From NCBI RefSeq assembly GCF_003667825.1, contig NZ_CP033043.1, positions 2,399,501-2,463,500 of the forward strand: a DNA stretch of 64,000 bases, read 5' to 3'. The translations under genes and the position numbers were made by a program. The stretch comes from Metabacillus litoralis (GTDB taxonomy: Bacteria; Bacillota; Bacilli; Bacillales; Bacillaceae). Position 1 is the stretch's first letter, and every line of letters begins with the position of its first letter. Positions 1-64,000 of this stretch are shown piece after piece. The notes beneath the pieces are model-generated. The model made no database searches and was not told the origin of the DNA. It saw only the letters and a list, made by a program, of their open reading frames with translations.

Positions 1-627
1 TTCAACACGTGATGCAGTTGTGTTATATTTTTTTGCAATATCAGGATATAACACTTTTGTAATTGATCCTAATAATTCGATATCGTTATAAACCATAGAG
101 ATTGCTTCACGTAAGTATAAATAGCCTTTTATATGTGCAGGAACTCCAATTTCATGGATGATGCTTGTAATGCTCGCATCTAAATTTTTGCCTTTGGATT
201 GTGGCTCAACAGCAGGTCTAATTGAAGAATTAGCTCGTTTAATGATTGGCGCAGCATTTCCGCTTACTTGACGGATGTGACTTGCTAAACCTTCCATATC
301 AAACGGCTTTAAAATAAAGTAAGCAGCTCCAAGGTCAACCGCTTTCTTCGTTACATCTTCTTGTCCAAATGCTGTAAGCATGATTACGTTTGGTTGCGGA
401 CGATCCATTTGTCTTAGTTTTTCTAGAACACCAAGACCATCTAAGTGAGGCATAATAATATCCAATACTAAAACATCCGGCTCCTTATCTTTTAACATAT
501 TTAAACATTCTTGACCATTATATGCAACACCAAGAACCTCAATATCATCTTGGCTTGATAAATATTCTTCTAATAAACCAACAAGTTCCCGATTATCGTC
601 AACTATACAAACTTTAATTTTACCCAC
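1..627 (-). CDS. spo0A: Spo0A, sporulation master response regulator (3' end cut by window)
   Basis: Two-domain response regulator that, when phosphorylated by the phosphorelay, binds 0A boxes and starts sporulation and biofilm programmes. The 209 codons present cover the receiver domain (acidic pocket DDN near the start, phospho-acceptor Asp in [12 protein letters not shown], switch Thr in MLTAFGQ, Lys in ILKPFD) and part of the DNA-binding domain up to TTASRVE. The remaining part, including the recognition helix, lies left of base 1. The GTG start at 627 is chosen because a GGAGG site lies at 635-641 with good spacing and the protein then begins [10 protein letters not shown] as in relatives. 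Sequence is very close to B. subtilis Spo0A. Confidence 0.97.
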
Positions 628-689
628 AAATACTTCCTCCTCAGTCTTGATTTGCCATTATATCTTATATCTATACATATGATTACATA

Positions 690-722
690 AATCAATTCGA
701 CAATCCAGTAAAAATACCTTTA
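690..722 (-). promoter_or_regulatory. Candidate sigma-H promoter of spo0A overlapping a 0A box
   Basis: On the minus strand an AAGGTATT element (713-720) is followed about 13 bases later by CGAATTGA (692-699), resembling the sigma-H consensus. A perfect 0A box (TTGTCGAA on the minus strand, TTCGACAA at 696-703 on plus) overlaps the -10 element. In B. subtilis spo0A has a sigma-H promoter with 0A boxes used for autoregulation, so the arrangement is expected; the promoter call itself is inference. Confidence 0.5.
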
Positions 723-827
723 TTTTTTTGAAAAAACTTTAAAAAATGGAGGATAACAAAGTTTTTCTTCATTTTACTCTATTTTTCGACTTTATACACC
801 ATTTGACAAATCAAATCCATGTTCGTT

Positions 828-835
828 TTGTCGAA
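828..835 (+). promoter_or_regulatory. Spo0A box upstream of spo0A
   Basis: Perfect TTGTCGAA octamer 130 bases upstream of the other 0A box in the spo0A promoter region. The consensus is well established; function at this site is inferred from position. Confidence 0.5.
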
Positions 836-885
836 AAATCTTTTCACCTTTATTTTACATAATTCCACGGACATTGAAAAGGAAA

Positions 886-928
886 AAGATAAAAAACTGC
901 CAAGAAAAGAAAATTTTCTTGACAGTTC
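886..928 (-). terminator. Rho-independent terminator of spoIVB
   Basis: Read on the minus strand just after the spoIVB stop, the arms AACTGTCAAGAAAA and TTTTCTTGGCAGTT form a long stem followed by a run of T. It isolates spoIVB from spo0A. Confidence 0.85.
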
Positions 929-932
929 CTTA

Positions 933-2228
933 TTAGCTTGCTTTATCTTTTTCTTGATTTCCATAAATATCAATACCTGCTTCATTTAGCATCCATTCAA
1001 TATGAACACCGTAGCCCGAGGTTGGATCATTTACAAAAACGTGAGTAACCGCACCTATGACTTTTCCATTTTGGATGATTGGACTCCCGCTCATCCCTTG
1101 AACAATACCACCGGTTTTATCCAGTAATTTTTCATCTGTGATTTTAATAACCATTCCTTTAGTTGCCGGGAACTTTTGAGGAACAGAGCTAACGACTTCA
1201 ACATCAAATTCCTCAACCTTGTCATTATCAACAACTGTTAGGATTTTTGCTGGACCTTCTTTGACTTCATTTGATAAAGCAATTGGCATCGCCTTATCCA
1301 TTATTCCATTTGTAATATCTTGATTAAGCTCACCAAAGATACCAAAAGGACTATTACGTGTAATGTTACCGATAATTTTGCGATCTCCTGAAAACCTTGC
1401 TAGTTTTTCACCTGGGTTTCCGTTACTACCTTTTTCAATTGAAGTAACAGTTGATCGAACAATTTGACCATTTTCAACAACGATTGGCTTTTTCGTATCC
1501 ATATCCGAAATGACGTGACCCAATGCTCCATATTTTTTAGATTTTGGATCGTAAAACGTCATGGTACCAATGCCTGCTGCCGAATCGCGAATATACAAGC
1601 CAATTCGATATGAACGATCATTTTCATCTTTTAGTGGATACAGTTTCGTTTTAATTTCTTGATCTTCTCTCGATAACACTAAATCAAGTGGCTTACCTGT
1701 ATTACCTGCATCTTGAATAAATGGAGTAACATCACTCATTTGCTCAATTTTTTTCCCGTTTATCTTTGTAATAATGTCGCCTACTTCCACTCCAGCAATT
1801 TCACCTGGAGACTTCTTACCTTCTGCAGTATTAATTTGATGGTGTCCAACCACCAATACGCCAAGAGTATTTAGTTTTACACCAATTGACTGACCTCCAG
1901 GAATGACCTTGAAATCAGGTAACACCTTTACACCTGTTTTTTTCACCGGAAAGCCAGCAAGATCAAATACCACTTCACCTTCTCCTGCTTTTTTCCCATG
2001 AACATCAAGTGTTTTACCATCCGTATTTTTCTGAACAGTAAACGCTGTCTCTGCATCTTGAGAAGCATTTACAGGTATCGAACGATTCACGCTCACATTT
2101 TGTGACTCAAATACCGTCAAATTTTTAGGTATTTTAACGTATTCTTGAACTTCTTTCACAAAACCTAAACTCATTAATAAAACAAGGAGAAGTACACCAA
2201 TTATTTTTCTGATTTTATCTGTCTGCAA
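933..2228 (-). CDS. spoIVB: SpoIVB, sporulation signalling serine protease (S55)
   Basis: Forespore-made protease secreted into the space between forespore and mother cell, where it cleaves SpoIVFA and so triggers pro-sigma-K processing. 431 residues: an N-terminal hydrophobic segment (about 10-24) acting as signal or anchor, a PDZ domain ([13 protein letters not shown] region), then the S55 protease domain with the His in GALGHVISD and the nucleophile Ser in the GMSGSPI motif near the C-terminus. Length matches the family. ATG at 2228 directly follows a purine-rich stretch. It sits between recN and spo0A as in B. subtilis, with its own terminator. Confidence 0.96.
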
Positions 2229-2407
2229 AAACCTTCACTCTCCTCGCTCCTAACCCACACCATATCTTCTTATATGGCTACAGTTTTAATGTAGCCTTTT
2301 AAGGCCTGATTTATAACTGTAATGGATAGAAATTTAAAGGATTTGTTGTCAGAATTAACATCATTTTGAAAGTGAAACAAGGATGAAATTACCATAAATA
2401 AAAACCG

Positions 2408-2441
2408 AAAAAGCTGCCAACTTATATAGTGGCAGCTTTAA
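2408..2441 (-). terminator. Rho-independent terminator of recN
   Basis: Arms AAAGCTGCCA and TGGCAGCTTT (2410-2419 and 2430-2439) form a perfect 10-bp stem; on the minus strand it is followed by TTTTCGG. It lies right behind the recN stop codon. Confidence 0.85.
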
Positions 2442-2442
2442 C

Positions 2443-4143
2443 TTAACGTTTTGATGAAGAAGCAAGTAACAGAAGTTCTCTTGCATGTTCCTTTGAAAGC
2501 TCCGTTACTTCTACCCCAGCAATCATTCGTCCGATTTCTTTAACTTTCTCGTCTTCTACCAATGGCTTAACACTTGTTTTGGTTCGACCCGATTTTGTTT
2601 CTTTTGCAATATATAAGTGTGTATCAGCCATTGCAGCGACCTGTGGAAGATGTGTAATACATAGAACTTGAGAACCGTTAGAAACTCGATAAATTTTTTC
2701 AGCAATAGCTTGAGCAACACGCCCACTAACACCGGTATCAACTTCATCAAAAATAATTGATGTGATTCCTTGGTGCTGTGAAAAGATACTTTTCATTGCA
2801 AGCATGATCCGTGAGAGTTCTCCACCTGATGCAGTTTTATTTAATGGTTTTAATGGTTCACCAGGGTTAGTAGAAATATAAAATTCAATTTCTTCTGCAC
2901 CTGTTGAAGTATATTTTATCTCGTTAACATTGTTTCTTTTTTCTTTCATGTTAACATCAAAGCTTGTTTTCTCCATATATAACTCTTTAAGCTCTTGATG
3001 AATTTCCTCAATTAGCATCTTAGCATGCTTCTGCCTAATCATTGAAAGGTTTTTCGCCTCAATGGATAAATCTTCTGTAATAGATTGAAGCTCTTTTTGT
3101 AATTTAGTTATATGGCTATCTTTATTTTGTATCGTATCGATTTCCTCTTCAATCTTAGCTGAATAAGTCAAAATCTCTTCAACTGATTGACCATATTTTC
3201 TCTTTAAAGTGTTAATTTCATTCAATCGACCCTCAACGTAATTCAGTCGTCCAGGATCAAATTCTAGAGATTCCAATTCATTTCGTAGCTGATACGAAAT
3301 GTCTTCCAACATATAAAAAGCGTTTGAAACCGTCTCTGAAAGTTCCTTTAAAGTAGCATTAATTTGGCCCACATTTTCAAGCTGACTCATGGCAAGACCT
3401 ATCCAATCTAACCCTTTTTGTTCGCCATGAAGTGAGTTATAACCGTTTTGCAGTGCATCATATATCTTTTCATAGTTCGATATTTGATTTTTCTCTTCTT
3501 GTAATAGCTCGTCCTCTTTTGGCTGTAGCTCTGCCTTTTCTATTTCATCTAATTGAAATTGAAGCAAATCAAGCCGGTGAGCCATTTCCTGTTCATTTTC
3601 GGAAAGCTGGGTAATTTTCTTTTTTAAGCCATCATAATGTCGGTATACATCTAAATAGGCTTCTAATGCATCCTTTACTTCTTGCCCACCATATTGATCC
3701 AGCAATGATAGATGATTTTCCTCGTTCATAAGCTCTTGATTATCATGCTGCCCATGAATATCAACCAAAAGCTGACCAACTTCTCTTAAAACAGCAATTG
3801 TTACTAACTTCCCGTTTATCCGGCAAATACTTTTACCTGTTGAAGACATATCTCTTCTAAGAATAATCATTCCATCACTAACATCAATTCCAAACTCTTC
3901 ACATTTGAGATAAACAGGATGATTCGTATCATCTAATAAAAATAGCGCCTCTAATTCTGCCCGTTTTTCTCCATACCGAACAAATTCCGAAGATCCTCTT
4001 GCTCCTGCTAATAAATGAATGGCATCAATGATGATTGACTTTCCAGCCCCGGTTTCACCAGTTAATACAGTTAGTCCTCTCTCAAATGAAACTGTTAAAG
4101 ATTCAATAATCGCAAAGTTTTTTATTGATAATTCCGCTAACAA
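2443..4143 (-). CDS. recN: RecN, SMC-like DNA double-strand break repair ATPase
   Basis: Early-acting double-strand break repair protein of the SMC-like ABC ATPase family, gathering DNA ends before RecA loading. 566 residues, the usual length. Walker A GETGAGKS at residues 29-36, a long central coiled coil (about 160-400), an ABC signature TASGGELSR and a Walker B followed by DEVDTGVSG in the C-terminal half. Gene order ahrC-recN-spoIVB-spo0A is the conserved Bacillus order. It follows ahrC by 50 bases and may be cotranscribed with it. Confidence 0.96.
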   Translation of the reverse strand: MLAELSIKNFAIIESLTVSFERGLTVLTGETGAGKSIIIDAIHLLAGARGSSEFVRYGEKRAELEALFLLDDTNHPVYLKCEEFGIDVSDGMIILRRDMSSTGKSICRINGKLVTIAVLREVGQLLVDIHGQHDNQELMNEENHLSLLDQYGGQEVKDALEAYLDVYRHYDGLKKKITQLSENEQEMAHRLDLLQFQLDEIEKAELQPKEDELLQEEKNQISNYEKIYDALQNGYNSLHGEQKGLDWIGLAMSQLENVGQINATLKELSETVSNAFYMLEDISYQLRNELESLEFDPGRLNYVEGRLNEINTLKRKYGQSVEEILTYSAKIEEEIDTIQNKDSHITKLQKELQSITEDLSIEAKNLSMIRQKHAKMLIEEIHQELKELYMEKTSFDVNMKEKRNNVNEIKYTSTGAEEIEFYISTNPGEPLKPLNKTASGGELSRIMLAMKSIFSQHQGITSIIFDEVDTGVSGRVAQAIAEKIYRVSNGSQVLCITHLPQVAAMADTHLYIAKETKSGRTKTSVKPLVEDEKVKEIGRMIAGVEVTELSKEHARELLLLASSSKR

Positions 4144-4193
4144 ACAGAATCACACCTCTTATAATAATTTCTATCAATTTATTTCCTAAGGAA

Positions 4194-4643
4194 TTATAGC
4201 ATGTCTAAAAAACGTTGTGTGATTGTATCCGTGTCATTTGGTGTTCTGCAAATGAGTAGAATTGTATCGTCACCACAAATTGTTCCTAAAACTTCATCCC
4301 AATCCAGGTTATCAATTAAAGCACCGATTGCATTAGCATTTCCTGGTAATGTTTTCATCACAAGCATATGCCCTGCAGAATCCACCTTAACAAATGCATC
4401 CATTAAGGCACGCTTTAGTTTTTGTAATGGATTAAACCTTTGGTCAGCAGGCAGACTGTATTTATATCGTCCATCAAGCATTGGTACTTTAACTAGATGC
4501 AGCTCTTTTATGTCCCTTGATACCGTTGCCTGTGTTACATTAAAGCCCATCCCTTTTAATAAATCAACTAATTCATCTTGTGTTTCAATATCATTATTTG
4601 TAATTATTTCACGTATTTTGATATGTCTTTGTCCTTTATTCAT
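4194..4643 (-). CDS. ahrC: AhrC/ArgR, arginine repressor-activator
   Basis: Hexameric arginine-responsive regulator that represses arginine biosynthesis genes and activates catabolism by binding ARG boxes. 149 residues. The N-terminal winged helix (residues 1-70, with [17 protein letters not shown]) binds DNA; the C-terminal oligomerisation domain has the arginine-binding GTICGDDT motif. Nearly identical in pattern to B. subtilis AhrC. The plus strand is open across this gene, but the minus-strand protein is unmistakable. Confidence 0.97.
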
Positions 4644-4756
4644 CTAAGGCACCCCTTTTGCATTGATGCAATTCTTCTCTTTTGTATGTTTATACTTCTC
4701 ATCTTATATTAAATCCTTATAAATGTACAGATTTAATAAAAACCCTTTAGAAAAAC

Positions 4757-4772
4757 TGCATAAAATAATGCA
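4757..4772 (-). promoter_or_regulatory. Possible ARG box upstream of ahrC
   Basis: The 16-base palindrome TGCATAAAATAATGCA lies about 115 bases upstream of the ahrC start. It resembles half of the AT-rich 18-base ARG box, but the core is TGCAT where B. subtilis favours TGAAT. Autoregulation is plausible and unproven. Confidence 0.25.
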
Positions 4773-4847
4773 AAATTGGATTTTGGATTTCTTTGTTGAT
4801 TATTAGGAATTGCATGAATATACAGACTATTTTTAGGGCCAATTAAA

Positions 4848-4886
4848 AAAACAGGAAAATAGCTGTGGGCTATTACTCCTGTTTAT
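4848..4886 (-). terminator. Rho-independent terminator of the tlyA operon
   Basis: On the minus strand arms AACAGGA..ATAGC and GCTAT..TCCTGTT form a stem with a small internal loop followed by seven T. The stem overlaps the stop codon of the TlyA-like gene. Confidence 0.8.
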
Positions 4887-5721
4887 CACTTTGCCTTTTT
4901 TCTTTTAGTGTGGCATGCGCTTCCTCTACTACTTGTTTTGCTGATTTTTGAAAATGATTTGTTCCTTTTTCCTGAGAACCTTCCCATCTTATGTGTAAAA
5001 GGAACTCAATATTGCCATCTCCTCCCGTTATCGGAGAAAATGAAAGGTTCTGAATATCATACCCTTCCTTTAGAACGAATTCCATCATTTCTTTTAAAAC
5101 ATGCTCATGTACCTCAGGATCACGTACAATGCCCTTTTTCCCAACAAATTCTTTTCCAGCCTCAAACTGAGGTTTTACAAGAGCAACTACATCGCTTTCT
5201 GCACGTAAAATTGTTTTAAGGACAGGAAAAATTAGTCTTAAAGAAATAAATGAAACATCTATAGATGCAAATTCTGGCATTCCTTTTTCAAAATCAGCTG
5301 GAGTTACGTAGCGGAAATTTGTTCGCTCCATTACAACTACACGTTCATCTTGTCGAAGCTTCCATGCTAATTGATTATACCCTACATCAAGTGCATAAGA
5401 TAACTTTGCACCGTTTTGGAGGGCACAATCCGTAAATCCACCTGTCGACGAGCCGATATCAATCATTATTTTGTCACTAACATTAATATCAAACTCATTT
5501 ATTGCTTTTTCCAGTTTTAAGCCACCACGACTTACATAAGGAAGTGTTTGACCTTTAATTGTTAATACAACATCTCTTGAGACCTTTTCACCGGGTTTTT
5601 CTAATCGCTCTTCGTTCCCATAAATAAGACCTGCCATAACTGCACGCTTCGCTTTTTCTCTTGTATCAAACAAACCATTTTCTACAAGCAGAATATCTAA
5701 TCTTTCTTTTTTACTACTCAT
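4873..5721 (-). CDS. yqxC: TlyA family rRNA 2'-O-methyltransferase (YqxC)
   Basis: Predicted S-adenosylmethionine-dependent methyltransferase acting on rRNA, by relation to mycobacterial TlyA. 282 residues: an S4 RNA-binding domain (about 6-65, with [13 protein letters not shown]) then an FtsJ-like Rossmann fold with the SAM motif [13 protein letters not shown]. The start overlaps the stop of dxs by four bases, so both are translated from one transcript. Substrate in Bacillus is not settled; I infer rRNA from the family. Confidence 0.92.
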
Positions 5722-7628
5722 GAGCGAAGTACCTTTTGTTCTTGTTTAGGAATCATAGTTTCTAACTTATGAACAACATGTTCAGTTGTCATTTCGATTT
5801 CCTCAAGTAGCTTCGAAACACTTCCGTGTTCAATAAATCGATCTGGAATACCGATTCTTGAAATAACAGTTTGTATATATTGATGTTCCTGAGCAAATTC
5901 AAGTACAGAGCTTCCAAAACCACCTTGAAGAATGGCTTCTTCAATTGTCAGAATCGGCATTCCCTCAGCAAAGATTTCATGTAACATCTTATCATCTAAA
6001 GGTTTTATGAAACGTGCATTTACAACTCGAATTGATTTTCCTTGTTTCTCTAGGATAGTAGCTGCTTCCATTGCCATTTCAATTGTCGTTCCAAATGTTA
6101 AAATAACAGCATCCGTACCTTGCTTTAACACTTCCCATGTTCCAATCGGAATCACTTTAAGCTGTTCGTCCATAGCTACACCTAAACCATTTCCTCGAGC
6201 ATAGCGTAGCGCAATCGGACCATCATTATATTTAATTGCCGTATTAACTAAATGCTGACCCTCATTTTCATCTTTAGCCATCATAACGACAATGTTTGGA
6301 ACATGTCGTAAAAAGGCAATGTCAAATACACCTTGATGTGTTTCACCATCAGCACCAACTAAACCAGCTCGGTCAATTCCGATGAAAACATTTAAGTTTT
6401 GACGACAAATATCATGAACGACCTGGTCATAGGCTCTTTGTAAGAAAGTCGAGTATATCGCTAAAAACGGCTTCATATTTTGTGTTGCCAGACCTGCTGC
6501 TACTGTAGCTGCATGCTGTTCAGCAATTCCAACATCAAACATGCGATCAGGAAATTCCTGAGCAAAGGCTTCTAATTTAGAACCAACTGGCATTGCTGGT
6601 GTAATAGCTACAATTCGCTCATCTTCACGAGCAAGTTTTTGAACTGTATCACTTACTAGTTTACTCCAGGCAGGACCAATTACTTTTGGTTTTACGAAGT
6701 CACCCGTTTCAATCTTATATGGACCTGTTCCGTGCCAGGTTCCAACTTTATCAGATTCTGCAGGTTGATATCCCTTACCCTTCTTGGTAATTACATGAAG
6801 TAAGACAGGTCCTGAAGTCTTTTTAGCATATTGAAGATTTTCAAACAAATCATCATAGTTATGTCCATCAACAGGACCTAAATAAGTAAAGCCTAGTTCT
6901 TCAAAAAAGACGCCTGAAACTAGCATATACTTTAAGCTGTCTTTCACTCGTTCAGCTGTAGCGGCAAGCTTCCCACCTACTGCTGGAATTTTCTTCAATA
7001 AATATTCCAGCTCATCTTTAACCCAATGGTATTTGCCAGCTGTACGGAGTCTTCCAAGGACATTATGAAGTGCCCCAACATTTGGAGCAATCGACATTTC
7101 GTTATCATTTAAAACAACAATCATGTCTTTTTGCTCATGTCCAATATGATTTAGTGCTTCTAAGGCCATCCCACCTGTTAAGGCACCGTCTCCAATAATC
7201 GGGATAATATGTTCTTTAGATTTTTTAATGTCTCTTGCAATCACCATTCCCATTGCAGCGGAAAGTGATGTTGAGCTATGACCGGTTTCCCATACATCAT
7301 GTTCACTTTCGTCACGTTTTGGAAATCCTGAAAGTCCTTTATATTGACGTAACGTATCAAAATCACCAGCTCGGCCAGTTAAGATTTTATGAACATAAGA
7401 TTGATGGCCAACATCCCAAATAAATTTATCCTGAGGACTATCAAACACTTTATGAAGGGCAATTGTTAATTCAACAACACCCAAATTAGGCCCAATATGC
7501 CCGCCTGTTTCAGATAATTTTTCTATAAGAAATTGACGTATTTCTGCACTAAGTTTTTCGAGTTCATTGTTAGATAATGTTTTTAAAAAGCTAGGGTCTT
7601 TAATGGATAGAAGATCCAAATGGATCAC
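5718..7628 (-). CDS. dxs: 1-deoxy-D-xylulose-5-phosphate synthase
   Basis: Thiamine diphosphate enzyme condensing pyruvate and glyceraldehyde 3-phosphate, first step of the MEP isoprenoid pathway. 636 residues, normal length. The [14 protein letters not shown] region is the Mg-TPP-binding motif; the central Pyr domain has the conserved Glu in [13 protein letters not shown]; a transketolase C-terminal domain follows. Its neighbour ispA supplies the next prenyl chain-building enzyme. ATG at 7628; upstream 289 bases carry no gene. Confidence 0.97.
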
Positions 7629-7882
7629 TCACTTTCAATTCAGTTTGATTCTCTAGTCGATTTCGTTACTTCTATTATATTCTTGTCTATCTATTTTAAC
7701 GTAAAAACCTTATATTTGAAAACGTTTTTAAGAATTCAACAATACTCTATGTTTGATGATCGTAACGTTTTGCAAGCAAAAAAAACTTACCATAAAAATG
7801 CTATAATTACAATGATTTATGTATATAATTGACTTTTATTAAGCTTGAAAACGTTTAATTTATATGAGGAATAGAGAGATCT

Positions 7883-7916
7883 AAAAAAACCGTTACCAAA
7901 CGGAAACGGTTTTTTA
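7883..7916 (-). terminator. Rho-independent terminator behind ispA
   Basis: AAAAAACCGTT and AACGGTTTTTT arms with a 10-base loop lie immediately after the ispA stop codon. The stem has A and T runs on both sides, so it could work in both directions. It separates ispA from dxs. Confidence 0.8.
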
Positions 7917-7917
7917 A

Positions 7918-8802
7918 TCAATGATCTCTTTTGGCAATTAAATCACACATTTGTTCTAATAGTTCAGATGGAACAGATAAGCTTTTTATTAATTGTTTTG
8001 CTTTCATAATATGATCCTCAAGCTTTGTTTTTGCTCCTTGCATAGTTAAGATTGAGGGGTATGTTGTTTTTTCATTAATTGTATCCGAACCTACAGGCTT
8101 TCCAAGTTTTTCTTGATTTCCTTCTAGATCTAAAATATCATCTCGGATTTGAAACGCAATTCCAACATGATAGGAAAACTCTCGTAGCTTGTTAATATCC
8201 TCTTCAGGCGCTTCAGCTAATATAGCTCCTGCAATAATACTAAAAGCGAGTAACTTTGCTGTTTTGTTTTCATGAATAGACTGAAGCTCTTCTATGCTTA
8301 ACTTTTTTGCTTCGCCTTCCATGTCAGCAACTTGTCCACCAACCATTCCTTCTGCACCAGATGCCTTAACTAGTTCAGATATTAGTCTCAGCTTCTGTTC
8401 AGCTGAACAAGTTGGATCATTTGCAATTAGGGCAAAGCTTTGAGTTAATAACCCATCACCAGCTAGCACAGCTATCGCTTCGCCAAATACTTTATGATTT
8501 GTTGGTTTTCCTCGTCTTAGATCGTCATCATCCATACAAGGTAAATCATCATGAATTAATGAATAGGTATGAATCATTTCGATGGCACAGGCAGTCGCCA
8601 AGCCAAGTTCTTCAGGTTTATTATATGTATGTAGCACAGCTAAAACTAAAATCGGTCGTAAGCGCTTCCCACCAGCCTCTAGCGAATAATTCATTGACTC
8701 CTGTAAGATTTTTGGCGTTTGAAGTTCTTTTATATAAAAAGGAAGTGCCTCTTCAATCTTTTGTTTTCTAGTACTTAAAAAATCGTTTAACATGTTGGTC
8801 AC
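7918..8802 (-). CDS. ispA: Geranyl/farnesyl diphosphate synthase
   Basis: Short-chain trans-prenyl transferase making farnesyl diphosphate from isopentenyl and dimethylallyl diphosphate in the cytoplasm. 294 residues. First aspartate-rich motif [10 protein letters not shown] followed by RRGKPT, second motif DDILD. The N-terminus overlaps the xseB stop by four bases, showing translational coupling in an xseA-xseB-ispA unit. Known as yqiD in B. subtilis. Confidence 0.95.
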
Positions 8803-9053
8803 GATTTTTCTTCCTCCTGAAGCTCAAATGGCTTTAGCTCACCATCTTCACGTAAAATAAAATCCATTTGTTTTTCAACATGCTGAAGCTTATCATGACA
8901 TAACTTTGAAAGTTCCATTCCTTTTTGAAAATATTCAATTGCTTTTTCTAAAGGAACATCACCCTCTTCAAGCTTGCCAACAATCTCTTCTAGCTGTTGC
9001 ATCGCAGTTTCAAATGAAACTTCTTCATTTTTTGTTTGCTTTTCATCACTCAT
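8799..9053 (-). CDS. xseB: Exodeoxyribonuclease VII small subunit
   Basis: Small subunit of the single-strand-specific exonuclease that degrades DNA to short oligonucleotides. 84 residues, mostly helical, with the family pattern [25 protein letters not shown]. Overlaps xseA by eight bases and ispA by four. Confidence 0.96.
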
Positions 9054-10398
9054 GTATTGTTCGCTCCTCTATCCCCTGAACTTGACAATCAATCTGACCA
9101 TCTTTTAATTGTACTTTCAGTTTGTGCCCTGTTTTTATACCATTTACGCTTTTAATCAGCTTGTCATCTTGATAAACAAGACTATATCCACGATCCATAA
9201 TCTTTAATGGACTTAATGCATTTAGTTTAGCAAGTGTTGCTTGAAATTGCGACTGTTTATGCGTTATTAATGTACTCATTTCCCTGTTAAGCTTTTTAAG
9301 TAAGGCTTCATGCTCTAGATTGGATCTTTTTATTTGATCTTTTGGATGTACTTGGGCCAAACGGTTCTGCAAATACATATAGTTATCTCTTTTGCGATTT
9401 ATCGTTCTTTGGCCTTCTTTTGATAATCGGTCCATTATTGTGTCAAGTTGCTGTTCTTTTTGTAGATAAAGCTGCTTTGGATAACGAAATGCATACGAAT
9501 TTTGATAATGATTCAGCTTTTCTTTCTGAGAATTTACCTTCTCTTGTAAAGCTCGTTTCACCCTATTTTTCCGGTCTAACACACGATCAATCAAATCACT
9601 GGCATGTGGAACAGCTTGCTCTGCTGCACCTGTAGGGGTTGGTGCTCGTAAATCTGCAACAAAGTCAGCAATTGTAAAATCTGTTTCATGGCCTACTGCA
9701 GAGATAATTGGCACAGTTGAAGCAAAAATCTCCCTTGCCACAATTTCTTCATTAAAAGCCCAAAGCTCCTCTATAGATCCGCCACCTCGACCAACAATTA
9801 AAACGTCCAATGTTCCTAATTTATTAGCTGTTTTAATGGCTTTTGCAACCGACGCCCCAGCTTGAACACCTTGAACAAGGGCAGGAATGAGAATGACTTT
9901 TGCTAGAGGATAACGTCTGTTTATTGTTGTTAATATATCACGTATGGCCGCTCCAGTTGGTGAAGTTATGACTCCAACTTCATTCGGGTATTTCGGTATT
10001 GGTTTTTTATGTATTTCATTAAAAAGACCTTCATTTTGAAGCTTCTTTTTTAACTCCTCGTAAGCTAGATATAGACTACCAATTCCGTCTGGCTGCATTT
10101 CTTTAACATAAACCTGGTAGCCGCCACTTTGTTCATAAACAGAAATTTCACCACGCATTAATACCTTCATACCATTCTCTGGTCGGAATTTTAATGATTT
10201 GTTTGCCCCAGCAAACATAACTGCTTGAATTCGTGCTTTTTCATCTTTTAGAGTAAAATACATATGACCACGACTATGTAAATTAAAGTTTGAGATTTCC
10301 CCCTTTATCCAAATGTCTGACAAGTGTGGGTCAACATCAAATTTGCGTTTTATATATTTTGTTAGTGCTGTAACAGTTACATATTTTGGTTCATTCAT
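9046..10398 (-). CDS. xseA: Exodeoxyribonuclease VII large subunit
   Basis: Catalytic subunit of exonuclease VII. N-terminal OB-fold ([16 protein letters not shown] onward), a catalytic domain with [10 protein letters not shown] and the [14 protein letters not shown] motif, then a long coiled coil that binds XseB. I place the start at the ATG at 10398 (450 residues): an AGGAGG lies 7 bases upstream and the protein then starts [12 protein letters not shown] as in relatives. The reading frame is open further upstream to 10542, but that part is low quality and lacks family similarity. Confidence 0.95.
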
Positions 10399-10433
10399 TA
10401 ACATGCCTCCTTCCCTTAACAAAAAAATTGAAG

Positions 10434-10466
10434 GAAGGACAGAATATGAAGTTCCATTCTGCCCTT
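10434..10466 (-). terminator. Hairpin between folD and xseA
   Basis: Arms GGACAGAAT (10437-10445) and ATTCTGCCC (10455-10463) with one mismatch. On plus it is followed by seven T, on minus by a T run only about ten bases later. Could be a weak terminator or processing site between folD and xseA, which are otherwise consecutive. Confidence 0.35.
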
Positions 10467-10492
10467 TTTTTGAATTTCTTATTATAAGTTTC

Positions 10493-11350
10493 TTATTTCG
10501 TTTCCAGAACTTGCTTGGCAGATTGAACAGTGTTATGCGCAAGCATAGTAATCGTCATTGGGCCTACTCCACCTGGAACCGGAGTTAGATAACTTGCAAC
10601 TTCTTTTGCTTCTTCGAAAACAACGTCCCCTACTAATTTTCCAGTTTCAAGGCGATTAACACCAACATCAATGACAACCGCACCGGGTTTAATTTGGTCG
10701 CCTTTTATAAAATTAGCTCGTCCAACAGCGGCCACCAAAATATCTGCTTCCTTTGTATAGGATGTCAAATCTTTTGTTTTTGAATGACAATAAGTTACTG
10801 TTGCATGTTCATTTAATAAAAGTTGTCCCACAGGTTTTCCGACAATATTACTTCTTCCAACAACAACCACGTTTTTACCAGCCATTTCTACGCCAACCGA
10901 TTTTATCATTTCTACAATACCAGCAGGTGTACATGGTAAAAATGTTTCTTGCCCTGTCATCATGCGACCGATATTAATTGGGTGGAAGCCATCAACATCT
11001 TTCTGAGGTGAAATTTTCTCTACAACAGCTGTTTCATTGATATGTACCGGAAGCGGAAGCTGAACTAAAATACCATGATATTCATCATTATTGTTATAGC
11101 TTTCGATCACATCTAGCAGCTCTTTTTCCGAAAGACTTTCAGGGAAATGTTCCAATTTAAACCCTACACCAATTTCCTCAGCTGCCTTTTGCTTTCCTCT
11201 AATATAAGAGAGTGATGCTGGATTGTCCCCTACTAAAATAACAACAAGTTTCGGTAGCACACCTTTTGCTTTAATTTGTTCTACCTCAACAGCCAACTCA
11301 CTTCTTTTTGTTTTAGATAACTCTTTACCATCAATTATTGTTGCAGCCAT
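10493..11350 (-). CDS. folD: Bifunctional methylenetetrahydrofolate dehydrogenase/cyclohydrolase
   Basis: Interconverts 5,10-methylene-THF and 10-formyl-THF using NADP. 285 residues. Family signatures are present: substrate-side [13 protein letters not shown] with the catalytic Lys, VQLPLPVHI, the Rossmann motif [16 protein letters not shown] and the C-terminal [10 protein letters not shown]. Lies between nusB and xseA as in B. subtilis. Confidence 0.97.
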
Positions 11351-11377
11351 TCCTTATTCCTCCTCAATTATCCCTAA

Positions 11378-11770
11378 TTATATCTGTAAATTTTGTTTAA
11401 TTTTAGAAAGAACACCATTAACAAACTTGCTAGAATGATCATCCCCAAACGCTTTTGCAAGTTCCACTGCTTCATCAATTGTCACATTAGCAGGAACATC
11501 TTGTTCATATTTTAGCTCATAGGCAGCCATACGAAGAATGGTTTTATCTATGTTTGCCAAGCGATCAATTGTCCAGTTTACTAGATGCGGACTTATTAGC
11601 TCATCAAGCTCTTTTTCATGCTCAATTGTTCCGAAAACAAGTTGATTCATAAATTCATTAGAACGTTCTTCATCTAAAGCATGTTCTATTGCTTCATTGG
11701 GATCTGTATTACTTACATTCACTTGAAAAAGCGCTTGAAGGGCCTTTTCTCTTGCTGTTCTTCGTTTCAT
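11378..11770 (-). CDS. nusB: Transcription antitermination protein NusB
   Basis: RNA-binding partner of NusE (ribosomal protein S10) in rRNA antitermination. 130 residues, all helical, starting with the family pattern RRTAREKALQALFQ and containing VTIDEAVELAKAFG and the KFVNGVL end. Followed after 27 bases by folD. Confidence 0.96.
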   Translation of the reverse strand: MKRRTAREKALQALFQVNVSNTDPNEAIEHALDEERSNEFMNQLVFGTIEHEKELDELISPHLVNWTIDRLANIDKTILRMAAYELKYEQDVPANVTIDEAVELAKAFGDDHSSKFVNGVLSKIKQNLQI

Positions 11771-12139
11771 CCTTTACTTGCTCCTTTAATGTTAAAAAAT
11801 GTCGAATGTCATAATGTGATCATAACATATCTCACAAACATATTCATTCAGAAATCACCTGTTTTTTAGGAATACCCGAATGAAAAGGCTTTTTTTATAA
11901 AAAACATTCGTTGTTTTAAATTTGATGTTTCCTTTTCCATTACTGTTTAAAACTATAATCTATTCAATTAGGTAAAAGCATTCAGGTTGATTGAATATTG
12001 CTCTATTATCAATATAACCAGTCATAAAGATTCTATAATCACCTGATACGGTTTCATGTAAGAAATACCTGACTCAAACCAGTTATTTGTCTATACAAAC
12101 ATCCAGTCAACCCTACCATCTTATCATACAAAAAAAGAA
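11771..12139. other. Intergenic stretch between nusB and yqhY, no gene seen
   Basis: AT-rich, short open frames only, no hairpin with a T run apart from the yqhY terminator at its end. It should hold the nusB promoter but I see no convincing match. Confidence 0.5.
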
Positions 12140-12160
12140 ACCAAAGGAAGATCCTTTGGC
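12130..12160 (-). terminator. Rho-independent terminator of the accBC-yqhY operon
   Basis: CCAAAGGA and TCCTTTGG (12141-12148 and 12152-12159) form a perfect 8-bp stem, followed on the minus strand by TTTCTTTTTTTG. Confidence 0.85.
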
Positions 12161-12197
12161 TCACAGACACATATATCTTTAATAGAAGTATGAAATG

Positions 12198-12608
12198 TTA
12201 CATTTCTTGATCTACTTCTACCTCATTTGTTTTTGTCTCAAATTGGACACCAACAACGTGAATATTGACTTCATTCACCTCTAAAGCTGTCATATTTAAC
12301 AACGCTTGGCGGATATTGTCTTGAATTTTTTGAGCAACAGTTGGAATAGAAACTCCGAAGATCATGACACAGTAAACTTCGATAATAATTCCTTCTTCAG
12401 TTAAATCAACTTTTACACCTTTTCCGTGATTTTTCTTTCCAAGTCTCTCAACAACACCTGCAGCAAAATTACCACGCATTGATGCTACTCCTTCAATTTC
12501 TGAAGCCGCAATACCTGCAATGACTTCAATTACCTCAGGAGCAATCTCGACCTTACCTAAACCGTTGTTTTCAGGATTCATCTCTAAAACATTATTAGTA
12601 TCTTTCAA
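12198..12608 (-). CDS. yqhY: Asp23/Gls24 family protein YqhY
   Basis: Cytoplasmic Asp23-domain protein encoded right behind accBC. 136 residues, with the family segments GKVEIAPEVIEVIAGIAASEIEGV and IHVVGVQFETK. In B. subtilis loss of yqhY is tolerated only with compensating changes in acetyl-CoA carboxylase, so a role in controlling that enzyme is known; the mechanism is not evident from sequence. 22 bases after accC. Confidence 0.93.
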   Translation of the reverse strand: MKDTNNVLEMNPENNGLGKVEIAPEVIEVIAGIAASEIEGVASMRGNFAAGVVERLGKKNHGKGVKVDLTEEGIIIEVYCVMIFGVSIPTVAQKIQDNIRQALLNMTALEVNEVNIHVVGVQFETKTNEVEVDQEM

Positions 12609-12630
12609 GAATCAGCACCTCCGTGTAATT

Positions 12631-13983
12631 TTATGACTCCATAACCTTATGCAATTCTAAGAATTTCGTATTAAAATCTCCACTTACAAACTTTTCATGC
12701 TCAAGCAGTCTCAAATGGAATGGAATGGTTGTCGATATTCCCTCAATTACAAATTCACTCAAAGCACGCTTCATTCGAGAAATTGCTTCTTCTCTAGTTG
12801 CACCGTAAGTAATAAGTTTCGCAATCATTGAATCATAATACGGTGGAATAGAGTAACCAGGGTACACCGCTGAGTCCACTCTAACACCCAAACCACCCGG
12901 CGGCAAGTACATCTGAATCTTACCAGGTGACGGCATGAAGTTCTTTTCAGGATTTTCTGCGTTAATACGACATTCAATTGACCACCCATTAAACGTAACT
13001 TCATCTTGTGTAACTGATAATTTTTCACCAGAAGCAACTTTAATTTGTTCTTTTATTAAGTCAATTCCTGTTACCATTTCTGTTACTGGGTGCTCCACCT
13101 GAATACGCGTATTCATTTCCATAAAGTAAAACTTCTTGTTCACATGATCAAAAATAAACTCGACTGTTCCTGCACCAGTATAAGCAACAGCTTCTGCCGC
13201 TTTTACGGCTGCATCACCCATTTCTGCTCGAATTTCTTCAGTTAGCGCAGGAGATGGTGTTTCTTCAATTAATTTCTGAAGTCTTCTTTGGATTGAGCAA
13301 TCACGCTCTCCTAAGTGGATTGTATTGCCATGGCTATCTGCTAACACCTGGATTTCAACATGGCGGAAATCTTCAATGTACTTTTCGATATATACACCTG
13401 GATTCCCGAATGCTGTAGCAGCTTCTTGTTGGGTAATTTCGATTCCTTTTACTAAAGCTTGCTCATCTTTTGCAACACGAATCCCTTTTCCGCCACCGCC
13501 AGCTGTCGCTTTAATTATAACAGGATATCCCATTTCATTTGCTAGTTTTTTGGCATCATCAATGCTTTCAATAATACCTCTTGAACCTGGAACAATCGGA
13601 ACTCCAGCCTCACGCATTGTCTCACGCGCAACATCTTTTGTTCCCATTTTCGAGATTGCTTCTGCACTTGGTCCGATAAAAGTGATGTTTACTTCTTTAC
13701 AGAGCTCTGCAAAATCAGCATTTTCAGCTAAGAATCCATATCCAGGATGAATAGCATCACTTTCAGTAAGCTTTGCTACACTAATAATATTTGTAAAGTT
13801 TAAGTAGCTGTCCTTTGAAGCAGTTGGTCCGATACAATATGCTTCATCAGCAAGCTGTACATGCAAAGCTTCACGGTCTGCTTCGGAAAATACAGCTACG
13901 GTTTCAATCTCAAGCTCTTTGCATGCACGAATAATTCGAACAGCTATTTCTCCTCGATTTGCAATTAGTATTTTCTTAATCAT
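12631..13983 (-). CDS. accC: Biotin carboxylase subunit of acetyl-CoA carboxylase
   Basis: ATP-dependent carboxylation of biotin on AccB, committed step of fatty acid synthesis. 450 residues: N-terminal pre-ATP-grasp domain ([15 protein letters not shown]), ATP-grasp with the glycine loop GGGGKGIR, the catalytic [14 protein letters not shown] motif and a C-terminal domain. 12 bases after accB. Confidence 0.97.
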
Positions 13984-13995
13984 ATTATATGCTCC

Positions 13996-14493
13996 TTATT
14001 CAGGCTTAACTAAGAATAAAGGTTGACCATATTCAACTAGTTGTCCATTCTCTGCTAGTATTTCGACGATCTCACCCTTTACTTCAGCTTCGATTTCATT
14101 AAAGAGTTTCATCGCTTCTACAATACATACAACAGTGTCATTCGTCACCTTTGAACCAACTGATACATAATTTCCTGCTTCAGGAGAAGAAGCTGCATAG
14201 AATGTTCCTACCATTGGAGAAGTGATCTTATGTAAGTTTGATGTGTCAGCTTTAGTCTCTTCTGTTTTTGGTGCAGAAGCCTCTTGAACAGGCTGTTGAG
14301 TTGGGACAGGTTGTGGTTGTGTAGACACTGCTTCCACTGGTGGAGCGGCTACTACATTTCTTACAACTGTTTCAACTTCCTGTGATTGCTTTTTCATTTT
14401 TATTTTGGAACCATCTTGTTCAAATGTAAATTCATTAATAGAAGATTGATCAATTAATTTAATCATTTCTCTTATTTCTTGTATTTTTAGCAT
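13996..14493 (-). CDS. accB: Biotin carboxyl carrier protein
   Basis: Carries biotin between AccC and the carboxyltransferase. 165 residues from the ATG at 14493: a helical N-terminus, a Pro/Gln/Thr-rich linker, and the biotinyl domain with the acceptor Lys in [10 protein letters not shown]. This start is preferred because AAAGGGG lies about 7 bases upstream and the protein then begins [15 protein letters not shown] as in relatives. Confidence 0.96.
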
Positions 14494-14710
14494 GCTTAGG
14501 CACCCCTTTAATTCATTGATCATGCGTAGTACATGATCTGCTAATTTATAATCTAGTACTAAAACTTAGTCCCATAATACCATCTTACAGTACATGTGAG
14601 AAGAAATTCAACAATAATTCTACCCATTTCTTTTCGTTTCTACCGGTAATAAGTAGATTTATTTTAGTATTGTGCTATATTTAATCGTTTCTAAAAACAG
14701 AATAAGATGG

Positions 14711-14752
14711 TAAAAAGGTTAGCCCTATCATTTTAGGGCTAACCTTTTTGGT
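14711..14752 (-). terminator. Terminator of the spoIIIA operon
   Basis: Near-perfect 15-16 bp stem (AAAAAGGTTAGCCCTA at 14712-14727 with its complement at 14734-14749). A and T tails on both sides make it potentially bidirectional. It lies behind spoIIIAH. Confidence 0.9.
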
Positions 14753-14764
14753 TATTTTTAAAAA

Positions 14765-15427
14765 TTATTTATCTCTTACTGGTTGGAAGGTAACAATAAC
14801 ATCTTCCATGTTTTCCATTTCATCTCTTACTAGTAGCATGATTTCATTTGCAGCTGTTTTACTATGCTCTTCTGCTTTAATCGTAATTTTCACATCATTT
14901 CCTTCAGCACGTACTAGCGCATCGTCAAAGCCTTTTGATTTGATTAAAGTTTCTAAAAGCATTTCTTTACGCGCTGCATCATTTAAAGCTTCCATCTCGT
15001 CATAAGCATCACTTTTTTCTTCCGCTGACGCGTCATTGCTAGCTACAATAGCTTGCAATTGCTCTTTCATTTCATTACGTTGATCATCTAATTGCAAACG
15101 TAATTCTGTGAATAACTCATCACTAGAAACACTAGAGATTACTGTTCCATCTTCTAACTCTTCTGTTTGAACATCAGCTTCTTCTCCTGCTTCTGTGCCT
15201 TCGCCTTCAGTTGCTTCACCCTCAGTATTTTCACCTTCAGTTCCTTCTTCTGCAGGTTGCTCTTCGGCAGCTTCTTCAGCTGTTGCATTTTCACTAACTT
15301 CTTGATCTTCTCCTGTCATTACGATATTACTTGTTCCACCTTCAGGAGATGTTACATAATAAACTGATAATACCACCACTAAACTTAACATTGTTAATAA
15401 CCAAACCGTTTGTTTTTTCAACATCAT
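14765..15427 (-). CDS. spoIIIAH: SpoIIIAH, mother-cell component of the feeding tube
   Basis: Mother-cell membrane protein whose extracellular domain binds forespore SpoIIQ across the engulfed space. 220 residues: one N-terminal membrane segment (about 6-24), a low-complexity Glu/Gly/Thr/Ala linker (about 40-95), and the C-terminal ring-building domain ending VIVTFQPVRDK. Last gene of the eight-gene spoIIIA operon. Two adjacent ATG codons exist; the first has AGGAGG 8 bases upstream. Confidence 0.95.
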   Translation of the reverse strand: MMLKKQTVWLLTMLSLVVVLSVYYVTSPEGGTSNIVMTGEDQEVSENATAEEAAEEQPAEEGTEGENTEGEATEGEGTEAGEEADVQTEELEDGTVISSVSSDELFTELRLQLDDQRNEMKEQLQAIVASNDASAEEKSDAYDEMEALNDAARKEMLLETLIKSKGFDDALVRAEGNDVKITIKAEEHSKTAANEIMLLVRDEMENMEDVIVTFQPVRDK

Positions 15428-16087
15428 CTATTCATCCTCCTTCATTTTTTTCGATGCTACAGCTACTCGATGACTAGGTACTCCTAACACCCGTGTAACT
15501 GACTCTACTATTGTTTTTTTTATATGAATGTTGTCAGCACCCTCGGCAACAATTAGAACCCCACGAATTTCCGGCTTTTGTGTTTGAACAATAATTGGAG
15601 TCTCTTTTTCACCATCCTGGATGATGACAACTTGTTCATCTATTGATTGATCTTCCACTTCTCGTTTCCCACCTTCACGATCCGTTTCTGTTGTTGTTTG
15701 GCTTTGGGAAACGCTGTTTTTTTCAATTATTTTCTTTGCTGTTGAATCAACATTTACAACAACATGTACATTTCCTACACCTGAGACTGTTTCAAGCACT
15801 TCTTTTAATTGGTTTTCGTATTCAGCCTCATAATCAGAGATGGAGCCAGTCGTATCACCCTTTGCCTGCTTAAACACTTCTGTACTTTCAGCTTCCTCAG
15901 TACTAGATGTGACCGGTAGTGCATTTTGTACTGAATCCTCACTACCTGTAAAAAGATTACTAAACAGCATGAATGCTACGCCTAGCACGAATACGAGAAT
16001 AAAATAATGATATTTTGATGGTTTTTTAGAATCTGATTGACCAAGCATTGACTTTAGCTTATCAATGAAGCTTTCTTTATTACTCAT
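15428..16087 (-). CDS. spoIIIAG: SpoIIIAG, ring-forming secretion-like protein
   Basis: Single-pass membrane protein (hydrophobic 27-44) with an extracellular ring-building domain related to type III secretion ring proteins; forms the channel ring between mother cell and forespore. 219 residues. Family segments VLETVSGVGNVHVVVNVDS and RGVLIVAEGADN are clear. Abuts spoIIIAH directly and overlaps spoIIIAF by eight bases. Confidence 0.95.
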   Translation of the reverse strand: MSNKESFIDKLKSMLGQSDSKKPSKYHYFILVFVLGVAFMLFSNLFTGSEDSVQNALPVTSSTEEAESTEVFKQAKGDTTGSISDYEAEYENQLKEVLETVSGVGNVHVVVNVDSTAKKIIEKNSVSQSQTTTETDREGGKREVEDQSIDEQVVIIQDGEKETPIIVQTQKPEIRGVLIVAEGADNIHIKKTIVESVTRVLGVPSHRVAVASKKMKEDE

Positions 16088-16730
16088 TTAATGACTCCTC
16101 CCCCCTTTCCAAGTCAATTGAGATTTTTTCTTCTTCAACTTCCCAAATTTCAGCCAATGATGCTACCATTTTTGATAGTTGATTTTCATCAACTAGTTCT
16201 TCTTTTACTAATTCACTTGTAGTATCTATGGATACAGGCTGAACAACTTCAACCGCCCCATCCTCTGCCGCTTCTTTTGCTACATTTGGTTTTAATATGA
16301 CCTGAATATGTTGCAAGTCTTTTTGAGAATTGATTTCTTCTACTTGTTTGTTTTCGGAAAGGTGGATCGTATCAATCATGACATCATAACTTTGCACCAG
16401 CTCCTCTTCTGCCATCGTTTTCATTTGGACAGCCATTTGTTTTAAAATATATGCACGTTGTGAGGCTTGTATTTCTTTTTTCTGAAATTCTATTAAATTT
16501 TTTCCATTTTCACCTTCTGAAGAAGCTTGCAATCTAAATTCACTCAAAACCTCATTCATATCAGCAGAAAATATTTTAAAGATTGGGTTAATAATGACAA
16601 TGATTAGCAATAAACTGATGACCATCTTTGCATATTTCTGCATAGATGAATTTGGTAGAAGCAAGTCAATGACAACAGCCAGTAAAATAAACACGATAAT
16701 ATTGGTAATCCATTCTGTTAAAAATGACAT
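16080..16730 (-). CDS. spoIIIAF: SpoIIIAF
   Basis: Component of the SpoIIIA-SpoIIQ channel. 216 residues: two membrane helices at the N-terminus (about 10-28 and 34-52) and a C-terminal extracellular ring-building-like domain. Position between AE and AG identifies it with confidence. Overlaps AG by eight bases. Confidence 0.93.
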   Translation of the reverse strand: MSFLTEWITNIIVFILLAVVIDLLLPNSSMQKYAKMVISLLLIIVIINPIFKIFSADMNEVLSEFRLQASSEGENGKNLIEFQKKEIQASQRAYILKQMAVQMKTMAEEELVQSYDVMIDTIHLSENKQVEEINSQKDLQHIQVILKPNVAKEAAEDGAVEVVQPVSIDTTSELVKEELVDENQLSKMVASLAEIWEVEEEKISIDLERGEESLNE

Positions 16731-16744
16731 CCTAGATTCCTCCT

Positions 16745-17950
16745 TTATCGCATCATCATCGTCAGATTTCCTGCTGCAATGATCACCGTTAAGCTCAAGA
16801 AAAACATAAGAGAAACGATTGCCAATGCTGCAAAGATATAAATAACACTTTTACTAATAATATCTAAACAGGTAATAACCGGGCCTCCGCCAAGCGGCTG
16901 AAGGATAGATGCAGCAAATTTATAAATAAAGGCTAGAGATAATACTTTAATCGCTGGAAATGCGGCAATAACTAAGAGAATCGCTACCCCGATTACACCC
17001 ACTGTATTCTTTAATAAAACTGAAGCACTGATTACTGTATCAGTTGCATCAGTAAACATCCGACCTAGTACTGGTATAAAGTTTCCAGTAATAAACTTTG
17101 CTGTACGAATGGTGATTCCATCTGACACAGCTGCAGATGCCCCTTGGACGGATATCACCCCAAGAAAAATGGTTAGAAATGAAGCAAGTAAACCGATGCT
17201 TATATTTCTTAGCAGTCCCGCTAGCTGAGTTACTTTATATTGATCTGTTAACGTACTAACAATACTTAATAAAGCCGATAAGAACAGAAGCGGTAAGACT
17301 ACATTTTGGATTAATAATCCGCTAGTGTTCATTAAAAAAATAATTACTGGATGGAAAAATGCCGCTGAAATGATTCCCCCTGATGAAGCCATTAAGGCTA
17401 ATAACAACGGTATAAGAGCTAAAATAAAATTTGTCATTGACTCGATCGCATTGGTTGTATATTCAATCGCAACATGAAAACTGTTCAGTGCAATAATAAT
17501 TAACACCATGTATACCAATGCGTATGCCACTTTACTTACTGTACTTTGATTAAAAGCATTTTGTAGTAATTGAAGCAGCATACTAAAAATGGTTAATAAT
17601 ATTAATGTGCCTAGCAGCTTTCCATTAGCAATTAATTCATGAAACAAAAACTTGAGAAATGCCTTCATCCATTCTTGAAAGGAAAGCTCTTTTTCCCCAC
17701 TTAAAAATTGAAGTAAGCTCCCTTTCTGACTTTCTGGTAGAAACCCCCCGTATTCCGTCATCACCGCATCCCAATAGGATTTAATGTCGGTGACATCAAG
17801 TTTCTCAACCTGTTCATTTACAAATGTTTCTGTGTTCAATTCCATTCCCGGATCTTCGGTTTCCTGAGGTGCTGTCGTGGAGGCTTGTACACTTATTGGG
17901 ATCGCAAGAAAAATAGAAAGAAAGAGTAAGATATTAAGAAATGCTCTCAT
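16745..17950 (-). CDS. spoIIIAE: SpoIIIAE, polytopic channel component
   Basis: Multi-pass protein of the mother-cell membrane complex. 401 residues: N-terminal signal peptide (about 1-23), an external segment of about 75 residues, then roughly seven hydrophobic helices. Distant resemblance to transport permeases is known for the family. 14 bases before spoIIIAF; a gap of 134 bases separates it from spoIIIAD. Confidence 0.94.
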   Translation of the reverse strand: MRAFLNILLFLSIFLAIPISVQASTTAPQETEDPGMELNTETFVNEQVEKLDVTDIKSYWDAVMTEYGGFLPESQKGSLLQFLSGEKELSFQEWMKAFLKFLFHELIANGKLLGTLILLTIFSMLLQLLQNAFNQSTVSKVAYALVYMVLIIIALNSFHVAIEYTTNAIESMTNFILALIPLLLALMASSGGIISAAFFHPVIIFLMNTSGLLIQNVVLPLLFLSALLSIVSTLTDQYKVTQLAGLLRNISIGLLASFLTIFLGVISVQGASAAVSDGITIRTAKFITGNFIPVLGRMFTDATDTVISASVLLKNTVGVIGVAILLVIAAFPAIKVLSLAFIYKFAASILQPLGGGPVITCLDIISKSVIYIFAALAIVSLMFFLSLTVIIAAGNLTMMMR

Positions 17951-18084
17951 TCATACACCTCCACTAAAACATGTCAAATAGAGTATTAATTGTTGTGATT
18001 TACTAGTTGATTCTTGATTGTTTCCTACTGCCTGAGAGGTCAGAGATGAGTGATTCGGGCGCTTTAGCCCTGTAACAGGTAAAA

Positions 18085-18477
18085 TTAAGTTCCAGGTATC
18101 ATCCCAAGGACTGTTTCAATAATGACCGTTAAAATTGGAATCGCCATTGTTAATATGAGAATCTTCCCTCCCAATTCAATCTTAGAAGCGATGGCACCTT
18201 GTCCAGCATCTTTCGTAATCTGTGCACCAAATTCTGCGATATAAGCAATTCCAATGATTTTTAAAATAGTTTCCACATAAATGAGATTCACATTTGCGTT
18301 AAATGCAATTCGTTCTACCATCCGAACGATTTCATACACCTGATCTATCAAAAACAGAAAAATAACACAGCCGACAAACACAACAAGCATAAAAGCGAAG
18401 GTCGGCTTTTGTTCTTTTACGATCAGTGCAAGAAAGGTTGCAATTAGCCCTAGTCCTACGATTTGAATAATTTCGAT
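18085..18477 (-). CDS. spoIIIAD: SpoIIIAD, with a non-standard start codon
   Basis: Small integral membrane component of the SpoIIIA complex, about 130 residues with four hydrophobic stretches and the conserved ITKDAGQGAIASKIE segment. The family start (relatives begin with M, two or three residues, then IVQIVGLGLIA) is matched here by TIEIIQIVGLGLIATFL, but the codons at and before that point are GCC ACT ATC; there is no ATG, GTG or TTG until an internal ATG at 18390, which would remove about 28 conserved residues. A G-rich ribosome site (18486-18491) suits initiation at ATC 18477. I place the start there tentatively. Confidence 0.85.
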   Translation of the reverse strand: MEIIQIVGLGLIATFLALIVKEQKPTFAFMLVVFVGCVIFLFLIDQVYEIVRMVERIAFNANVNLIYVETILKIIGIAYIAEFGAQITKDAGQGAIASKIELGGKILILTMAIPILTVIIETVLGMIPGT

Positions 18478-18491
18478 AGTGGCCGCCCCCC

Positions 18492-18698
18492 TTACCCTTG
18501 GAAAAGAAAGACAGATTTTATCTTCTTGAATAGATCATCTACTATAGATGCAACCATGAATAAGATATAAATAAAGCCAATGAGTGTAACCCATTGTGCG
18601 TATTCTTTTTTTCCCATTTGATCTAAAATTGTGTGGAGAAATGCAACGACGATTCCTATCCCGGCAATTTGAAAGATCGTGTTAATATCTACACCCAC
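18492..18698 (-). CDS. spoIIIAC: SpoIIIAC
   Basis: 68-residue membrane protein with two hydrophobic helices, related to SpoIIIAD in its VGLG/AGIGI start. Part of the SpoIIIA channel complex. Typical length. 24 bases after spoIIIAB. Confidence 0.94.
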   Translation of the reverse strand: MGVDINTIFQIAGIGIVVAFLHTILDQMGKKEYAQWVTLIGFIYILFMVASIVDDLFKKIKSVFLFQG

Positions 18699-18721
18699 CT
18701 AAAGACGACTCCCTTCCACTT

Positions 18722-19237
18722 CTACATCAATAAAATGACTAATAATAACCCTGATAATACACCCAAGCTTTTCACCATTTTTTCATAGCGATTTTGACGG
18801 TCAATTGCATCTGCTTCTTCCCTTTCTAAATGAGAGAGCGCTAACTTTATATGCTTCTGCTGTGAAACACGATCATGCTGTCCTAAAGTTTCCCCAAATT
18901 GCTTTAGGACTTCGTACTCTCCTTGCTTAAACGCTGTAAAACGCCAAATTTCTTGAAGACTCTCCTCCCAAGCCCCTTTGACACTTGTATGACCCTTAAC
19001 CAGCTTTTTAGCAAACTGTTCAAAAAACCATGATAACGGCTTAGGCAGCTGCTTTGAGATATTTTGGGACGCAACAATAAGAGAGGTATGGCCGTACATA
19101 ATTTCTGCCTCCAGTGATTGTAATGCAACCTTAAGCTGCCTTAGTTGCCGCGTCCTTTGACTCAAGTGCTTTGCCGCTTCAAAACCCACCCAGGTTGTTG
19201 CAATGACAATGAGGATCGCACCTACCCATTTGATCAT
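18722..19237 (-). CDS. spoIIIAB: SpoIIIAB
   Basis: 171-residue membrane-anchored protein, helical at both ends (hydrophobic 4-18 and 156-171) with a cytoplasmic helical domain resembling type IV pilus/GspF-like assembly proteins. Overlaps spoIIIAA by four bases. Confidence 0.94.
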   Translation of the reverse strand: MIKWVGAILIVIATTWVGFEAAKHLSQRTRQLRQLKVALQSLEAEIMYGHTSLIVASQNISKQLPKPLSWFFEQFAKKLVKGHTSVKGAWEESLQEIWRFTAFKQGEYEVLKQFGETLGQHDRVSQQKHIKLALSHLEREEADAIDRQNRYEKMVKSLGVLSGLLLVILLM

Positions 19238-20154
19238 TTATGTAACACTTCCTTTTTTAGTAAGTGTTGACCATGATTGTTTACTATTTGTTGAACCGTT
19301 CCTGGGCCATCCCTTCTAGTTAACTCTACATAACGATCAAAGACGTTGGCTTCAAATAACGCTTTTAAGCTTGGCCGATTCAACAACTCACTTGCACGGT
19401 ATCCATGTACCGTTACAAATAATTGAACTCCCGCATGAACAGCCTCCATTACAGCTTCTGCATCCTCTAACGTACCAATTTCATCAACAACTAACACATC
19501 AGGACTCATCGACCTGATCATCATCATCATTCCTTCAGCCTTTGGACAAGCATCAAGAACATCCACACGTTCACCTAATTGATGCTGTGGAACACCCTTT
19601 ACACACCCGGCAATTTCCGATCTTTCATCAACAATTCCTACTTTTTTGGATTCAATTTGTTGATATCCACTACTAATTAAGCGAGCAAAATCTCTTAATA
19701 GAGTCGTTTTTCCTGTTTGAGGAGGGCCAATAATTAATGTGTTCAACCATTTTTGTTGATAAAGATAGGGAAGATATTTCTCAGCGATACCTATCTTTTC
19801 TTTTGCGATTCGGATATTAAACGAAGTTACATCACGAATGGCTTTGACTCGTCCATTTTCTGTAATGACTCGTCCTGATAAACCAACACGATGTCCCCCT
19901 CGGACGGTAATATAACCCTTTTTTAATTCATCCTCTAATGTGTAAATGGAGTAATGACTAAGCTCATTTAATAGATTGATTGAATCCTCATAGGTTGTGT
20001 TATAAGAAAGAAAGACAGGCTTTCCAGCAATAATCACTTCAACTCTTTTCATAACACGTATTCGGATTTCTTCTATTCGAGACAGACTTGCAGGGTGAAG
20101 CTTCACAAGTTCTTTACTAATCGATTCCGGAAGCATTTCTATCATTTCCTTCAT
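19234..20154 (-). CDS. spoIIIAA: SpoIIIAA, secretion-type ATPase
   Basis: AAA+/VirB11-like cytoplasmic ATPase thought to power the SpoIIIA channel. 306 residues. Walker A IIGPPQTGKTTLLRD, Walker B VLVVDEIGT, and an arginine-rich GGHRVGLSGRVI segment. ATG at 20154 is chosen because AGGAGGA lies just upstream and the protein then begins MKEMIEMLPESI as in relatives; the frame is open up to 20214. First gene of the operon. Confidence 0.95.
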   Translation of the reverse strand: MKEMIEMLPESISKELVKLHPASLSRIEEIRIRVMKRVEVIIAGKPVFLSYNTTYEDSINLLNELSHYSIYTLEDELKKGYITVRGGHRVGLSGRVITENGRVKAIRDVTSFNIRIAKEKIGIAEKYLPYLYQQKWLNTLIIGPPQTGKTTLLRDFARLISSGYQQIESKKVGIVDERSEIAGCVKGVPQHQLGERVDVLDACPKAEGMMMMIRSMSPDVLVVDEIGTLEDAEAVMEAVHAGVQLFVTVHGYRASELLNRPSLKALFEANVFDRYVELTRRDGPGTVQQIVNNHGQHLLKKEVLHK

Positions 20155-20187
20155 ACCGCTTCCTCCTATTAACCTATTCGTTACTCT

Positions 20188-20217
20188 AATGTATGCAGGC
20201 TTGACCATAATCATTAC
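20188..20217 (-). promoter_or_regulatory. Candidate sigma-E promoter of the spoIIIA operon
   Basis: On the minus strand CATACATT (20188-20195) is a full match to the sigma-E -10 consensus; the -35 about 14 bases upstream, GTAATGAT (20210-20217), is a poor match. In B. subtilis spoIIIA is transcribed by sigma-E in the mother cell, which fits. Confidence 0.5.
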
Positions 20218-20252
20218 TTATTTACATAATGTTTTGTAGGAAGTAGACACGT

Positions 20253-20534
20253 TCACTTATAGATTCCAAATAAGATAAAGAACACCCCAAGACCAATAAA
20301 TAATAATTTGGCATAAGATAATTGATCAGCAATGTGAAAGATTCCAATCGTCATTGTTACAATAAAAATGACTGGACCTACAATTGCTAACAAAGAATTG
20401 ATCGTAACAGCCTTCTTTACATCATTAAAGAGAAGCATTAATATCGCAGCTGTAAGTTCAATTGAAGCAGATAAAAACCTCAGTCCAGCCATTGTCATAA
20501 CAGTAGAATCAATGTGAGAGAATAATCGTTTCAT
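20253..20534 (-). CDS. yqhV: YqhV, small membrane protein
   Basis: 93 residues with three hydrophobic helices (about 13-36, 41-63, 70-90), matching B. subtilis YqhV in size and place upstream of spoIIIA. The family (DUF2619) has no known function. It could be cotranscribed with spoIIIA or end before the sigma-E promoter. Confidence 0.88.
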   Translation of the reverse strand: MKRLFSHIDSTVMTMAGLRFLSASIELTAAILMLLFNDVKKAVTINSLLAIVGPVIFIVTMTIGIFHIADQLSYAKLLFIGLGVFFILFGIYK

Positions 20535-20591
20535 GTTGTCCTCCTAAAACACAGTTTGTACAACATATGCTGCAAAGAGAAAAATTAGACA

Positions 20592-20630
20592 GAAAAAAAT
20601 CGGGCGGTGCCAGTGCACCACCCGATTTTC
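20592..20630 (-). terminator. Second of two terminators behind efp
   Basis: Stem ATCGGG(T)GGTGC with GCACC(G)CCCGAT around a short loop, followed on the minus strand by seven T. Confidence 0.85.
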
Positions 20631-20639
20631 TTTGTTTCA

Positions 20640-20674
20640 CAAAAAAAGAGATGCATACTCTGCACCTCTTTTCC
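20640..20674 (-). terminator. First terminator behind efp
   Basis: AAAAGAGGTGCA and TGCATCTCTTTT form a 12-bp stem with one wobble pair, followed by T residues, 17 bases after the efp stop. Confidence 0.85.
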
Positions 20675-20690
20675 CTACTATTAACTTAAA

Positions 20691-21248
20691 TTATGCACGC
20701 GAAACATAAGAAGCTTCAGTTGTGTTAATGATTAAACGATCACCTTGGTTGATAAAGAACGGAACTTGAACTGTTAAACCAGTTTCTAGAGTAGCTGGTT
20801 TAGTTCCACCAGAAGCAGTGTCTCCTTTAATACCAGGTTCTGTTTCTGTTACTTCTAATTCAACTGAATTTGGTAATTCCACCCCTAGAGTTTCTGTACC
20901 AAACATTACAATTTGAACTTCCATATTTTCTTTTAAAAATTTTAATTCATACTCAATTTGAGTAGAGTTTAATTCAATTTGGTCATATGTTTCTGTATCC
21001 ATAAAAGCATGTTGGTCGCCATTTGCATATAAATATTGCATTCTGCGTGTTTCAATTTGCGCTTTTGCTACTTTTTCACCCGCACGGAATGTTTTTTCTT
21101 GAACAGCACCTGTACGTAAGTTACGTAATTTTGAGCGAACAAACGCTGCTCCTTTTCCAGGTTTAACGTGCTGGAAATCCATTACACGCCAAATGCCGTT
21201 GTCTACCTCAATTGTTAAACCTGTGCGAAAATCATTTACTGAAATCAT
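20691..21248 (-). CDS. efp: Elongation factor P
   Basis: Relieves ribosome stalling at polyproline stretches. 185 residues, three beta-barrel domains. The loop [17 protein letters not shown] holds the Lys that is modified in Bacillus (5-aminopentanol type). C-terminal signature [20 protein letters not shown] is present. Ends in two consecutive hairpins. Confidence 0.98.
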
Positions 21249-21332
21249 TAAAAAAATCCTCCTAGTGATATATAAATAAGGAATGGTAAACGAATATTTA
21301 CATCATTCTTTTATATAAAAAGATGTTTCCTA

Positions 21333-22394
21333 TTATAAAATAATAAGATCTTTCGGTGAATGAGTTAAAGACTCATTTCCTTTTTCCGTGATTACTGTAT
21401 CATCTTCAATTCTTACTCCACCAAGGCCGGCTACATAGATTCCCGGTTCAACCGTGACAACCATTCCTTGCTCAAGAACTGTATCCGATTTAAAGGAAAG
21501 GGCTGGACCTTCATGAACCTCCATACCAAGACCATGTCCGGTAGAATGACCAAAGTACTCCCCATATCCTTGCTCTTTTATGTAGTCACGTGTTAAAGCA
21601 TCTGCTTGTTTACCAGTTAAACCTGGCTTAATGCCGTTCATGCCCCGTAATTGAGCCTCCAGAACAATCGAATAGATTTTCTTTAACTCGTCACTTGGTT
21701 CACCTACTGCGAACGTTCTAGTAATATCTGAACAGTATCCTTTGTAGTATGCACCAAAGTCAAGTGTTACAAAATCACCTTTTTCAATTTCCTTTTCACT
21801 CGCTACACCATGAGGTAAGGCCGAGCGATATCCTGAGGCTACAATGATGTCAAAAGATGATGAAACAGCTCCGTTTTTTCTCATGAAAAATTCAAGCTCA
21901 TTTGCCACATCAATTTCTTTTAACCCTGGTTTTATGTAAGTTAAAATGTGTTTATAAGCCGCATCCGCTATTTCAGCAGCTTCCTTTAATATCTTAATCT
22001 CTGCTGGTGACTTAATCAAGCGTAACTTTTCCACAGCACCTGAAACTGGAATAAATTCACTGCTCTTTATTGCTTCTTTGTATGAAGAAAATAATTGATA
22101 AGTTAAAGAATCCTGTTCAAAACCAAGTCGTTTTATACCTAGCTTTTCAACCTGATCAGCTACCTCCTCAATAATTGGGCCAGTATGCTGAACAATTTCA
22201 AAGCCTTCGATTTCCTTTGCTGCTTGCTCTGTATAACGGAAGTCTGTTATAAAAACTGCTTTGTCTTCAGAAATGACAACCACACCAGCGGTACCTGTAA
22301 AGCCAGTCATATATCTTCTATTATAACTGCTCGTTATTAAAAGACCATCAATTGATAATTCTTTAAAACGTTGACGAATTTTTTCAAGTTTCAT
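21333..22394 (-). CDS. yqhT: Xaa-Pro peptidase (M24B), YqhT
   Basis: Metallopeptidase releasing the residue before proline. 353 residues: N-terminal creatinase-like domain, C-terminal pita-bread domain with metal ligands Asp in TLDFGAYYKGYCSDITRTF (two), His in HSTGHGLGMEVHEGP, Glu in TVEPGIYV and Glu in VRIEDD. 84 bases upstream of efp. A link between peptidase and polyproline translation is suggestive but only positional. Confidence 0.95.
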   Translation of the reverse strand: MKLEKIRQRFKELSIDGLLITSSYNRRYMTGFTGTAGVVVISEDKAVFITDFRYTEQAAKEIEGFEIVQHTGPIIEEVADQVEKLGIKRLGFEQDSLTYQLFSSYKEAIKSSEFIPVSGAVEKLRLIKSPAEIKILKEAAEIADAAYKHILTYIKPGLKEIDVANELEFFMRKNGAVSSSFDIIVASGYRSALPHGVASEKEIEKGDFVTLDFGAYYKGYCSDITRTFAVGEPSDELKKIYSIVLEAQLRGMNGIKPGLTGKQADALTRDYIKEQGYGEYFGHSTGHGLGMEVHEGPALSFKSDTVLEQGMVVTVEPGIYVAGLGGVRIEDDTVITEKGNESLTHSPKDLIIL

Positions 22395-22397
22395 ATT

Positions 22398-22832
22398 TTA
22401 CCCTCCAATTCGTTCTTTTAATGCTAAAATCGCCAGCTCATATCCTTTAAAGCCAAGTCCAATAATTTGCCCAACTGTGACCGGTGCTGTTACAGATGTA
22501 TGTCTGAATTCCTCTCTAGCATGGATATTTGAGATATGTACTTCAATGACTGGTAGAGAGATGCTCGCAATCGCATCTCGTATTGCATAACTATAATGTG
22601 TAAAAGCACCAGGGTTTATAACAATACCATGATATTGCTCATTTGCTTCATGAATTGCATCAATTAAATCTCCTTCATGATTTGATTGAAAGCATGTAAC
22701 TTCACAATTTACTTTTTCACCAATTGTTAAAAGGTCTTTCTCAAGATCTGTTAATGTTTTTGAACCGTATATTTCAGGTTCTCTTAATCCAAGCCTATTT
22801 AGGTTCGGCCCATTAATAACTAAAACCTTCAT
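22398..22832 (-). CDS. aroQ: 3-dehydroquinate dehydratase, type II
   Basis: Shikimate pathway enzyme, dodecameric type II fold. 144 residues from the ATG at 22832: GPNLNRLGLREPEIYG with the catalytic Tyr, NPGAFTHYSYAIRDA, and His in VIEVHISNIHAREEFR. A GTG at 22850 is also open, but its first six residues are unlike relatives. Three bases before yqhT, so translation is coupled. Known as yqhS in B. subtilis. Confidence 0.95.
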   Translation of the reverse strand: MKVLVINGPNLNRLGLREPEIYGSKTLTDLEKDLLTIGEKVNCEVTCFQSNHEGDLIDAIHEANEQYHGIVINPGAFTHYSYAIRDAIASISLPVIEVHISNIHAREEFRHTSVTAPVTVGQIIGLGFKGYELAILALKERIGG

Positions 22833-22955
22833 GACTCTCTTACACCTCACAGTTAATCCTTAAGTTAAACAATCTGTTAATATCGCATAGGAACAACTTC
22901 CCACTGCTACAATTAACAAATAAGCTTCAACATAAGCTTATACATAATAGAATAA

Positions 22956-22986
22956 AAAAAGAATGTTCATCACATGAACATTCTAT
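22956..22986 (-). terminator. Terminator of yqhR
   Basis: GAATGTTCAT and ATGAACATTC (22961-22970 and 22974-22983) form a perfect 10-bp stem followed on the minus strand by seven T. Confidence 0.88.
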
Positions 22987-23018
22987 CATATCTGAACACA
23001 TCTCTACTATTGTTTCGT

Positions 23019-23552
23019 TCAGCTTTTAGGATTAGCTTGAAATTCATTGTAATCAAATGAAATTGAGTATCCAACAAATGCACCGTATAGAATATAAAGA
23101 CATAATGTAGTAACAACAGTTCCACGAGGCAGTTCAAAAACCGTATCCAAATTTGGAAAGATTGGATTTAAAACAAAGAAAACTAATGCCCACAAGGCCC
23201 CACCAAATGCAACACCAATCCACAAGGATTTAAATCGTTTCAGTATAGCAAAATAAGCTAATGCTACACCGATAGACACCAGTCCCAGTATAACGATGCT
23301 TATTAGATGCCCTAATGTTCTATCCTTCCAATCACCTAATGCAAATGGTTGCAGAATTAAGTTAGGACTAATTTCCGTAAAATTTAAAATATAAGAAAAG
23401 TATGCTAACAAGCTCCAAAATACTCCTCCAACAAAACCTGTAGTTATCGTTTTTCCGACCGTTGACATTGGTTCTTCTTTTTTGTTTTGTTCTAATTTAG
23501 GGTTATCCTCTAGCTTTTGTTCATCATCATTTTGTTTCTTTTTATCCGCCAT
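23019..23552 (-). CDS. yqhR: YqhR, conserved membrane protein
   Basis: 177 residues: a charged Lys/Glu/Gln-rich N-terminus (1-28), then four hydrophobic helices. Matches B. subtilis YqhR in length and in place between aroQ and yqhQ. Function unknown. A GGAGG-type site precedes the ATG. Confidence 0.9.
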   Translation of the reverse strand: MADKKKQNDDEQKLEDNPKLEQNKKEEPMSTVGKTITTGFVGGVFWSLLAYFSYILNFTEISPNLILQPFALGDWKDRTLGHLISIVILGLVSIGVALAYFAILKRFKSLWIGVAFGGALWALVFFVLNPIFPNLDTVFELPRGTVVTTLCLYILYGAFVGYSISFDYNEFQANPKS

Positions 23553-24011
23553 TTTCCAACACCTCCATTATTACTATGTCCAATTTTTTGATTGTCCATG
23601 TTTTTAGAAATACAGTTTTTTGTTGAAGAAATTTTAAAAGACTATATTAGAGGTGTTGGTGCACAAAAAAGCACAGATGACCTAAGGAAGTTTACGTGCA
23701 CCAAGTCGAGATAATTTTCAAATAAAATGGAAATTCCATGTCTAGCAGGAAAATGCATGGGTATAATGTAAATAAAGGAATGTTTTCCAGGCTATTGGTT
23801 ACACTAACGAAGATGACATGGGGGCTAAGGTTTTATTTTGACAAAAAATCCAACCATGAACAGAAGAAGAAATACGCAATCATATTGTTCATTTCTAAAC
23901 ATCGCTCTAGAGGTTTCCTTTCAAATTCTGTATTATAGAGATAATAGCTAAACATTGTATTAGACGTTGTTTACTTTAATTTAGAATTAGGAATAGATAG
24001 GTTGGTGTCAT
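23553..24011. other. Intergenic region between divergent yqhR and yqhQ
   Basis: 459 bases without a convincing gene. It must hold divergent promoters. A 9-bp inverted repeat, TTGGTGCAC at 23656-23664 and GTGCACCAA at 23696-23704, encloses 31 bases. A TATAAT lies at about 23762. A plus-strand open frame at 23738-23938 has no recognisable similarity and an odd composition. Confidence 0.5.
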
Positions 24012-24956
24012 ATGTCAAATCAAAACAAGCCTGCATATGGTGGGCAAGCTGTTGTCGAGGGTGTTATGTTTGGTGGTAAGCATCATTATGTAACAGCCAT
24101 TCGACGAAACGATAACTCAATTGATTATTTTCATTTACCTAGAAAAAATCAACCTGTTTTATCAAAACTAAAAAAAATACCCTTTTTAAGAGGTATTGTT
24201 GCCATTATCGAAGCAAGTGCAAATGGTTCAAAGCATCTAAATTTTGCTACTGAACGTTTTGAAGTAGATCCTGAAAATGACGAAAAAATGTTAGCTGAGA
24301 AACAGAATGATTCAAAGCTTACGATGTGGCTGGGAATTGCAGCAGTCGGGGTCCTTTCATTTTTCTTTGGAAAAGTGATTTTTACTCTTCTACCCGTTTT
24401 TTTAGCCGAATTTTTCCGCCCCCTTATATCATCAGACTTCGGGCAAATTCTCTTAGAAGGCGCTTTCAAACTTGTGTTACTATTAGCATATATATATGCT
24501 ATATCTTTTACACCTTTAATTAGGAGGGTGTTTCAATACCACGGTGCAGAGCATAAAGTAATTAATACTTATGAAAACGACTTGGAATTAACAGTTGAAA
24601 ATGTCCAAAGTCAATCCAGGTTGCACTACAGATGTGGTAGTAGCTTTATTTTATTCACCGTGATTGTGGGTGTGTTTGTTTACACTCTTGTCCCGACTGA
24701 TCCTCTATGGCTGCGAATCGTGAACAGACTAGCCTTGATACCTGTTGTATTAGGTATTTCCTTCGAAGTGTTACAGCTAACGAATAAAGTTCGTGAACTA
24801 CCAGTGTTACGCTATTTAGGATATCCAGGACTCTGGTTACAACTGTTAACAACAAAGGAGCCTACAAACGATCAAGTTGAAGTGGCGATTGCAAGCTTTA
24901 ATGAATTAATTCGGATGGAAAAAGAGACAGAAACATCTACAGAACAAATTGTCTAA
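24012..24956 (+). CDS. yqhQ: YqhQ, DUF1385 membrane protein
   Basis: 314 residues with the family hallmark GGQAVVEGVMFGG at the N-terminus and RVFQYHGAEHKVINTYE in the middle, separated by four or five hydrophobic helices. DUF1385 proteins are widespread in Firmicutes; the biochemical role is unknown. Clear ribosome site not evident beyond TAGGTTGG just upstream of the ATG. Confidence 0.93.
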   Translation: MSNQNKPAYGGQAVVEGVMFGGKHHYVTAIRRNDNSIDYFHLPRKNQPVLSKLKKIPFLRGIVAIIEASANGSKHLNFATERFEVDPENDEKMLAEKQNDSKLTMWLGIAAVGVLSFFFGKVIFTLLPVFLAEFFRPLISSDFGQILLEGAFKLVLLLAYIYAISFTPLIRRVFQYHGAEHKVINTYENDLELTVENVQSQSRLHYRCGSSFILFTVIVGVFVYTLVPTDPLWLRIVNRLALIPVVLGISFEVLQLTNKVRELPVLRYLGYPGLWLQLLTTKEPTNDQVEVAIASFNELIRMEKETETSTEQIV

Positions 24957-24999
24957 TTATAATCTACTTTGATTGGTATCTTTTCTTGGAGGTGGTCAA

Positions 25000-25380
25000 A
25001 TGAATCGTCGTGTGAATTGGATTGTCATGATTGTTATCTCTTTAGGGGTTATTGGTTTTATTACAACGTTAGTATCTGATCCTCTATGGCTTTTAAAACA
25101 AATCGCCATCTATGCTGCTATTGCTGGTTTAATCTATCTTGTTTATCGATTATTTTCAAAAAGAAGAATGGGCAAAGAACATTCCTCTTATATGAAAGCT
25201 GCAAAGCAATCTAAAAGACGTTTTGACGACCGTAGCACGAAGTCTTCTAATGTCAAAAACATTTCACAAGCTAAAAAGGCAAGAAAATCCTCTGCAATCA
25301 AAAAGAAAAAACAAACTCCTTCTCATTTAACTGTCATAGAAGGAAAAAAAGGCAAAAAGAAAAACAGAGCGTTTTTCTAA
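25000..25380 (+). CDS. yqhP: YqhP, SA1362-type membrane protein
   Basis: 126 residues from the ATG at 25000, which has GGAGGTGG 5 bases upstream. Two hydrophobic helices at 6-24 and 30-50, then a very basic Lys/Arg-rich cytoplasmic tail. Family of unknown function found next to yqhQ. Its 3' end overlaps the end of yqhO by four bases, convergently. Confidence 0.88.
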   Translation: MNRRVNWIVMIVISLGVIGFITTLVSDPLWLLKQIAIYAAIAGLIYLVYRLFSKRRMGKEHSSYMKAAKQSKRRFDDRSTKSSNVKNISQAKKARKSSAIKKKKQTPSHLTVIEGKKGKKKNRAFF

Positions 25381-26264
25381 AAAGACCACTTCTTTAGAAA
25401 TTCATTCGTTCTGTTTCTACCTAGCTCTATAAGGGCTAGTTTTTTTTGTTCATTTAATTCAAATTCGGTTGTTACAATATCCTCAACAGGGATAAACACC
25501 ATATCTTTTTCATGTCGTCTTGAAATATGCCGCCCATCATGTGCTTCCTTCATTGTTTCAAATAATGCTCCAAATAAATCAATTGCATTATTAATCTTCT
25601 TTTTAGGTCGTTCTTTTTCACTATAACTAAGCTTTACGCCAAGAACCGGCCTTGTTTTAAAAGGCTTATCCTGCTGATAAAATAGCCAAATCGGGAAATT
25701 GCTAAGAACTCCCCCATCTACAAATATAGTAGCCCCCTTAGAAGTATTCAACTTAACAGGTTCAAAAAAATAAGGTAAGCTACAACTCATGCGCACTGCC
25801 TTTGCCACAGAAAAGGATTGTGAGTTAATACCGTACTGATGGAGATCATCAGGTATAACAATCAACCTTCCATTGGTTAAATCAGAAGCAATAACTCTTA
25901 AACTCCCCGGTGCTATATCAGCAAACGTGGAAATACCTCTTTCTTTTAGCCTCTGACATAGCCATTCCTCTAATTTATTCCCTTTATATAACCCAAGATT
26001 CCAATATAATGAGAGCCATTTCGTAAATGGTAAAGGCAGAAGAGATTTACGTTCATCCAAAAACATTTTCAAATCTACTTCATCCATTATCTTCAAAATT
26101 TCATCACTTGTATAACCTGCAATAATGAATGCAGAAATAATAGAACCTGCACTTGTACCAGCTAGCCTTTTAAATTGATATCCCCTTTTTTCAATCGCCT
26201 GATAGGCACCAATGAGCGCAAACCCTTTAATACCCCCACCTGAGAAAACACCATCAATTTGCAT
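25377..26264 (-). CDS. yqhO: Patatin-like phospholipase YqhO
   Basis: 295 residues. Oxyanion-hole loop FSGGGIKG (8-14), nucleophile elbow GTSAG with Ser38, and the catalytic Asp in VDGGVLSNFP complete the Ser-Asp dyad of the patatin fold. Likely cytoplasmic acyl hydrolase acting on membrane lipid; substrate unknown. Convergent with yqhP. Confidence 0.93.
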   Translation of the reverse strand: MQIDGVFSGGGIKGFALIGAYQAIEKRGYQFKRLAGTSAGSIISAFIIAGYTSDEILKIMDEVDLKMFLDERKSLLPLPFTKWLSLYWNLGLYKGNKLEEWLCQRLKERGISTFADIAPGSLRVIASDLTNGRLIVIPDDLHQYGINSQSFSVAKAVRMSCSLPYFFEPVKLNTSKGATIFVDGGVLSNFPIWLFYQQDKPFKTRPVLGVKLSYSEKERPKKKINNAIDLFGALFETMKEAHDGRHISRRHEKDMVFIPVEDIVTTEFELNEQKKLALIELGRNRTNEFLKKWSF

Positions 26265-26407
26265 CGGCCTCTCCCCTTCCCTCTAATAGTGTAAGAGCAG
26301 GGAAATGAAAATAGACCATCAATCATCATTTAGGGGAATCATTTACACCATGTACTTATATTTTGAGATGACCTTTCAAACTTACTAGCTATAAAACATA
26401 AACTCAA

Positions 26408-26442
26408 AGAAAAAAACCCTTATCAATAAAAGGGTTTTTCCT
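26408..26442 (-). terminator. Terminator of the oligopeptide transporter operon
   Basis: AAAAACCCTT and AAGGGTTTTT arms around an 8-base loop, 10 bases after the last permease gene, with T run on the minus strand. Confidence 0.87.
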
Positions 26443-26449
26443 AAAGACT

Positions 26450-27349
26450 TTATTGTTTCATTTTTGGATCAAGAACATCTCGTAAACCATCACCCATTAA
26501 ATTAAATCCTAGTACAGTTAACATAATCGCTAATCCAGGAAAGAAAAGTGTCCATGGCGCTTGTACAAGGTACTGCTTAGAATCTGACAGCATTTTTCCC
26601 CACTCCGGATTTGGTGCTTGTGCTCCTAACCCTAGGAAACCTAGAGCTGCAGCTTCAATGATAGCTGTTGCGATAGCTAGTGTTGCTTGTACAATGATGG
26701 GCGTCATACTATTCGGCAGGATATGTCTAAATAGGATTCTGCTATCCTTCATCCCTACTGCCCTTGCTGCCATAATATACTCTTCTTGTTTCACACTCAA
26801 AACCTTTGATCTAACCAGACGACCAAAGTTAGGAATATTTATAATAGCAATTGCAATTAAAGCATTTTGTAAAGATGGTCCAAGGATCGCTACTACAGCT
26901 ATCGCTAATAAAATACTTGGAAAGGCAAGCATAATATCAAAGATTCTTGAAATAATTGAATCGACCCAACGTCCATAATAGCCTGCAATAATCCCTAAAA
27001 GTGTACCAAAAATCGCAGAACCTAATACAGAAAAGAAACCAACCCACAGCGAAATTCGAGCACCATAGAGAATTCTTGAGAGAATATCACGCCCGAAATC
27101 ATCTGTTCCAAACCAATGCTCACTTGATGGTGCTAACAGTCGTTTTGATAATTCCTGTTCCTTAAAGCCATAAGGAGCAATAACAGGCGCCAATATGGCC
27201 AGAATGATAAAAAAGATAACAATCCCAAGACCAACAAGCGCTAATTTATTTTTACAGAAGGATTTCCAAGCCTCTTTCCAAGGTGGTGTTACTTGTTCCT
27301 CAACAGCGGTATTCAAAGGATTTGGAGTGTTTTTTGCTAACTCTGCCAC
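26450..27349 (-). CDS. Peptide ABC transporter permease (DppC/OppC type)
   Basis: 299 residues, six membrane helices. N-terminal OppC segment then a BPD_transp_1 domain with the EAA loop (AARAVGMKDSRILFRHILPNSM). Partner of the permease encoded just upstream. Whether the substrate is dipeptide, oligopeptide or another small molecule cannot be read from sequence. Follows dppB-type gene by 19 bases. Confidence 0.93.
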   Translation of the reverse strand: MAELAKNTPNPLNTAVEEQVTPPWKEAWKSFCKNKLALVGLGIVIFFIILAILAPVIAPYGFKEQELSKRLLAPSSEHWFGTDDFGRDILSRILYGARISLWVGFFSVLGSAIFGTLLGIIAGYYGRWVDSIISRIFDIMLAFPSILLAIAVVAILGPSLQNALIAIAIINIPNFGRLVRSKVLSVKQEEYIMAARAVGMKDSRILFRHILPNSMTPIIVQATLAIATAIIEAAALGFLGLGAQAPNPEWGKMLSDSKQYLVQAPWTLFFPGLAIMLTVLGFNLMGDGLRDVLDPKMKQ

Positions 27350-27368
27350 AATTATCCCCCCATTCTAA

Positions 27369-28385
27369 TTATTGATGATATTTTATACGTGGATCAACGA
27401 CAGCATATAATAAATCGACGATTAAATTGATTAAAATAAAAATGGCTGCAATGACTAAGATTCCTGATTGTATAACTGGATAATCTCGATAACCGATTGC
27501 ATCATATAAATAACGACCAATTCCCGGCCAACCGAAAATCGTTTCTGTTAAAATGGCTCCACCTAATAACAGACCTGTTTGCAAACCAATTACAGTTAGA
27601 ACTGGAATAATAGCATTTTTTAAAGCATGTTTATAAACAACCCAGAACATTTTTAGACCTTTCGCTCTAGCTGTACGAATATAATCAGATTTCATTACTT
27701 CCAACATTGTAGAACGAGTCATTCTTGCGATAATCGCCATCGGTATTGTAGCTAATGCCAAACTTGGAAGGATAAGGTGCTGTAGTACCTGAACAAATTG
27801 ATCTGTCCTGCCCTGAAGCAAGGTATCGATCATATAAATATTCGTTATGGCGGTTATCGGGTTCCTAACATCTTCTCTTCCTGTTGAAGGCAACCATCCT
27901 AACTCTATCGAAAACGCCCATTGCTCCATTAAGCCAAGCCAGAAAATTGGCATTGATACACCAACTAACGCCAAGATCATAGCTAAATAATCAAACCATG
28001 AATTTGAGAACCATGCACTAATAATACCTGCATTTACCCCTATAAATATAGCGATTATCATCGCCACGATCGTTAGTTCAATCGTTGCAGCTAAGTACGG
28101 CCAAATTTCCTCATTAATTGGACCCCTAGTTCTAAGGGAGGTTCCAAGATCTCCTGTCAAAAGTGCTTTTATATAATCCACATATTGGATATACCATGGT
28201 TTATCTAATCCTAGTTCTGTCGTTAATGTAGCAATGGCCTCTTTCGTAGCCTTTTGTCCAAGAATAACCTGCGCTGGATCACCTGGTATAGCACGTATTA
28301 TTGCAAACACAACTAATGTCATTCCAAACAATACGGGTATAAGTGAAAAAACACGACGGACTGTATAAGAAAACATATTGCTCAC
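27369..28385 (-). CDS. Peptide ABC transporter permease (DppB/OppB type)
   Basis: 338 residues, six membrane helices, N-terminal segment typical of OppB (YTVRRVFSLIPVLFGMTLVVF), EAA loop with YIRTARAKGLKMFWVVYKHALKN motif in the C-terminal half. Pairs with the DppC-type protein. Separated from the binding-protein gene by a hairpin, so probably made in smaller amount. Confidence 0.93.
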   Translation of the reverse strand: MSNMFSYTVRRVFSLIPVLFGMTLVVFAIIRAIPGDPAQVILGQKATKEAIATLTTELGLDKPWYIQYVDYIKALLTGDLGTSLRTRGPINEEIWPYLAATIELTIVAMIIAIFIGVNAGIISAWFSNSWFDYLAMILALVGVSMPIFWLGLMEQWAFSIELGWLPSTGREDVRNPITAITNIYMIDTLLQGRTDQFVQVLQHLILPSLALATIPMAIIARMTRSTMLEVMKSDYIRTARAKGLKMFWVVYKHALKNAIIPVLTVIGLQTGLLLGGAILTETIFGWPGIGRYLYDAIGYRDYPVIQSGILVIAAIFILINLIVDLLYAVVDPRIKYHQ

Positions 28386-28418
28386 CTCTTTTTGTAGAAA
28401 CTATCAATATTTTGCTTA

Positions 28419-28449
28419 ACAAAAGGGGAGACAGAGCTCCCCTTTTTAC
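28419..28449 (-). terminator. Attenuating hairpin between binding protein and permease genes
   Basis: AAAAGGGGAG and CTCCCCTTTT arms (28421-28430 and 28437-28446) around six bases. On the minus strand only TTTTG follows, so read-through is likely. Such hairpins behind solute-binding-protein genes usually allow more binding protein than permease; that is inference here. Confidence 0.7.
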
Positions 28450-28453
28450 ATGA

Positions 28454-30067
28454 TTATTTAAATTCAACTTTCGTTAATGCCTCAGAACCAGTTGGATGTG
28501 GTAAATAATTTACTAAATCACTAGTTCCTGCTAATAACGGTGTTGAGTGAACCAATGGAACCCATGGTGCATCATCATGAATGATTTCTTGAGCTTGTTT
28601 GTATAAATCATTTCTTGTGTTTTGCTCTGTTTCAGTTTGAGCTTTAATTAATACATCATGAAGCTCATCATTACTGTAATAAGAATAGTTGTTACTTCCA
28701 ATACTATCTTTGTCTAAAAGTGTGTATAAGAAGTTATCAGGATCTCCATTATCACCAGTCCAACCTAACATGTAAGCGTCAAACTCACCTTTAGCAGCTT
28801 TATCTAAGTAAGTTGCCCAGTCAACTGATTGAATTTCTGCTTTAACGCCAATCTCAGCAAATGACGCTTGGATAACCTCTGCTACCTTCATGCCTTCAGG
28901 CATATAAGGACGTGCAACTGGCATAGCCCAAAGATCCATTTCAAATCCATCAGCATAGCCTGCTTCAGCTAATAATTCCTTTGCTTTTTCTAAATCATAA
29001 GGATATGCTTCAATCTCATCATTGTATCCTTCAACAGAAGGCGGCATTGGGTTCTTTGCAACTTCTGCTTTACCACCATAAAATGCTTCGATAATTGCTT
29101 CTTTATCAACTGCATGGTTTAATGCTTGACGTACAAGTTTATTATCAAATGGAGGACGATTTACTGTAAATCCTAAGTATCCAGTATTCATCGATGGACG
29201 CTCAATTAATTGAAGCTGATCATTACCTGTAATTGTTGCTTCATCTGAATTATTTAACCCATCCATAAGATCAATTTCACCATTTGTTAAAGCATTGAGT
29301 CTTGATGAGTTTTCAGGAATAACACGGAAAATAACTTGCTTTAACTTAGGAAAACCTTCTAACCAGTAATCCTCATTCTTTTCAAGTACAATACGATCGT
29401 TTTGTTTCCACTCCACAAATTTAAATGGACCAGTACCAACTGGATTTTCTCTAAATTTGTCACCAGATTCTTCAACTGCAGTCGGACTAGCGATTCCAAA
29501 TGGAGACATTGCTAGGTTCTTTAAGAATGGAGCTTGTGGGCGGTTTAGAACAAATTGAACTGTATTTTCATCTACAGCTGTAACAGACTCAATAACATGC
29601 CCTTCTTCACCTTTAAATCCCCCAAACATTGTGTAGTAAGGAAAATCATCTGCATTTCCATTCATCCAACGTTCAAAGTTAAAAACAACTGCTTCTGCAT
29701 TAAAATCTGTACCGTCATGGAATTTAACACCTTGACGTAGCTTTAATGTGTATGTAAGAGCATCTTTTGAAACTTCCCATGACTCTGCAAGTCCTGGGTG
29801 AAGTGTTGTATCTTGCTCTCCATATTCAACTAAGGTTTCAAAAATGTTTTCAGTTACTTTAAATGTTTCACCTTCAGTTGTTGTAATTGGATCAAGAGAT
29901 GTCGAATCTCCCCCACGTCCAAAAACTAAAGTATCCTTTTTCTCTCCTTCGCTAGAAGACTGTCCTTCGCCACCAGCTTTTTCGTTTGAGTTACCACTAC
30001 ATCCAACTAGAAGCATACTAATCGCTAATAGTGAAATAAGTAGCAGCTTGAGTGATTTGTTTTTCAT
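28454..30067 (-). CDS. Peptide-binding lipoprotein (SBP family 5)
   Basis: 537 residues from the ATG at 30067 (GGGGGT site just upstream; earlier ATG codons give an untypical leader). Signal peptide with lipobox LLVGC, a Ser/Gly/Lys linker, then the family 5 solute-binding fold (GGDSTSLDPITTTEGE, LRQGVKFHDGTDFNAEAVVFN). Captures substrate outside the membrane for the permease pair. Substrate not predictable; the family includes di- and oligopeptide, nickel and glutathione binders. Confidence 0.92.
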   Translation of the reverse strand: MKNKSLKLLLISLLAISMLLVGCSGNSNEKAGGEGQSSSEGEKKDTLVFGRGGDSTSLDPITTTEGETFKVTENIFETLVEYGEQDTTLHPGLAESWEVSKDALTYTLKLRQGVKFHDGTDFNAEAVVFNFERWMNGNADDFPYYTMFGGFKGEEGHVIESVTAVDENTVQFVLNRPQAPFLKNLAMSPFGIASPTAVEESGDKFRENPVGTGPFKFVEWKQNDRIVLEKNEDYWLEGFPKLKQVIFRVIPENSSRLNALTNGEIDLMDGLNNSDEATITGNDQLQLIERPSMNTGYLGFTVNRPPFDNKLVRQALNHAVDKEAIIEAFYGGKAEVAKNPMPPSVEGYNDEIEAYPYDLEKAKELLAEAGYADGFEMDLWAMPVARPYMPEGMKVAEVIQASFAEIGVKAEIQSVDWATYLDKAAKGEFDAYMLGWTGDNGDPDNFLYTLLDKDSIGSNNYSYYSNDELHDVLIKAQTETEQNTRNDLYKQAQEIIHDDAPWVPLVHSTPLLAGTSDLVNYLPHPTGSEALTKVEFK

Positions 30068-30112
30068 TCGCTTTCTTACCCCCATTTTTTTATTTATCAT
30101 AAATGCTGCATG

Positions 30113-31081
30113 TTAGTCATTGTATAAATGACATGCAACAAAATGACCATTTATATTTTTATATTCTGGTCGAGTTGTTTTACAAATGTCCATACATTCT
30201 GAGCATCTTGTATGAAAGGCGCATCCTGCAGGAGGATTCGATGGACTTGGTATTTCACCAGTAATCGTAATTCTCTCACGATTATTTTCTGGATCTGCGA
30301 TAGGTACAGCAGATAGTAGTGCCTGTGTATAAGGATGCATCGGGTTCGTATAAAGTTCCTCACTATCAGATAACTCTATTAATCTACCTAAATACATAAC
30401 ACCCACTCGGTCACTAATATGACGAACAACACCAAGGTCATGAGCAATAAAGATATAGGTAAGTTGAAACTCATTTTGTATATCTTTCATTAAGTTTAGT
30501 ACCTGGGCTTGTATGGATACGTCCAATGCTGACACCGGCTCATCGGCGATAATTAATTTAGGCTTTGTCATAAGCGCTTTCGCAATACCAATCCTTTGAC
30601 GTTGTCCACCACTAAATTGATGTGGATACCTTCTTGCATGGTAGCTGCTCAAGCCAACGATTTCTAACATCTCTTGAACTCGTTTCTTTCTCTCTTCTTT
30701 TGAACCAATACCATGTACAATAAGGGGCTCTTCTAAAATTTTTTCAATAGAATGTCTCGGATTTAAAGAAGCATAAGGATCCTGGAAAACCATTTGTATG
30801 TCTCTTCGTGTTTTTCTTAATTCTGTTTTAGACAGGTTCCTAAGATCTTTATCTTCAAAAATGATGCTTCCGTCACTAGCTTCTATTAATCTCATAAGCA
30901 ATCGGCCTGTTGTAGATTTCCCACAACCACTTTCACCTACGATTCCTAATGTTTCGCCCTTTTTAACGAAGAAAGATAAATCATCAACCGCTTTCACTTC
31001 ACCTTGCTTTTTGCCAAGTAATCCACCATTTATAGGGAAATACTTTTTTAACCCGTTAACTTGAAGAAGTAACTCTGTCAT
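30113..31081 (-). CDS. Peptide transporter ATPase (DppF/OppF type)
   Basis: 322 residues. Walker A GESGCGKS, signature FSGGQRQRIGIAKAL, Walker B LIIADEPVSALD, and the C-terminal oligopeptide/dipeptide extension with Cys motif CAFHTRCSECMDIC that may hold an iron-sulfur cluster in this family. Overlaps the OppD-type gene by 26 bases. Confidence 0.94.
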   Translation of the reverse strand: MTELLLQVNGLKKYFPINGGLLGKKQGEVKAVDDLSFFVKKGETLGIVGESGCGKSTTGRLLMRLIEASDGSIIFEDKDLRNLSKTELRKTRRDIQMVFQDPYASLNPRHSIEKILEEPLIVHGIGSKEERKKRVQEMLEIVGLSSYHARRYPHQFSGGQRQRIGIAKALMTKPKLIIADEPVSALDVSIQAQVLNLMKDIQNEFQLTYIFIAHDLGVVRHISDRVGVMYLGRLIELSDSEELYTNPMHPYTQALLSAVPIADPENNRERITITGEIPSPSNPPAGCAFHTRCSECMDICKTTRPEYKNINGHFVACHLYND

Positions 31082-32075
31082 TTTTCTCTACTTCCTCCTT
31101 TCCACTATGCAAAAAGCATCGAACATTATGATCTTCTTTTTCCATTTTATATAGTTGAGGTGTTTCTTCTTGGCATTGACCAAACATTTCCTCACATCTT
31201 GCTGCAAAACGACATCCGTTTATAATACTTCCAGGTCGTGGAACGTTACCAGGTATACTGTATAACCGATCTTTTTTCCCTCGAATATCAGGAACCGATT
31301 TAATTAATCCCTTTGTATATGGATGTTTAGGATTTTTCAAGATTGTTTTTACGTCACCTTGTTCGACAATTTGACCGGAATACATAACAATTACCCTATC
31401 ACATACTTCTGCCACTACTCCTAAGTCATGAGTAATAAAAATGATTGATGTATTCATTCTTTCATTTAAATCTTTCATAAGAGATAGAATTTGGGCTTGT
31501 ATCGTAACATCTAGAGCAGTTGTAGGTTCGTCCGCGATTAAGACTTGCGGATTACAGGCCATCGCCATCGCAATCATTACCCTTTGCCTCATCCCCCCGG
31601 AGAGTTGATGTGGATAATCATTAACGATTTCATCTGCTCTTGGTATTCCAACTAACTTAAGCAATTCAATTGCACGCAGTCTTGCCTCTTTTTTCGCTAG
31701 ATTTGTATGTAACTTTAAAGCTTCAATTAATTGATTGCCTATTGTAAACAATGGGTTTAATGAAGTCATAGGCTCCTGGAAGATCATCGATATCTGATTC
31801 CCTCGGATACCTCGCATTTCTTTTTCACTAAATTTTGTTAGGTCCTTACCTTCAAATAATATTTCACCATGCTCAACCACACCAGGAGGGCTAGGTATTA
31901 ATCCCATTGTTGACAATGATGTAACACTCTTTCCACTTCCCGACTCTCCAACAATCCCTAAGATTTCGCCTTTATTTAACTCGAAACTTATTCCATCAAC
32001 TGCTGGGACCAGCTTTTTTTCAGAACGAAAGGATACCTTTAAATCTCTTATTTGAAGTATAGGTTCTTTACTCAT
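31056..32075 (-). CDS. Peptide transporter ATPase (DppD/OppD type)
   Basis: 339 residues from the ATG at 32075, which has an AGGTGA site upstream; a TTG at 32090 is also open. Walker A GESGSGKS, signature LSGGMRQRVMIAMA, Walker B VLIADEPTTALD, C-terminal Cys cluster CRFAARCEEMFGQC. First gene of a five-gene importer operon in the order ATPase, ATPase, binding protein, permease, permease. Confidence 0.94.
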   Translation of the reverse strand: MSKEPILQIRDLKVSFRSEKKLVPAVDGISFELNKGEILGIVGESGSGKSVTSLSTMGLIPSPPGVVEHGEILFEGKDLTKFSEKEMRGIRGNQISMIFQEPMTSLNPLFTIGNQLIEALKLHTNLAKKEARLRAIELLKLVGIPRADEIVNDYPHQLSGGMRQRVMIAMAMACNPQVLIADEPTTALDVTIQAQILSLMKDLNERMNTSIIFITHDLGVVAEVCDRVIVMYSGQIVEQGDVKTILKNPKHPYTKGLIKSVPDIRGKKDRLYSIPGNVPRPGSIINGCRFAARCEEMFGQCQEETPQLYKMEKEDHNVRCFLHSGKEEVEKNDRVTSSS

Positions 32076-32464
32076 TTGATCACCTACCAATTATCTTGTT
32101 AAAATTTTAAATTATTAAAATATAATGAAAGTAGTGAATATTATTACATAAAAAATATTCTAATATTGTCGTTTTTTGTCATATTGAAAGGACTTTCTTT
32201 CGACATATTTCGATATCACCACTTTAAACCTTTACTGCTAGCTTGCGTTAAAGAGTTAAATACATTAAGGAACATTGCAGAAAAAGGATCACACCCTCGC
32301 GCCACCTTTTTTTCAAAAAAGCTTCTAATTCTTTCTCAGGATAATAATCAAAATAATATCCCAATACATTAATAGTGATTTTACCTTTCTTATCATTACA
32401 ATGTTTCTTTACACAGACAAGGAGTTGGTTACTTTTTATACCAAGTATCTTTTTGGACAAACAA
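32076..32464. other. Intergenic region between mntR and the importer operon
   Basis: About 390 bases, AT-rich near the importer start (TATAAT-like sequences around 32118). A minus-strand frame of 81 codons ends at 32248 but starts inside the mntR terminator and lacks a ribosome site, so I do not call it. Otherwise nothing recognised. Confidence 0.45.
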
Positions 32465-32505
32465 AAAAGCGGTGAATGAGATTTAACTATCATTCACCGC
32501 TTTTC
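32464..32505 (-). terminator. Terminator of mntR
   Basis: AAAAGCGGTGAATGA and its exact complement (32465-32479 and 32490-32504) form a 15-bp stem one base after the mntR stop, with a T run on the minus strand. Confidence 0.92.
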
Positions 32506-32925
32506 TTACTCTTCATTATTTTTTTGGATATTCCGTAGTGATTGAATTCTCTCTTCTTTTTCTTCAAAATATTGAACAAGATCTCCAATTCGATCGATTG
32601 CATTCCAACTTAGATGATGCTCAATACCTTCAACATCATTATATATCTTATCTTGATCAACGCCGATAATAGTTAAAAACTGCTCTAGCAGCTCATGGCG
32701 ATAAACTAGTCGTTTTCCTGTTTTCTTCCCTTTATTCGTTAACACGAGCCCGCGATATTTCTCATAAATTAAATACTCATCTTTATCTAATTTCTGAACC
32801 ATTTTTGTGACGGAGGAGGGATGAACAGCCAATGCTTCTGCAATATCAGAAACACGTGCATATCCTTTATCTTCAATAAGTAAATATATTTGTTCGATAT
32901 AATCTTCCATACTAGGTGTTGGCAT
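32506..32925 (-). CDS. mntR: MntR, manganese-responsive repressor
   Basis: DtxR-family regulator of manganese uptake. 139 residues from the ATG at 32925 (GGAGGGG 5 bases upstream). Winged helix at 1-70 ([33 protein letters not shown]) and a dimerisation domain with metal ligands including Asp8, Glu11 and the His of [10 protein letters not shown] and GIEHHLSW. Lacks the SH3 domain, as B. subtilis MntR does. Confidence 0.96.
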
Positions 32926-33150
32926 GTAGTCCCCTCCAGAATTGCCGATCTTTTTTAACGAAATCATTACAATTTTACATGAGTTTAAAGGTAATGACAA
33001 GGAATATTAGGAAAGCACTCCCAATTTCATGAGTGATCCTAATAAAGAACAAATTCTCCATGAGAAAATAACTTGATTGCTCATTTCTATAGCATTTTCA
33101 GGTAGTGTATTTAAAATGAAGTGACATTAAAATCTGTTGCGAGGTTCTTT

Positions 33151-33245
33151 TATCTTCGATTTTGAGGAGTTTATCTTCGATTTTGTCCATTTTATCTACG
33201 ATTCCTGAGATTTATCTACGATTATTGGGATCGTATCTTCGATTA
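33151..33245. repeat. Five direct repeats with 20-21 base period
   Basis: The 11-mer TATCTWCGATT begins at 33151, 33172, 33193, 33213 and 33234 (W is T, T, A, A, T). Spacing is 21, 21, 20, 21 bases, two turns of the helix. The unit around each copy varies. It lies in the roughly 410-base gap between mntR and the end of nrdJ, where no gene is seen. Function unknown. Confidence 0.85.
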
Positions 33246-33293
33246 GATAAAATTCACCATTTTTCGACATGATGAATTTCACTCCTCCTCATA

Positions 33294-33328
33294 TAAAAAG
33301 GACCTGACATGGTCAGATCCTTTTTAAA
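33294..33328 (-). terminator. Terminator of nrdJ
   Basis: AAAAAGGA(C)CTGAC and GTCAG(A)TCCTTTTT around a 3-base loop, just behind the nrdJ stop, T run on both strands. Confidence 0.85.
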
Positions 33329-33336
33329 AGTTCATA

Positions 33337-35103
33337 TTATAACCCGCACTTCAATTGTGCTCCACAGCTCGTACATGTGTTACAGCCGCCTAAATCTTCA
33401 ACTGTACCTTCACGACAAACCGGGCAAGTGTTCCCTACTTCATTACCAATTGTAACGTCTGTTGAACGAAGGTCATTTATAGTATCTACAAGTACTACTT
33501 TCCCTTTTTCTTTCGGAACAACTTCTTCGTCACTATCATCAAACGTATTTTCTTCTGCTTTTAATGTTAAAACTTGTGTGTCACGGCTACCATCTACATA
33601 AACAGTACCGCCTTTTGCTCCACCTTTATATAAACGCTCATACACTTTTTCAACTTGCTCAACTGTGTAACCTTTAGGAGCATTTACAGTTTTACTGATC
33701 GAACTATCAATCCAACGCTGGATAACACATTGTACGTCAGCATGTGCTTCCGGTGCTAATTCCATTGCTGATACGAACCATGATGGTAGGTTATTCGCAT
33801 CTGTTTCTGGATGTTGATCTAAATATTCTTGAACGATATCCGCTTTTACTTCAATGAACTTCCCTAAACGCCCGCTACGGAAGTAAGAGAATGAGAAGTA
33901 AGGCTCAAGGCCTGTTGCGACGCCAACCATTGTTCCTGTGGATCCAGTAGGAGCAACAGTCAATAGATGTGAATTACGAATTCCGTATTCTTTTACACCT
34001 TCACGAATATCTTCAGGCATTTTGCTCATAAAGCCTGTTTGTGTGAATGCTTCTCTTAAACGATTTGTTTCTGCTTCTTGTTCATTAGTTAAGAACGGGA
34101 AGCTTCCCTTTTCTTTAGCAAGTTCAATAGATGCACGGTATGCAGTAGTAGCAATCGTTTCAAATACTTTATCTACTAACTGATTACCTTCTTCAGAACC
34201 GTACTCTGTTTCACAATAGATTAGTAAGTCATGAAGACCCATTACACCAAGACCGACACGACGCTCACCTAGAGCTTGATGTTTGTTTTCTGGTAAGAAG
34301 TATGGAGTTGCATCGATTACGTTATCTTGCATTCTTACTCCTACTTCAACTGTTTTTCTAAGCTTATCGAAGTCAACAGTTTTTGTTTCTTTGTTTGCCA
34401 TTTCCGCAAGGTTCACTGCTGCTAAGTTACAAACGGAATATGGCGCGAGGGGTTGCTCGCCACACGGATTTGTCGCAACAACTTGTTGACCATATGCTTT
34501 AGCATTTGTCATGTCGTTTGCATTATCTATAAAGAAAATACCTGGCTCTGCTGAATACGTTGCACAAATATTAATTAAGTTCCAAAGCTCTTTTGCTTTA
34601 ATTTTGCGGTACGTACGAACTTTGTAGCCTTGACCCGCCCATTCACGTACATCCCCAACTTTATGCCAGTTTTCATTGTATTCGTTCATTTCTTGCTGAG
34701 TGTAGCTCTCTACATCTGGGAATCGAAGCTCATATTCGGCATCATTCTCAACGGCTTCCATAAAATCTTTTGTTAAAGTAACAGAAATATTTGCTCCTGT
34801 TAAAAACTCTGAATTATGAACACTGTAAGTACCGCCAGTACGTAGTTTTAACTCTGCGTCTTTAATAATCTTTTCACTAAATCCACCTGTGCCCGGAATT
34901 TGCTTGTAGTTCACAATTCCTTGATACATATCAATTTCTTGTTGTGTTAGTGGTGTGAATTTTAATTTATCTTGAGCGTATTTTTTAATCGCTTCATCGT
35001 TTGTGTTTTCAATTAGGTAACGTAAAATTCTTGGGTTTTGCATTTTTGAGATAATGAATTCTATGATGTCAGGATGCCAGTCTGCCAGCATGATCATTTG
35101 CGC
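33337..35103 (-). CDS. nrdJ: NrdJ, B12-dependent ribonucleotide reductase, exon 2
   Basis: Codes for the last 588 residues of an adenosylcobalamin-dependent (class II) ribonucleotide reductase. It begins AQMIMLADWHPD, directly continuing exon 1, and holds the active site NPCGEQPLAPYSVCNL (conserved Asn, radical Cys, Glu) and a C-terminal zinc-ribbon and redox tail with CPVC, CNTC, CGAQ and the final CGL. Joined to exon 1 (36353-37147) the protein has 853 residues, normal for the family. It has no own ribosome site; translation needs RNA splicing of the intron at 35104-36352. Confidence 0.95.
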   Translation of the reverse strand, partial: AQMIMLADWHPDIIEFIISKMQNPRILRYLIENTNDEAIKKYAQDKLKFTPLTQQEIDMYQGIVNYKQIPGTGGFSEKIIKDAELKLRTGGTYSVHNSEFLTGANISVTLTKDFMEAVENDAEYELRFPDVESYTQQEMNEYNENWHKVGDVREWAGQGYKVRTYRKIKAKELWNLINICATYSAEPGIFFIDNANDMTNAKAYGQQVVATNPCGEQPLAPYSVCNLAAVNLAEMANKETKTVDFDKLRKTVEVGVRMQDNVIDATPYFLPENKHQALGERRVGLGVMGLHDLLIYCETEYGSEEGNQLVDKVFETIATTAYRASIELAKEKGSFPFLTNEQEAETNRLREAFTQTGFMSKMPEDIREGVKEYGIRNSHLLTVAPTGSTGTMVGVATGLEPYFSFSYFRSGRLGKFIEVKADIVQEYLDQHPETDANNLPSWFVSAMELAPEAHADVQCVIQRWIDSSISKTVNAPKGYTVEQVEKVYERLYKGGAKGGTVYVDGSRDTQVLTLKAEENTFDDSDEEVVPKEKGKVVLVDTINDLRSTDVTIGNEVGNTCPVCREGTVEDLGGCNTCTSCGAQLKCGL

Positions 35104-36352
35104 CTTATAAAAATGTTACGTTGATTCGTTAGATCAACTCTCTAAGTCACCTTAGAGTTCAGACCATATCTTACACTCTATCTGAGTGCCCTCGCACTTC
35201 GGGATCACTTAATCCCTACTCTACTCACTTCCGCCATGTATGACGTGTTTTCGATGGTCGTTGAACCTTCTCCATAATAGGAGCTTGGCTGCTGATTGTC
35301 TTTATCCACTTACTGTTTTTAAGCATTCACGCTTACCGTTTCCAGTTACGTTGTAGCCAGTAAGTCATGTATGATGCATTTTACATTATCAAAATTATTT
35401 AATATGTCATCTTCCCAAAAACGGACTATTTGAAATCCGTTTTTTAAGGCAATCTCATTTTTTTCAATATCTATTTTTATCCTCTGTATTTGCCACTGCA
35501 TAGGTTCAGGATAAAATTTTGGATTTGCATGCCAGTAGTCACCATCACATTCTATAATTAATTTATGCTCTATTAAAAGAAAATCAAATTGTCTGCCTTT
35601 CAAAACAAAAGAGTATTTGTATTTTATATTGAGTCTCTTTAAATACTCCTCCATTAACCTTTCAATTGTTGTTTTTTTAAAGACTTGATTTTCCATTTGT
35701 TTCAATATAGATGCACGAATCTTATCTATGGTCTCTTTACTATAAATCCCAGTTTTACCACTATTCCAAGAAGGAGTTTTATTTAACTTTCTAGTTTTTG
35801 CTGTTTTATTAATTATAGTCCTAAAATGTTCCTGCTTTTGTTCATTGCTCATTGAATGATGCCAATTAGCAAGCTTTTGTGATTTTAACTTTCGTGCACA
35901 TATTTGACTACAGGTTTTGGTACCTCTATGTTTAGCCTCAAACTTCTTACCGCATGTTTGGCAAACTAATGGTTTTCCTTTAGCACCACATGAAATACTA
36001 CAAAACTTGTTAGGCTTCCCTCTTCTTAATGTTACAAGCCTTCGACATAACTCATATGCACATTTCAAGTCATTGTCTTGGTAATAGTGTTTTAAAAGGT
36101 ATTCATTTAATGTAAGACCATGTTTCTTTAGATGTGACGTGAACTTCCCTTGTTTGTTATGAGATATTTGAAAATGACATATTTTACATTCTTGTAATTC
36201 AGATGCATCATATGGTTTTATCATTTTTAATTCACCTCTAGTTAATTATCTTTCAATTATGAAGATCTAGAAGTAATTAATAACTTAAACCATAAAGAGT
36301 TTCCAGCAATTCACGAGGTTTTTTATAGACGAGGCACGCGTTATTGTACTCT
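35104..36352 (-). ncRNA. Group I intron in nrdJ
   Basis: Read on the minus strand, exon 1 ends GACGAGGT and the intron start contains GCCTCGTC, giving P1 with the diagnostic U-G wobble at the 5' splice site. The bases just before (GCGT) can pair with the first bases of exon 2 (GCGC) as P10. Core sequences typical of subgroup IA appear: GGTTCAACGACCATCGA at 35251-35267 and AAGATATGGTCTGAACTC near 35155-35172 (P3/P7). The intron ends in G before GCGCAAATG. Removal restores GGSRRG-AQMIML without frame change. Contains one ORF. Confidence 0.92.
35346..36224 (-). CDS. Intron-encoded Vsr-like homing endonuclease
   Basis: 292 residues inside the group I intron, same strand, with an AGGTGA site 8 bases before the ATG. 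N-terminal Cys2-His2-like finger (CKIC, HLKKH around residues 13-35), two more Cys clusters (55-79 and 88-109) probably binding DNA, a NUMOD-like TPSWNSGKTG stretch, and a C-terminal Vsr/DUF559-type nuclease fold (FDFLL 213-217, LIIECDGDYWH 222-232, GFQIVRFWEDDIL 263-275). Closest characterised type I recall is the EDxHD enzyme of a Bacillus phage recA intron. Presumed to cut intronless nrdJ. Confidence 0.85.
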   Translation of the reverse strand: MIKPYDASELQECKICHFQISHNKQGKFTSHLKKHGLTLNEYLLKHYYQDNDLKCAYELCRRLVTLRRGKPNKFCSISCGAKGKPLVCQTCGKKFEAKHRGTKTCSQICARKLKSQKLANWHHSMSNEQKQEHFRTIINKTAKTRKLNKTPSWNSGKTGIYSKETIDKIRASILKQMENQVFKKTTIERLMEEYLKRLNIKYKYSFVLKGRQFDFLLIEHKLIIECDGDYWHANPKFYPEPMQWQIQRIKIDIEKNEIALKNGFQIVRFWEDDILNNFDNVKCIIHDLLATT

Positions 36353-37147
36353 ACCTCGTCTTGATCCACCCTGCTCAACAAGATGAGTCAACTTCGCAAT
36401 ATCATCTAACCATGAAACCGAACCAGATGATTTTCCGTTAACACCTTTTGCAAGTGTGTTTCGTGGTCGTAATGTTGAACCGTTCGTTCCAACACCGCCA
36501 CCTCGGCTCATGATTTCCATTACCTGCTTACGGTGCTCTGAGATTCCTTCACGTGAATCTTTTACAAATGGCATTACGTAGCAGTTAAAATAAGTTACTT
36601 CTGTTCCTGCACCAGCTCCATAAAGAACACGGCCGGCTGGAATAAAGTTTAGATTCACAAGCTCTTGATAGAACTTTTCAAACCATTCTTGACGTTTTTC
36701 TTCTGTTGTTTCAACCGATGCTAATCCCGTTGCATTTCTTTTTGCAATTTGTTCGTAAAAGATTTCAAGTGGTTTTTCAATGACGTCTAACGAGCGTTTT
36801 ACGATTCCTGTTTCCACTTCCTCAGGTTTGTCTAGTGAGTGTCTATACTCCTCATCGACTAGAACACTTGCCGTTTTTGCTTCCCAATCGATTGACTTGA
36901 TATACCCAAGTCCTCTCGCTGGAAATTTAGGGTCTTCTTTAATTGTCAAGACGACGAAGTCCCCTTCAGATAACGTGATTTTTTCCGTATCTTTAAATGT
37001 GTAACGATCTAGCATAACTAGTCTTGAAACACCCTTATGAGTTAACTTCATATCTTTTGTAATAGGATGAACTTGTGGGAATGCACTAATATCTTTATTA
37101 AGCTTCTCCACATCTAAGCTCATCTTCTGCTCAGTAACAACTGTCAT
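36353..37147 (-). CDS. nrdJ: NrdJ, B12-dependent ribonucleotide reductase, exon 1
   Basis: 265 codons giving the N-terminal part of the enzyme that reduces ribonucleotides with adenosylcobalamin in the cytoplasm. Includes the RNR N-terminal segment and RVLYGAGAGTEVTYFNCYV, MSRGGGVGTNGSTLR and the GGSRRG end. Reading on into the intron gives only RVQ and a stop at 36341. The ATG at 37147 has GAGGAG upstream. With exon 2 it forms an intact 853-residue protein. Confidence 0.95.
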
Positions 37148-37210
37148 TGTACCAACTCCTCTATCTTTCTAGTAAATCTTCTGATTTAATTTATCATATC
37201 CAAATGTATT

Positions 37211-37226
37211 ATTCAATATATAGTGT
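37211..37226 (-). promoter_or_regulatory. NrdR box 1 upstream of nrdJ
   Basis: ATTCAATATATAGTGT is close to the 16-base palindromic NrdR consensus (ACACWATATATWGTGT). It lies downstream of the candidate -10 element and 33 bases from box 2, the usual three-turn spacing of paired NrdR boxes. Confidence 0.7.
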
Positions 37227-37240
37227 CTAGTTTCTCACAA

Positions 37241-37268
37241 ACAATACTACATATAGTTTTTAGGTCAA
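37241..37268 (-). promoter_or_regulatory. Candidate nrdJ promoter with NrdR box 2
   Basis: On the minus strand TTGACC (37263-37268) and TATTGT (37241-37246) are 16 bases apart, a fair sigma-A promoter. The spacer and -10 flank hold the second NrdR-like box (CTACATATAG at 37247-37256). NrdR would block polymerase here when dATP is high; NrdR control of nrdJ is known in other bacteria, so this is an inference by position. The rest of the 376-base gap holds nothing else I recognise. Confidence 0.6.
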
Positions 37269-37523
37269 CTATTTTTCATTTTGTCAAATTGATAACTTAT
37301 TAAAAAAGAAAGCAAATGAAAGGTTTATAATGATTTATGAGCAAAAAAGGGGATTTTTGAAGAATTTTGTCACTTGCATGATGTTTTGTGTCGGGAAATG
37401 TTGCTGCATCAAGCTTTCATTACTTTCAAGTTTGTAAAATTACTTTTCGTCAAAGTTCTACAAGTCTGACTTCTTCTAAAATAATAAAGGACGCAATCAT
37501 TTGAGATCACGCCTCTTCATCAT

Positions 37524-38360
37524 TTACCTTTTAAAATTCCACTCGTCACTTTCATACTTATTCTTAGCAATTTCATTTACATAAGCTTCTTCTTCACTTG
37601 TTAATGTATAAGACTCAAGCTCTATTTTAAGGCCTTTTTCGAAGCCTTCTTTAAATGCCTTTTTTGCCTCATCAATTGTTACTGGCTCAGCTCTTAGTTC
37701 ATTTGTCGCCACGGCTTTATTTTTAAAAGCACGCTGCATTCTCTCTTTTACACGATCATTAGGATACTTGAATAAGTTAAATAACATATCTTCATCAAGA
37801 TCTAGTAGTATCGATCCATGCTGAAGAATTACACCCTTTTGCCGTGTCTGTGCACTTCCCGCGACTTTACGCCCCTCAACAACAAGCTCATACCATGATG
37901 GGGCATCGAAGCAAACAGCCGAACGAGGTGATTTCAAGCCAGCCTTTTCTTCATCTGTCCGCGGTATAGCAAAATATGCATCAAGACCGAGGTTTTTAAA
38001 GCCCTCTAGTATTCCTTCAGATATTACTCTGTAAGCCTCTGTTACAGTTTTAGGCATTTCAGGATGCTCCTCTGAAACAATGACACTATATGTAAGTTCT
38101 TGGTCGTGAAGCACTCCTCTTCCACCGGTTGGTCTTCTTACAAACCCTAAACCATATTTTTTTACAGCTTCTAAATCAATTTCTTTTTCTACCTTTTGAA
38201 AATATCCAATTGAAAGAGTTGCCGGATTCCAACCATAAAATCGTATTGTTGGAGGAATCTTTCCTTCACTATGCCATTCTAAAAGCGCTTCGTCCAAAGC
38301 CATATTATATGCTGGTGAACAATTACCAGAATCAATGTATCTCCAAACTTCTTTTATCAT
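37524..38360 (-). CDS. lipM: LipM, octanoyl transferase
   Basis: Transfers octanoate from acyl carrier protein to GcvH in lipoic acid synthesis. 278 residues from the ATG at 38360, equal to B. subtilis LipM; an upstream open ATG at 38381 adds seven untypical residues. Signature [19 protein letters not shown], catalytic Cys in [15 protein letters not shown] and the Lys of [20 protein letters not shown]. The glycine cleavage genes nearby are users of lipoyl-GcvH. Confidence 0.95.
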
Positions 38361-38535
38361 GTTGTAACCCTCTTTGTTCATTAATTTTACTTATTTAGTC
38401 TAGCAGAACTTTTATAAGAAGAAAATAATATTGCATGTAACCTGATGACATTTCAGACAAGCTCTTATATAATAATAGAAGTCTTATAAGAGTTCTTATG
38501 AGCTACAAACAAAGATATTAAAGGGGTCGAGAGCA

Positions 38536-38916
38536 TTGACAATAACTATTTTATTTATCATTTTAGCAGCCGCTTTAATTGCGTACACTGCTTTTAACTT
38601 TTTCTACCAACGTAAAATAATGAAGCAATTACCTGAAGAAGATTTCCGTGCAGGCTATCGTAAAGCACAATTAATTGATGTTCGTGAACCAAATGAGTTT
38701 GAAGGTGGACATATTCTTGGAGCTAGAAACATCCCGCTTTCTCAGTTACGTCAACGTTTAAAGGAAATTCGTCCAGATAAGCCAGTCTACTTATATTGCC
38801 AAAACACAGTTCGTAGTGGTCGTGCCGCACAAATGCTGAAACGTAAAGGCTATAATGACTTAAACTGCTTAAAAGGTGGTTATAAAAACTGGACAGGTAA
38901 AGTTAAAAAGAAATAA
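38536..38916 (+). CDS. yqhL: YqhL, membrane-anchored rhodanese
   Basis: 126 residues from a TTG start (AAGGGG site 9 bases upstream). One N-terminal membrane helix (4-23), then a single rhodanese domain with the active-site loop YCQNTVRSGRAA (nucleophilic Cys). Expected to move sulfur; physiological partner unknown. Confidence 0.93.
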   Translation: MTITILFIILAAALIAYTAFNFFYQRKIMKQLPEEDFRAGYRKAQLIDVREPNEFEGGHILGARNIPLSQLRQRLKEIRPDKPVYLYCQNTVRSGRAAQMLKRKGYNDLNCLKGGYKNWTGKVKKK

Positions 38917-38929
38917 TAGATAGAACCTA

Positions 38930-38998
38930 CAAGAAGCGACTAACAACACGCATACCTAGACTACGTTTGGGATGTGAGTGTCAGTCTGCTTCTTTTTT
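38930..38998 (+). terminator. Long imperfect hairpin behind yqhL
   Basis: AGAAGC at the left pairs with GCTTCT at the right, with further inner pairing (ACAC/GTGT), followed by TTTTTT. Reads as a terminator for yqhL on the plus strand; the stem is long and interrupted. Confidence 0.5.
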
Positions 38999-39025
38999 AT
39001 TTATTTCCTATTGAGGAGTGATGAT

Positions 39026-40861
39026 TTGAAGTTTATAGATAGTATATTCTTTCTGTTTCGGCAACCAAAGATTGTTCTTATCCCAATTTTTTTAGATGTA
39101 TTATTAACTCTCTTTGTAACGACAGGAGCATTGTGGGGGTTTACTATTTTTGATTCAATAGAATTTACGATAGGGAACCCTATCCAACCCTTTCAACCTA
39201 CTGGAACATATCCAATCTGGATACCAGAAATTAGTGATTTAAAAGTGCCAGCAGGATTTATTCATCCCACACTCGATTATAACGTGGTCTTATCCCTTAT
39301 TATCACGGCTGCATTTTTTGTCATCAGGAGCTTTTTGATGGGTGCTTATTTAGGTAGTTTAAAATCAGCACTTACTGAAGAAAAAGCCATAATCTTTCAT
39401 GAAGGTCGATATTATTTCAAGCGTTTTTTTCTACTGCATATCCTGTTCGCAATTATAATGCTAGTAGTAATAATGCTAGGTTCATTTATCGGTCCCTTTG
39501 TGATTGTTTTATTTTTATTGACTATTCCGTATATCCTTACTCCATATGTTGTTGTTTTAGAGGATTGTGATATCACAGAGGCACTTGGAGAATCAAAAAA
39601 TTTAGTACAGCAACATTTTTGGTTTTTAATTAGATTTGCTCTTTTACTAATGTTTAGTACGTTTTTGCTAACATTATCATTACAAACTCTACCGGAGTCT
39701 GTAATCTATATCACCGTACTCATCGTTTATCCTTTTATAGGTTCAGCGGCCATCCTTACTGTTATGGGACGTTTATACGAAAAGGACGAAGACGAAGCAA
39801 AAAAGGAATTTAACGATAAAATTAAGCTACCATTCCTACTTGCTTGCTATTTTGTTCTATTCTCCTTACCCTTCCTAGGAGCAAATTTGGCAAAAGGTGA
39901 ATACCTAATGTTTTTAGATTTCTCAGAAAAGCAAACATTTGAAGGACTTTCTTATAAATCCGCAAATGGATACATTCTAGATGACACGTTTCCAACATAT
40001 GAATGGCGTAATGATGAAAAAATCAAAATAAAATTATCGCTTCCTTCATTAGAAAATGAACCGGAAAAAATATCGGGAACAGGTACAGTCGGTATAGTAA
40101 CTACAACTAATGGTGGAGAGCATGAAATTAAAAAGGTAGACTTTATTTATACATTACATAAATCAATTATTAATGACACCATCTATTACCGAAATTCGCA
40201 ACAAGAGTCTATCTCGCTGTTAAATTGGGAGAGTGTCATTCCACAGCCAGCTGTAACAATGATGGTTAATAACGAAGGAAACGATGTGTTCTTTTATTTA
40301 TCGGAGTTTAATCAACCTCAAGACGGAGCTTTTGGATTTCAACAAACCGAAACATACTTTGATGTTAATGAAACAGGCCAGATATTCTTGCCGATCAGAA
40401 ATGATACGATCATGTATAGCTATCCTTATTATTGGTTTTCAACTGAATGGACGAAAGAAAAGGTCAGCGCATTCCTTGACAGTAAAAATAATTATAGTGC
40501 GTACCATCTAAACGATCCAGGCTTTCAAATAGCCTCCCTTATACAGGAGGGCTCATATCAGACAATTATCAGAATTGCGCCTAACTTAACAGCGCAAAGT
40601 ATTCAGCATAACTTAGATGAATGGAAAACACGTTGGGAAGGCTTTTTTGAAGATCAATATGGAAACTTAACGCTATCAGAGTATTTAACGTACGCGAGTA
40701 AATCAGCTACGTACGAAGGATTTGAATCACATGCCATAACTGAGGATGGGAAAGAATACTACGAAAGAAACATTTCATTTCCTACCGCTCAGTTAAAGGT
40801 TCGCTATAGTGTGAATGAAGATGGACAATTCGAAGAACTTTATATAATAGAAGAAGAATAA
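39026..40861 (+). CDS. Large membrane protein of unknown function
   Basis: 611 residues from a TTG start at 39026 with GAGGAG 7 bases upstream; a GTG at 38978 is open but lies in the preceding hairpin. The N-terminal 310 residues have about seven hydrophobic helices, with an internal VVLEDCDITEALGESKNLV stretch like the repeat found in GPDPase-type membrane domains. The last 300 residues look like an extracellular beta-rich domain, Tyr/Asn-rich, without Cys. I do not recognise the family. No counterpart sits here in B. subtilis. Confidence 0.75.
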   Translation: MKFIDSIFFLFRQPKIVLIPIFLDVLLTLFVTTGALWGFTIFDSIEFTIGNPIQPFQPTGTYPIWIPEISDLKVPAGFIHPTLDYNVVLSLIITAAFFVIRSFLMGAYLGSLKSALTEEKAIIFHEGRYYFKRFFLLHILFAIIMLVVIMLGSFIGPFVIVLFLLTIPYILTPYVVVLEDCDITEALGESKNLVQQHFWFLIRFALLLMFSTFLLTLSLQTLPESVIYITVLIVYPFIGSAAILTVMGRLYEKDEDEAKKEFNDKIKLPFLLACYFVLFSLPFLGANLAKGEYLMFLDFSEKQTFEGLSYKSANGYILDDTFPTYEWRNDEKIKIKLSLPSLENEPEKISGTGTVGIVTTTNGGEHEIKKVDFIYTLHKSIINDTIYYRNSQQESISLLNWESVIPQPAVTMMVNNEGNDVFFYLSEFNQPQDGAFGFQQTETYFDVNETGQIFLPIRNDTIMYSYPYYWFSTEWTKEKVSAFLDSKNNYSAYHLNDPGFQIASLIQEGSYQTIIRIAPNLTAQSIQHNLDEWKTRWEGFFEDQYGNLTLSEYLTYASKSATYEGFESHAITEDGKEYYERNISFPTAQLKVRYSVNEDGQFEELYIIEEE

Positions 40862-40967
40862 TTTTTTCATATAATTCCTTACAGATTAATCGACTTTTTC
40901 CGCTAAAATCGATAAGATAATAAAAGGTAAAAAATTTTCAGTTTCAATTTGTTGGAGGAATAACATT

Positions 40968-42209
40968 TTGCTTATAGCTATAGCGTTTTTTCTATTTATG
41001 TCTTTTTTCTTATCAGGAAGTGAAACTGCTTTAACAGCTGTTAATAAAATGAAATTAAAGAGCAGAGCAGAAAATAATGATAAGAAATCGCAAAAACTTC
41101 TTGATCTCATTTCAAAGCCTGATGAATTAATCACAGGCATCTTAATCGGTAATAACATTGCAAACATTATGCTTCCAACTCTTGTGACCATTATTGCACT
41201 TGAATATGGCATTAGTGTCGGAATTGCAACAACAGTTTTAACGGTTGTTTTAATCATCTTTGCAGAGGTATTACCTAAATCAATTGCTGCTACATTTGCA
41301 GATAAGATTGCTTATACTGTTTTTCCAGTGATAAGAATTATCCTGTTTTTGTTTAAGCCTTTGATTTTTCTTTTATCAAGGTTTACCAGAATCGTCATTA
41401 ACAAACTTTCAAACGATGAAGAAAAAACTGCTTCAATTTCAAGAGAAGAGCTTATTACGATGGTTAATATCGCTACTTCAGAAGGAATTCTACAAACCGA
41501 TGAAGAACAGCGAATTAAAGGAGCGATTGACTTTTATGACCTGGATGTTCGAGATGCACTAAAAGTTCCTCGAACAGAAATACAGGGAATCTCATCAGGA
41601 TCAACTTATGAAGAAGCACGTGAAATCGTCTTAGAGGGAAGTCATACCCGCTTTCCTGTTTATAAAGAAAGCATGGACCATATCGTTGGTGTGCTACATT
41701 CAAAATCTCTTTTATCATGGTCATTAGAGCCACAAAAAAAATTAGAAGATTTTATTGATGATGATCCACTTTTTGTATTTGAATTTCACTCAATTGAAAA
41801 GGTCTTTAAATTAATGTTAAAAAAACGCAGACACTTAGCGATTGTTCTCGATGAATATGGCGGTACAAAAGGTATTTTGAGTCACGAGGATATTATTGAA
41901 GCAATGATCGGACAGGAAATAAAAGATGAAACCGATCATGATGAAGAAATACTAATCGAAGAATTAACAGACTATCATATTATTTGTAATGGAAAGCTTG
42001 CATTGCGACGTTTAAATGAAGTGTTTAAAACGAAAATTCCTGAGCAAGAAGATATTCTTACAGGATTTTTACTAAAAGAAATGGGGCGCTTTCCAGAAGA
42101 AGGAGAAACTTATGAGTACCATCACCTTCATTTTGAAGTCATGAACGTTGAGGATAATAAATTAAAGAGTGTTAAAATCACGAAAAAAGTTGTACCAGAT
42201 GAATCGTAA
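40968..42209 (+). CDS. CNNM/CorC-type transporter (DUF21, CBS pair)
   Basis: 413 residues from a TTG start with GGAGGA 8 bases upstream. Starts directly in the first membrane helix. DUF21 domain (1-170) with four hydrophobic helices and SGSETALTAVNKMKLK, a CBS pair (about 190-310, VPRTEIQGIS, VLDEYGGTKGILSHEDIIE) and a CorC_HlyC domain at the end. Family members export magnesium or cobalt. Related to B. subtilis YqhB and YhdP; which one is its orthologue I cannot tell. Confidence 0.9.
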   Translation: MLIAIAFFLFMSFFLSGSETALTAVNKMKLKSRAENNDKKSQKLLDLISKPDELITGILIGNNIANIMLPTLVTIIALEYGISVGIATTVLTVVLIIFAEVLPKSIAATFADKIAYTVFPVIRIILFLFKPLIFLLSRFTRIVINKLSNDEEKTASISREELITMVNIATSEGILQTDEEQRIKGAIDFYDLDVRDALKVPRTEIQGISSGSTYEEAREIVLEGSHTRFPVYKESMDHIVGVLHSKSLLSWSLEPQKKLEDFIDDDPLFVFEFHSIEKVFKLMLKKRRHLAIVLDEYGGTKGILSHEDIIEAMIGQEIKDETDHDEEILIEELTDYHIICNGKLALRRLNEVFKTKIPEQEDILTGFLLKEMGRFPEEGETYEYHHLHFEVMNVEDNKLKSVKITKKVVPDES

Positions 42210-42219
42210 ATGATACATA

Positions 42220-42253
42220 TCAAAAAGGCCGCAGAATTTCGCGGCCTTTTCCT
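42220..42253. terminator. Bidirectional terminator
   Basis: AAAAGGCCGC and GCGGCCTTTT (42223-42232 and 42241-42250), a perfect 10-bp stem between two convergent genes, with A and T runs on both sides. Confidence 0.92.
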
Positions 42254-42254
42254 A

Positions 42255-42932
42255 TTATCTTGCAAAGCTTAAAATTTGTTTTAAAAAGCCTAATCCTGAT
42301 TTTTGCTCCTGTTTCATTCGTTCTGATCTGTGTTGATGTTCCCTCACAAACGTTAAGAAGCGTTCTTCACGTTCATCTGTTTTCTTTTGAGCGAGCTCCC
42401 GTTCAACTTGTATTTCTTCCTTATATGACGATCTTTCCGCTTCAGCAGTGACCGCTAAACTTGTAATCATATCCTGAACATCAGAAAACTCAAATCTAGC
42501 CACTTCTGTTTGTAGTTTTGCTGTTTCCGTAATTTTCTCGCTAACAGATGAAACCACATTTTTTTCTAGCTTATCAAGACGTTCGTCAAGCTTTAGCATG
42601 CTTTGGATTTCTTGTGATTCAATAAATGACGTAATTTTCAATAATGTTTCTTGTAATTCAGTAACGTCACTTGCTTCTTGCGCTGAAGATGGAACAGTCG
42701 TTTTTTGATTTTGCAAAAGCTGTTTAATGGTTTGTGTATCCATATTGCTTTCCTTAAACGCCTTTACCTTTTGGAAGAATTCAATATTTTCTGCTGTAAA
42801 CAGCCTAGCGTTTTTTTCATCTCTCTTGATTGTAATAAAAGCTGAATACTCTTCTTCCCATTGCTTTAAAATAAACACCTTTTCCCCTACAAGCGAAGCC
42901 GCCTTCGATATAGTAATATACTTTGCTGCCAA
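42255..42932 (-). CDS. MerR-like HTH protein with coiled coil
   Basis: About 225 residues. N-terminal MerR-type helix-turn-helix (AAKYITISKAASLVG, then RLFTAENIEFFQKVKAFKES) followed by a long helical, Glu/Lys-rich coiled coil and a short hydrophobic end (LGFLKQILSFAR). The design resembles the chromosome-anchoring protein RacA and DUF3967 proteins, but similarity is only architectural. Start uncertain: TTG at 42932 gives the best MerR start; TTG 42944 and GTG 42941 are also open. Confidence 0.7.
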   Translation of the reverse strand: MAAKYITISKAASLVGEKVFILKQWEEEYSAFITIKRDEKNARLFTAENIEFFQKVKAFKESNMDTQTIKQLLQNQKTTVPSSAQEASDVTELQETLLKITSFIESQEIQSMLKLDERLDKLEKNVVSSVSEKITETAKLQTEVARFEFSDVQDMITSLAVTAEAERSSYKEEIQVERELAQKKTDEREERFLTFVREHQHRSERMKQEQKSGLGFLKQILSFAR

Positions 42933-43311
42933 CCTAAACACCAACCTTTGTCTATTTTTTCTTATCTAACTAGTTCTACTAAAGCCCTAGTAAATTCCTC
43001 CCTCTCGACAAAGGTTCCAAAAACTAGTCATAATGTTTTGTGTTTTGGTTGATTTCAACATGAAATGATGAATCTTTATGAATATGTACACGGTAACATA
43101 AAAAATCGTGGAAGATGCACGATGAAAATTTAAATAAAAAGTCGAAAAATGGAAATTTAGTTTGTCTTTTTTCAAGTTTTTTGGTAAATTTATTTAGTTA
43201 TTTACCCTTTTTATACAAGATTCATATGAATTTTCACTGTAGCATTGGGGTAATCCCCCCTAAAGCCACCATGAAAGATATACTCACAAAAAGAAATGGG
43301 AGAAAAAATTT
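42933..43311. other. Intergenic region between divergent regulator and chemoreceptor-like gene
   Basis: About 380 bases, AT-rich, no convincing gene. A plus-strand frame at 43115-43336 has no similarity and overlaps the next gene. Presumably holds two promoters that I cannot place securely. Confidence 0.45.
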
Positions 43312-44133
43312 ATGTTTAATAAAATTGATTCCTTAGAAACGGTCATTCGTTTAGTACCAATTTTAAAAGCAGCAGTTCCAGCTGACCTATCAATTGCTAT
43401 TTGTAATTTGCATGAATTTGTTGCTTATTTCCCAGGTGAAAATATCAACCTCCAAATAAAGGTTGGTCAAAAAATCAATCCTGACGAGCCTCTTTCAATT
43501 GCCATTCGTCAAAATAAAAAACTACAGGCAGAGGTACCTGCTGAATTTTATGGATTTGAATTTACAGGGACAGCTCTACCTTTACATGATCAAACTAATC
43601 AAGTAATCGGCGGAATCGCTATTCAATTACGCAGAGAAAGCGAGTTAAGAGCCATTATCAAGCAAATAGCCGACTCTTTATCACAAGCCAAGGAAAGTGT
43701 AAATACAGTTGTGGATGGATCAAACTCTTTAGCGTCTTTATCTCAGGAACTTCTTTTACAATCACAACAAGCATCAAGTGATGTAAAAGAAACAGATGTT
43801 GTATTATCTATGATTAAAAAGGTAGCTGATCAAACAAACTTGCTTGGTTTGAATGCAGCAATAGAAGCAGCACGCGCTGGGGAAAAAGGCAAAGGTTTTG
43901 AAGTTGTTGCTAACGAAATTAGAAAGTTCTCAAAAGAAACAGTCTCCTCCACTCAAAAAGTAAATCAAATAACTGCGCAAATTCAGGGTGTTACAACTAA
44001 GATGGGGGAGTCCATACAAACAATTGCCTCCATTGGAAATGATCAAGCAACATCAATGCAGGAAGTTTCTTCTTTAATAAAAGAGATTGAGCAACTTTCA
44101 AAAAAGCTATCAGAATTTGCAAACAAAATCTAA
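43312..44133 (+). CDS. Soluble methyl-accepting chemotaxis-type signalling protein
   Basis: 273 residues without any membrane helix. N-terminal 115 residues form a small sensor-like domain ([21 protein letters not shown]), followed by an MCP signalling domain with the hairpin tip [34 protein letters not shown]. Similar in size and layout to B. subtilis YfmS, a soluble chemoreceptor. The signalling helices are short. Single gene in context. Confidence 0.85.
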
Positions 44134-44221
44134 ATACTATTATAATTCTTCAAGAAAATGATCAACAAATTTATGATTCAACCGATAATAAGGCTATCTA
44201 GAAATTTTGTTGGAGGTTATT

Positions 44222-44491
44222 ATGTTTGCTTTTTTGATTGCTTTAGCTAGTGTTATTGCAAGTTTTCTTTTCTACTCTAAATTAAAATCACGAAAAGAAA
44301 AAACTATGTCTATTGGAAGTATGACACAAAGTCTTACTTTACTGGTTGCGTTTGTTATGCCTATTTACTATTTAAGAGATCTTAGTGATATAGAAGCAGT
44401 AGGGCATGGTATTAGTACATCCATAATTATTGTCATTTACGGAGCAGCAATAAATATTTTCTGTAAAATCATTGCTCGATTTCAAGCATAA
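44222..44491 (+). CDS. Small hypothetical membrane protein
   Basis: 89 residues from the ATG at 44222, which has TTGGAGG 7 bases upstream. Three hydrophobic helices (about 1-18, 34-52, 64-85) with a basic stretch KLKSRKEK between the first two, so probably the first loop is cytoplasmic. I do not recognise it. It follows the soluble chemoreceptor-like gene by 88 bases. Confidence 0.65.
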   Translation: MFAFLIALASVIASFLFYSKLKSRKEKTMSIGSMTQSLTLLVAFVMPIYYLRDLSDIEAVGHGISTSIIIVIYGAAINIFCKIIARFQA

Positions 44492-44498
44492 ACTCTAA

Positions 44499-44538
44499 AC
44501 AAAAACTGACTTACCATCTTAGGCAAGTCAGTTTTTTA
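44499..44538. terminator. Bidirectional terminator
   Basis: AAAAACTGACTT and AAGTCAGTTTTT arms with a 12-base loop between the convergent small membrane gene and gcvPB. Confidence 0.9.
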
Positions 44539-45999
44539 TTATGCACGTTGATATTTTAAAATCGGTTTTCTCGCAGCTGTTGTTTCGTCTAAACGTTTAA
44601 CAACCGTTGTATGTGGTGCTTCCTGAACAATTTCAGGTGTTTCTTCTGCTTCTTTTGCAATTTGAATCATCGCATCAATAAAGGAATCAAGTGTTTCTTT
44701 TGATTCAGTTTCAGTTGGCTCAATCATGATACACTCTTCCACGTTTAACGGGAAGTAGATTGTTGGTGGGTGGTAACCGAAATCTAATAATCGCTTCGCA
44801 ATATCAAGAGTACGAACACCAAGCTTCTTCTGACGTTTTCCAGAAAGAACAAATTCATGCTTACAGTGCTGGTTAAATGGTAGATCATAATATGGCGCCA
44901 AGCGACGCATCATATAGTTTGCATTTAACACCGCATATTCTGTAACAGCTTTTAAGCCATCAGGACCCATTGTTCGAATGTAGGTGTACGCACGAACATT
45001 AATGCCAAAGTTTCCGTAGAATGGTTTTACTCGTCCGATTGATTGTGGACGATTGTAATTAAAATGGTAGCCATCTTCTGTTTTTACTAAAACTGGTTTT
45101 GGAAGATAAGGAATTAAATCCGCTTTTACCCCAACAGGACCAGATCCTGGACCCCCACCACCATGTGGACCTGTAAATGTTTTATGAAGATTTAAGTGAA
45201 CAACATCAAAGCCCATATCACCTGGACGAGCTTTACTTAATACCGCGTTCAGATTTGCCCCGTCATAATAAAGCTTTCCGCCTGCATCATGGACAATTTG
45301 CGCCATTTCTAAAATATGCGCTTCAAAAAGTCCCAGTGTATTAGGGTTTGTTAACATCAATGCCGCCGTTTGATCATCAACAACACGTCGTAAATCCTCT
45401 AAATCAACAAGGCCATTTTCATCAGATTTAACTGTGATTGTTTCAAATCCTGCAACTGTTGCAGATGCCGGATTTGTACCATGAGCTGAGTCAGGAACGA
45501 TAACCTTCGTTCTTTTTGTATCATTGTTCGCTTCATGATACGCACGAATCATCATTAACCCCGTCCACTCACCGTGAGCTCCAGCTGCAGGCTGAAGTGT
45601 TACTTCATCCATTCCTGTAATTTCTTTTAAATGCTCTTGAAGGTCAAATAATAATTCCATTGCCCCCTGAACCGTTGATTCTTCTTGTAATGGGTGGATA
45701 TGAGCCAGTCCGGCAATACGTGCTACATTTTCATTAATTTTTGGATTGTACTTCATTGTACAAGATCCTAGTGGGTAAAATCCTGAATCTACACCATGAT
45801 TACGTTTCGATAACGCTGTATAATGTCTCATAATATCAAGCTCAGAGACTTCCGGTAACTCAGCTTGTTCTGTGCGAATATAATCAGAAGGAATGAGTTC
45901 GTCTAACGACACTTCGTCAACTTCAAGCTCTGGTAAGCTATATCCAACACGACCTTCTCTGCTTAGTTCAAAAATTAATGCTTGATCTTGATTACTCAT
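44539..45999 (-). CDS. gcvPB: Glycine dehydrogenase (decarboxylating) subunit 2
   Basis: PLP-binding subunit of the P-protein of the glycine cleavage system, decarboxylating glycine and passing the aminomethyl group to lipoyl-GcvH. 486 residues. PLP Lys in [22 protein letters not shown]; glycine-rich loop and [13 protein letters not shown] are conserved. Start overlaps the gcvPA stop by one base. Confidence 0.97.
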
Positions 46000-47339
46000 T
46001 AAGCATCCCCCAATTCCTTCACAAGTGTGTCGATTTCTTCTTTTGTGCGCAGCTCAGTTACTGCAATAAGCATATGATTTTCAAGCTCAGAATCAACCTT
46101 ACCTAAATCAAAGCCACCAATAATGTCTTTTTCTAAAAGCTGTTTGTTTACTTCTGATACAGGTTTTGATAATTTCACAACAAATTCATTAAAAATTGGT
46201 TGATCGAAAGGAACCTCAATACCAGCTTGGATACATGCTCTTTTCGCATAATTGGCTTTTTGGATATTTTGAATGGCCATTTCTTTCACACCTTGCTTAC
46301 CTAGAGCTGTCATGGCTACTGAAGCTGCAAGTGCATTTAAAGCTTGGTTTGAGCAAATATTAGAAGTTGCTTTATCACGACGAATATGTTGTTCACGTGC
46401 CTGAAGCGTTAACACAAATCCACGTTTTCCGTTTTCATCCGTTGTTTGACCAACAAGACGACCTGGTACTTTTCTTAACAGCTTATTTGTTACCGCAAAA
46501 TAACCACAGTGTGGGCCACCAAATGCAGTTGGTATACCGAACGGCTGTGCATCACCGGCAACAATATCCGCACCAAATGCTCCTGGAGGTGTTAATGCTC
46601 CTAATGCAAGTGGGTTGGAAGAAACGATAAACATGCTTTTTCCTGTATGTGCAATTGGCTCTATGTCTTTTAATGACTCAATATGACCGAAAAAGTTTGG
46701 ATACTGAACAATAACAGCTGCTACATCGTCATTCATCTCTTGTTGTAATGCTTCTAAGTCTGTTACACCGTTTTTCACGGGTACTTCAACAATTTCAATA
46801 TACTGTCCTGCAGCATACGTTTTGATAACATCACGTGATTCAGGGTTAACTGCTTTTGAAACTAGTACTTTCTTTTTCTTTGTTTGACCTGCTGCAAGCA
46901 TTGCTGCCTCAGCTAATGAAGTTCCTCCATCATACATAGAAGAATTGGCAACATCCATTCCTGTTAGCTCACAAATCATCGTTTGAAATTCGAAAATAGC
47001 TTGTAGCTCCCCTTGTGAAATTTCCGGTTGATAAGGTGTGTAAGCAGTATAAAATTCTGAACGAGAAATCACATGATCAACGATAATTGGCATGTAATGA
47101 TCATAAACACCTGCACCTAAAAATGATGCATGACTGCGCAGATCCTTATTTTTTGCTGCAAGCTTTGTAAGTTCTTTTAGAAGCTCTGTTTCAGATTTTG
47201 CTTTTTTAATATTGTATTCTCCTTGAAAACGTACACTCTCAGGAATATCTTGAAAAAGCTCTTCAACAGAAGTAACACCAATTGCTCCAAGCATTTCCTG
47301 CTTATCTTGTTCCGTCATTGGTAAATAACGATGATTCAT
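45999..47339 (-). CDS. gcvPA: Glycine dehydrogenase (decarboxylating) subunit 1
   Basis: Partner subunit of the split P-protein. 446 residues, starting [17 protein letters not shown] as in relatives. Conserved [33 protein letters not shown] and GGPHCGYFA motifs. 37 bases after gcvT. Confidence 0.97.
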
Positions 47340-47376
47340 TACGTGTGAACCCCTCTCTTTTTTAGGTCATTACTTA

Positions 47377-48480
47377 TTAGTTTTTAGGACGTTTATAAAA
47401 AGGTGTCGCAACGACAACGGCTTTTAATCGCTTTTTACGAACCTGAACTTCAACTTCTGTTCCTAGTTCAGTAAATTCTGTTTTTAATAGAGCCAATCCA
47501 ATGTTTTTACCTAATGTTGGTGATTGAGTTCCTGTTGTTACCACACCAACCTCTTCGCCATTCACAAACACCTCATAGCCATGACGTGGAATTCCTTTTT
47601 CAATTAATTCAATTCCAACAAGCTTACGAGCTGCTCCGTTTTCTTTTTGATCTTTTAAAACAGCTTTTCCGTTAAAATCAGCTTCTTTATTCGTTTTAAC
47701 CGCAAACCCAATGCCTGCTTCAATTGGTGTGATATCTTTTGAAAGCTCCTGACCGTATAAAGGAAGAGTTGCTTCAAAACGAAGGGTATCACGGGCACCA
47801 AGGCCACAAGGTAACACACCGTCTTCTTTTCCAGCTTCTAAAATATTCTCCCAAAGCGTTATAGCATCATTTGCCGCACAGTAAAGTTCGAAGCCATTTT
47901 CACCTGTATAGCCTGTTCTAGAAACTAATGCTTTTACACCAGCAACATTTACATCATCTTTAAATTTAAAAAACTTAATATCTGTTAAATCTGTATCTGT
48001 AAGAGTTTGAAGGACTTTTTCAGCAAATGGTCCTTGAAGAGCTAAAAGGGCTAAATCATCGGAAACATTTTTAATTGAAACATCACCGAAGAGATTCGTA
48101 GTTAGCCAATCCACATCTTTTTCAATGTTTGAGGCGTTGATAACTAGCAGATAGTCATGATCAGCTTTTTTATAAATAAGAAGATCATCGACTGTTCCGC
48201 CATCTTCATAGCACATCGCCGTGTATTGTGCACCACCATTTTTGAGCAAAGACACATCATTTGTAGCGATTTTTTGTAGAAAAGCTAAGCTATCTTCACC
48301 ACGAACTTCCACCTCACCCATGTGAGACACATCGAAAAGCCCTGCTTTTGTACGAACAGCTTCATGTTCTTCTTTAATAGAAGAAAATTGAACTGGCAAG
48401 TCCCAGCCCCCAAAATCAATCGTTTTTGCACCGTAATTTTTATACACATCATATAAAGGTGTACGATATAGCTCTGTCAT
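47377..48480 (-). CDS. gcvT: Aminomethyltransferase, T-protein of glycine cleavage
   Basis: Transfers the methylene group from lipoyl-GcvH to tetrahydrofolate, releasing ammonia. 367 residues from the ATG at 48480 (GGGAG upstream); a longer open frame to 48519 enters the riboswitch terminator. Signature [38 protein letters not shown]. First gene of the operon, controlled by the riboswitch in its leader. Confidence 0.97.
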
Positions 48481-48517
48481 ATGGATTGCTCCCTTCAAAT
48501 CCTTAAAATTTGGCATC

Positions 48518-48571
48518 AAAAAAAGGACATAGTACTCCCATTTATAAAAATAGAAGTCTCTGTCCTTTTAA
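48518..48571 (-). terminator. Expression-platform terminator of the glycine riboswitch
   Basis: AAAAGGACA and TGTCCTTTT (48521-48529 and 48561-48569) close a long hairpin followed on the minus strand by TTTTTTT. The left arm in transcript sense directly follows aptamer 2, so ligand binding can decide whether it forms. Confidence 0.85.
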
Positions 48572-48755
48572 CCTGAAAGTTTACCTTATGTAAAGCAGTA
48601 CAAACTCGCACCTACATATGGCTTTCCCCTTTGGTAGTTTGTCTACATGACAAACACTCTCCAGAGTTGCGTCAAATAAGAGTTCTTTTGCCTGAGAGAT
48701 TCACAGTTTGTTTGCTCCTTCGGCGCTATACTAAGTTATAGTCTCTCCCCTTATT
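48570..48755 (-). ncRNA. Tandem glycine riboswitch
   Basis: On the minus strand two aptamers follow one another. The first has GGGAGAGACTATAAC, GCGCCGAAGGAGCAAAC and AATCTCTCAGGCAAAAGAAC. The second has GACGCAACTCTGGAGAGTG, ACCAAAGGGGAAAGCC and ACTTTCAGGTTAAAAGGACAGAG. This is the well-known cooperative glycine sensor in front of gcvT in Bacillus; with glycine present the downstream terminator is avoided. Confidence 0.95.
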
Positions 48756-49072
48756 CTCATCCGCTCATATTTTGTTGTAAAGTTGGTTATACTACTAAAA
48801 CCTGTATTCATGACATTTAACATTTCACATTTCAATAAAGAATGAAAGCGTTAATCTAACTGAAAGATATGAAAATGATGAACTTTCTTACTAACATCCT
48901 ACCATGAGGGAAGAGTTTCGACAATCACTTTTTAGCTTAACATTAAAATTATTTTCCATCACAATGTTCGTGTTTTCATTATATCAAAGTCATAATCTTG
49001 CATATATCCCTTTATGTTAATGAAATAGTGAACATTACAATAAGCACACAACACGAAAGGACTGTCTTTACG

Positions 49073-50758
49073 ATGAATATAAAGACGAACTTCGATACAA
49101 CCTGGCAGAAAGGCTTTTTTGAAAAACTAGATAGCGACGGACCTTGGTCGAACTGGGAGCTGTATAAGCTTGCTTATGAGGTTCAAAAAAATACAGCTGT
49201 ACCAACCTTTGAAGGGCTGCAAGCACCTAATCACCTACCACACTTCACTCCTCTTCCCCACCAACTAGAGGTGGCTCAAAGAGTCGTTGAAAAAATGAAC
49301 GGAAAAGCTATTCTAGCTGATGAAGTTGGTTTAGGAAAAACAATTGAAGCAGGATTAATTTTAAAAGAATATATGATTCGTGGACTAGTTAAAAAAGTGC
49401 TAATTTTAGTCCCTGCCTCCCTTGTTTCACAATGGGCCCGGGAATTAAATGAAAAGTTTTTTATTCCGGCAGTCGAGCAAAAGAAAAGCTATGTTTGGGA
49501 AGCATGTGATGTTGTTGTTTCATCAATTGACACAGCAAAACGTAGTCCCCATCGAGACATTGTTTATGAACAAAACTACGACTTAGTCATTATTGATGAA
49601 GCTCACAAGCTAAAAAATAATAAAACGAAAAACTATGAATTTGTTCAGAATCTAAAGAAAAAGTATTGCTTACTTTTAACCGCTACTCCCGTTCAAAACA
49701 GGGTTGAAGAGATTTTCAATCTTGTTTCACTGTTAAAACCAGGTCACCTTGGTAACGAAGCATACTTTACAGAGGTGTTCTCCGCTAAGGAGCGTTCTCT
49801 GGAGGATCATGAACATTTACGTGAATTAATTAACAAAGTAATGATTCGAAACCGTCGTGGAGACACCGGCATTGACTGGCCAAAACGGAATGTTGAAACA
49901 GTTCCGATTGAGTTTTCCGAAACCGAGCAAAACCTTTATGACACGATAACAGCTATAAAATCGTCTTCACAATATGCAGCAAATGCATTTTCGATCATGA
50001 CACTCCAACGTGAAGCGTGCAGCAGTCGTGAAGCCGTTTATATGACTTTGAAAAAAATGTTGGATTTGCCGGAAGAAGAGGAAGCTGCTCTACCAAATGA
50101 GGTTATTAAAGATATTATGATGGCGATAGACGGTGTAACACAAAACTCAAAAGCTCTGAAAGTTGTAGAGTTAATCAAAGAAATTGACGATAAAGTTATT
50201 ATCTTTACTGAATACCGTGCTACTCAGTTTTATTTACAATGGTTTCTACAACAAAACGGTATCAGCTCTGTTCCCTTCCGCGGAGGTTTTAAGCGAGGCA
50301 AAAAAGACTGGATGAAAGAACTATTCAAAAACCGTGTTCAAGTACTAATCGCAACCGAAGCCGGTGGTGAAGGGATTAACCTACAATTCTGTCATAATAT
50401 TATTAACTATGATTTACCATGGAATCCAATGAGGCTGGAACAACGGATCGGACGTATCCACCGCTTAGGACAAGAACATGACGTAAACATCTACAATATG
50501 GCAACAAGAAACACTGTTGAAGAACATATCCTGACTCTTTTATATGACAAAATTAACTTATTTGAAAAAGTCATCGGAGATCTTGATGAAATTTTAACTC
50601 GACTAGAAATCAAAAACTTTGACGAGCATATTCAAGACATTATGATCAATTCAAAAAGTGATCGGGAAATGAAGATTAAGATGGAAAATTTAACATCCAT
50701 TCTTGATTATGCCCAACACTCACAAGAACAACGAAAAGCGGCTAGTGGTGACAAATAA
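49073..50758 (+). CDS. yqhH: SNF2-type helicase YqhH
   Basis: 561 residues from the ATG at 49073 (GAAAGGA site upstream); the frame is open to 48998 but those residues are unlike relatives. DEAD-like motifs: Walker A LADEVGLGKTIEAG, motif II VIIDEAHKLKNN, motif III LTATPVQN, helicase C-terminal domain with EAGGEGINLQFC and RIGRIHRLGQ. RapA/HepA-like ATPase that should move along DNA and disturb bound proteins; its target is unknown. Pairs with yqhG. Confidence 0.93.
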   Translation: MNIKTNFDTTWQKGFFEKLDSDGPWSNWELYKLAYEVQKNTAVPTFEGLQAPNHLPHFTPLPHQLEVAQRVVEKMNGKAILADEVGLGKTIEAGLILKEYMIRGLVKKVLILVPASLVSQWARELNEKFFIPAVEQKKSYVWEACDVVVSSIDTAKRSPHRDIVYEQNYDLVIIDEAHKLKNNKTKNYEFVQNLKKKYCLLLTATPVQNRVEEIFNLVSLLKPGHLGNEAYFTEVFSAKERSLEDHEHLRELINKVMIRNRRGDTGIDWPKRNVETVPIEFSETEQNLYDTITAIKSSSQYAANAFSIMTLQREACSSREAVYMTLKKMLDLPEEEEAALPNEVIKDIMMAIDGVTQNSKALKVVELIKEIDDKVIIFTEYRATQFYLQWFLQQNGISSVPFRGGFKRGKKDWMKELFKNRVQVLIATEAGGEGINLQFCHNIINYDLPWNPMRLEQRIGRIHRLGQEHDVNIYNMATRNTVEEHILTLLYDKINLFEKVIGDLDEILTRLEIKNFDEHIQDIMINSKSDREMKIKMENLTSILDYAQHSQEQRKAASGDK

Positions 50759-50783
50759 ATTTTTCTGAAAGGTGGCGAAAAGC

Positions 50784-51581
50784 ATGCAACAAGAGCAAAT
50801 TCACAGCTATTTAGAAAGCTTCTTCACAGCCAATTCCTGTGACATCATTGAAAAAGGCCAAGGCTACATGACCGTTCAGCTAACCATTGAAATGGACAAG
50901 GAATTAATGAACCGCCCTTTCTACTGGCATTACCTTGAAAAAACTAACGGTGTTCCAAACCCGATGAAGCTCACACTGATCACAGACCAAAATCGTGCTC
51001 CAAGTGATCTTAAAGGCGAGGTCATGCACTTCGGTGCCCCCCGCCTTCACCAAATTTTTCGTTCGACAACAAATTTAGGTAGCTATATCCGACTTTTTGA
51101 GCAGGTCAAAGAACCAGGTGGAAACATCCCACTACACCCTTGGATTGGTGTTAACATTATAGTTTCCTATCAGTGTGACATGAAAAAAGATCAGCTCTAT
51201 TCGATTGGATTACATTTGGTAAGTGGGACTTTAGTAGAAAACTTTCAAGAAAAACTTGAGAAATTGGAGCTAACACCGAAGATCCCAGACCTTTGTTTTA
51301 CCATGACACCGTTAATCAAACCCCAAAGTGGACTTAAACGGATTGAGCAGTTTATTATGCAATCTATTCATGAACAAGATCATTCCTGGGCGGATAAAGC
51401 ACGCGAAAGATGGAATGAGGATTTGAAGCTTTTGGATCATTTTTATGAAGATATGGATGAGAAGCCCGATTGTTATGAGGTGGAAAAGGAAGCGTTGAGG
51501 GAGCTTTATGAACCGCAGATCAATATTTCGGTCCAAAATGGAGGGGTTTTTTATTTGACTCCGCAGGGGATATTTAAATAG
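50784..51581 (+). CDS. yqhG: YqhG
   Basis: 265 residues from the ATG at 50784, with AAAGGTGG upstream; GTG 50772 is also open. No membrane segment. Family of unknown function always next to yqhH, so probably its partner. Contains conserved YLESFFTANSCDII, RPFYWHYLEKTNGVPNP and ELYEPQINISVQNGGVFYL. Confidence 0.9.
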   Translation: MQQEQIHSYLESFFTANSCDIIEKGQGYMTVQLTIEMDKELMNRPFYWHYLEKTNGVPNPMKLTLITDQNRAPSDLKGEVMHFGAPRLHQIFRSTTNLGSYIRLFEQVKEPGGNIPLHPWIGVNIIVSYQCDMKKDQLYSIGLHLVSGTLVENFQEKLEKLELTPKIPDLCFTMTPLIKPQSGLKRIEQFIMQSIHEQDHSWADKARERWNEDLKLLDHFYEDMDEKPDCYEVEKEALRELYEPQINISVQNGGVFYLTPQGIFK

Positions 51582-51587
51582 TATTAC

Positions 51588-51620
51588 GAAATGACAATCG
51601 GTACCGATTGTCATTTTTTG
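51588..51620 (+). terminator. Terminator of the yqhHG operon
   Basis: AAATGACAATCGG and CCGATTGTCATTT form a near-perfect 13-bp stem followed by TTTTG, 8 bases after yqhG. Confidence 0.92.
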
Positions 51621-51637
51621 TAAAAAAGTAAATTTTG

Positions 51638-51645
51638 TTCGACAA
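51638..51645 (-). promoter_or_regulatory. Spo0A box upstream of sinI
   Basis: TTCGACAA, the exact reverse complement of the 0A box. In B. subtilis sinI is activated by phosphorylated Spo0A. It lies about 280 bases before the riboswitch, so action on the sinI promoter is uncertain. A weaker 0A-like TTATCGACA at 51803-51811 sits about 35 bases before a TATAAT at 51843. Confidence 0.45.
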
Positions 51646-51916
51646 AAATTCAATTTTAGACACGACTTCTTATATTAATAATATGTAAACAAAAACCCCT
51701 TAACATATTATAACCCCCCCTAAACAGACAACAAATCAGGACTAATTACCCGTTTAATATTACAGTAAAATTAAAAAAACCATCAATTAAAGAAATTTTT
51801 CCTTATCGACACCATTCTGCACACTTTCTAAAAATTCCCTTTTATAATAAGAATAGTTAATAAGACAGACATTTTTCAAGGACTTTTGCAACGTTAGGTT
51901 AGTCATTCAGTGACAA

Positions 51917-51922
51917 TATAAT
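51917..51922 (+). promoter_or_regulatory. Candidate -10 element of sinI
   Basis: TATAAT at 51917-51922 would place transcription start near 51929, exactly at the aptamer. The -35 (TTAGGT, spacing 17) is weak, suggesting an activator. A second TATAAT at 51843-51848 is an alternative. Confidence 0.4.
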
Positions 51923-51929
51923 CAGTTCA

Positions 51930-52016
51930 AAGGCAAACCTATTGAAAAATAGGGACGCAAAGTCACAGATCTTCAGTATTAAAAACTAAGATGGCTGGGC
52001 TGCCTGGAATACAGGA
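51930..52016 (+). ncRNA. Cyclic-di-GMP class I riboswitch (GEMM-I) in the sinI leader
   Basis: The order of conserved blocks fits GEMM-I: AGGCAAACC at 51931-51939, a GAAA-tetraloop hairpin CCTATTGAAAAATAGG (51938-51953), GGGACGCAAAGTCAC (51952-51966), then after a variable arm GATGGCTGGGCTGCC ending near 52014. AGGCA can pair with TGCCT to close P1. The aptamer ends about ten bases before the AGGAGG site (52024-52029) of sinI. No terminator with T run follows, so control is probably at translation. Ligand binding is inferred from the consensus. Confidence 0.88.
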
Positions 52017-52038
52017 GTATTTTAGGAGGATGAGATAG

Positions 52039-52185
52039 TTGAATAATGAAACGATACACAATCTTATTAAAGACAGACAGCTTGACCACGAATGGGTTGA
52101 ATTAATTTTAGAAGCATTGGAAATTGGTATTAGTGTAGAAGAAATTAAAGAATTCTTTATTAAGATGGGAAGTCCTGCTGTTTAA
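52039..52185 (+). CDS. sinI: SinI, antirepressor of SinR
   Basis: 48 residues from a TTG start, AGGAGG 9 bases upstream. The core LDHEWVELILEALEIGISVEEIKEFF matches the SinR-binding helical hairpin of B. subtilis SinI (Leu-Asp-x-Glu-Trp-Val-Glu start). Binds SinR one-to-one and frees its targets. The C-terminal tail of B. subtilis SinI is missing; the protein stops after KMGSPAV. Non-ATG start plus a riboswitch leader suggest tight dosage control. Confidence 0.92.
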   Translation: MNNETIHNLIKDRQLDHEWVELILEALEIGISVEEIKEFFIKMGSPAV

Positions 52186-52252
52186 CTCATTCTTACATAA
52201 AATTTTTTTAGAAAACCGTTCTCCATATCAAACAAATCCCTTCTTTATATGT

Positions 52253-52258
52253 TATAAT
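52253..52258 (+). promoter_or_regulatory. Candidate -10 element of sinR
   Basis: TATAAT 28 bases before the sinR start, in the gap between sinI and sinR. B. subtilis has a separate constitutive sinR promoter in this place. A GTTCTCC (52218-52224) nearby resembles a SinR site. Confidence 0.45.
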
Positions 52259-52285
52259 AGCATTATTAAAGGAAGGTGACTTGAC

Positions 52286-52621
52286 GTGATTGGCCCACGA
52301 ATTAAAAAATATAGAACCCAAAAAAACCTATCATTATCCGAACTAGCAGAACGAGCAGGAGTTGCAAAATCATATTTAAGTTCGATTGAGCGCAATCTCC
52401 AGTCAAATCCTTCTGTTCAGTTTCTGGAAAAGGTGTCATCTGTACTCGGTGTATCGGTAAATACCCTCCTAAATGAACAAAATGAAACGGATCCCGAAGA
52501 ACTTGACTTAGAATGGACAAAACTTGTTCAAGATGCGATGAAATCCGGTGTGTCTAAAGAACAGTTTAAGGAATTTTTGGAGTTTAACAAGTGGAGACTT
52601 CAGAATGATCCTGATAAATGA
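52286..52621 (+). CDS. sinR: SinR, biofilm master repressor
   Basis: 111 residues from a GTG start with GGAAGGTGA upstream. Xre-type helix-turn-helix at 1-62 (IGPRIKKYRTQKNLSLSEL, SYLSSIERNLQSNPS) and a C-terminal SinI-like helical hairpin (LDLEWTKLVQDAMKSG, FKEFLEFNKWR) used for dimer formation and SinI binding. In B. subtilis it represses matrix operons eps and tapA. Very close to B. subtilis SinR. Confidence 0.95.
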   Translation: MIGPRIKKYRTQKNLSLSELAERAGVAKSYLSSIERNLQSNPSVQFLEKVSSVLGVSVNTLLNEQNETDPEELDLEWTKLVQDAMKSGVSKEQFKEFLEFNKWRLQNDPDK

Positions 52622-52738
52622 GGGCATGGTTGGTGGCTTAGGCTGCTGATTGTGCTTTTTTGTTTTTATGTTGTTTGTTATAGTGAACGAAAAATATATC
52701 CTTCTTTTCTATAATTCCATCCTTTCTACAGAATATAC

Positions 52739-52798
52739 TTGTCGAAAATTAGGACTTTTCTTTTAGTAATTAGATATATATAATGTTATTGAGAACAA
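52739..52798 (+). promoter_or_regulatory. Promoter region of the RiPP operon with 0A box and SinR-like site
   Basis: A perfect 0A box TTGTCGAA (52739-52746) lies 32 bases before a TATAAT (52779-52784) whose -35 region is poor, the layout of a Spo0A-activated sigma-A promoter. GAGAACAA (52791-52798), the reverse complement of TTGTTCTC, matches six of seven positions of the SinR consensus GTTCTYT and covers the expected start of transcription. Confidence 0.55.
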
Positions 52799-52842
52799 CA
52801 AAGTGTATAACGAACTATAACAAGCAGATTTCATCACTCTGT

Positions 52843-52862
52843 TTGTTCTTTATAAAGAATAA
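52843..52862 (+). promoter_or_regulatory. SinR operator-like inverted repeat before the precursor gene
   Basis: GTTCTTTATAAAGAAT (52845-52860) is a palindrome with one mismatch and fits the SinR inverted repeat known from the tapA promoter (TTTGTTCT half site). It lies just before the ribosome site (AGGAGGTG) of the precursor gene. Confidence 0.55.
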
Positions 52863-52880
52863 ACAGGAGGTGAGAAATAA

Positions 52881-53090
52881 ATGACCCTAAAAACAAGTGA
52901 TAATCGTCCGTTGGTTTTGGACCATCAGGCGATTCGGTTTGAGACTGCTCAGAGTTGGAATCCTGGAAAAGGTAATACGAACCATCCCGGAACAGGAAAT
53001 GATGGAGTAAACTGGCCAGGAAATAATCCAAATCCTACTCCAGGAGGGGCTGGAGCACCTGGTAAAGGTGCTGAGAATAGACGTAAGTAA
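52881..53090 (+). CDS. Putative RiPP precursor peptide, Gly/Asn/Pro-rich
   Basis: 69 residues, strong AGGAGGTG site. Residues 8-26 (RPLVLDHQAIRFETAQSW) look like a leader: they keep a Pro, a Phe and a Thr in roughly the order seen in leaders recognised by PqqD-like proteins. The rest (27-63) is a Gly/Asn/Pro-rich region with repeated NPG, HPG, WPG, APG and ends basic (ENRRK). No Cys, no Ser after 25. There is no obvious lasso ring, since no Asp or Glu lies 7-9 residues after a suitable Gly or Ala at the leader end. The call rests on position and neighbours. Confidence 0.7.
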   Translation: MTLKTSDNRPLVLDHQAIRFETAQSWNPGKGNTNHPGTGNDGVNWPGNNPNPTPGGAGAPGKGAENRRK

Positions 53091-53101
53091 TATCAATCTT
53101 T

Positions 53102-53132
53102 TCAGGAGGTCTTCTTCTTTGACCTCCTATTT
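53102..53132 (+). terminator. Hairpin between precursor and kinase genes
   Basis: AGGAGGTC and GACCTCCT (53104-53111 and 53121-53128) form a perfect 8-bp stem followed only by ATTT. Probably a leaky terminator or stabilising structure that yields more precursor than enzymes; it also masks an AGGAGG. Confidence 0.7.
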
Positions 53133-53153
53133 GGGAAATGAGGAAAAGTTAAA

Positions 53154-53936
53154 ATGTATTACTCACATATAAAAATAGCAGAACACAAACTGGTAGTTTC
53201 TAGTTATTCAACTAAAATAGTAAACTTAGTTAAGGAAAATTTTATGGATGAAATTAATGAAGATATTAAACCAAATCTCTCAGTCCATATAGATGATGGA
53301 TACGGGATTCCATTCAATGGGTATGAAGTATCCATTACCAAAACCAAAGAATACATTTCTTTTAAGCGTTCTGACTACATTATCCGCATAGATAATTTAT
53401 ACAGAAACGCAATGATCTGGGTACATGATGAACTTGCTTTAAAACATGCTTTAATGAATTTGTATAGCTCTTTTATCGTCTATCATAATTGGGGAATCCT
53501 ACTTCATTCTTCTTGTGTTATTGATAACGACAATGCACATATTTTTTCCGGACATTCTGGTGCGGGGAAATCTACAGCTGCAAGACTTTCTTCACCAAGG
53601 GAATTATTATCTGATGAGGCATCTATTATTAAAATTTCCCCTGACAGTGTAACTGTCTTCGATTCCCCTTTTAGAAGTGAATTAAATAGTAAATGCATAA
53701 ATACATCATTTGAGTTAGGGAGTATTCAACTACTACATCAATCTCTAAAGAATAAAAGAGAACAAATACAAAAATCAAACAGCATGCTACATTTAATGGA
53801 CAAAGTCTTTTATTGGGATGATTCTCCCAAGGAGACTACTAAAATCTTTCATTTGCTCCATTACCTAGTACACCAAGTACCAATCTATGACCTCCATTTT
53901 CAAAAAAACAATACCTTTTGGGAGATGATCTCATAA
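53154..53936 (+). CDS. HPr-kinase-like protein of RiPP clusters
   Basis: 260 residues. P-loop GHSGAGKST at 133-141 preceded by LLHSS, with LLSDE following, the HprK/PEP-carboxykinase-like nucleotide fold. In lasso clusters (paeninodin, pseudomycoidin) homologues phosphorylate a C-terminal Ser of the precursor. This precursor has no Ser at its end, so substrate or chemistry may differ. ATG with GAGGAAAAG upstream. Stop overlaps the next start (TAATG). Confidence 0.85.
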   Translation: MYYSHIKIAEHKLVVSSYSTKIVNLVKENFMDEINEDIKPNLSVHIDDGYGIPFNGYEVSITKTKEYISFKRSDYIIRIDNLYRNAMIWVHDELALKHALMNLYSSFIVYHNWGILLHSSCVIDNDNAHIFSGHSGAGKSTAARLSSPRELLSDEASIIKISPDSVTVFDSPFRSELNSKCINTSFELGSIQLLHQSLKNKREQIQKSNSMLHLMDKVFYWDDSPKETTKIFHLLHYLVHQVPIYDLHFQKNNTFWEMIS

Positions 53937-54202
53937 TGACACAGTATATCAAAAAAAGTGATTATGAAGCTGTTCAGCTTGATGATCAGTGGATTATATT
54001 AAATACAGACCAATTTACAGTAACAAAATTAAATGATTTGGGTGGATATTGCTGGTCTTTACTTGACTCACCTCAAACTGTTGAAAGGATGACGCAATTG
54101 ATTGAGGAAAAATATATTTTAGATAATAACTCCCTTTCTTCTAGTATACAAGAATTTCTACAAGAGTTAATAGAATATGGATTGGTCCAACATGCAGTTT
54201 AA
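53936..54202 (+). CDS. PqqD-like leader-recognition protein
   Basis: 88 residues from the ATG at 53936 that overlaps the kinase stop. Winged-helix PqqD/RRE pattern: DDQWIILNTDQFTVTKLNDLGGYCWSLLD, then a helical half with FLQELIEYGLV. Such proteins bind RiPP leader peptides and hand them to modifying enzymes. Likely binds residues 8-26 of the precursor. Overlaps the peptidase gene. Confidence 0.85.
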   Translation: MTQYIKKSDYEAVQLDDQWIILNTDQFTVTKLNDLGGYCWSLLDSPQTVERMTQLIEEKYILDNNSLSSSIQEFLQELIEYGLVQHAV

Positions 54203-54668
54203 TCAAGATACTGTCGAGTTATTACTAATAACTATAAAAAAATACGGTTGGATAGATCTACCCTCGTATGGTACTAGCATGTACCCTTACATAAAAAAAG
54301 GAAACATATGTCGATTTGTTCATTTTGATGAAATGAACGTTAAAAAAGGAGACATTTTACTTTATCATACAAACTCTGGTCAATTAATAGCCCATCGATT
54401 ACTTTCTGTTCTAAAACAAGATAATAATCAGAAACAATTTGTTTTAAAAGGTGATACAAATCTATGTACAGATGAGCCTATTAATCAAAATCAAATAATA
54501 GGTAAGCTCATCACAATCCAAACTACAAAAAGTAAGAAATACACAAATAAGTTCCCCTCCATTGCCTGGAGCAAGTTCATATTATCTTTTCCAATTGTTT
54601 CAAGGCTACTAAGATACTATCTGTCAGTAGAATATCAATACAAAAATCGTTCGGGAGTCTCTACATGA
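54177..54668 (+). CDS. S26/S24-type signal-peptidase-like protein
   Basis: 163 residues. Ser34 in GTSMYPYI and His73 in LIAHRLLSV replace the Ser-Lys dyad of ordinary SPase I, as in SipW and eukaryotic-type signal peptidases; KGDTNLCTDEP follows as in that family. A hydrophobic stretch near 120-140 (ILSFPIVSRLLRYYL) may touch the membrane. Candidate leader-cleaving enzyme of the operon. Start 54177 or 54192. Confidence 0.8.
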   Translation: MDWSNMQFNQDTVELLLITIKKYGWIDLPSYGTSMYPYIKKGNICRFVHFDEMNVKKGDILLYHTNSGQLIAHRLLSVLKQDNNQKQFVLKGDTNLCTDEPINQNQIIGKLITIQTTKSKKYTNKFPSIAWSKFILSFPIVSRLLRYYLSVEYQYKNRSGVST

Positions 54669-56473
54669 TAACTGATAAACTATCATCTATCTTAAAGGAA
54701 ATAAATTTAAAAGGAATCAAGAGAACCTTTCAGTTATTAGGTCCATATATCCTTTCTAGCTGGAAATCGTATACTGGACTTATCGTTATTTTATTCGCAG
54801 ATATTTTTTTAACTATCGGTTTTGCTTGGTTCTTTGGAACAATTACAGATGCAGCAGTATCTGGGGAATTCGATAAAATTAAATCCTTACTGCTTGTTGT
54901 ATCAATCCTAATTGTTAGCAGCCAAATAGTTACCTTTTTTAATACCTATTTAGAATCCTATGTAACAAGTAAAATAAAAAGAGATCTAAAGGAATATGTC
55001 CTAAAACAAATTATGTTGTTACCCACTAGTAAACTGTCAAAAATCCGTACTGGTGAACTAATGACTCATTTTACAAATGACATTAATTGTATTGATGGTG
55101 TAATTGGTAGTAACCTTATATACCTTATTCAACTTCCACTAATATCAATAGCTGTGTTTATTTATATGCTCCAAATTAATTGGCAATTATCAGTGCTTAG
55201 CCTTTTTATCATCCCCATCGCAATAGTCGCTGGTGGGATTTTTGGTATTCTTATTAGAAATAATAGTCGAACAATTTACAATAAAATAGGTGATATAAAT
55301 AGTCAGCTCAATGAAACATTTCAAGGAATACCAATTATCCGCTCATTTCTTATTGAACGATTGTTTTTAAGGAAATTTTATGATCAAAACCACTCTTTGT
55401 TTGACTTAGAGATGAAAAACGCTAAACTACGTGGGACCTTTTATGTTGTTGGTGGTCTGATTTCGTCTATTACTTACATTATAAGCCTTTGTTTAGGAGC
55501 TTTTTTTGTATCTAATGGACAAATCACAGTTGGTTCTCTTCTAACTTTCGTAACCCTAATGCAACATCTAATTAGTCCTCTTACAGGGCTTGCAGGCTTA
55601 TGGGGAAGCTTTCAAAGCTCAGCATCTGCTGTTGAACGGATCTCAAATGTACTCGATATTCAACCAATAAATAAAGAGCTCCCTACCTATGTTGATTCAG
55701 TTAAAATACCTAAAACTATACAGTTTAGTCATATTTCTTTCTCATATGAACAAGAAATGCAGATTTTTAATTCACTAAACTTAACGATCCAAACTGGAAA
55801 GGTTATTGCATTTGTAGGTCCTAGTGGTGCAGGAAAAACAACATTATTTCACTTACTTCAAGGATTTTATCAGCCACAATCCGGGCAAATTTTAATGGAT
55901 AACACTCCCATAGATCAACTATCTTCCTCTCACCTCAGAAGTACTTTTGCTCATGTCGCACAAGATACTTTTTTATTTAGCGGCACTATTAAAGATAACC
56001 TATTACTCGCTCGACCAAACATTAGCGAATTAGAAATGATCAATGCTGCGATAGCTGCTAATATCCATGACTTCATTATGTCACTACCCGAACAATACAA
56101 CACTGAAATTGGTGAACGTGGAGTAAGACTTTCCGGAGGACAAAAACAAAGAATTTCTATTGCCAGGGCAATATTAAAGGATGCTCCAATTCTATTACTT
56201 GATGAAGCTACATCTGCTTTGGATAGCGAGTCAGAGTTTAAGGTGAAAGAAGCATTGGAAAGATTGATGAAGAAAAAAACGACTTTAGTCATTGCCCATC
56301 GTTTATCAACAATACAACATGCTGATGTAATTGTTGTTCTTGATAACGGTGAAATCGTTCAACTTGGTACACATGAAGAGTTAATGCTGCAACCTGGCTT
56401 ATACAGAAGACTAACAGAGACTCAATCTTTAGCACAGGAAATATATAAAGAGAACAGCGCTATATCTATATGA
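54665..56473 (+). CDS. ABC exporter of the RiPP operon
   Basis: 602 residues, six membrane helices (about 35-320) fused to an ATPase: Walker A GPSGAGKTTLFH, signature LSGGQKQRISIARAIL, Walker B ILLLDEATSALD, H-loop VIAHRLST. No C39 peptidase domain at the N-terminus, so leader removal must be done elsewhere. Half-transporter that should act as homodimer. Start overlaps the peptidase stop (ATGA). Confidence 0.92.
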   Translation: MITDKLSSILKEINLKGIKRTFQLLGPYILSSWKSYTGLIVILFADIFLTIGFAWFFGTITDAAVSGEFDKIKSLLLVVSILIVSSQIVTFFNTYLESYVTSKIKRDLKEYVLKQIMLLPTSKLSKIRTGELMTHFTNDINCIDGVIGSNLIYLIQLPLISIAVFIYMLQINWQLSVLSLFIIPIAIVAGGIFGILIRNNSRTIYNKIGDINSQLNETFQGIPIIRSFLIERLFLRKFYDQNHSLFDLEMKNAKLRGTFYVVGGLISSITYIISLCLGAFFVSNGQITVGSLLTFVTLMQHLISPLTGLAGLWGSFQSSASAVERISNVLDIQPINKELPTYVDSVKIPKTIQFSHISFSYEQEMQIFNSLNLTIQTGKVIAFVGPSGAGKTTLFHLLQGFYQPQSGQILMDNTPIDQLSSSHLRSTFAHVAQDTFLFSGTIKDNLLLARPNISELEMINAAIAANIHDFIMSLPEQYNTEIGERGVRLSGGQKQRISIARAILKDAPILLLDEATSALDSESEFKVKEALERLMKKKTTLVIAHRLSTIQHADVIVVLDNGEIVQLGTHEELMLQPGLYRRLTETQSLAQEIYKENSAISI

Positions 56474-56492
56474 CAGAAGGAGGTGCATAAAT

Positions 56493-57596
56493 GTGATTAA
56501 AAAATTTATTGAAGATCTTTATTATGAATCTTCTCTCCCACTCAATTATAGTAATAAGGAATATAAAGAACTAAAAGCAGATATAATCCATTTCAATCTA
56601 GAACCCACATTTCTTTCAATGTTAAAACATAATAATATAATAGATACGATACCAATAAATCTCAAAGACATGCTGCTTAAAAAGTACAATCAACAGTTCA
56701 TCCAAAATTTACTCATTAAGAACCAAACCCAAATGATACTGTCCGCATTTGAAGAAAACAATATTTTTGTGATCCCACTTAAAGGTCCTTTCTTCTCTGA
56801 AAAATACTTTAATGACTTTGCTGCAAGATCATCATCAGATATTGATATCCTTATTAAGGAAGATCAAATTGATGAAACGATAGCGTGTATAAAAAAACTG
56901 GGATTCATTGTTGAGGAAAATAATGATGAAGAGCATTTCCATCGTACATTCAGTAAAACACTTCCAGGATCAACTATTCCACTGTTAATAGAAATTCATT
57001 GGAATATAGTAAGAGAAAACACCTCGGCCCTATCTATTGATGAGTTATGGAACCAGTCTATACCAATAGAAAATTATCAATTTGTATTAGAACTATCTAC
57101 AATTCATGCATTTTACTTCATCATTTTACATGCTTGGCGTCATAACTTAGACTCACTAAAGCATTTTCTAGACATCATTCAAATGATTAAAATTCATGGT
57201 AATGATTTAAATTACGAATCACTTTTTAAAATAGCCAAAAAACATAAAACACTCAAACGAGTTATACGAACACTATCAATCGTATATCAGCAGTTCCCCT
57301 TTCTAAATAATATATTGAAGCTGCCAATTACAAAACAATATGGATCATTATGGCAATACGAATGGATTCGGGAAGGGAAAATAGATAAAAAGAAGATATA
57401 TTTAGATTTTATAGACTATCAGTTTAGAAGTTATGATACCTTTTCACATCGACTCATTGCGTTGCTTGAGTGGCTTTTTCCTTCTAAATTTGGATTGGAA
57501 GGAGAACTGAAGGGTAATAAAATGAGTTATTTGAGATTATTTAAACAAAGAGGGAAAGGAATACTTTCGTCTATATCAATAAAAAGTAAAATTTAA
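56493..57596 (+). CDS. Nucleotidyltransferase family protein (NTP_transf_5)
   Basis: 367 residues from a GTG start with AGAAGGAGG upstream. Nucleotidyltransferase core ARSSSDIDILI (Asp116 and Asp118) preceded by IPLKGPF, then EIHWNIV and a helical C-terminal half. In pseudomycoidin a relative modifies the phosphorylated lasso peptide by adding hexoses. Here it could do the same on the unknown product. Last gene of the plus-strand operon. Confidence 0.85.
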   Translation: MIKKFIEDLYYESSLPLNYSNKEYKELKADIIHFNLEPTFLSMLKHNNIIDTIPINLKDMLLKKYNQQFIQNLLIKNQTQMILSAFEENNIFVIPLKGPFFSEKYFNDFAARSSSDIDILIKEDQIDETIACIKKLGFIVEENNDEEHFHRTFSKTLPGSTIPLLIEIHWNIVRENTSALSIDELWNQSIPIENYQFVLELSTIHAFYFIILHAWRHNLDSLKHFLDIIQMIKIHGNDLNYESLFKIAKKHKTLKRVIRTLSIVYQQFPFLNNILKLPITKQYGSLWQYEWIREGKIDKKKIYLDFIDYQFRSYDTFSHRLIALLEWLFPSKFGLEGELKGNKMSYLRLFKQRGKGILSSISIKSKI

Positions 57597-57643
57597 AGGA
57601 AAGGATTAAACATGATAGTCATGTTGACCTTTCCTTTTTATGT
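57594..57643 (+). terminator. Terminator of the plus-strand RiPP operon
   Basis: AAAGGAAAGG and CCTTTCCTTT with an inner stem AACATGA/TCATGTT, followed by TTTTT, right behind the nucleotidyltransferase. Confidence 0.88.
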
Positions 57644-57688
57644 AATTTTGTCTGACCTACATATAATATCCTAAAATAATTCGATTTT

Positions 57689-57898
57689 CTAAATTTTATA
57701 AGAAACCTTGGACCTTGACATTTCTTTAAAATCATAGTGCATTTGATTGTTATTAAAAAAGGATAATTCTGGTTTATTACTTGCAATAATTGCTTTCATT
57801 TTGGTTAAGTCAGAATTACAAGTTGGACACAACCATTCCCCTATTTTACAACTGCTGTAAGACGAGCGATAACATCGATTACAATGTTTTTTATACAT
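57689..57898 (-). CDS. Small zinc-ribbon protein
   Basis: 69 residues, with AGGAG 8 bases before the ATG. CNRC near the N-terminus and CPTC about 17 residues later form a probable zinc ribbon, with two further Cys-containing positions between; the rest is polar. I do not know the family. It lies alone between the two RiPP arms. Confidence 0.6.
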   Translation of the reverse strand: MYKKHCNRCYRSSYSSCKIGEWLCPTCNSDLTKMKAIIASNKPELSFFNNNQMHYDFKEMSRSKVSYKI

Positions 57899-58017
57899 AT
57901 CGAGGTCTCCTATTTAAATTAATTTTAGTTCTCAATAAAGAACAACTCAACAGAACAATAAATATAAATCCTCAATTCCAACTCATACAATTCTTATTAG
58001 AAAACACATATTTACAC

Positions 58018-58317
58018 TTAATAAATGGAATTAATTATCCAATAAACATGTATAAACATCACGAAGGTATATAGAGTAACTCCTACAATAGAGATTGACT
58101 TCATTACTTTATGGTTAGGTATTTTCTGATAATAGCAAAGTGTACACAACATTATTGATAAAAGCGACTTAACAATCAGAAAATAAATCGGTTCTGCTTC
58201 ATAAAGTATTCTCATTAAAGCATTAGCCTCTTCAATAAGATTTAGTTTGAGTCCAATATACGTGAGTAATCCGTCTACTAAATTGAGCAATGCTAAAAAG
58301 TAGCAAATACGTTTCAC
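58018..58317 (-). CDS. Small membrane protein, DUF5658-like
   Basis: 99 residues from a GTG start at 58317 (GAGGAG 9 bases upstream); the frame is open to 58374 but has no ribosome site there. Three hydrophobic helices. The LNLVDGLLTYIGLKLNLIEEANALM segment is the pattern of DUF5658 proteins. Function unknown. Confidence 0.65.
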   Translation of the reverse strand: MKRICYFLALLNLVDGLLTYIGLKLNLIEEANALMRILYEAEPIYFLIVKSLLSIMLCTLCYYQKIPNHKVMKSISIVGVTLYTFVMFIHVYWIINSIY

Positions 58318-58432
58318 AAACTTATCTCCTCTATTTTTTAAATGACTTCTATTTCGGACTACCGTAACACACAACTAAGAAATGTGCCCTTCTTTCATCC
58401 TTATTTTTTTTGGTAATCCTTGCCTTTTTGAC

Positions 58433-59392
58433 TCATTCTCTTTTTAGTGTCAAAACATTTATTTCTGGTGTATTCAAAAATCGAAAGCTTAATAACGGAA
58501 TCGTATTACTACTTCCTAACCCTGCACTTACATATTGTTTTGTATCTCTATATTCCCATAACCCTTTCACTCGGTTCTGTGGGGGAAATAAACCATTTCT
58601 TTCATACCATGCTTCCGGAACAAATAAGGCTCCTACAAACGGGAGTCGTATTTGACCTCCATGATAATGACCTGCCATGATAAGATCGTAATTTCTAAAA
58701 ATTTGTGCTGGATTTTCCATTATTTGATCAATTCTAGCATCTACTACTGGATAGTGACTTAATGCAATTAGCACGTTTGAGTTATTTTCATTTTTTAGTG
58801 AATCCATTTCAGTTAATAAATGCTTAATATCTTTAACACTTGTTGTAGGCTCACCATAATTAGGAATTTCTGACTTAGAGGTTGGGGTTAAAATTGAAAA
58901 CTCAAAGTTTACAAATTCAACAGAAGCTCCATCTTTATTAATCATGTAAATTGAATTTAATAGCTTTACTCCTCTTTGCTCAAGTCCTAATATAAAAGGA
59001 TTTTTTGACATAGATCCATTTACATTGACATATGGGTCTGTGTTACCTGGAACAAATAAGACATGTTCTTTATTATAAATGCCATCTAAAATTTTATATG
59101 TAGCTGAGTAGTTGGTACTTTCCTGATCTTTAAGATAATCACCTGTTAATGCCAAAATATCGTAATTAATTGAGTTTATCTTTTTAATTAAGTTTTCTTG
59201 ATTTTGACCAAATTCTTTTTCATGTAAATCTGAGATTTGTAAGATCTTGAAACCTTCAAGTTCATTTGGTAAGTCTTCAACTAGGATATCTTCTTCTAAA
59301 ATAGCCACTCTATTGTTATCCCATATTGTATAGATGACCATGATGATTAGAAAAGTTAAAATAAGGATGAAGAGTTTTTTAAACTTAATCAT
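58433..59392 (-). CDS. Membrane-anchored metallophosphoesterase
   Basis: 319 residues, GGAGAGG before the ATG. One N-terminal membrane helix (6-24), then a calcineurin-like fold with metal motifs SDLHE, LTGDYLKD, GNTDP (a variant of GNHD), ALSHYP and GHYHGGQI. Related to B. subtilis YkuE, which acts outside the cytoplasmic membrane. Substrate unknown; possibly dephosphorylates a product of the nearby kinases, which is speculation. Confidence 0.88.
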   Translation of the reverse strand: MIKFKKLFILILTFLIIMVIYTIWDNNRVAILEEDILVEDLPNELEGFKILQISDLHEKEFGQNQENLIKKINSINYDILALTGDYLKDQESTNYSATYKILDGIYNKEHVLFVPGNTDPYVNVNGSMSKNPFILGLEQRGVKLLNSIYMINKDGASVEFVNFEFSILTPTSKSEIPNYGEPTTSVKDIKHLLTEMDSLKNENNSNVLIALSHYPVVDARIDQIMENPAQIFRNYDLIMAGHYHGGQIRLPFVGALFVPEAWYERNGLFPPQNRVKGLWEYRDTKQYVSAGLGSSNTIPLLSFRFLNTPEINVLTLKRE

Positions 59393-59594
59393 TGCTACCT
59401 CTCCAATTTTTATATCGAGATAAAATATAGGTAAGCTATCATGGTTTGTGAGTGATTTTATACTGATATCACTTGATTTTTATGTAACCAAGTTTTCTTC
59501 CTATATACTTGTAGTTGCCTAAACTCCCAAGAAGAGTAGAACGAACAATGTCTCATTCAACATCGACTGTCAAATAAGTTCAGTTCCATACTTC

Positions 59595-60764
59595 CTAGGA
59601 TATTACATGCTTTCTTTTTTTCCTCCAAAACACAATAAAAGGCCTTAGAGGAAAATATAAAAAGTGAAATAGTTTTGGTAAAGGAAATACTTCTGCATCT
59701 TCTGCAAAAGGATGAACAATACTTAAAATATACATGAGCTTTTGTCTTTTCGTCATGAGAGAAAATAAGTGATGAGAGTGATAGCTAAACACTTCTTTAG
59801 GAACTGGATCTGTATGAAGATTAACCATCCTCTCCAAGTAAAATATCGCATCTTGTGCAAGTGCTTTGGCACGTTTGTTTTTTATTAATGCTTTCATTGG
59901 TTCTTTGATTTTTGTATTGAAAAGCTTACTTGATAATATAAGAGCCTGTGCACCAGCATTATAAGATTGATATTTACGGAGTAACTTGTTCACCTCAATC
60001 CAATCAACCGATTGTTCCGCCAATCTATGAATGTCAAATAACCAACGAATTCGTGACCAGCCATGTCTTGCCCCATGTACAACTAGAAATACAAATAAGT
60101 CTTCTTTTCCCAGCATATAAACTGGATAGCTTGTTAACTTACTCTTTACTCTCCTACTCCACAATTCTTGAAACTTTGGTTCTACCCCAGGACCTGGATG
60201 TAACCTCCAATGAATTTCTATCTTTAACTTTTTCTGTGGATGAAAAAAAGTAACATGATGATGTCTCCATTTCCAGTCATTTAAAACTGACTTAAAGTAA
60301 TCATCTTTTACATAGCCAATATTAACTAGGATTTCTTCTGCTCTAGTAAGATGCTCAATTGGTATTATGAAATCAAGGTCACTCGATGTTCTAAATGAAA
60401 CATCACCATATAACTCATGAGCAATTATTGGACCTTTAAGGAAGATAAGTGGCATTTTAGCCTCGGTAAAAAAACGGCTTATGTTCTCCATTTCTGCTGT
60501 TAAAAACAGCATTTTAAATGTGTTTTGTTTGTATAGATATGATAGTTGCTCAATGATTTGTTTTGGAATTACTCCTCCATCGTATTTTTTAAAGAGTGGA
60601 TATACTAGAGGAAATACTCTGTGGTGAATAACTTGTTGAATAAAAAGATCCCAATCTATATCAGAATACAGCTCATCATTAACATTACTTGTTCTCAGCA
60701 ACTTAAGAATAACTTTTAATTCTTGTGGGACATTTGCTAAATCCAATTTTTGATTGTCATTCAT
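59595..60764 (-). CDS. Nucleotidyltransferase family protein, minus-strand cluster
   Basis: 389 residues, AAGGAGGGG before the ATG. Same family as the plus-strand protein: IFLKGPIIAHELYGD then FRTSSDLDFIIP with Asp129 and Asp131, and KIEIHWRLHPGPG. Ends the minus-strand operon. Likely tailoring enzyme for a lasso-type peptide. Confidence 0.87.
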   Translation of the reverse strand: MNDNQKLDLANVPQELKVILKLLRTSNVNDELYSDIDWDLFIQQVIHHRVFPLVYPLFKKYDGGVIPKQIIEQLSYLYKQNTFKMLFLTAEMENISRFFTEAKMPLIFLKGPIIAHELYGDVSFRTSSDLDFIIPIEHLTRAEEILVNIGYVKDDYFKSVLNDWKWRHHHVTFFHPQKKLKIEIHWRLHPGPGVEPKFQELWSRRVKSKLTSYPVYMLGKEDLFVFLVVHGARHGWSRIRWLFDIHRLAEQSVDWIEVNKLLRKYQSYNAGAQALILSSKLFNTKIKEPMKALIKNKRAKALAQDAIFYLERMVNLHTDPVPKEVFSYHSHHLFSLMTKRQKLMYILSIVHPFAEDAEVFPLPKLFHFLYFPLRPFIVFWRKKRKHVIS

Positions 60765-60835
60765 ATTATTTCCCCTCCTTCTTTTAGCAAATCCCCCTAT
60801 TATTTCTCATTTCATAAGTGTTTTATATCCTAAAA

Positions 60836-61129
60836 TTATGACTCTAATATTAACAAACCATCATCATTTAATAGATTGATAAATTCCATTACCTGCTCCT
60901 CACATTCTGACCGTTCAACATCATATTCTAGAAGTAATCTATCTATTATTTTTGAAATGGAAATTGGTTCTTTCATTAAATCCCATATAACTCCACCAGT
61001 CCCACCTAGATTATAATATTTACCATTTTCTAAATTTAACATTACCTTTTCTCCATCCATATCACTTTCAATATTTCCTTCTCTCTGTTGAGCAATATGA
61101 CTTATTAAAATTTTCTGAGTTTTAATCAT
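60836..61129 (-). CDS. PqqD family lasso B1 protein
   Basis: 97 residues with GGGAGGAAG before the ATG. Winged-helix RRE pattern GEKVMLNLENGKYYNLGGTGGVIWDLM and C-terminal VMEFINLLNDDGLL, closer to the lasso B1 type than the plus-strand PqqD-like protein. Would bind the leader and present it to the B2 protease. Confidence 0.9.
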   Translation of the reverse strand: MIKTQKILISHIAQQREGNIESDMDGEKVMLNLENGKYYNLGGTGGVIWDLMKEPISISKIIDRLLLEYDVERSECEEQVMEFINLLNDDGLLILES

Positions 61130-61288
61130 AAATAACTTCCTCCCTTTTAGATGTTGTAATTTTTGTTCTTTTTAAAATAATTTGACTATTTTGTCTATCT
61201 GTTCAACATGGCTCTCATTTTTTGTCGAAATTAAAAGTACATGAAATAGTTATAAAAGTAATACATTCAGTAGTTATAACATGTTAAT

Positions 61289-63100
61289 TTAATTTGCAAT
61301 TTTTAGTTGATTTCCTAATAACTCACTGAATAATCCCTTTTCATCATTAGCGAGATCATCATATCCCCCAGATTGAACAATCTTACCATTCTCTATTACA
61401 AGAATTTGGTCTGCATTTCTAATGGTTGATAGTCTATGGGCAATAACAATAACCGTCATACTACCTTTTAACTGTTCGATTGCATGTTTGATTTTCATTT
61501 CATTTACTGAATCTAAAGCACTTGTTGCTTCATCTAGTATTAATATAGAAGGTTTCTTTAAGATTGCACGTGCTAAAACAATTCGTTGTCTTTCTCCACC
61601 AGATAACTTAATTCCTCGGTCCCCAATTAATGTATCGAGTCCGTTAGGTAAGTTCCTCACAAATTCAGCAGCTGAAGAAAAATCCATTGCTTCCCATAAT
61701 TCTTCTTCGCTAGAATCTGGTTTTATCATTAATAAATTATCACGTATAGTTCCATGGAATAGAAAAGGATCTTGAGGCACGTAACTTATCGAGTTTCTCA
61801 GTGATAACAAGTCACTATTTGAGAGTTTTTTATTATCAATTAATATGGTGCCAGATTCAGGTTTTAGAAAACCCATTAATATATCAATAAGTGTACTTTT
61901 CCCTGCACCTGATTTGCCAACAATAGCTGTCATTTGGTTTACTCTGATTTTCAAATTAATTTCCTCGAGTATATACTTAGTAGATTCATCGTTATAGCGA
62001 AAAAAAACGTTTGAACACTCCAATGAATCATTAATATTAATTTTATCAATTCTTTTCTCCTTGATGCTTACAAGACCACCTAAGTCCTGAGATTTATTGC
62101 TAGATTCTTGAAGCTCCATAATTTTCTCAACAGCAGGCATGGCAGATGATATGTTTTCTAAATTTGATTGTATACCTGTGAAACGAGGCCATAAACGAGT
62201 AAAAATCATAATAATCAATAACATTAATGCTCCATCACTCTGAAAAAAATTAAAAGATATATAAATAAATAAAGCAATCATCATAGTGGAAAATAGCTTA
62301 TAAGTCAGTTTTGAATTACTGCGAACTTTTGCGCTTTCATATCTTTCATTTGCAACAAGATCAGACCAAGTGGATAACCATCTATATTGTGAAGCCTCTA
62401 ATAAGTTACTTTTAATATCTTTAACACCATTAAAATGATCTGAAATTCCTGCTAAATATCTTTGAGATAATTCATTCATTACCTTCCCTAATTCCCTGGA
62501 CCTTCTAAAAAAACTTTTAGATAAGAAGGTTATAATCAATCCACAACATAAAACAAAAAGTGTCATCTTAACAGAGACAAACAATGCAATTACAATTTGA
62601 ATTACTGTGAAAACAAGGGAGGCTAAAAATTGTAATAATAAAAATGTGCTGTTCGTTACTCTTCCAAGTTCAGAAGTAAGAGAATTGACTAAATCTGACT
62701 TTCTTCTTTTGGTGAAAAATTCCCAATCCGCCTTCAACAAAGAGCAATAAAGATCTAATCGAATATGATTTATAAAACCAGTATGAATTCTTATTTCTCT
62801 TAATCCTATATTTCTAGAAAGGAGGGCCTGACTTGATACCAAGATTACATAGAAAAATAAAATGATAAGTAAGGCTTGTTCTGTCGGGATATTTTCTAGA
62901 AAATTAAATACTTGAATACCTGGTATATCATTTATACTTATCTCGACAATCCCAATTGCACTTAATAATGGTATAAGCAATAAGATTCCAGCACTTTCTA
63001 AAAGCCCCATTAACATACTTCCAAATAGATTGATATATAGTATTTTCCCTGAATAGTTATGAAGTTTTCTTAAGAAAACTAATAATGGTGATAGTTTCAT
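61289..63100 (-). CDS. ABC exporter of the lasso-like cluster
   Basis: 603 residues from the ATG at 63100, which follows the B2 stop at once (TAAGATG) with GGTGG upstream. Six membrane helices then ATPase with Walker A GKSGAGKSTLID, signature LSGGERQRIVLARAIL, Walker B ILILDEATSALD, H-loop VIAHRLST. No peptidase domain. Type D exporter of lasso clusters. The 159-base gap after it holds no precursor gene. Confidence 0.92.
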   Translation of the reverse strand: MKLSPLLVFLRKLHNYSGKILYINLFGSMLMGLLESAGILLLIPLLSAIGIVEISINDIPGIQVFNFLENIPTEQALLIILFFYVILVSSQALLSRNIGLREIRIHTGFINHIRLDLYCSLLKADWEFFTKRRKSDLVNSLTSELGRVTNSTFLLLQFLASLVFTVIQIVIALFVSVKMTLFVLCCGLIITFLSKSFFRRSRELGKVMNELSQRYLAGISDHFNGVKDIKSNLLEASQYRWLSTWSDLVANERYESAKVRSNSKLTYKLFSTMMIALFIYISFNFFQSDGALMLLIIMIFTRLWPRFTGIQSNLENISSAMPAVEKIMELQESSNKSQDLGGLVSIKEKRIDKININDSLECSNVFFRYNDESTKYILEEINLKIRVNQMTAIVGKSGAGKSTLIDILMGFLKPESGTILIDNKKLSNSDLLSLRNSISYVPQDPFLFHGTIRDNLLMIKPDSSEEELWEAMDFSSAAEFVRNLPNGLDTLIGDRGIKLSGGERQRIVLARAILKKPSILILDEATSALDSVNEMKIKHAIEQLKGSMTVIVIAHRLSTIRNADQILVIENGKIVQSGGYDDLANDEKGLFSELLGNQLKIAN

Positions 63101-63101
63101 C

Positions 63102-63566
63102 TTATTTTCCACCCACAAGATTTGTCATTTTCGCAAATTTACCAGTGACCGTGAATCTATACATCTCCTCATAACCGGTCACATACATTGAACCACTCCT
63201 TAACCAAGCATGAGCAATCATTTTACCATTCTCATCTGTACCTGTTCCTAAATAAAGGGTACTATCTATGTTACGTCTTTCTAGCATCTTTAGTGCTGCA
63301 ATAGCCCTAACTAAGCATTTACTTTCCCAAAAGGTATACTTACTCATAACTTGAATTGAATGTCGAATATGTTTCAATTTACTATTATGACTTTCTGTAT
63401 CCTCTACTTTTGTTTCCTTCATATATACACCGAGAGAGAGCGCTAATTTTGAAAATGGGAGATACATTAGTTGAAACCGAGCCCACCCTAGATAAAGGAA
63501 GGCTTCTATTAATAAACCTATTGTCGTTAAGTCCAAACTCATAAGAACCTTAAATTTTCCTATCAT
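63102..63566 (-). CDS. Lasso peptide B2 protein, transglutaminase-like leader peptidase
   Basis: 154 residues from the ATG at 63566, AGGTGA just upstream. Cys84 in ESKCLVRAIAALKML and His119 in MIAHAWLRSG fit the Cys-His pair of the B2 papain-like fold; a short hydrophobic segment lies at 12-28. Cuts the leader before ring closure. Its presence marks this arm as lasso-type. Confidence 0.9.
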   Translation of the reverse strand: MIGKFKVLMSLDLTTIGLLIEAFLYLGWARFQLMYLPFSKLALSLGVYMKETKVEDTESHNSKLKHIRHSIQVMSKYTFWESKCLVRAIAALKMLERRNIDSTLYLGTGTDENGKMIAHAWLRSGSMYVTGYEEMYRFTVTGKFAKMTNLVGGK

Positions 63567-63571
63567 ATATT

Positions 63572-64000
63572 TCACCTATTTACTATTATTTCATTTTGAG
63601 TATTAGTATTGTTTCCTGAACTATTAATTTCTGTTAGTATCTTCTCAACAATCTGGAAAGCAGAGAATCCTGTTTCTGGCCTTTTAATTTGATAAAAAGG
63701 AAGACGCTCTGCTAATAAAGTGGATTTAATAAAATGCCATTTAGTTAAATTTAGTTTAGGAATAAGAAATTGGCGATATGTATGTGTAAAGAGTTTCTGC
63801 AGTAAATCAAGTCCATGTATAGGATGGATAGAAATTGAATCACCATTCGTTTTAACTAGTTCAAAAATTCCACCTAGAGGAAGCTGTGTTGTATGGAAAT
63901 TTTTTATTACCGGCTTACAAAATTTACTTTCCCTTCCATAAATCGGTCTCAGTTTTTCGTTACTAATACCAAAAGCGTCGAGGCTTTGCTGCCAAAGCTT
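63572..64000 (-). CDS. HPr-kinase-like protein, C-terminal part (5' end beyond window)
   Basis: 143 codons running off the right edge. The segment TTQLPLGGIFELVKTNGD, then HPIHGLDLLQKLFTHTYRQF and LAERLPFYQIKRPETGFSAF, is the C-terminal pattern of HprK-like proteins in lasso and capsule clusters (short leu-rich helix, then a final strand with RP). The P-loop lies outside the window. It is not the asparagine-synthetase-like cyclase, which must be further upstream if present. Stop at 63572, six bases before B2. Confidence 0.75.
   Translation of the reverse strand, partial: KLWQQSLDAFGISNEKLRPIYGRESKFCKPVIKNFHTTQLPLGGIFELVKTNGDSISIHPIHGLDLLQKLFTHTYRQFLIPKLNLTKWHFIKSTLLAERLPFYQIKRPETGFSAFQIVEKILTEINSSGNNTNTQNEIIVNR

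Follow-up and report, generated by a model that had tools for sequence, protein, structure and literature searches.

The leader of sinI in Metabacillus litoralis contains a class I cyclic di-GMP (c-di-GMP) riboswitch aptamer. A comparison with 53 other leaders predicts that this RNA is probably a translational ON switch, in which bound c-di-GMP would free the ribosome-binding site of the gene for SinI, the anti-repressor of SinR. The arrangement is found in most genomes of the genus and in several other genera, and all sampled members of the Bacillus subtilis group lack it.

The sinI-sinR locus

The window analyzed here is a stretch of 64,000 nucleotides (NZ_CP033043.1, positions 2,399,501 to 2,463,500) in which yqhG (50772 to 51581) is followed by the leader, sinI, sinR, and a lasso-peptide-like cluster. 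sinI (52039 to 52185, plus strand) begins with a TTG start codon, 9 nt after the Shine-Dalgarno (SD) sequence AGGAGG (52024 to 52029, plus strand), and encodes an anti-repressor of 48 amino acids. This short protein without a helix-turn-helix (HTH) domain matches PF08671 at 46.3 bits (cutoff, 31.4), and its best solved relative is SinI (1b0n_B; E = 6.9e-5). Since it misses the cutoff of the NCBI equivalog NF046031 (34.4 bits versus the 80 needed), we file it as a member of the SinI family and not as that equivalog. The neighboring sinR (52286 to 52621, plus strand) encodes a repressor of 111 amino acids with an HTH and a C-terminal SinI-like domain (Pfam HTH_3 and SinI), as expected next to a SinI-family gene, and matches 1b0n_A with an E value of 3.9e-44. 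The gene behind the aptamer had been named sinI in an initial annotation made from the sequence, and the profile match, the structural relative, and the adjoining sinR all agree with that name. In B. subtilis, SinI binds SinR and lifts SinR repression. By homology to the 1b0n complex, the SinI of the window would likewise bind and inactivate its SinR.

Two further elements of this neighborhood were observed. An open reading frame (ORF) of 69 amino acids after sinR is left unnamed by the NCBIfam and Pfam profiles. A glycine riboswitch (48670 to 48760, minus strand; 71.7 bits) precedes an ORF (47377 to 48519, minus strand) that by eye is gcvT, an ordinary arrangement.

A class I c-di-GMP aptamer precedes sinI

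A cmscan of the whole window places an aptamer of the c-di-GMP-I-GGC subfamily (RF03167) at 51923 to 52008 on the plus strand, scoring 64.0 bits (gathering score, 59; E = 8.3e-13 for the window). The parent family RF01051 recovers the same aptamer at 72.6 bits (cutoff, 35; E = 5.1e-14 for the genome). A GEMM-I aptamer in the sinI leader was the central proposal of the initial annotation, and the covariance search it had called for upholds it. The limits given there stand in part: the aptamer does lie before the ribosome site, but the gap from its end to AGGAGG is 15 nt and not about ten, and the start given, 51930, falls 7 nt inside the aptamer.

Aligned to the family consensus, the aptamer shows a P2 hairpin (CCUAUU-GAAA-AAUAGG) with a GNRA loop, a P3 hairpin, and the blocks GGCAAACC and GGGACGCAAAG. 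Its P1 is short, with 4 pairs: the 5' strand UCAG (51922 to 51925, plus strand), as read from the sequence, pairs with CUGG (52004 to 52007) in the bound form, and P1-like pairing is seen by eye in most of 22 aligned leaders. By eye and against a reference sequence, we take the ligand contacts G20, A47, and C92 of Vc2 to correspond to the first G of GGC, the first A of GCAAAG, and C52003, respectively. The window aptamer carries GGC, and its sequence suggests that it binds c-di-GMP. With scores over both curated cutoffs and a GAAA-capped P2, it resembles the riboswitches of c-di-GMP-I and c-di-GMP-I-GGC, from which it differs in its target, SinI, in its short linker, and in that the 3' strand of the aptamer itself is the predicted anti-SD strand.

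Aptamers upstream of SinI genes within and beyond the genus

A survey of sinI leaders in relatives, likewise proposed at the outset, finds, in 19 of the 21 genus genomes, an RF03167 match just upstream of the best SinI hit and on its strand. A SinR with 88 to 100% identity is encoded downstream in 18 of these 19 loci and was not found for the remaining one (L027). The other two genomes (G004 and G009) have no RF03167 match near a SinI hit, all of their matches (7 of 7 and 1 of 1, respectively) lying elsewhere. By coordinates, additional aptamer-SinI pairs are present in four genomes (G002, G008, G011, and G015). We also observe by eye a decayed aptamer 5' of a SinI gene of G015 (L036, reverse strand), with a GGCAAATC core and broken later blocks, in which the U-rich stretch and AGGAGG are still recognizable.

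For a wider view, we kept 80 of 91 named loci from a survey seeded with 14 SinI proteins whose genes carry an aptamer, and scanned them with cmscan at E ≤ 0.001. Twelve of the 80 (L044 to L055) are the same places as loci of the genus set, and none of the 80 record titles names the B. cereus group. Because of this seed, the frequencies that follow are not population estimates: 57 of 86 free SinI genes carry a c-di-GMP aptamer (54 of class I and 3 of class II), and every one of the 57 lies 11 to 57 nt 5' of the SinI domain of a free SinI gene. Among free SinI genes that adjoin a SinR gene, 38 of 55 have an aptamer, 23 in tandem and 15 convergent with sinR; by record title, they belong to Metabacillus, Cytobacillus, Lederbergia, Rossellomorea, Peribacillus, Siminovitchia, Sutcliffiella, Mesobacillus, Pontibacillus, Alkalihalobacillus, Salibacterium, Paenibacillus, and unclassified Bacillus. 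Among the 17 SinR-adjoining SinI genes without an aptamer are those of all eight named species sampled that we take to belong to the B. subtilis group (B. siamensis, B. nakamurai, B. mojavensis, B. halotolerans, B. velezensis, B. tequilensis, B. inaquosorum, and B. spizizenii). The window thus differs from the sinI-sinR switch of that group in having a c-di-GMP aptamer, and it is placed for control of SinI translation; the earlier suggestion that SinR gains a direct c-di-GMP input foreign to the B. subtilis scheme fits this distribution.

SinI genes that carry an aptamer but have no sinR beside them are seen repeatedly, in Oceanobacillus, Neobacillus, and others. A single strain, Bacillus sp. 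EB600, contains aptamer-SinI pairs at three separate places (L058, L061, and L062), with no sinR in the flanks examined.

The three class II aptamers (RF01786) lie directly before SinI in Paenibacillus loci (L106, L115, and L123), convergent with sinR. This class has an RNA fold unrelated to that of class I and is absent from the window, yet its predicted logic is similar, the aptamer-terminal CCCC pairing with a GGGGG ribosome site.

A hairpin predicted to hide the ribosome-binding site

The strand from 52000 to 52012 (CUGCCUGGAAUAC), made up of the last aptamer bases and the next four, can pair with 52017 to 52029 (GUAUUUUAGGAGG) across a 4-base loop, forming a predicted OFF-state hairpin (52000 to 52029, plus strand) with the SD sequence inside the stem. 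In the window, 12 of 13 pairs form around one G-A mismatch, at -12.0 kcal/mol (z, -2.67; 4 of 200 shuffles as good). This hairpin and the bound aptamer exclude each other, since both need the P1 3' strand (52004 to 52007) and C52003, and from this exclusion we predict that c-di-GMP turns SinI translation on. A leader of about 180 nt would be transcribed from a presumably Spo0A-dependent promoter. Without c-di-GMP, the stretch from 52000 to 52012, which comprises the presumed ligand-contact C, the 3' strand of P1, and the bases that follow, would fold onto 52017 to 52029 and hide AGGAGG. With c-di-GMP, the aptamer and P1 would close, the 3' strand would be occupied, and the free SD sequence would let SinI be made. 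SinI would then bind SinR and lift its repression, as is known in B. subtilis, and the Spo0A promoter and the riboswitch would together form an AND gate.

The hairpin is widely kept. At least 11 of the 13 pairs are formed in 38 of the 53 other class I leaders and in 21 of 35 distinct stems; in the remaining 15 leaders, fewer than 11 pairs form in the 13-pair register, the worst being two with 3 and 5 pairs, both of L091. L058, a class I leader that lacks the 5' motif, was left out of the stem and opening tests, and the three class II leaders were analyzed separately. Of all cells in the 35 distinct stems, 77.4% pair, compared with a mean of 72.2% and a best of 74.9% in 1,000 column shuffles. 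Two-sided changes number 25 (shuffle mean, 11.6; best, 20; 0 of 1,000 reach 25) and are spread over 9 pairs, a spread reached by 3 of 1,000 shuffles; these shuffles ignore relatedness, which inflates the test. The third pair is never standard in the 35 stems, as expected where both strands are fixed by other duties. A different hairpin that would compete with P1 (CCUG at 52003 to 52006 with CAGG at 52012 to 52015) was considered and rejected, as it is not kept in relatives such as L016, L018, L027, and L032, while the longer SD hairpin is.

Predicted accessibility points the same way. Across 54 leaders including the window, the mean cost of opening the SD sequence, which was picked for its similarity to AGGAGG and may be misassigned in unusual leaders, is 4.55 kcal/mol in the free leader, 2.57 kcal/mol with shuffled linkers, and 1.65 kcal/mol when the aptamer is kept from pairing downstream. 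This restriction lowers the cost by at least 2 kcal/mol in 36 of 54 leaders and by at least 1 kcal/mol in 43, and brings no fall in 4 (L060, L080, one of L091, and L110). The mean fall is 2.93 kcal/mol as observed and 0.57 kcal/mol with shuffled linkers, the observed value being the larger in 48 of 53 leaders; in 10 of 54 leaders, 10 or more of the 30 shuffled linkers conceal the SD sequence equally well, most of all in L089 (29 of 30). The fall in the window itself, 1.5 kcal/mol (3.4 to 1.9), is below average, and 0 of 30 shuffles are as good. In the three class II leaders, the opening costs of 5.9, 6.8, and 4.1 drop to 1.5, 1.5, and 0.2, respectively, a fall that depends on the assumed aptamer end (1.2, 3.1, and 0.7 when the lock is moved by 5 nt). 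The initial annotation held that the sign of control cannot be told from sequence; set beside 53 other leaders, the window does yield a predicted sign, which is ON.

Of the other readings, the one that survives best, though we consider it unlikely, is that the aptamer, though present, has no regulatory effect on SinI in cells or recognizes a different dinucleotide. An A in place of the first G of GGC is a mark of cGAMP-type GEMM RNAs, and 3 of the 54 SinI-linked class I aptamers (L058, L061, and L077) have it; from their sequence, these three may prefer another ligand. The window has GGC, however, and by eye keeps the other contact positions. An aptamer can also bind without effect, as the abstract describing Bc1 of B. 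thuringiensis reports binding of c-di-GMP and no expression response (PMC11218506). Against such idleness in the present case, conservation of both aptamer and hairpin over the genus and beyond argues for use.

Slightly less probable still is control of the opposite sign, in which the bound aptamer, stacked near the ribosome site, would block sinI translation, so that c-di-GMP would lower SinI. The aptamer does end only 15 nt from the SD sequence, and a short hairpin compatible with P1 (AAUAC at 52008 to 52012 with GUAUU at 52017 to 52021) adjoins that sequence, but this hairpin leaves AGGAGG single-stranded. The opening costs given above, which fall by at least 1 kcal/mol in 43 of 54 leaders with a mean far above that of shuffled linkers, also speak for ON, as does a report that sinI is up at high c-di-GMP in B. 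thuringiensis, in passages that name no riboswitch on sinI (PMC7793685).

We give very little credence to a transcriptional mechanism, in which c-di-GMP would choose between termination and read-through before sinI. By eye, at least 6 of the 12 other class I aptamers of the genome are followed by a hairpin and a U-run, unlike that of sinI: no terminator-like site is found in 51500 to 52300, the U-run falls inside the conserved stem, and the gap between aptamer and SD sequence is only 10 to 26 nt in 48 of the 52 leaders with a called start. Translational control by c-di-GMP, with an ON sign, remains our preferred reading.

Promoter and putative Spo0A input

The window shares with the B. subtilis switch the order of the homologous genes and the presence of Spo0A-box-like sites upstream. 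A distal site, TTTGTCGAA (51638 to 51646, minus strand), matches TTTGTCRAA, which we take as the Spo0A-box consensus, at 9 of 9 positions; 18 of the 19 genus loci, the window included, have a site with 8 or 9 of 9 matches about as far upstream. A proximal core, TGTCGA (TCGACA on the plus strand; 51806 to 51811, minus strand), is the same in all 19 aligned genus leaders including the window, and so is the probable sinI -10 element TATAAT (51843 to 51848, plus strand). From this element we infer a transcript start at about 51855, some 68 nt 5' of the aptamer. The -10 element is not among the -35/-10 pairs returned by a consensus scan, and its -35 must therefore be poor. By analogy to B. subtilis, these sites suggest a Spo0A-driven sinI promoter, and the Spo0A input looks retained.

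A second TATAAT (51917 to 51922) abuts the start of the aptamer. As a perfect -10-like hexamer, it could start transcription inside the aptamer and leave the main sinI mRNA without a working one, which we judge highly improbable, since the hexamer is not kept in many relatives (TTTAAT, ACTAAT, and AAATAAT) while the -10 at 51843 to 51848 is the same in 19 of 19, and the sinI aptamer of B. methanolicus came from 5' untranslated regions mapped by RNA sequencing (PMC4342826). We thus rejected it as a true promoter; not being kept, it is probably a by-product of P1 conservation.

c-di-GMP signaling in this genome and previous descriptions

The genome of 5.23 Mb encodes 23 GGDEF domains and contains 13 class I aptamers, found in the same places with RF03167 and RF01051. 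The first long ORFs after the 12 aptamers other than that of sinI include three GGDEF proteins, one EAL protein, and two HAMP sensor or chemotaxis-type proteins.

The initial annotation knew of no description of a c-di-GMP riboswitch on sinI, but one exists: a transcriptome paper of 2015 records a putative "(c-di-GMP)-sinI" riboswitch of B. methanolicus MGA3 in one table line and one sentence (PMC4342826). The ligand and the target gene are the same as here, and the entry came from a comparison of RNA-sequencing-mapped 5' untranslated regions with Rfam; the section containing them gives no sequence, sign, platform, test, or survey. In the literature searched, from which subscription papers are mostly absent so that one may exist, we found no second description. 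A sinI riboswitch does not appear in the relevant passages of PMC7793685, PMC12452182, PMC7266159, PMC10240345, PMC8876208, PMC7423583, PMC6143707, PMC8470499, PMC12747935, PMC4879592, and PMC3971182 or in the abstract of PMC11218506. The riboswitch class was therefore already known and sinI had been noted once as its target; the present analysis adds that the arrangement is widely conserved and is missing from the B. subtilis-group species sampled, and it contributes the prediction of an ON mechanism and the class II counterpart.

Two comparisons place the switch among described systems. The Bc2 RNA before cap/cbpA in the B. cereus group is likewise of class I, has an ON sign, and serves an adhesion gene (PMC7423583 and PMC4933901); Bc2 reportedly controls a surface protein at the level of transcription, whereas the RNA of the window would control translation of a regulator. 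For B. subtilis, in contrast, c-di-GMP is stated to have no part in biofilm control, with reference to Gao 2013 (PMC4879592).

Putative outputs of SinR

SinR of B. subtilis binds GTTCTYT, best as an inverted repeat, with a Kd of 300 nM (PMC3163267). With a search pattern designed on that consensus (GTTCTYTNNARAGAAY), perfect SinR-operator-like palindromes are found at only three places in the 5.23-Mb genome, all within 19 kb of sinR, and the reversed pattern is found at one. The first, GTTCTTTATAAAGAAT (52845 to 52860, plus strand), lies 20 nt 5' of the start codon of a lasso-like precursor ORF; the second (2466317 to 2466332 of the genome sequence, G000) precedes by about 100 nt a lasso-cyclase-like ORF of the opposite strand; and the third (2470121) is inside a glycosyltransferase-like ORF. 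A palindrome with one mismatch, not among these three, is seen at 57928 to 57943 of the window. Across the genus, a stricter palindrome occurs at 13 places in 10 of 21 genomes (reversed pattern, 3), and 5 of the 13 lie about 13 to 16 kb downstream of sinI. In G000 and G006 the palindrome precedes a lasso-cyclase-like ORF; in G001, G010, and G014 it separates a galE-like ORF from one that diverges from it. These genes are all named by eye.

Two lasso-peptide-like clusters lie beside sinI and sinR on opposite strands (52881 to 57596 and 59595 to 64000 onwards). They comprise, mostly by eye, a small precursor-like ORF, a signal-peptidase-like protein, an ABC transporter, and nucleotidyltransferase-like ORFs, and an asparagine-synthetase-like ORF belonging to the second set lies past the end of the window. 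As to the lasso reading, matches to NF033536 and TIGR04352 are weak and below cutoff and a PqqD match is over its cutoff; weak HprK-like and PqqD-like matches occur in the clusters.

Unlike in B. subtilis, whose control matched, no TasA-family match is found in this genome. This absence and the SinR-type palindromes before lasso-like and galE-like ORFs suggest that the switch may here have a secreted peptide and sugar-coat genes as its output, in place of the matrix known from B. subtilis. Where the initial annotation spoke of a direct input to the matrix decision, the input to SinR stands, while the matrix may not be its main output.

Implications for the SinI-SinR switch

The route by which c-di-GMP reaches the biofilm switch in relatives of Bacillus is ill defined. 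Taking all of these observations together, we tentatively put forward, at somewhat less than even confidence, a reading in which SinI is the entry of c-di-GMP to SinR across much of the Bacillaceae, as part of an AND gate of Spo0A and c-di-GMP that is absent in the B. subtilis group, was built at least twice (with class II in Paenibacillus), and here acts on lasso-like clusters and not on a TasA matrix. If this is true, Spo0A would decide whether sinI mRNA is made and c-di-GMP whether it is translated, and in this genome c-di-GMP would control a secreted peptide via SinI and SinR. The lack of the gate in the B. subtilis group would then explain why the link is missing from textbooks, and the class II version in Paenibacillus would mean that selection has built the gate at least twice; the presence of two unrelated riboswitch classes before sinI strongly indicates that selection acts on the wire itself. 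A c-di-GMP sensor that is conserved on the sinI mRNA and has a predicted sign offers a connection between second messenger and SinR that is direct and easy to test, and its distribution suggests that B. subtilis is not representative.
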